Of a stretch of DNA of 20,992 nucleotides, positions 1-20,992 are shown one piece after another (the stretch's first letter is position 1; every line of letters begins with the position of its first letter). Source of the DNA: a virus. The notes beneath the pieces are model-generated. The model was given only the letters and a program-made list of their open reading frames with translations, was not told where the DNA came from and searched no databases. The position numbers and the translations under genes were made by a program. Location of the stretch: IMG/VR virus record IMGVR_UViG_3300020213_001058, positions 1-20,992 of that record. One strand, written 5' to 3'.

Positions 1-139
1 GGGCGGGCGCTTCCTGTGCTTCCAGCTTATTCAGAATGGCGATTTGCGCACGCGTAAGCCGGCGCGCGCCGTGCGCGGCGGCGGCCACATTGAGCACGCG
101 CGCCCACATGCCGGGCAGTGGCGTGACGGTGGCGCTCAC
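1..139 (-). CDS. Partial CDS at the left edge, unknown
   Basis: From GTG 139 the minus strand is open to the window edge, 46 codons: VSATVTPLPGMWARVLNVAA, followed by an Ala/Arg-rich stretch, then LTRAQIAILNKLEAQEAPA. The start overlaps the stop of the preceding gene as GTGA, a normal coupled junction, and the helical text looks coding. The end is outside the window, so length and function cannot be judged. Confidence 0.5.
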   Translation of the reverse strand, partial: MSATVTPLPGMWARVLNVAAAAHGARRLTRAQIAILNKLEAQEAPA

Positions 140-435
140 GTTGCGGCGCGCCTGGCGGCGTCAATGGCGGCGTAAACGGCCTCCGGGTCCATGGCGTCAA
201 GCTCAACGCCGGCGGCGCGCATGAGCGCGCGCCTGGCCGTGCCAACCTTGGCCGCCAGCGCATCGCTCAGCGGGCGCTCCCAAAGCTCAGTCAGCTCGCT
301 AATGCTCAGCCGCAAGAGCGCGTGAGGCTGTGACGGGTTTGGTGAGAACACTGGCGACGGCGCGAGCGGTTTGGCGGCGATGGCGGTCAGGCCCTCGCAC
401 GTGTTGCAGGCTTCCTCAGCGGTGCAATGGCACAT
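136..435 (-). CDS. Unknown small protein with an N-terminal Cys cluster
   Basis: A 99-residue protein. The N-terminus MCHCTAEEACNTC has Cys at 2, 4, 10 and 13, a possible metal site. A Pro/Ser-rich linker follows, then a helical part LLRLSISELTELWERPLSDALAAKVGTARRALMRAAGVE and an Ala/Arg-rich end. I chose ATG 435, which has AAGGGG 7 nt upstream; ATG 453, six codons earlier, has no ribosome site and lies against the inverted repeat 458-501. It overlaps the next leftward gene by GTGA. I do not recognise the family. It probably belongs to a different transcription unit from the late operon. Confidence 0.6.
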   Translation of the reverse strand: MCHCTAEEACNTCEGLTAIAAKPLAPSPVFSPNPSQPHALLRLSISELTELWERPLSDALAAKVGTARRALMRAAGVELDAMDPEAVYAAIDAARRAAT

Positions 436-457
436 TGGCTTTCCCCTTCCCATTGGC

Positions 458-501
458 GGCGGCCGGTGACGTGTTGCATGGCGGGGGCATCACCGGCCGC
501 C
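458..501. repeat. Perfect 12-bp inverted repeat between divergent genes
   Basis: GGCGGCCGGTGA (458-469) and its exact complement TCACCGGCCGCC (490-501) enclose a 20-nt loop. No T-tract follows on either strand, so it is not a standard terminator. It lies 22 nt upstream of the minus-strand start at 435 and between two divergent genes, which fits an operator or a leader structure. Confidence 0.6.
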
Positions 502-548
502 TAAGCGCGTGGCGTCCGCGCCTGTGGAAACAATGCGCCGCGAGGGGT

Positions 549-576
549 TAAGGAATCGCAACCAAGGTGTATAGCG
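549..576 (+). promoter_or_regulatory. Possible promoter of the plus-strand small gene
   Basis: TTAAGG, then 16 nt, then TATAGC. Both hexamers match the sigma-70 consensus only in part (3 of 6 and 4 of 6). It lies about 30 nt before ATG 603 and in the only spacer between divergent genes. Tentative. Confidence 0.2.
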
Positions 577-602
577 CTCGCACTGAGGGTGTGAGGTGCA
601 AC

Positions 603-835
603 ATGCAATTGGCTTTAGAGATTGCCGCCGCCGGCGCGATGCTGGCGGCGTGGGCTTGGCTCGCTTTGCTGGCGCTCACCAATGTGGCCGGCCGTATTGG
701 CCAGAGCTTCGCACACTGTTTGCACGCGCGTTCACATTCATCAACATCACCGCCAATTTAGCGTTTGAACCGGTGCGCATCCTGCGCACGAAAGCCAGGC
801 GCGCCATGGCCGGCGGCTGGCGCGGAAAGTCCTAA
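603..835 (+). CDS. Small membrane protein on the plus strand, reading frame changes midway
   Basis: ATG 603 has GAGG 6 nt upstream and encodes a membrane-type N-terminus: QLALEIAAAGAMLAAWAWLALLALTN, then VAGRIGQ. In this frame the text turns into Cys/His/Ser-rich junk after about residue 34 and stops at 761. From about 690 the -1 frame looks coding up to TAA 835: TLFARAFTFINITANLAFEP, then VRILRTKARRAMAGGWRGKS, with GC-rich third positions and a basic end. The natural product is probably a single protein of about 75 residues that crosses the frames. This may be a sequencing or assembly indel, a natural frameshift mutation or a programmed slip; I see no clear X XXY YYZ heptamer. A weak promoter-like pair TTAAGG and TATAGC lies upstream. 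It converges on the terminator at 892-919. Confidence 0.4.
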
Positions 836-891
836 CGGCGTGCGCATGGCGTGCGCACGGTTTACCGAGTTGAACGCTGCTTAGGACGCAA

Positions 892-919
892 AAAAGCCCG
901 GCGCTAAGGCCGGGCTTTT
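892..919. terminator. Two-way terminator between convergent genes
   Basis: Stem AAAAGCCCGGC (892-902) with GCCGGGCTTTT (909-919), loop GCTAAG. An A/T tract lies on each side, so it can end transcription from both strands: the membrane protein gene on the minus strand and the small gene at 603-835 on the plus strand. Confidence 0.88.
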
Positions 920-940
920 CAGTTTCAGGTGTTGACGGTT

Positions 941-1828
941 TTAGGCGGCGGCGGCCTCCATGTGGCGAAGGCGCGCCAGCATAGATGCACACTCGCTCTT
1001 GAGCTGGCGGCGCGCCGCCGGCGAGAGCAAGCGAGGATCTGCAACGCGGGCGGCCAACGGGGCGCTAGCCGCGCCAGCAGCACTCGCAAACCACACCAGC
1101 GCGCCCTTGAGTAATTCAAGCACGATGGCGAAAGCCCACAGCTCAAAGTCAGGGCGGCCAGTGGGTGCGGCCGCCAGTGCGGCGTAAGCGGTGCGGTCGG
1201 CGGCGCGCGTTTGCGAGACGGCGGCCGCCAAGCCAGCGCGGCGCGTTTCGCGCTCAGCGTCAGCGCCATTGATAGCGCGCGCGCTGGCGGTCACGTAGCC
1301 GCTTTCAAACGCACCGCGAAGGGCGGCGGCGTTGCTGACTGAGCGCCGCTCAGTCTCCGCGTCAAACGCCGCCAGCGCTTCCTCAGCGGTGGTGCGCGCG
1401 GAGTCCGTGGCGGCGGCGGCCGCAACCAGCGGCTCACGCTTATCGGCCACGCCAGCGCGATCAATGGCCACCATGCCAAAGTGGCCGGCGATGAGATTCC
1501 AGCCGGTCAGCACGGCAAAGCCGGCCAGCACGGCGGCGGCCTTGAGTTTCGAGTTGGCGCGCCAGTGGCGCTCAGCGTGGGTTGGCAATCGCGTGGCGGC
1601 GGTTTCGGTCAGCACTGTGCCGGCGACAAGCACGAACGTGCCGAGCTTGGCGAGCGTGGACTCCATGCCAACCAGGCCGGCGACGCCAACAGCGGCGAGG
1701 CCGGCGCTGAGCGCAACCGCGCCCCATGATACAGATTCAAGCAGCCACGGCCGCGCGAGAAAATCGCGGGCCAGGTCGGCAAAGGTTGCCGGCTTGGCAA
1801 GCGCGGCGATTTGTTTAGCTTTGGTCAT
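941..1828 (-). CDS. Four-pass membrane protein with a large coiled-coil loop
   Basis: A 295-residue protein. Hydrophobic segments lie at about 33-55 (VSWGAVALSAGLAAVGVAGLVGM), 60-78 (LAKLGTFVLVAGTVLTETAA), 95-118 (LKAAAVLAGFAVLTGWNLIAGHF) and 230-255 (LWAFAIVLELLKGALVWFASAAG). Between the last two, about 125-225 is a charged Ala/Glu/Arg-rich coiled coil, probably on one side of the membrane. The end is basic and helical. I chose ATG 1828, 9 nt after TAGGAG, over TTG 1834. It is a single-gene unit, set off by terminators at 1981-2009 and 892-919. I do not recognise the family; its place beyond the lysis genes suggests an accessory or host-interaction protein. Confidence 0.8.
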   Translation of the reverse strand: MTKAKQIAALAKPATFADLARDFLARPWLLESVSWGAVALSAGLAAVGVAGLVGMESTLAKLGTFVLVAGTVLTETAATRLPTHAERHWRANSKLKAAAVLAGFAVLTGWNLIAGHFGMVAIDRAGVADKREPLVAAAAATDSARTTAEEALAAFDAETERRSVSNAAALRGAFESGYVTASARAINGADAERETRRAGLAAAVSQTRAADRTAYAALAAAPTGRPDFELWAFAIVLELLKGALVWFASAAGAASAPLAARVADPRLLSPAARRQLKSECASMLARLRHMEAAAA

Positions 1829-1877
1829 CCTCAAGCACTCCTAGATAGTGACTTGGGCGGGCCTTCGGGCTTGGGGT

Positions 1878-1905
1878 GCGGCCGGGTGGTGGAACACCTG
1901 GCCGC
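1878..1905. repeat. Inverted repeat in the leader of the membrane protein gene
   Basis: Stem GCGGCC + G-T pair + GGTG (1878-1888) with CACC...GGCCGC (1895-1905), loop of 6 nt. It lies in the 152-nt gap between the lysis terminator and the next gene, upstream of its start. It has no U-tract, so it may be a 5' leader structure or an operator. I see no convincing sigma-70 promoter in this gap. Confidence 0.5.
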
Positions 1906-1980
1906 GCCTGACTTGGCCGCCGCGAGTCGGTTTGTTGGAATAGCTTGAGCCTAGCACGGTTAGCGGATCATTGACGACGC

Positions 1981-2009
1981 AAAAAAGCGCCGGCTTTCGC
2001 CGGCGCTTT
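1981..2009 (-). terminator. Terminator ending the lysis operon
   Basis: Perfect 11-bp stem AAAGCGCCGGC (1984-1994 with 1999-2009), 4-nt loop TTTC, and six T on the minus strand. It begins 9 nt after the exonuclease stop. Confidence 0.9.
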
Positions 2010-2017
2010 CGTGAGGT

Positions 2018-2776
2018 TTAGCGGATGACAGTCGGCAACAGTTTGCCGCCGCGCGCATACGCGCCGCACGTGCCGCACCTGAATTGCTGGTAACGGTGCG
2101 TTTGCGTGTAGCGGAATCCGTCCTTTTGCATTGTGCCGCCGCAAGCGGGGCGGGGGCAATTGTGCGGGCCTTGGCCGAGATACACATTGCGGTTGGGTTG
2201 GTTGTCAGAGAACGGTGAGAGCTTACGCCACACACTCTCAAGCAGGATCACGTCTTGCTTGTTATAGCGCTTCATGCGCGCCCACGCTTTCGGGCAACCC
2301 GCCAAGCAATCGCGCCACAGCGCGTAGCCGCCGGTTTGCTCTTTGCGGCCAAGGCCAAGTTGGCGGCCTAGCTCATCGAGGCGATTGCTCGCAAAGCCAA
2401 AGTTGCGCTTGGCCAGTTTCTTGGTGTCGATTTTCGCAACCGGGCTGTGCGGGGCGAGGCCGTGAACGAGGAAGCGGGCTTGCGCCTTTTTGTAATCGAA
2501 GGCGTCGCCGTGGTGCGCCACGATCATGTCAGCCTCGTTGAACAATGACCATAAGCGCTTGGCCAGCTCGCGGTCATTTTTCGGCTCGCGTTTGTAAAGC
2601 GGGAAGTCGGGAAGCGCGAGAACGCGCGCCGTCTTTTTGTCCGCCCATTTGTAGGCAAAGCTCAGGAGGTGCCAATCCTCAATCACCTCAAGTGCGTTTT
2701 GCTCATACACACCCCAGGTGCGCACAAGGTTGGGAGCCGTCTCTATATCGTAGAGAAGGATTCGGGGCTCACTCAT
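2018..2776 (-). CDS. DEDDy 3'-5' exonuclease (PolB-exonuclease-like) with zinc ribbon
   Basis: A 252-residue protein with the RNase H-fold exonuclease of the YprB/DNA polymerase B type. The three exo motifs are readable: Exo I LLYDIET with Asp10 and Glu12, Exo II HHGDAFD with Asp94, and Exo III YNKQD with Tyr171 and Asp175. This makes it DEDDy. Residues 207-237 add a zinc ribbon, Cys207-x4-Cys212 and Cys234-x2-Cys237, probably for nucleic acid binding. ATG 2776 gives the natural start (MSEPRILLYDIET); the open frame to 2851 is not protein-like. It overlaps the preceding gene by 8 nt and is followed by a strong terminator. Expected activity is 3'-5' nuclease on DNA or RNA; its use within the lysis operon is unclear. 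Confidence 0.88.
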   Translation of the reverse strand: MSEPRILLYDIETAPNLVRTWGVYEQNALEVIEDWHLLSFAYKWADKKTARVLALPDFPLYKREPKNDRELAKRLWSLFNEADMIVAHHGDAFDYKKAQARFLVHGLAPHSPVAKIDTKKLAKRNFGFASNRLDELGRQLGLGRKEQTGGYALWRDCLAGCPKAWARMKRYNKQDVILLESVWRKLSPFSDNQPNRNVYLGQGPHNCPRPACGGTMQKDGFRYTQTHRYQQFRCGTCGAYARGGKLLPTVIR

Positions 2777-2999
2777 CGTCAATGTCTTGTGAGAGGCTTT
2801 CGCCGCCGGGTGCGCCAACCGCATGCGCGATGCCTTGCAGCACGGTTTCAATGCGCGTCAGCCGGCGCTCAGTCTTGAGCGCTGACGGCATGGCCGCAAC
2901 CTTAACCTCAAGCTTCACCACGCGCGACGCGAGCGCCATGACCGCGCCAAGTAAGGCGACGCCAAGGCTGCCGAGCGCGATCCATTCACCCGGCGTCAT
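2769..2999 (-). CDS. Small membrane-anchored coiled-coil protein
   Basis: A 76-residue protein with one membrane segment (about 6-26, WIALGSLGVALLGAVMALAS) followed by a helical, charged part (RVVKLEVKVAAMPSALKTERRLTRIETVLQGIAHAVG). It ends in an acidic tail with SQDIDDE. This resembles XhlA-type or holin-associated proteins in outline only. It overlaps Rz1 by ATGA upstream and the exonuclease by 8 nt downstream, so it is translated as part of the lysis operon. It may be a second holin or a lysis regulator; no motif decides this. Confidence 0.72.
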   Translation of the reverse strand: MTPGEWIALGSLGVALLGAVMALASRVVKLEVKVAAMPSALKTERRLTRIETVLQGIAHAVGAPGGESLSQDIDDE

Positions 3000-3280
3000 T
3001 GTGGCTCACACGTCGCTAGTTGTGCGTCCAAGTCCTCAACGCCGCGCGCGCGGCGCGCATCGAGGGCGATGGCGGCGGCTTGCTGTTTGCTCACGCGCGC
3101 CCACAAGTCGGCGTCACTGGTGATGCCGTCCAATGAGGTGCGCTCAAGGGGTTGGCGCAATATCGCCGGCACGTGAACTGGACAAGCCGGCCGCGTCATA
3201 GGCGCGCCACTGTGCGCGCAGGCCGTCAAGCCCAACGCGGCTAGCGGGGCTTTCCAAGCAAAGAGTCGTTTGCGGTTCAT
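2996..3280 (-). CDS. Rz1-like outer-membrane lipoprotein spanin
   Basis: A 94-residue lipoprotein: basic start MNRKRLF, hydrophobic helix, lipobox LTAC with Cys21, then a Pro-containing segment PMTRPACPVHVPAILRQPLE. The mature protein is longer than lambda Rz1 (40 residues) and has a helical end with DADLWARVSKQQAAAIALDARRA. ATG 3280 has GGAAG 10 nt upstream; the in-frame extension to 3304 adds eight residues without a signal. The first 137 nt lie inside the Rz-like gene in another frame, a layout known for Rz/Rz1. The stop overlaps the next start as ATGA. Confidence 0.8.
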   Translation of the reverse strand: MNRKRLFAWKAPLAALGLTACAHSGAPMTRPACPVHVPAILRQPLERTSLDGITSDADLWARVSKQQAAAIALDARRARGVEDLDAQLATCEPQ

Positions 3281-3584
3281 GGGCGAGGGCTTCCAGCGTT
3301 TCACTCAGCGTGGCTTGCACGCTGGCGACGCGACGGCCGAACAGCTCAGCGCTGGCGGCCTGAATTTCAACAGATGCCGCCAGGCGCGAATTGAAGCGCT
3401 CAGCGGTGGCGAGTTGCGCATTGAGCAGGACGTTGGCCGATTCCGCGGTGGTCAAATCGGCGCGCATGTCCAGCACGTACCATCCGGCGAAAACACAAAC
3501 AGCGGCGGCGATGAGCGGCGCGGCCAGTGGCTTTAGAAAAACGCCCACCGGTTTCAGGAACGCCGGCGCGGTGAGGCCAATCAT
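3144..3584 (-). CDS. Rz-like inner-membrane spanin
   Basis: A 146-residue protein with an N-terminal membrane anchor at about 20-38 (LAAPLIAAAVCVFAGWYVL), then a long periplasmic coiled coil (about 42-105, with LTTAESANVLLNAQLATAERFNSRLAA). It ends in a short Pro-containing tail. This is the layout of the Rz i-spanin, which joins the inner to the outer membrane with Rz1 in the last step of lysis. It overlaps the holin gene by ATGA and the lipoprotein gene at 2996-3280 by 137 nt in another frame, which matches the classic nested Rz/Rz1 pair. Confidence 0.82.
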   Translation of the reverse strand: MIGLTAPAFLKPVGVFLKPLAAPLIAAAVCVFAGWYVLDMRADLTTAESANVLLNAQLATAERFNSRLAASVEIQAASAELFGRRVASVQATLSETLEALAHEPQTTLCLESPASRVGLDGLRAQWRAYDAAGLSSSRAGDIAPTP

Positions 3585-3877
3585 TCTGGCCGCATGACGC
3601 CGCCGGCGTCCTCGCGTTCGCGGCGCGCGCGGGCGGCGGTTGGGCCAATCGCAATGCGCGCCTGGTGGCGCACGCGGAAATAAGCGGCGGCGGCAATGAG
3701 GGCGTAGTCGATCGAGGCCACGATGGCCTCGGCCAGCGGGCCGCTTTGGTCAGGCATGGCCAACAACGTGAGCGCCTTGAATAGCGCCAGCGTCAGGAGG
3801 ATGCGCACAACGCGCGAGGTGAGGACGTTGCGCACGTCCTCAAGAAGATCAGCGAAGGTGTAAGACGGGGGGTGCAT
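3581..3877 (-). CDS. Holin-like small membrane protein
   Basis: A 98-residue protein with two hydrophobic helices: about 22-42 (SRVVRILLTLALFKALTLLAM) and 48-67 (LAEAIVASIDYALIAAAAYF). It ends in a strongly basic tail with ARARREREDAGG. Size, two membrane segments and a charged C-terminus fit class II/III-type holins that release the endolysin by making lesions in the inner membrane. ATG 3877 has AGGAG 5-6 nt upstream. The stop overlaps the start of the Rz-like gene (ATGA). A holin role is inferred from context; no family was confirmed. Confidence 0.75.
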   Translation of the reverse strand: MHPPSYTFADLLEDVRNVLTSRVVRILLTLALFKALTLLAMPDQSGPLAEAIVASIDYALIAAAAYFRVRHQARIAIGPTAARARREREDAGGVMRPE

Positions 3878-3897
3878 GAGGGCTCCTGCGTTTGCGT

Positions 3898-4242
3898 TTA
3901 GTCAGTGAGCGCGGCGAGTTGTGCGCGGCCGGTGGCGGCATAGTCTTGCGCCTCGCCGCCAAGGTTATGGAACGCGCCGGCGGCGATGGCCTCGGCACAT
4001 TCGATGGCGCGCGCTTTCAGTGTTGGCGTCAGCGACGCCTCAGCGGCCAACGCCTGGAACGCGTGGCACACCGCGTCGACGGGTGAGGGCTGTTGCAGGA
4101 TGGCGATGAGCGCATCCTTGAGCGGCGACGCGTCAGTAGCGGCGGCGGCATCGGCCAGGCGGGCGCGCAAGTCCATGAGCGAAAGGCCGTCAGCCGGCGT
4201 GGCGCTCAAGGCCGGGGCGGCGGCTGTGTGGAATATGAGCAA
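3898..4242 (-). CDS. Unknown protein, TTG start
   Basis: A 114-residue, strongly Ala-rich, helical protein (DLRARLADAAAATDASPLKDALIAILQQPSPVDAVCHAFQALAAEASLTP). It has no membrane segment or motif that I recognise. I chose TTG 4240-4242 because GGAGGA (4251-4256) lies 8 nt upstream; an upstream TTG at 4269 would overlap the terminator and the Shine-Dalgarno itself. It is the first gene after the terminator and is followed after 20 nt by the holin-like gene, so it opens the lysis operon. It is too short and lacks catalytic residues to be an obvious endolysin. Confidence 0.7.
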   Translation of the reverse strand: MLIFHTAAAPALSATPADGLSLMDLRARLADAAAATDASPLKDALIAILQQPSPVDAVCHAFQALAAEASLTPTLKARAIECAEAIAAGAFHNLGGEAQDYAATGRAQLAALTD

Positions 4243-4267
4243 GGCGGTTTTCCTCCAAGCGCGCAAC

Positions 4268-4299
4268 AAAAAGGCCCCAACGCTTTCGCGTGGGGCCTT
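4268..4299 (-). terminator. Strong terminator ending the tail operon
   Basis: Stem AAGGCCCCA/TGGGGCCTT (9 bp, 4271-4279 and 4291-4299) with extra inner pairing CGC/GCG. On the minus strand it runs into TTTTTGTTG. It separates the lipoprotein from the lysis operon, so that operon needs its own promoter or read-through. Confidence 0.88.
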
Positions 4300-4329
4300 G
4301 ATTTGCGCTGGCGCGTGTGGTGCCTGGCG

Positions 4330-4512
4330 TCAGCCTGGCGGGATTTGATCGTTTCGCGATTCCGCCGGCGGCTCGGGTGCGGTGGGCGCTTCATACGCGG
4401 CGCATGAGGCGGGTGGGCAGTGTGGGTCGCGCTGACGCAACTGGCCAGTGCCGGTGGTTTCACACGCGGCGGCCGCGCCGCACAGAACGAGCAATAAGAG
4501 CGCTCTTTTCAT
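4330..4512 (-). CDS. Small proline-rich lipoprotein
   Basis: A 60-residue protein: a basic start MKR, a hydrophobic run ALLLLVLCGAAAA, and a lipobox ending at Cys17 followed by Glu. The mature part is Pro/Ala-rich and contains two further Cys residues (PHCPPASCAAY). Short Pro-rich lipoproteins at the end of a tail operon can be outer spanins, but a better Rz1 candidate lies at 2996-3280. ATG 4512 has GAGGAA about 10 nt upstream, whereas the open frame back to 4590 reads as non-protein. It lies between the tail-tip gene and a terminator. An inverted repeat GGCAAC/GTTGCC (4534-4551) precedes it. Function unknown; a role in superinfection exclusion or lysis is possible. Confidence 0.75.
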   Translation of the reverse strand: MKRALLLLVLCGAAAACETTGTGQLRQRDPHCPPASCAAYEAPTAPEPPAESRNDQIPPG

Positions 4513-4593
4513 AAGCTGGTTTCCTCGCTGGCCGGCAACCCTAGCGTTGCCGCCGGCGCACACCGTAAAGGCGGCGGCGGTGCAACGCAAGGG

Positions 4594-7500
4594 TTAGCGC
4601 CGTAACCGCGTGGCCATGAACGTGATGTTGCTCACAGTGATGGTTCCTGTATCGACGTCCGATTTCACCGTGAGCGTATAGGCTTGAGAGCCGGCGCTAG
4701 GCGCATCAACGTCGAGCACAGGGATTGCGCCATAAATAATTTTCGCATCGTCTATACCAACAGATCCCGCAACCAGCGTTTTAATGGTTGTGCCGCCTCG
4801 TTTCACCTCAATGGTCAAACCACCGCTAGTGGCTGAGCCAACGAGCGTGAAAGCCGCTTGCAAAATCACCTTATCGCCGGCGTCGGTCGTCAAGCTCGAA
4901 AGCGTGGCGAAAGTCTGAGCCGTGGTGAGGTTGAGCGATACGGCGTTAAAGCTTTGGTCGGCCGGCTCCACCGTCACGATTTCACTAACCGTGTTGGCCG
5001 CCACTTGCGCGGCGGTCACACTACTCAATGTCGCCAGCGTGCCTTGGCCGGCGATGGCGGCGGCGGTGTTGGCGGCCGTTACGTCCGCACCAAGCGCGGC
5101 CTCAAATCCTATGTTCCAAGGAGTCAGGTCGGTTTGGTTGGGGCCAGCAAAACCAATGTAAGGTCTAGTAACGCGCAGCGTTGGCGCGGAGGCGCCAGCG
5201 AGCGCGTACACTAAAATTGTCGCGCGGCGGGCGGCGGCTGGAGCGGTTACAATTCCGCCAACCCTTTGGTATGCACCAAGGGTGCCGGCCCCAACGGCGG
5301 TTGGCGCTAGCGTGTGCGACGCGATCTCGTCGCCAGCGTAAGCGCCGGCGGCATCATAGAAGCGCGCGATCACGTATAAGTTAGAGATGTTTATTGAACC
5401 AACGTAAGCGCTCAACTCAACGCGCGTGCCGGCGGCTACCTGAAATGAGTCGTGATTGCCGGCTCCGCCCATAATGTAGATTGCGCCACCAATGGTGACG
5501 CTAGTTGCGGCGGCCTCGAAATAACGCAAAGCGTTGGCCGAGTTGGCCGTGAAGCCGCCAACGCCTGGCGAGGCGACGCCATAAGTCCAATAGCCGGCGC
5601 TAACCTGACGGAAATCACCGTCGATGATGCAGTTTTTTCCGACACCAGCGCTCACGTCATTAGAGACTTGCGCGGCGATAGTCACGCTGAGCCAACTCGT
5701 TGGCGTCGCTTCGCGCGCTGAGCTGACCGGCGTTGCGCGCACTTGGAAGGTTGCGCCGCCAACTAGGCCGTCAGCTAGCACGGCCTCGCCGGCGACATAC
5801 GGCGCGAACTTGGCGAACACTGGCGTCGTGGTGCCCAGCTTGCGCCACTCCACCAACACGCCAGCAATACTGCCGTCAGCCGCCGGCGTCCAAAGCGCTT
5901 TAATTGCTGGCGTCACCGCGCCGCCATTCGTGACAGTGACGGCGGATGCGCTAAAGCCGCTCAGCGTCGCAGCGGGGGGAAGCGGGCCGGCAACAAAGCC
6001 TTCGCTGGTTTCGTCCAGCTCATCGGTTGAAGGCGTCCAGCTAAAGCACGTGCTGGCGATTTCGCGCAAGCCAAGCTCGACCGTGCCATCCTCAAAGTGC
6101 GTGACGCGGCGCACCTCAAAAGTGACCGTTGCACCCCCGAGGTAAAGGTCAGATTGCCACTCAATCCAATCGCCAGTTTCGTGGCCCATGAACTCGGGCG
6201 GCAATGTCACTGTGGCCTGGCGTTGCATGCGCGCTTTGCGGCGCATGATTTCCGCCACGCGTTGCGCTTGCGTGCGTGAATAGACGAACGGCAATTCGCA
6301 CGTGGCCTCACGCGGCTCGCCGTCTGTGTCTATGTCGTCTTGATTGCGGCGAAGCGGGGCGCTGTGCGGTTGCCAGAGCTTGGTCGGCTCAATGTAGCGC
6401 GTGGTCACCGTGTTGCAGGATTCCTCACGCGTAAGCCAGCGGCGGAACTCGCAGCGGCCGCCTTCGATGAGATCATGGTCGGTGAATGTGAACTCAGCCG
6501 TCTTGGCGCTGCCAGGATCGGGCTGTGTCACGCCACTGCGGTCGATTAAATCGCCGGCCATGGCGCGCGCGAAATCGGCTTGCGTGTCAATCCAGCGCTC
6601 GTTGGCGAGGATGACGGCGCTCACCGTGTAACGCTTCACAGTGCCGCCGGCTTTAAGCGCCACGTCCTCGTCGCACAAATTCATAGCCGCGAGCGTGAAC
6701 GCGTCCGCCGGCGCTTCCTCTGGCGCGCGGCCTGGCCCCACCATCAATTGGCCGTTAGACCAAACGCCGCGCCGCCAGTTGAACTCACAGACTTGCGCGT
6801 TCTCTGACCATTCGTGCGTGGCGGGATCATCCCAACGGTGTGCGCCGTCGCCGCCGTCAACGGTGTCGTCAAGGCGCGGGTCGTAGCAGAGCTTGCCCTT
6901 GCTTATCCACCTGAAGCGCGGGCGGCCTTGCGGCCAGATTTTCTCGGAGAAGCGATAGGACGCCACCACGTATGACACGCCAGTGAACTTGTCATTGCTC
7001 GTCCAGCGCCCGCCGCTATTGGCGGTCAGGTAGGTTGAAGCGGTTTGCGTCGTCGTGCCGGGATACCAATAAAGGTAGAGCGACGCGGTTGAGCCTTCAT
7101 TGAAAGCCGATTGCGCGCCATTGGCGGAGAACGCGTATTCCTTGTCGTTGACAATAAAGCCGGTCAGCGAGTGGCATTGGTGGTCGGCGATGGCGACGAC
7201 GATGGTTTCCCATTCGTTGTCGGAGCCATGATTGAACGCATCCGCCAACGAGCCGCCGGTGGCGGCTTTGCCAAACAGCGCTGCGCGCGGCGTCTCACCC
7301 AATTGCATGGAGAGCACTTCAGCCTGGCGCTGGAATGTGTTTTTGAGTTTGGGCGCAAAGATTGCGCTCGCCGCCGCACTCACCGCGAAGGTGAGTGCGG
7401 TTTTGATAATCGCCACGGCCAGCGTTTTGCCGACAAACGCGGCAAGCGCGGTCACCGCCGTGGAGTAAATCGCGGCGGCGAAAGCAACGACTGGAGGCAT
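4594..7500 (-). CDS. J-like tail-tip / host-specificity protein
   Basis: The largest gene, 968 residues. The first 50 are hydrophobic and Ala-rich (AAIYSTAVTALAAFVGKTLAVAIIKTAL), probably membrane-interacting or packed inside the tip. Residues about 60-500 form the conserved tip domain, with repeated blocks such as WPQGRPRFRWISKGKLCYDPRLDD, CEFNWRRGVWSNGQLMVGPG and the RVAEIMRRKARMQRQATVTLPPEFMG hub segment, as in Phage-tail_3/GpJ proteins. About 500-620 resembles fibronectin-III (WTPAADGSIAGVLVEWRKLG, ATFQVRATPVSS). The last 350 residues are Ala/Thr/Ser/Gly-rich, with a N-x-I-x-D-G-D-F carbohydrate-binding-like start at about 626, and may bind the receptor. ATG 7500 lacks a strong Shine-Dalgarno. 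Codon use in the distal part looks more AT-rich than in its neighbours. Confidence 0.9.
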   Translation of the reverse strand: MPPVVAFAAAIYSTAVTALAAFVGKTLAVAIIKTALTFAVSAAASAIFAPKLKNTFQRQAEVLSMQLGETPRAALFGKAATGGSLADAFNHGSDNEWETIVVAIADHQCHSLTGFIVNDKEYAFSANGAQSAFNEGSTASLYLYWYPGTTTQTASTYLTANSGGRWTSNDKFTGVSYVVASYRFSEKIWPQGRPRFRWISKGKLCYDPRLDDTVDGGDGAHRWDDPATHEWSENAQVCEFNWRRGVWSNGQLMVGPGRAPEEAPADAFTLAAMNLCDEDVALKAGGTVKRYTVSAVILANERWIDTQADFARAMAGDLIDRSGVTQPDPGSAKTAEFTFTDHDLIEGGRCEFRRWLTREESCNTVTTRYIEPTKLWQPHSAPLRRNQDDIDTDGEPREATCELPFVYSRTQAQRVAEIMRRKARMQRQATVTLPPEFMGHETGDWIEWQSDLYLGGATVTFEVRRVTHFEDGTVELGLREIASTCFSWTPSTDELDETSEGFVAGPLPPAATLSGFSASAVTVTNGGAVTPAIKALWTPAADGSIAGVLVEWRKLGTTTPVFAKFAPYVAGEAVLADGLVGGATFQVRATPVSSAREATPTSWLSVTIAAQVSNDVSAGVGKNCIIDGDFRQVSAGYWTYGVASPGVGGFTANSANALRYFEAAATSVTIGGAIYIMGGAGNHDSFQVAAGTRVELSAYVGSINISNLYVIARFYDAAGAYAGDEIASHTLAPTAVGAGTLGAYQRVGGIVTAPAAARRATILVYALAGASAPTLRVTRPYIGFAGPNQTDLTPWNIGFEAALGADVTAANTAAAIAGQGTLATLSSVTAAQVAANTVSEIVTVEPADQSFNAVSLNLTTAQTFATLSSLTTDAGDKVILQAAFTLVGSATSGGLTIEVKRGGTTIKTLVAGSVGIDDAKIIYGAIPVLDVDAPSAGSQAYTLTVKSDVDTGTITVSNITFMATRLRR

Positions 7501-7505
7501 GGGGA

Positions 7506-7910
7506 TTACACCCGGAAGGCGGCGCGCAAGCGCGAACGTGAGAGGAAGGTCAAGCCATCGGCGCCGGCGGCGGCTAGCTTTTCGCCAAGCACGATGCAGG
7601 CGCTGGTGGTTGGCCCGTTCGGCGTATCAACCAGCACCGTGCCAACGTCGCCGCGCTGTGCGGTGGCCGGCGGTATTTCAGGCAGGCGCGCGGCAATGGC
7701 TTTGTGAACGCCGCCCTCACGCTTGAGCGCGCGCAATGCGCCAAGCGCCGTGCTGTAGCGCAAACGCGGCATGACGCTTTTGCCGGTCATGGCTTCAACC
7801 GCGCCATTGGCGAAGCTGACGCAATCGTGCGGGCCGTAGGCGAACGGGCGCGCGCGCGCGGTGGCGATGAACGCGCTCAGGCGCTCAGGCCAATCGTGAT
7901 GGCGTTGCAT
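7506..7910 (-). CDS. DUF6950 family protein (tail-tip NlpC/P60-like)
   Basis: A 134-residue protein with the DUF6950 outline: an N-terminal helix RLSAFIATARARPFAYGPHDCVSFANGAVEAMTGKS, in which Cys30 after HD is in the position of an NlpC/P60 nucleophile, then the AQRGDVGTVLVD segment near 84-95, and an ending in LRAAF-R-V. In tailed phages this protein lies just before the J-like tip protein, as here. It is thought to be a tail-associated peptidoglycan hydrolase or assembly factor, unproven for DUF6950. A clear catalytic His after GDV is not obvious, so activity is uncertain. ATG 7910 lacks a good Shine-Dalgarno. It should not be taken as the lysis endolysin. Confidence 0.85.
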   Translation of the reverse strand: MQRHHDWPERLSAFIATARARPFAYGPHDCVSFANGAVEAMTGKSVMPRLRYSTALGALRALKREGGVHKAIAARLPEIPPATAQRGDVGTVLVDTPNGPTTSACIVLGEKLAAAGADGLTFLSRSRLRAAFRV

Positions 7911-7937
7911 GAGTGGCTAGCTTTCGGGAGGGGCGCT

Positions 7938-8582
7938 TTAGTTTTGCACCACGTTATTGAACATGCCGCCGGTGTTGCTGCCGCCGCCGGTTGGCGTGCC
8001 GCCAAGCGGTCGCCGCGCTGGCTTTTGCCCCCAAGCCAATGTGCGCTCACCGGCAACGCTGACGTTTTTAAGCGCGCCGTCTGTTGAGCCGCCCAATGTG
8101 CGTTGGTCGCTGTTAGAGCGCACGCGCGCGTTGGAGCGCCCCATGTCCAGGCTCGCGCCCTCAACGCTCACGTCAATGGCGCAATCACCGCGCGCCACGT
8201 GGCGAATGGTGATGCTGTTAACGCGGCCGCGAAAGTAGGTGTCGGAGTCCAACAGCGTGTTGCCATCGGCGTTGAATATGAGGCGGCGAATGACCACCGG
8301 CTTTTGGCGGTAGTCCTCATCATTGATGGTGGCGGCAACTTTCGGCTCAAGCCGCGAGAGGGTGAGCCGCACGCCGTCAACGCCTTCGCCCTTTTCAGAG
8401 CGAATGGGAACGATGAGGGCGCGCGCGCCAATGCCGTCAAACGTGCCAACGCCTGGCAAGTCGAGCGCGCCTATGCCGCTCCACAGGCGGTAAGTGTCGC
8501 CAAAGAAAAACTCAGCCGCGCCGCTTATGACAACTTGTTTGGCCGCGAGCGCGGCCAGCGCGTCCGGTGAAAATGATTTCAC
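7938..8582 (-). CDS. Minor tail protein (gpL/DUF2163-position protein)
   Basis: A 214-residue beta-rich protein that begins at GTG 8582 (MKSFSPDALAALAAKQVV), with GGAAG about 10 nt upstream, inside the end of the previous gene. The first 60 residues hold LWSGIGALDLPGVGTFDGIGA, typical of tail-hub proteins that lie between the distal tail protein and the tip peptidase. Near the end RSNSDQRTLGGSTDGALKNVSVAGERTLAWG resembles the closing block of these proteins. The C-terminus is Gly/Asn-rich. In gene transfer agents and many alphaproteobacterial phages a DUF2163 hub protein fills this slot; the family was not confirmed. Role: probable baseplate hub or tip. Confidence 0.8.
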   Translation of the reverse strand: MKSFSPDALAALAAKQVVISGAAEFFFGDTYRLWSGIGALDLPGVGTFDGIGARALIVPIRSEKGEGVDGVRLTLSRLEPKVAATINDEDYRQKPVVIRRLIFNADGNTLLDSDTYFRGRVNSITIRHVARGDCAIDVSVEGASLDMGRSNARVRSNSDQRTLGGSTDGALKNVSVAGERTLAWGQKPARRPLGGTPTGGGSNTGGMFNNVVQN

Positions 8583-8587
8583 GGCGC

Positions 8588-9241
8588 TTAAGCTTCCAGA
8601 ACTTGCACGGCGCGAAAGTGAACTTGACCAAGCGGGCCAGGCCGCAAGTCAGCTTCAATTGAGCCAGGCACAATGCGCATGACGCATGACGGATTGAGTA
8701 GCGTGGCCACCGCATCGCCCGGCACGAAAGCCTCGATGCGCGGCGCAACCGCAAACTCAGCGACGCCGGCAACCGCCGTGACGGTTTCCAGCGCGCGGGT
8801 GAGGTAGCGCTTATTGGTATCCCAAACGAACGCCACCAAGTCGCCGGCGGTGACGGTGAGAGTTGAGGGGAGGGTCGTTAGCTCAAGGTTGCGGCCTGGC
8901 CCGTCAATCGTCCAGGCTGACACCGTGCCGTCAAACGCGCCGCCGCCGTGGCGCGTCATGCCGCTAAAGCCGGCGGGGCATGATTGCGGCAACAGGCGAA
9001 TAGGGTCGACACCGTAAAAGGTGCCGACCCCGTTTTCCATGGACGCAAGCCAAGCGCGCCAGGCGCTTAGCTCAGGGTCGCGCATCATGGGTGAGCTGTA
9101 GTCAGCGCGCCAGCGCGCCGGGCCGAGCGTGATGGCGTTAAGCTCGCCGCCGGCCTCAGGCGCGTGCGTGGTTTGAAAGTCAGGCTCAAACCGCGCAAGC
9201 GCAATCGGCGCGGCAAGCGCGCGCGGGTACGAGATAGCCAT
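8588..9241 (-). CDS. Probable distal tail / minor tail protein
   Basis: A 217-residue, beta-rich protein directly after the tape measure, where the distal tail or gpM-like tip component usually lies. The first third has WRADYSSPMMRDPELSAWRAWLASMENGVGTFYGVDP (about 43-80), a pattern common in tail-tip proteins that carry a shared Trp/Leu/Gly outline. The rest alternates short strands (LELTTLPSTLTVTAGDLVAFVW, MRIVPGSIEADLRPGPLGQVHFRAVQVLEA). No enzymatic motif is visible. ATG 9241 has AAGGA 8 nt upstream. The next gene starts 5 nt after its stop. Resemblance to the DUF2460 group used at this place in gene transfer agents is only general. Confidence 0.8.
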   Translation of the reverse strand: MAISYPRALAAPIALARFEPDFQTTHAPEAGGELNAITLGPARWRADYSSPMMRDPELSAWRAWLASMENGVGTFYGVDPIRLLPQSCPAGFSGMTRHGGGAFDGTVSAWTIDGPGRNLELTTLPSTLTVTAGDLVAFVWDTNKRYLTRALETVTAVAGVAEFAVAPRIEAFVPGDAVATLLNPSCVMRIVPGSIEADLRPGPLGQVHFRAVQVLEA

Positions 9242-9268
9242 GAGGGGAGTCCTTGCCGGCGGGCGGCG

Positions 9269-11539
9269 TTAGCCGATTTTGCGGCGGCCGTAGTTGTCGT
9301 TGACGCTGGCAACCACCAGCTCATCAAGGTTTTCTAACAGCGCTTTTTGTTGCGCTTCGAGGCGCGCCACTTGCGCGGCGTCCACGCCGCGTGCGTCGAT
9401 GGTTGGCGAGTAAACAACCGTCACGCCGCCGCCAGTGCCTTGCGCGCCAGCGGTCAGAGGCACGATGTTGCCAGAGCCGCCGTGCGGGTCGAACAGCTCA
9501 GGGCCATGCTCGCCCACAATCACCGGGCCAGATACCGGGCCGCCGATTGCGCGGCCGCCAAACAGCGAGCCAACAAAGTTGACAACGCTGCTCATGAAGC
9601 CGCCACCGCCAGCGCCGCCGTTGAGGATGCCGCTCAGCGCGTTATCAATGAGGCCCTTGAGCGCTTCCGCGATGATACGCAACGAGTCGCGCAATTCATC
9701 ACCGACGAAAACGTCCCACAGAACTTGCATAAAATCGCGCTTCAAGGTTTCGCTTATGCGCGACCAATCGCCGGTGACGAACGCTTGTTCAAGGCCGTTA
9801 TAAAGCGAGTCCGCCATGGTGTCGGCAACCTGGCCGAATTGGTCAGCCAGCGTGCGCTCAGTCTCGCCAAACATTTCAACCAGCGCCGACTCCATGTCGC
9901 GCATGCGCTCAAGGTAGGCGGCGTCAATGTCGCCGCCGCCGTCAGCGCTCAGCTCGCGCATGCGCTCAAGGTGCCGGCGGTAGGTTTCCTCCGTTTCGCG
10001 TTGGGCGCTATCAGCGACGGCGCTGCCGCCGCCGCCCGCGCCTTGTCGCTCAAGCACGCGGTTGGCGGCGTCAATCGCCGCTTGCGTGGCCGGAGCAATC
10101 ACCGGCGCGGTGACGGTGGAGGCGGGGCTCAGCGCCGCTTGCAATTCCGCAATGTTGGTGCGGATGCGTTGGAGACGTTCAATCTCTCGCTCAAGCAGCC
10201 ATTGCTGTGCGCCGCCGCCGCCAGAGGCGGCGGCGGCGAGCCAGGCGGCGTCAACGACGGCGGCTTGCTCAACCAAGCGCGCGCTTTGCTGCAAGAGCTG
10301 ACGGCGCATGTCGTTGGTGTTGTCATTGATGACGACACCACCGTTGAGGCGGTTCATCAAATTCGCCGCGCGGGTGAGCATGGTGACAAAGTCGCCGGCC
10401 AGGTTGATGGCTCTGGCGAAAAAGTCTTGCACGCCAGAGCCGCCGAGCGTGATGGCCAACTCCTGCCACTTGGCCGAAAGGTTGGCGAGCGCGCCGTTGA
10501 CGCCTTGCCAGCGCGCGGCCGCCATGGCGTTGGCGTCAGCGCCTTGCAGCGTCACGTCGCGCATGTGCACCAGCGCCTCAGCGCCTTGGTCAATCAGAAC
10601 GTTGGCCGTGCGTTGCGCGTCAGCGCCAAAGATTTGCACCACGGCGTTGGCGCGTTGCTCTTCAGTGAGGTTGATGAATGACGCTTGAAGGCGGCGCGCA
10701 ACCTCCTCCATGCCAACAAACGAGCCGTTGGCGTCATAAGCCGCGAAGTGTAGGTCTCTCATCGCGCGGCGGGCCTCAGCGGTGGGTGCGCCAAGGCGTT
10801 GGAGGAACGTCTTAAAGGACGTGCCGGCGTCAGAGCCGGATGAGAACGCCACGGCGGTCAGTGCAATGGTGGCGTTAAAGTCCTCAAGCGTGATGCCAGC
10901 GGAGGCGGCGGTGTTGCCGGCCATGCCAAGCGCTAGGCTGTAATCCTGTAGGCCAAAGGTGGTGGCGTTGATGACGCCAGCCGCGCCTTGCACGACCGAC
11001 TCCAAGTCGGCGACGCCTACGTTAAAATTCCTCATGGCGCGAACGGCAATGCTCGCACCGTCAGCCATGGTGCCGCCGGTTGCGGCCGCCAGCGTCATGG
11101 ACGCTTGAAGCGCGCCGGCTTCAAGCTCAGCAACGCTCAGGCCGGCTTTCAATAATTCCTCAGCCGCGCTAGCCGCTTCGCGTGCGCCAAAGCCTGTGGC
11201 CAGGCCAAGCTCACGAATAGTCTGCTCGGCCTGGCGCAACGCCGAACCGGTTGCGCCGCTGGCCGCTTCAATCACGCCCATGGCGGATTCAAACTCGCGC
11301 GCCTGATTGAACAGCGACGAGACGGCGGAGAACAGCGACATTCCAACGATGAGCGGGGCGAAAGCGGCCATAAGGCCGGCGAGGCCAGCCGTCATTGACG
11401 CCATGGCCGCTGAGAACCCGCGCGCGCTGTTGCGCGTGCGGGCCTCAAAAGAATTAAGCGAGCGCTCAGCGCTAGCAACGCCGGCTTGAAAGCCGGTAGG
11501 GTCGGCAAGCAGCCGCGCCTTTAAGTCAACTAGCGCCAT
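9269..11539 (-). CDS. Tail tape measure protein, TP901 type
   Basis: A 756-residue protein that sets tail length and is ejected ahead of the DNA. Residues 1-40 are helical; about 44-75 is a hydrophobic, Ala/Gly-rich stretch. The TP901 core (about 80-400) begins FNQAREFESAMGVIEAASG and includes LATGFGAREAASAAEELLKAG, the AVRAMRNFNVGVADLESVVQG block and NATIALTAVAFSSGSDAGTSFKTFLQRLG. A Gly/Ala-rich and coiled-coil section follows, with a LERMR repeat near 585-615. The C-terminus has the usual GGRAIGGPVSGPVIVGEHGPELF motif. I chose ATG 11539 with AGGGG about 7 nt upstream. An upstream extension to 11821 runs through the T domain in the wrong frame. By the rough 1.5 angstrom per residue rule, the tail would be about 110 nm. 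Confidence 0.95.
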   Translation of the reverse strand: MALVDLKARLLADPTGFQAGVASAERSLNSFEARTRNSARGFSAAMASMTAGLAGLMAAFAPLIVGMSLFSAVSSLFNQAREFESAMGVIEAASGATGSALRQAEQTIRELGLATGFGAREAASAAEELLKAGLSVAELEAGALQASMTLAAATGGTMADGASIAVRAMRNFNVGVADLESVVQGAAGVINATTFGLQDYSLALGMAGNTAASAGITLEDFNATIALTAVAFSSGSDAGTSFKTFLQRLGAPTAEARRAMRDLHFAAYDANGSFVGMEEVARRLQASFINLTEEQRANAVVQIFGADAQRTANVLIDQGAEALVHMRDVTLQGADANAMAAARWQGVNGALANLSAKWQELAITLGGSGVQDFFARAINLAGDFVTMLTRAANLMNRLNGGVVINDNTNDMRRQLLQQSARLVEQAAVVDAAWLAAAASGGGGAQQWLLEREIERLQRIRTNIAELQAALSPASTVTAPVIAPATQAAIDAANRVLERQGAGGGGSAVADSAQRETEETYRRHLERMRELSADGGGDIDAAYLERMRDMESALVEMFGETERTLADQFGQVADTMADSLYNGLEQAFVTGDWSRISETLKRDFMQVLWDVFVGDELRDSLRIIAEALKGLIDNALSGILNGGAGGGGFMSSVVNFVGSLFGGRAIGGPVSGPVIVGEHGPELFDPHGGSGNIVPLTAGAQGTGGGVTVVYSPTIDARGVDAAQVARLEAQQKALLENLDELVVASVNDNYGRRKIG

Positions 11540-11543
11540 GCGC

Positions 11544-11945
11544 TCACCCCTTTTTGGTTTTCTTGGGCGCGCGTTTGCGCGCCGGTTTTGGCTTCGCCAT
11601 TGCGGGCGGCGCTTCGCGTGCCGGAAACATGGCGCGGAAACGTCGCTGCAAATCGGTGCCGTCGCGCGCCGGCGTTTCGGCGGTGCGCGCTTCCTTGTCT
11701 TGGAATAAGAGGAAGTCGGCGGGCGAAAGCGGTTCGGTGTCTTTGCCCTTGTGAATGTTGAACAAGAGCGAAGCGACGACACCCGAGCGCAAATCGGCGC
11801 GAGCCTCGCCCCACGGCTCAAGCCGATAGAACGCCGCCCACTGTGTGAACTCCTCAGCGCTCATGCGGCGGCGTAAATCGCCAACCGTCATGCCGAGCGC
11901 TAAGGCCAGCCGATACGCAAAACGCAGCTCGGGGTCGTCTCTTAG
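11544..11945 (-). CDS. Tail assembly chaperone T part of the GT frameshift fusion
   Basis: This is the -1 frame continuation, 133 residues from CTA after the slippery site. It carries the lambda gpT / DUF4035-type block DDPELRFAYRLALALGMTVGDLRRRMSAEEF, then WAAFYRLEPWGEARADLRSGVVASLLFNI, which is the characteristic T signature. The end is basic (KPKPARKRAPKKTKKG). The ORF can be extended to a GTG at 11996, but that adds only an unstructured 17-residue overlap with G and has no clear ribosome site. It is therefore probably made only as a fusion with G. Its stop is 4 nt before the tape measure ATG. Confidence 0.82.
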   Translation of the reverse strand, partial: LRDDPELRFAYRLALALGMTVGDLRRRMSAEEFTQWAAFYRLEPWGEARADLRSGVVASLLFNIHKGKDTEPLSPADFLLFQDKEARTAETPARDGTDLQRRFRAMFPAREAPPAMAKPKPARKRAPKKTKKG

Positions 11946-12370
11946 TTTTTTATCGCATCCGCTAGCGACGATTCCAGCTTGGCGATTTTTGAACACTCGC
12001 TCAGCACGACCGCGAAGGCGTCGCGGTTCATGCCGCGCAGCAGGTCGATTTCACGCGCCACACCCTCAGGGTCAGCGGCGTTGAACATGCGCGAGCCATC
12101 CTCGTTGATGAGCATGAGGCGCACAAGGTTGAGCGCCAAAAGCTCAACGCGGTTTTCCTTGTCAGCGTTCGCGCGAGCGAAGGCTTGCAAGTCCAGGCTC
12201 GCGCCGGCGTCCATTTGACGGATGCGCAGCGAGCCGTTCAAGGCCGCAATGTGGAAAGTCTTAGTGGCGAGATTAGCGCCGCTGGCCGTGAGGGCGGCGA
12301 CGCCAAGCACGGCGGCGGAAGGTTGCGCGGCGGCCGGTTGGCGCGCCGCGCGTTTGCGTTTAGTGGTCAT
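11942..12370 (-). CDS. Tail assembly chaperone, gpG-like
   Basis: A 142-residue protein at the place of lambda gpG, between tube and tape measure. It should bind the tape measure during tail assembly. The N-terminus is basic and Ala-rich; the core (about 40-140) holds helices with EIDLLRGMNRDAFAVVLSECSKIAKLESSLAD. ATG 12370 has AGGAG 9 nt upstream; the open frame before it is unlike protein. The last codons are GCG ATA AAA AAC TAA, so a slippery heptamer A AAA AAC (11945-11951) touches the stop. A fraction of ribosomes should slip by -1 and make the 275-residue GT fusion. The family has low sequence similarity, so the call rests mainly on position and frameshift signal. Confidence 0.85.
   Translation of the reverse strand: MTTKRKRAARQPAAAQPSAAVLGVAALTASGANLATKTFHIAALNGSLRIRQMDAGASLDLQAFARANADKENRVELLALNLVRLMLINEDGSRMFNAADPEGVAREIDLLRGMNRDAFAVVLSECSKIAKLESSLADAIKN
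11945..11951 (-). promoter_or_regulatory. Slippery heptamer A AAA AAC for -1 frameshifting (G to GT)
   Basis: On the minus strand the 0 frame reads ATA AAA AAC TAA, an exact X XXY YYZ heptamer next to the G stop. The -1 frame then reads AAA CTA AGA GAC into the T domain. Starting 12 nt downstream, a 6-bp stem CCGAGC/GCTCGG (11927-11932 with 11893-11898, 28-nt loop) could act as a stimulator, though it is weak. Confidence 0.85.
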
Positions 12371-12399
12371 GTGATGAGGCTCCTGGCAGGCGTCAAGTT

Positions 12400-12846
12400 T
12401 TAGGCTTGGTCGCCCCAAGTAATCCCGCCGGTGATTTCCAGCGTGATTGTCACGTCCCACTTGCTGTTGGGCTGAGCGCTGTGATTGATGCCAAGCACCA
12501 GCGCCTTAAAGTCCATTTGGTTGCCGTCAGCGTCGCTGTTGAATTTGACGCGCACGTTGCGCACAGCGCCGGCGGCGCGGGCTTCGCGGCACTCAAGCTG
12601 GCCAACGTCCTCAAGCGCAAGGTTGATGCGCAGAGTCATTTGGCCTTCATCGGGGATGCCGGCCAGCTTCTCTTTGAACGTGGAGCCAAAGTGGGTGGCG
12701 TCGATCACGTCAGCGGAACCGCCGGGGCCGTCAACGCCAATGACCTCACCGATCACGACAAAGGTGTCAGAGCCGGGGGCGGTGGTGCCGACCAAGGTGC
12801 CGATTTCAACAATCGTGCCTTGGGTTTTTACTGCGTTAGTCGTCAT
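12400..12846 (-). CDS. Major tail tube protein
   Basis: A 148-residue tube subunit of the lambda gpV / TP901-1 major tail protein type. Typical features are the early beta strand GTIVEIGTLVGTTAPGSDTFVVIGEVIGVDGPGGSADVIDATHFGS (11-55), then FKEKLAGIPDEGQMTLRINL, and the end WDVTITLEITGGITWGDQA. The DVIDATHFGSTFKEKLAGIPDEG segment is the strongest family mark. No Ig-like C-terminal domain is added. ATG 12846 lies just after a terminator hairpin; the gap is too short for an obvious promoter. The tube protein is needed in many copies, so transcript level here matters. Confidence 0.9.
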   Translation of the reverse strand: MTTNAVKTQGTIVEIGTLVGTTAPGSDTFVVIGEVIGVDGPGGSADVIDATHFGSTFKEKLAGIPDEGQMTLRINLALEDVGQLECREARAAGAVRNVRVKFNSDADGNQMDFKALVLGINHSAQPNSKWDVTITLEITGGITWGDQA

Positions 12847-12870
12847 GGTTTTGCGTGGTGCTTTCCAAAA

Positions 12871-12899
12871 GGAAAAGGCCGCGCTGGTGCGCGGCCTTT
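12871..12899 (-). terminator. Hairpin terminator before the tail tube gene
   Basis: A perfect 11-bp stem (AAAGGCCGCGC, 12874-12884 with 12889-12899) and 4-nt loop TGGT. On the minus strand it is followed by TTTTCCTTTT, an interrupted U-tract. It sits 22 nt after the DUF3168 stop and 28 nt before the tube protein start. Confidence 0.75.
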
Positions 12900-12921
12900 G
12901 GGGTGGGGCTGGTGGTGTGGG

Positions 12922-13308
12922 TTAGGGGCGATGAAGCACGGCGAACGAGCGAGCGGCGCGGTGAGCGCTTTGCGCCTCGTCGTAATCATCAAAGTGCGCG
13001 GCGAGAGTAGCCGACATGATAGCCGCCGGCGGTTCGCCTTCCCACGTGGTGAGCGCGTCGCATCCCGCGCGCGCGGCGGCTTGGGCTTCCGCGTAAGTGG
13101 CGGCGAAAAACTCAAGCTCAAAGTCGGCGGTATGCGTGGCCAGGCCAGCCGTTAAAGTTGGCTCAGGGTCAGTGTCAGTGCGCGACCACACCGCGTAAGG
13201 CTTGGGCGCGTTGGGTGGCGCTTTCACCGGATAAACACGCTGCCCAACCAAAGCGGTGAGGGGCGCGTGCGCCGCGAGTTGCGCGGCCAATTCAGTCTCA
13301 ATGCTCAG
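12922..13308 (-). CDS. Tail terminator / DUF3168 protein with a probable CTG start
   Basis: A 128-residue protein of the DUF3168 (gp17/tail-terminator) type, expected to cap the tail tube at the connector end. The translation from CTG reads MSIETELAAQLAAHAPLTALVGQRVYP, which matches the usual opening of the family. RTDTDPEPTLTAGLATHTADFELEFFAATYAEAQAAARA in the middle and VLHRP at the end also fit. A simple ORF caller would begin at TTG 13290, losing the first six residues and with no Shine-Dalgarno, whereas CTG has a near-perfect site at 7 nt. The gene begins 4 nt after the previous stop. A terminator-like hairpin follows at 12874-12899. Confidence 0.85.
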   Translation of the reverse strand: MSIETELAAQLAAHAPLTALVGQRVYPVKAPPNAPKPYAVWSRTDTDPEPTLTAGLATHTADFELEFFAATYAEAQAAARAGCDALTTWEGEPPAAIMSATLAAHFDDYDEAQSAHRAARSFAVLHRP

Positions 13309-13312
13309 GGGC

Positions 13313-13792
13313 TCACCTCCTTATGCGGCCATCAAGCCGCAAGCCGCCGCCGCGCCAGGCGCGCGCCTCAAGCGCGAGCCGTGTGGCCCACGTCATCCGC
13401 ACAACCGTGAACGCGGCCTCAGTCGCCAGCGCAACCGCCTCCTCAAAGAAGGGGTTGGCCTTTGCCGCGCCGCGATTTGCGCCGCGCCTGTTGGTGCGCG
13501 CGCCGGTGCCTTTTTCGACAAGGTGCGCGTGGCCAGCGCCAGCCCGGCCGCTTCGCCAACCAATGTCAACGTAAGGGCTGAGCGCGTCGAAAAAGCGCGG
13601 GGCGGAAACCACCAGGCCGCGCTTTAGGTTGCCGGTCTTGCCGCGCGGTGCGGCGAGTTTGACGGCGCGTTTTATGAATTGCGCGCCCGCGACGAAAGCC
13701 GGCTTGACCACGCGTTGCGCGGCGATGGGCGGCAAGCGGTTGAGCTGTGCGCGCAAGTCTCTGACGCCATCAAGCGCAAAGCTCGCGCGCAT
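13313..13792 (-). CDS. HK97 gp10-family tail-completion protein
   Basis: A 159-residue protein of the HK97 gp10 type (PF04883), a small head-tail joining or tail-completion component. Recognisable parts are the N-terminal GVRDLRAQLNRLPPIAAQRVVKPAFVAGA helix, LAAPRGKTGNLKRGL near 46-60, and the HAHLVEKGTGARTNRRG segment near 87-103 before a C-terminal helix FFEEAVALATEAA. The protein is very rich in Arg and Ala. It starts within the TAATG overlap with the adaptor. The final codons AGG AGG TGA form the Shine-Dalgarno of the next gene. Confidence 0.88.
   Translation of the reverse strand: MRASFALDGVRDLRAQLNRLPPIAAQRVVKPAFVAGAQFIKRAVKLAAPRGKTGNLKRGLVVSAPRFFDALSPYVDIGWRSGRAGAGHAHLVEKGTGARTNRRGANRGAAKANPFFEEAVALATEAAFTVVRMTWATRLALEARAWRGGGLRLDGRIRR
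13316..13322 (-). promoter_or_regulatory. Strong Shine-Dalgarno selecting a CTG start
   Basis: AAGGAGG on the minus strand, made by the last two codons before the TGA of the upstream gene. Seven bases (TGAGCCC) separate it from CTG 13306-13308. No ATG, GTG or TTG in the correct frame lies at useful spacing; the GTG overlapping this site runs into a TGA after two codons. Confidence 0.7.
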
Positions 13793-14127
13793 TATTCGCC
13801 GCTCGCGTCATTGACCTGGCGCGCCTCAATGGTCACCTCGCCGCGCCGAGGCGCCGGGTTGATGGCGATAATGTCAAAGGCGCGCGCCTCCCATATGATG
13901 CGGTCGGCGGTGGTCACGTCCAGGCCATCGCGCACGAGAAAGGCCACCGTGTTGGTTTCAACATCGCGCGCGCCGGCGACAATCTCACGGCCAAGCGCCG
14001 TCACCACTTTGGCGAACGGCTCAGCCACAAGCGCCCAACCAGTTACGGCAAACTCGCCATAAGCGTTGCGGGTGCGTGTGGCGCGCTCAATGCGAATGGG
14101 TTGATCTAGGCGGCCGCTGCTCACCAT
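13792..14127 (-). CDS. Phage head-tail adaptor (SPP1 gp16-like)
   Basis: A 111-residue stopper/adaptor protein that closes the filled head and joins it to the tail. It shows the family outline: a start like SGRLDQPIRIERATRTRNAYGEF, followed by GWALVAEPFAKV, an ALGREIVAGARDVETNTVAFLVR strand pair, and an ending with RIIWEARAFDIIAINPAPRRGEVTIEARQV, as in PF05521/TIGR01563. Length is typical (about 100-120 residues). The start overlaps the preceding stop by 7 nt and its own stop overlaps the next start as TAATG, so the four connector genes are translationally chained. Confidence 0.9.
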   Translation of the reverse strand: MVSSGRLDQPIRIERATRTRNAYGEFAVTGWALVAEPFAKVVTALGREIVAGARDVETNTVAFLVRDGLDVTTADRIIWEARAFDIIAINPAPRRGEVTIEARQVNDASGE

Positions 14128-14696
14128 AACGGCACGGTGAACGGGGTGAGCAAGTGCTTGACGGTTGGGTTGGCCACCAGTGCGGCCGGCGTTAGCGTGC
14201 CACGGTGCTCATAAAGCGAGTCCAGCATGAGCAAGGCGGCGGCGCGTATCGGTGCGGGAACGGTGGCGGCGGTGTCGCCAAAGCCGGCGCGGAACTCAAT
14301 GACAACCGAGTCCATATCGCCAACCGGCCAGAACGTGTCGTGAGCTGGCGTCACGTAGCCCTCATTGAGGTGGCGGCGCACGCGGTAAGCGTCAGCAGCC
14401 AGCGTCACCTCATCGCCATTGCGCGGCGTATATTTGAGCGCCGTGACCGCTTGGAACGGGGGAAGGGGGAGGCGGATTTGGCCAGGTGGAAAACCGCTCA
14501 GGGTCAGCCGCCAGGTTTGCGTGATGAGCGCGCGCTTGAGGTGGCCAAGGTCGCCGTCAAGCGCCTGCTCAACCGTATCCGCATAAAGCTGAATGATGGC
14601 GTCCTCGGCACTGTGCGTCACGCGCAAGTGTTGCTTGGCGGTGGTCGGTGTGAGGATGGGAGCGGCGGGGGCGGTGATGCGGTCGAGCTGTTGCAT
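14121..14696 (-). CDS. Head-tail connector protein, phiE125 gp8 / gp6-like
   Basis: A 191-residue connector subunit that should dock on the portal ring and extend the DNA channel. It opens with the motif pattern of this family: ITAPAAPILTPTTAKQHLRVTHSAED (residues 8-33), then IIQLYADTVEQALDGDLG, and LITQTWRLTLSGFP-PGQIRLPLPPFQAVTALKY at 58-90. The segment VIEFRAGFGDTAATVPAPIRAAALLMLDSLYEHRG is the usual helical end of TIGR02215 / gp6-like connectors. ATG 14696 has AAAGG about 10 nt upstream. The gene follows a terminator and overlaps the adaptor start as ATGGTGA. Confidence 0.88.
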   Translation of the reverse strand: MQQLDRITAPAAPILTPTTAKQHLRVTHSAEDAIIQLYADTVEQALDGDLGHLKRALITQTWRLTLSGFPPGQIRLPLPPFQAVTALKYTPRNGDEVTLAADAYRVRRHLNEGYVTPAHDTFWPVGDMDSVVIEFRAGFGDTAATVPAPIRAAALLMLDSLYEHRGTLTPAALVANPTVKHLLTPFTVPLW

Positions 14697-14720
14697 TGAG
14701 CGTGCGCCTTTGAAGGGTGC

Positions 14721-14760
14721 AAAAAGAGCGGCGCGAGCGGTGAAGCTCGCGCCGCGTCTT
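14721..14760 (-). terminator. Rho-independent terminator inside the late operon
   Basis: A perfect 11-bp stem (14728-14738 with 14745-14755, GCGGCGCGAGC) has a 6-nt loop and can be lengthened across one bulged base. On the minus strand CTCTTTTTGC follows directly. It sits between the head-accessory and connector genes, where read-through must occur if the operon is a single transcript. Confidence 0.8.
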
Positions 14761-14776
14761 AAGGTGGCGCGCCGTC

Positions 14777-15229
14777 TTAGACGGGCGCGCGGGCCGGGTT
14801 GCCAAGGATGGCGACGGCCGAGCCGGGCATGCCAACCGTGTGCGTGCCGGTTTTCGCGCTGTTGATGCGCGCGTAACGCTTGCCGCCGCGATAGCCAACC
14901 ACGTAGGTGGCGTCATCCTCAGCGGCGTCGTCAATCGTCAGCACCACGCCGCTAGTGGGCGTGCCGTCAACGAGTGCGCTTTGGTTCGGCGCGATCACGT
15001 CAGCCGCGTCGACGTCGTTCCAGTTAGAGCCGTTGTCAGACTCTTCCATGTCAAAATCGACCTTGAGGCCAACCGCCAGCGTGTCGCCGGAAACGCCAAC
15101 GGAAATGGCGAAGGTCAGCGACTCGAAGCCGGCGCGGTCAATCGTCACGCCAGTGTAAGCGGCCGCGCCAAGGCTGGCTTTCGGCGCAATGGCGGTGATG
15201 ACCTTGAGGTTGTTTGCTTGATCGTACAT
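14777..15229 (-). CDS. Probable head decoration or accessory protein
   Basis: A 150-residue protein, rich in Ala, Val, Gly, Thr and Asp, with alternating beta-like segments (LTFAISVGVSGDTLAVGLKV, VVLTIDDAAEDDATYVVGYRGG) and a Pro-rich end. It has no membrane segment or enzymatic motif. I chose ATG 15229 (MYDQANN), which has AGAGAG 8 nt upstream; an in-frame start at 15259 would add a basic leader. The gene lies between the capsid and the first connector gene and is bracketed by two hairpins (15260-15287 and 14721-14760). In related phages small proteins at this position often cement or decorate the capsid. Function is inferred from position, size and beta-rich composition only. Confidence 0.75.
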   Translation of the reverse strand: MYDQANNLKVITAIAPKASLGAAAYTGVTIDRAGFESLTFAISVGVSGDTLAVGLKVDFDMEESDNGSNWNDVDAADVIAPNQSALVDGTPTSGVVLTIDDAAEDDATYVVGYRGGKRYARINSAKTGTHTVGMPGSAVAILGNPARAPV

Positions 15230-15259
15230 TCGATGTTCTCTCTTTACGTGCGAGCGCAA

Positions 15260-15287
15260 ACACCGCCGCGCGATTGCGCGGCGGTGT
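15260..15287 (-). terminator. Hairpin behind the capsid gene (weak terminator or RNA processing site)
   Basis: A perfect 12-bp inverted repeat (ACACCGCCGCGC on the plus strand) with a 4-nt loop lies 18 nt after the capsid stop. On the minus strand it is followed by only TTTG. Termination is therefore probably partial, or the hairpin may protect the 3' end of the capsid mRNA. Confidence 0.6.
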
Positions 15288-15305
15288 CGTTAGTCGCGCT
15301 GTGTG

Positions 15306-16589
15306 TTAGGCTGCGATCTTGATGAGCTTGAGCGCTTCGCCCTTACGCACGCCGCCACCAGTGCGCTTGCGCGCGAAGAAGGTGACTTGACCGCTGGTGC
15401 GGTACGGGTTGCGCAAGATTTGCACGCCGGCCTTATCGAGGATGAGGTAGGCGGCGGCCATGTCGCCAAACGCAACCGGAGTCGCGCCAGCTTCCATGTC
15501 GGGCATTTCCTCAAGCACGCGCACGCCGTAACCAACCAGCGTTTGCGGCGTGCCGTCACGCAGCGACGGTTGCCAAATGTATTGCTTGTTCGCGTCCTTG
15601 AACAAGACGAGTTGAGACAAGCTCTTACGGTTCATATAGAACGCCGAGTTTGGCAGGAACTCGCTGCGCGCATAGAACGGCAAGCGGCGGAAAATGTCGC
15701 CTTCCGCGTTGGCCGCACCCCAAAGCGCGGCTTGGCCCGTCTTGACATAACCGACTTGGTTCCAAGACAGCTCAGCGCCACCAACGGTGGTTTGCTCAGC
15801 TTGCGAGTGCGTGAGGATGCCGGTCGGCTGCTTCACGCCAGTGCCGGTGATGTGGCTCGGCGCTTCCTTTTGGCCGAACGCTTCGCCCAAGTCCTCAGCG
15901 ATTTCCGCTTCCATGTTGAGGAACGGGTCTTCAAGCGACTCGACGCTGTATTCCGGCTCAGAGCGGAGCTGGTGCAAGTCAATGGCGATCATGCCCCACT
16001 TGAGTGCGTCGGTGGCGGTCGCGCCTTCGCCTTCGCCTTCCCAGTTTGCGGTCGTGCCGGAAACCTTGCGGCGCTTCTCATAGCGCGTGCCGCCAATCAC
16101 TTTGATGGAAGCATAGTTGCGCAGGCCGCTATAGACGCGGGCGAACTTGTCGACCTGAGCGTCAAACTCCGGCAACACAAGGTAGCCGCCGGTTTCGTTC
16201 ACGCCGGTGTGGCCGGCGGTGGCGCGCTCATTCAGGTCGTTGCGCACAGCGCGCAACTCCGTGAGCGCGGCCAGGTCGCCAGTGCGCATGAAGGACTCAA
16301 GCGCGGCGCGCGATTGCGACGGCGCGGCGCGGATGGCGTCAGCGTCGTTGGCCGGGCGGGCCAGGCGCTCACGGCGGAACGCCGCGAGAGCTTCCTCCTG
16401 CGCCACAACTTGCGCGGCGACGGCTTCCACACGCGTGGAGATTTCCGTCGAACGCGCGTCAGTGCGCTCAGCCATCGTGCGCATTTCGGCCACGTTGCCG
16501 TGAATGTCGCGGATGAGGTTTGCGGCCTCGCCAGCGTTGGCAGGCGCGGTCACAACCGGCTGCGTGCCGGCGTCGTTACGTTTTTGCAT
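15306..16589 (-). CDS. Major capsid protein, HK97 family
   Basis: A 427-residue HK97-fold capsid subunit. The N-terminal 20-115 is polar and heptad-like (the delta/scaffolding domain). It is followed by the family's transition NETGGYLVLPE at 131-141, near which the protease is expected to cut. The rest contains typical capsid blocks: the KRRKVSGTTANWEGEGE-type stretch, an E-loop/A-domain region with SLEDPFLNMEAEIAEDLGEAFG, GTGVKQPTGILT, and the C-terminal QILRNPYRTSGQVTFFARKRTGG. I chose ATG 16589 over a TTG at 16649 that would add 20 unlike residues; the ribosome site before 16589 is weak. A strong hairpin follows the stop at 15260-15287. The name rests on family blocks and on the protease upstream. 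Confidence 0.94.
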   Translation of the reverse strand: MQKRNDAGTQPVVTAPANAGEAANLIRDIHGNVAEMRTMAERTDARSTEISTRVEAVAAQVVAQEEALAAFRRERLARPANDADAIRAAPSQSRAALESFMRTGDLAALTELRAVRNDLNERATAGHTGVNETGGYLVLPEFDAQVDKFARVYSGLRNYASIKVIGGTRYEKRRKVSGTTANWEGEGEGATATDALKWGMIAIDLHQLRSEPEYSVESLEDPFLNMEAEIAEDLGEAFGQKEAPSHITGTGVKQPTGILTHSQAEQTTVGGAELSWNQVGYVKTGQAALWGAANAEGDIFRRLPFYARSEFLPNSAFYMNRKSLSQLVLFKDANKQYIWQPSLRDGTPQTLVGYGVRVLEEMPDMEAGATPVAFGDMAAAYLILDKAGVQILRNPYRTSGQVTFFARKRTGGGVRKGEALKLIKIAA

Positions 16590-16649
16590 GGTGTCAGTTT
16601 TTCCGAAGGGAAGGGCGGCGGCGCGCTGTGCGCCGGGCTCGCCAATCAA

Positions 16650-17345
16650 TCAGCCGCGAAGCGCGGCCGCGAGTTGCGCCAAGGCGGCGCTATCAGGAAA
16701 CACGGCCGGGTCAGCGTCGCGCTGAGTGGGCGGCGTGGTCTTAGAGGCGAAGTTTGCGCAGATCCGTTTTGCGTCCTCGCGCGAGTATTGCCCTGACTCC
16801 CTCAGAGCGCGCTCAAGGTCGCGTATGGTTGCGATTTCGCCGGCGGTGCGCACCGTCTCAATGCGCGCCTCATCGTTTGCGGGGAAGGTGGCGAACGACA
16901 CCTCCCACAGGTCAACGTCAGTGAAAACAATGACGCCGCCGCGCAGCTCGTAGCCGCCTTGCGGCACGCTAAAGCCAATGGACAAGCCATTAAGCGCGGG
17001 TGTTGGTGCGGGCTCAATGAGCGCGTGCGTCTCGCGCCCGCGCTGTGTGCGCAATTCGAGCGCGCCATCAAGCCATAAGCCTTGGTCCTTTTCCTCAAGC
17101 GAGAGGATGCGGCCGGGAATGTCGTCCCAATAATGCTGCCACAACAGCGCCGGCATTGAGCCGCGCTCTTTGTGCTCAGCGATGGTGCGAGCAAAGCAGC
17201 CGGGGGCCATGGCCGTCTCGTATGTGTCAACGGTGTTGAAGGTTGAGGCCCAACCGCTAAAGCGGCCTTCATCGGAAACCGCGCGCACCTCAAACCGCGC
17301 CTTGAGGCGGTTGAGGCGGCGCTGCCACTCGTTAGAACGGCGCAT
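16650..17345 (-). CDS. HK97-family prohead protease (peptidase U35)
   Basis: A 231-residue serine protease that matures the prohead by removing the scaffolding delta domain of the capsid protein. The fold reads as FEVRAVSDEGRFSGWASTFN at the N-terminus, then His71 in LLWQH, Ser122 in LNGLSIGF, and a conserved acidic segment DLWEVSFATFP (Glu148). These match the His-Ser-acid arrangement of family U35 (PF04586). After about residue 165 a linker contains RDLERALRESG, a short helix often seen at the end of these proteases. The C-terminus is Pro/Asp/Ala-rich. The start overlaps the portal stop (TAATG). The capsid protein, its substrate, is the next gene. Confidence 0.93.
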   Translation of the reverse strand: MRRSNEWQRRLNRLKARFEVRAVSDEGRFSGWASTFNTVDTYETAMAPGCFARTIAEHKERGSMPALLWQHYWDDIPGRILSLEEKDQGLWLDGALELRTQRGRETHALIEPAPTPALNGLSIGFSVPQGGYELRGGVIVFTDVDLWEVSFATFPANDEARIETVRTAGEIATIRDLERALRESGQYSREDAKRICANFASKTTPPTQRDADPAVFPDSAALAQLAAALRG

Positions 17346-18628
17346 TATTCTTGATCCTTTGGGGGCGCGGCGTTGTCCGCCGTCTCTTGGTCAACCGGCG
17401 CTTGGTTGAGCGGCGCGCGTAAGTCGTCGCCGCCGGCGAGAGGGTTGAGCCCTTCCGGCAAAAGCGAGCGCGCCTCGTTTGGTGTAATGATGCCGCCGGC
17501 CGCGAGCTTGGTGACGTAATCAGCGCGCGTGCGCGCATCGCCAGGCGCGAGGCCGTTTAGGTCAAAGTGAACCCACAAGTCTCGCTCAGTGCTTGGCGCG
17601 AGGAGGTGAAGGTCAAGCCGTTCGGCCCACCGTTGCACCCATGGGCCAAGCGTGTGCGTGACGTGCGCTAGAAAGAATTGCTCAGCGCTGGCAAAGGTCG
17701 CCGTCTTGTCGCTGTGCATGACCATTTGAGGAAACACGCGCATTGCGCGGCAAATTTCCTCAATCTGAAAGCGGCGAGTCTCAAGGTGTTGCGCGTCGAC
17801 CGCGCTCATCCCGAGTTGCTTAAAGTCCATGCCGCCCTCAAGAACCGGCGTTTTATACCAATTCTTTGTGCCGCCGAACGCCTCCGCCCAATCATCCTTG
17901 ATGCGCGTCGCCGCTTCATTGCCAAGCGCCGCTGGCGTGGTCAGCACGCCGGCGAAGCGCACGCCGTTGGCGTGGAGTCGCGCGTGGCTTTCCTCAGTCG
18001 CCAGTGAGAGGCCAATGGCCTCGCGGGCCAGCTTCACAGCCTCAAGGCCGTTGACGCCATCCCAAGACGTGCCGGCAATGTCTAAAACGTCGCGGCCTTC
18101 CATGATGATGGGTTGGCCGCCGCGCGCTGTGTGCACCTCATAAAAGACGCTGTAGTCGTCGCGTTGTTTCTTGATGACGTTTTTGGGAACGAGCGGGATA
18201 AGCTCAACCACGCGGCCTTGGCTGTTGCGGAGTTTAACCGCGCGGCCGCCAGCGCCGAGAACGGCGTGCATGGTGAGCGTTTCTTTGAACTCAAAGCCGG
18301 TTTGGAACTCGTTAGGCTTGCGCAGTAACTGCGCCACCGGGTGCGTTTCATCCGGCAACCAAGTGCGGCGGTCAGCTTGGCGGCGCTTGAGTGACCACGG
18401 CGTTTGCGCCACGCCTTCCGAAATGACGCGCGCGCAAGCCAGCACAACAGTGGCTTGCAGTGCGGTGTCGGTGGTGACGCGCACGCCGCTATTGGCGCGC
18501 GATGCGGTTTCTAAGATGCGCGCCCACCAATCTGGCGGGGCGGCTTTGGCGTCGTCATTGCGCGTGAGAACGCGCCACGCGGCCGCGACGCGCGCAGCAG
18601 CGCCGCGCCCGTTTGCTTTTTCAGCCAT
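17345..18628 (-). CDS. HK97-family phage portal protein
   Basis: A 427-residue protein expected to form the dodecameric ring at the capsid vertex, through which DNA enters and to which the connector binds. Family features are the ARVISEGVAQTPWSL helix near residue 70, the LLRKPNEFQTGFEFKETL block near 105-122, the GTSWDGVNGLEAVKLAREAIGLS stretch in the middle, and the FRIEEICRAMRVFPQMV-like block (here RRFQIEEICRAMRVFP), all typical of Phage_portal (PF04860). The last 40 residues are acidic and Pro/Ala-rich. The start is ATG 18628, with only a distant AAGGA. The stop overlaps the protease start as TAATG, which suggests coupled translation. Length is normal for the family. Confidence 0.94.
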   Translation of the reverse strand: MAEKANGRGAAARVAAAWRVLTRNDDAKAAPPDWWARILETASRANSGVRVTTDTALQATVVLACARVISEGVAQTPWSLKRRQADRRTWLPDETHPVAQLLRKPNEFQTGFEFKETLTMHAVLGAGGRAVKLRNSQGRVVELIPLVPKNVIKKQRDDYSVFYEVHTARGGQPIIMEGRDVLDIAGTSWDGVNGLEAVKLAREAIGLSLATEESHARLHANGVRFAGVLTTPAALGNEAATRIKDDWAEAFGGTKNWYKTPVLEGGMDFKQLGMSAVDAQHLETRRFQIEEICRAMRVFPQMVMHSDKTATFASAEQFFLAHVTHTLGPWVQRWAERLDLHLLAPSTERDLWVHFDLNGLAPGDARTRADYVTKLAAGGIITPNEARSLLPEGLNPLAGGDDLRAPLNQAPVDQETADNAAPPKDQE

Positions 18629-18644
18629 GTTTGTGGGGGTGTCC

Positions 18645-20300
18645 TTAGAGAACGATGAGGCCGCGTTGGCCGGTGTATGGCGACGCGGCGGCCTCTTGCG
18701 GCGCGAGCGCGCGCGCCATAGCGGTCACGATTGCCGAAATGCCGTCGATGCGTTCGCCGCTCTTGCGGTGATCCGGTTTTATGTTGCCGCGCTCATCGCG
18801 CATGGCGACGACATTGGAGGCGTTCCAGTCAAGCACCGGGTGGCCGCCGTGGCGAAAGATTTTGCCAAGCACGGCGCGCTCAAGCTCAGCGCAAGGCGCG
18901 GCCATGGAATAAAACCCCTGGCCAACCGCGACGCACTCAATCTTTCGGTCAATGAGATTGTTGACCACGGAGCCGGCGAACATGCGGTCGAACGCAACCT
19001 CACGCGGTTTGAACTTTTCGCAAAGCTCAAGCGTAGCGCGCTCAATCGCGTTAAAGTCGGCAATGTCGCCAGGCGTCGCGGTGAGGTGGCCTGAGTTTAC
19101 CCACGTGGTGTAAGGCACAAAGTCACGCGTCTCGCGCAGCCGCAAGCCGTCCTCAGGCACAAAAAAGCGCATCACAACGCGCCATTGCGGGTCAGGCCCA
19201 TGCGGTGGAAACACCACCGCCAGCGCGCTCAAGTCTTTTGTGTGCGCCAAGTCCATGCCGATAAAGCACGGCCGGCCGACCATCTCATCCTCAGAGAACG
19301 CGCCGGCGTTGGCCGGATCATTCCAGCGGTGCATGGGAAGCCAACGCACGCTTTGCTCGGTCCACATATTGAGGTGGAGTTGCTTAAACGCGTTTTCTTG
19401 CGTGGCGATCTGTTGCGCTTCCTCGCACTTTTGCGCGAGGTAATCCAACTTGATGCTTGAGCCAATGCCGGGGTTGGCCTTCGCCCACACGGCCGGGTCA
19501 GTCCAGTCGTCGCCTTGCTCAGCGGCGAATATGATAGGCAACAGCGAAGGCATATGCACAACGCCATCGCGCACCTTGAGCGCGTGTGACCACAGCTCCC
19601 AACAGACGCTTTGCAAGTTGTGGCCGGCGGTGGTTATATAGAACTCAACCGGCTCGCGGCGCGCGCCCATGGCGGTTTGCATGGCGTCGAACATTTCGCG
19701 CCCTTGCCATTCGTGCAGCTCATCGCCAATGACGCCGTGCGGGTTTTTGCCGTGCTGGCCGCGTCCCTTGGCCGCCAGTGGCTTGAAGCTCGCGCGAAGG
19801 GCGGCGCAATAAAGCGCGCTGCGCAACACCTCAACGTGTTCACTCAGCTCAGGCGATTGTGAAACCATCGCGCACGCCTCGTCAAAGACAAGGCGTGCTT
19901 GCTCTTGGTTGCCGGCGATTGAGAACACTTGCGCGCCTGGCTCGCCATCGCCAAAGGCGAGGAGGTTGGCGACGCCGGCGGCCAAAGTTGTCTTGCCGTT
20001 TTTGCGCGGCACAGCGACAAAAACGCGGCGATAAAGGCGCGAGCCGTCAGCGCGACGCCATCCCCACAAGTCCTCGACTAGGCGTTTTTGCCAAGGGTCA
20101 AGAATGAACAGGCGGCCAGCCCATTCGCCGGTGGAGTGGCGCAAGTAGTTTTCAAAAAACGCAACCGCCAGCTTGGCTTTGCGTGCGTCAAAGTAAGCGC
20201 CCGGTGCATCAATTTGAGAGGAGGCCAATCGGTCCCTTGAGGGATATGACGTCTCCGGTGTCATCAAATAGACTGGCCGTGGCGTCGTCAGTTGCGCCAT
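18645..20300 (-). CDS. terL: Phage terminase large subunit (ATPase/nuclease)
   Basis: The 551-residue packaging motor cuts concatemeric phage DNA and pumps it through the portal into the prohead. The N-terminal ATPase has an adenine-binding-type segment (LDPWQKRLVEDLWGW, about 67-81), a Walker A-like loop VPRKNGKTT (97-105) and Walker B VIGDE (190-194) with the catalytic Glu. The C-terminal RNase H-like nuclease starts at GMDLAHTKDLSAL, with metal-binding Asp350; later acidic residues include FDRMFAG and the RIDGISA Asp near the end. The layout matches the Terminase_1 (HK97/lambdoid) family. I chose ATG 20300 because AAGGG lies about 8 nt upstream and a Pro/Thr-rich leader follows. The frame stays open to 20417, but that stretch is Arg/Ser-rich and overlaps the small terminase. 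The portal gene starts 16 nt after the stop. Confidence 0.95.
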   Translation of the reverse strand: MAQLTTPRPVYLMTPETSYPSRDRLASSQIDAPGAYFDARKAKLAVAFFENYLRHSTGEWAGRLFILDPWQKRLVEDLWGWRRADGSRLYRRVFVAVPRKNGKTTLAAGVANLLAFGDGEPGAQVFSIAGNQEQARLVFDEACAMVSQSPELSEHVEVLRSALYCAALRASFKPLAAKGRGQHGKNPHGVIGDELHEWQGREMFDAMQTAMGARREPVEFYITTAGHNLQSVCWELWSHALKVRDGVVHMPSLLPIIFAAEQGDDWTDPAVWAKANPGIGSSIKLDYLAQKCEEAQQIATQENAFKQLHLNMWTEQSVRWLPMHRWNDPANAGAFSEDEMVGRPCFIGMDLAHTKDLSALAVVFPPHGPDPQWRVVMRFFVPEDGLRLRETRDFVPYTTWVNSGHLTATPGDIADFNAIERATLELCEKFKPREVAFDRMFAGSVVNNLIDRKIECVAVGQGFYSMAAPCAELERAVLGKIFRHGGHPVLDWNASNVVAMRDERGNIKPDHRKSGERIDGISAIVTAMARALAPQEAAASPYTGQRGLIVL

Positions 20301-20811
20301 TGCCAGACCCTTGAGACGCAGCCGCGCCAGCGAGTGCGCCGGCCGCGTTCGGATTGTTTGCGAGTTGAGTGAGGATGGTGAGGCGCGCCGCCGGCGTGAG
20401 GCCAAACTGGCCGCCATACTGAGCGAGGAAGCGGCGCGCGCGATCTAGGATGAGATAGCGCGGGTTTATGCGGATCATGCGCGGCGAGTGCTCGCTTTGT
20501 GTTTCGTAAGTGTAGCCTTCCGCTTCGAGGTAGGTCTTAGCCTCGCGTGCTTCCGCGATGGTGTCGCAAAGGATGGCGAAGCCGGCGGAGTCCGATTGGC
20601 GCAACAGCTTGAGTGCGATGAGCGAGGGGGCCAGCTCATCCCATACGGCGCGGCCGCCGGCGCTCAGGTAAGCGGGCGGCAGCACGCTTGCGACGGGCGC
20701 AACCTCAGTGCCGGCGACGGGCGCGGCGCGCTTGCCGGGATTGCCACGCGCCTCTTGTTCCTCAGCCGGGCGGCGGGCGCGCGGCGCGCGTGGGGCAGGC
20801 GTCTTAGTCAT
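20209..20811 (-). CDS. terS: Phage terminase small subunit, P27 family
   Basis: A 200-residue protein that should recognise phage DNA and direct the large terminase to it for packaging. The N-terminus is basic and Pro/Arg/Ala-rich and contains the GNPGKR stretch seen at the start of P27-type (Terminase_4) small subunits. The middle is helical (about residues 45-140), with the family's closing segment FGLTPAARL near 137. The C-terminus (about 160-200) is Gly/Ala/Asp-rich and probably flexible. The ATG at 20811 has a GAGG Shine-Dalgarno about 8 nt upstream. The gene lies directly before the large terminase and overlaps its start by about 90 nt in another frame, the usual arrangement. The family call is from motifs and position. 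Confidence 0.88.
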   Translation of the reverse strand: MTKTPAPRAPRARRPAEEQEARGNPGKRAAPVAGTEVAPVASVLPPAYLSAGGRAVWDELAPSLIALKLLRQSDSAGFAILCDTIAEAREAKTYLEAEGYTYETQSEHSPRMIRINPRYLILDRARRFLAQYGGQFGLTPAARLTILTQLANNPNAAGALAGAAASQGSGNGATDDATASLFDDTGDVISLKGPIGLLSN

Positions 20812-20992
20812 GGGCCTGGCCTCGCTTTGGGAAACATTGGCGCGCGAGCGTATCGACGCGATTTTTAGCGTAAAGGTCCGTGCGGTGATCGATGTCGCGC
20901 TTCGTACCCTTGAACTGCTCTGGCGAGAAATAGGCCGGCGTGCCGATCATAGCGCCGTCGATGGTGGCGGTCAGGCTCGCCATGTCGAGCAT
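20804..20992 (-). pseudogene. Ser/Thr kinase fragment joined to the tail of a phage ORF (partial at right edge)
   Basis: The frame is open to the window edge and encodes 62 residues. About the first 42 carry the activation segment of a Hanks-type (eukaryotic-like) Ser/Thr kinase: GTPAYFSPEQ is the P+1 loop with the APE-like motif, and the invariant Asp of subdomain IX follows in HRTDLYA. In a real kinase the text should go on as D-x-Y/F-A/S-L-G, then at least 80 more residues. Here it switches after codon 42 (near 20866/20867) to an unrelated 20-residue tail and stops. That tail overlaps the start of the small terminase gene by 8 nt, as a normal phage upstream gene would. The ORF is therefore a chimera of kinase and phage sequence, through integration, recombination or misassembly. 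The kinase identity is well supported; the cause of the junction is unknown. Confidence 0.6.

Follow-up and report, generated by a model that had tools for sequence, protein, structure and literature searches.

The window analyzed here is a stretch of 20,992 nucleotides from an uncultivated phage (IMG/VR record IMGVR_UViG_3300020213_001058), within which a pair of overlapping genes, G and T, sits between the genes for the tail tube and the tape measure proteins, in the same order as in lambda. Elsewhere, the window carries a structural cassette of siphophage type comprising terminase, portal, protease, and an HK97-type capsid. The features of the locus are as follows:

12400..12846, minus strand: tail tube protein, the upstream neighbor (PF16460, PF16461, phrog_158)
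11942..12370, minus strand: G, tail assembly chaperone, 142 aa, starting at ATG 12370 (phrog_344, AlphaFold model)
11951-11945, minus strand: slippery heptamer A AAA AAC, read from the letters, in the phase of the G frame (codons AAA and AAC)
11944-11942, minus strand: TAA stop codon of G, read from the letters, directly abutting the heptamer
11544..11945, minus strand: T coding part in the -1 frame, 133 aa plus stop TGA (PF06223, lambda T)
11893..11932, minus strand: stem CCGAGC/GCUCGG, 6 bp, 12 nt downstream; a role as stimulator is not supported
9269..11539, minus strand: tape measure protein, the downstream neighbor, starting at ATG 11539 (PF10145, phrog_1533)

The start codon of G is preceded by AGGAG, and its product matches PHROG 344 (tail assembly chaperone) with an E-value of 7.3e-7. 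A Pfam search with the G protein of the window returned no match; among its relatives, PHROG 344 is matched by each of the 42 G proteins that were aligned, with PF06222 found in 10 of them and PF16459 in 9, both being tail assembly chaperone families. For the AlphaFold model of G (pLDDT 89.7), the top match in the PDB is the HK97 tail assembly chaperone 2ob9 (probability 1.00, E 3.9e-3; TM-score 0.65, target-normalised), at a sequence identity of about 15%, and several of the top viral structural matches of the model also carry the name tail assembly chaperone. A profile comparison against lambda G alone gives a weak match, with a probability of 12%. The T frame matches PF06223 (minor tail protein T; E 9.1e-19), and it also matches the T protein of lambda (31% identity, E 6e-7).

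The minus-strand letters at the junction read GCG ATA AAA AAC TAA G. Past the heptamer, the -1 frame continues as CTA AGA GAC and remains open as far as TGA at 11546-11544, such that a -1 slip would yield a fusion of 142 + 133 = 275 residues. The initial annotation had described an exact A AAA AAC in the phase of G and touching its stop, with the -1 frame leading into a lambda T-type domain and a predicted fusion of this length; the letters bear out the first point, and the open frame together with the PF06223 and lambda T matches bears out the second. Across the open reading frames of the window, in-frame sites of the form X XXY YYZ number 5 per 4872 codons, two of these being A AAA AAC. The corresponding chance expectation in the G/T overlap of ~36 codons is ~0.04 for any X XXY YYZ and 0.015 for A AAA AAC, falling to ~4e-4 at the single position that abuts the stop. 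With so few such sites, coincidence is unlikely to account for a heptamer placed exactly at the junction. The second in-frame A AAA AAC lies at 5638-5632 on the minus strand, within a tail fibre J-like gene (4594-7500), and is probably a chance occurrence.

A comparison across related loci was performed, for which relatives were gathered by their T domain, with the heptamer playing no part in selection. These came from 80 loci in viral contigs, three further viral contigs, and phage and plasmid records, and near copies were dropped at 75% T identity, leaving 49 clusters with the window among them. There were no DNA-level relatives of the window among phage records, and a scan of viral contigs with the G protein as query found no relatives. 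Ten divergent T proteins were also aligned, but they varied too much for the alignment to serve as a scan query. A first scan of genome contigs gave no match, and a second found one Cupriavidus prophage, which likewise has A AAA AAC at the junction.

An in-frame X XXY YYZ is present at the junction in 45 of the 49 clusters, compared with about 2 expected from the background elsewhere in G (13 sites in 6339 codons), bearing in mind that the clusters share descent and their counts are thus those of non-independent events. A AAA AAC is the commonest of these heptamers (25 clusters), followed by G GGA AAC (7), A AAA AAA (6), and G GGA AAA (3), with C CCA AAC and A AAT TTA also occurring. Four clusters lack the pattern, and two of these (L078 and L083) carry GGGGGAA at the junction, a motif of annotated phage frameshifts that has been named “fivetwo” (PMC10885494). 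In the alignment, the frame that is conserved is that of G before the heptamer and the -1 frame after it, and not a single cluster has a stop in the -1 frame from the heptamer through the following 20 codons. The initial annotation had set as a refuting condition that close relatives lose the heptamer while T has a conserved start; the relatives show the opposite, most of them having a heptamer of this kind and no start codon for T. We consider this junction comparison to be strong evidence for frameshifting, counting against both of the other explanations considered below.

One of these explanations is that T is translated independently, from GTG 11996 or from a start within T, with the heptamer being coincidental. 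Such a GTG does exist in the T frame, where it would give a protein of 150 aa, and T has been entered as a separate gene in deposited phage records. However, there is no evident Shine–Dalgarno sequence ahead of this GTG, and a start further in would remove the conserved beginning of the T domain. Across the relatives, the stretch of the T frame that extends from its preceding stop to six codons past the heptamer contains no ATG, GTG, or TTG in 37 of 45 clusters, and the heptamers at the junction far exceed chance. We therefore regard independent translation of T as highly improbable. Runs of A are able to cause transcriptional slippage, and the site is itself a run of A, which would allow the frame to be changed by RNA polymerase with no involvement of the ribosome; but this run is of six A only, while typical transcriptional slippage sites are longer than that, and the G GGA AAC, G GGA AAA, C CCA AAC, and A AAT TTA found in relatives fit tandem tRNA slippage, leaving the polymerase a very remote candidate. 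Both ribosomal frameshifting and transcriptional slippage are covered in PMC5009743.

Our analysis thus favors a lambda-type G/GT pair of tail assembly chaperones expressed through -1 ribosomal frameshifting, to which we assign a probability of roughly 96%. This reading, which the initial annotation had also reached, is supported by homology, gene order, the predicted fold of G, and conservation of the heptamer. It draws on sequence and comparison, that is, on the heptamer, the frames, homology, gene order, and the conserved junction, from which we infer the occurrence and rate of slippage as well as the parts played by G and GT in this phage. Under the frameshifting mechanism, the majority of ribosomes would terminate at the TAA at 11944-11942 and release G, whereas in a small share the tRNA-Lys on AAA and the tRNA-Asn on AAC would slip together onto AAA AAA and read on through CTA AGA GAC into T, producing the G-T protein of 275 aa. 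If lambda is taken as the model, the tape measure protein would be bound by many copies of G and few of GT through their G part, and the T part would recruit the tail-tube protein.

The mechanism also bears on the peptide expected across the junction, which had initially been given as K-K-L-R-D. By our own reasoning, a tandem slip should yield K-N-L-R-D, because Asn would already have been inserted from AAC before the slip, and K-K-L-R-D would arise only where the P-site tRNA slips ahead of AAC decoding. Trypsin acting at the K-N-L-R-D junction would leave NLR alone. As for the rate, ribosomes of E. coli shift less readily on A AAA AAC than on A AAA AAG (PMC5009743). This counts against the frameshifting reading, as does the lack of a stimulator in the window described below, though lambda needs only a low level of frameshifting and the lower shiftiness would fit its low GT share.

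The initial annotation had pointed to a 6-bp stem beginning 12 nt downstream. The stem is present, but a role for it as stimulator is rejected, as it does not go beyond chance. A 6-bp stem occurs at a comparable place in 8% of shuffled sequences, and the downstream region of the window has no extra stability relative to shuffles (z of +1.04 over 60 nt and +0.33 over 80 nt). Over the 45 clusters, the mean fold z just downstream is -0.92 compared with -0.4 to -0.7 in the body of G, which is a small difference. Upstream of the heptamer, the window has no clear Shine–Dalgarno-like element (best energy -3.3), and an upstream stimulator of the dnaX type is likewise rejected for the window, where the element is absent. 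Among the relatives, 27 of 45 clusters carry a GGAGG-like element some 10 nt ahead of the heptamer, against 17.7 +/- 2.5 under synonymous recoding (z -2.8); this modest excess over the synonymous expectation is suggestive only. In certain tailed phages, frameshifting has been described as seemingly free of stimulatory signals (PMC5009743). It is conceivable, if rather unlikely, that what sets the G:GT ratio in this branch of chaperones is not downstream structure but other features, namely the upstream Shine–Dalgarno-like element found in many relatives and a stop located at the heptamer or one codon past it. If so, in the roughly half of clusters with a stop at or near the heptamer, termination would compete with slippage.

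The position of the signal at the very end of G, and the retention of nearly all of G in the fusion, had been singled out as special features of this locus. Neither holds up as such: of the 49 clusters, 11 have the stop abutting the heptamer and 13 more have it one codon further on, and lambda similarly keeps 134 of its 140 G codons, so that keeping nearly all of G in the fusion is normal for G/GT. The 49 clusters bring out the uniformity of this junction, with A AAA AAC as the commonest site in this branch. We also observed a Piscirickettsia plasmid (L094:977-1621) with prophage-like tail genes, in which G and T share a single open frame (214 codons) and the A run is shorter. In a related plasmid (L095), the letters are A AAA AAC TAA and G and T are in two frames. 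The single frame could reflect a real loss of frameshifting, decay of the prophage, or an error in the sequencing. Taken together, the window appears to hold a genuine but ordinary G/GT site, which leaves the known picture of the frameshift mechanism unaltered. Its practical consequence is for the annotation of this uncultivated phage, where a G-T fusion should be entered for T in place of an independent gene.

The strategy itself is known, as is the use of A AAA AAC in tail-chaperone frameshifts. The -1 frameshift of lambda G/GT is well documented (PMC5009743), and lambda resembles the window in gene order, in a homologous T, and in having its -1 shift close to the end of G, with a fusion of 279 aa. 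The two differ in that the slip of lambda takes place on G GGA AAG, at codon 134 of 140 and 15 nt ahead of the stop, whereas A AAA AAC in the window abuts the stop, and the two G proteins align only marginally. The same AAAAAAC has been described for the tape measure chaperone gp93/gp94 of Caulobacter phage phiCbK and its relatives, with GGGAAAC in Colossus (PMC3556154); these belong to a different phage group, and we liken them to the window by the description given in that paper. A AAA AAC has been tentatively proposed for the tail-chaperone pair of a Paenibacillus phage (PMC6003738). The haloarchaeal virus HCTV-2 has its g-t shift site at A_AAA_AAC (PMC5009743), again likened by description, and its host is archaeal. 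Psychrobacter phage Psymv2 and Moraxella phage Mcat30, both deposited with two separate genes and no fusion, infect other hosts and have T domains ~36-40% identical to that of the window. The G gene of Mcat30 ends in GAA AAA AAC TCA TAA, and that of Psymv2 in GCA AAA AAC TAA, with the stop adjacent to the heptamer just as in the window.
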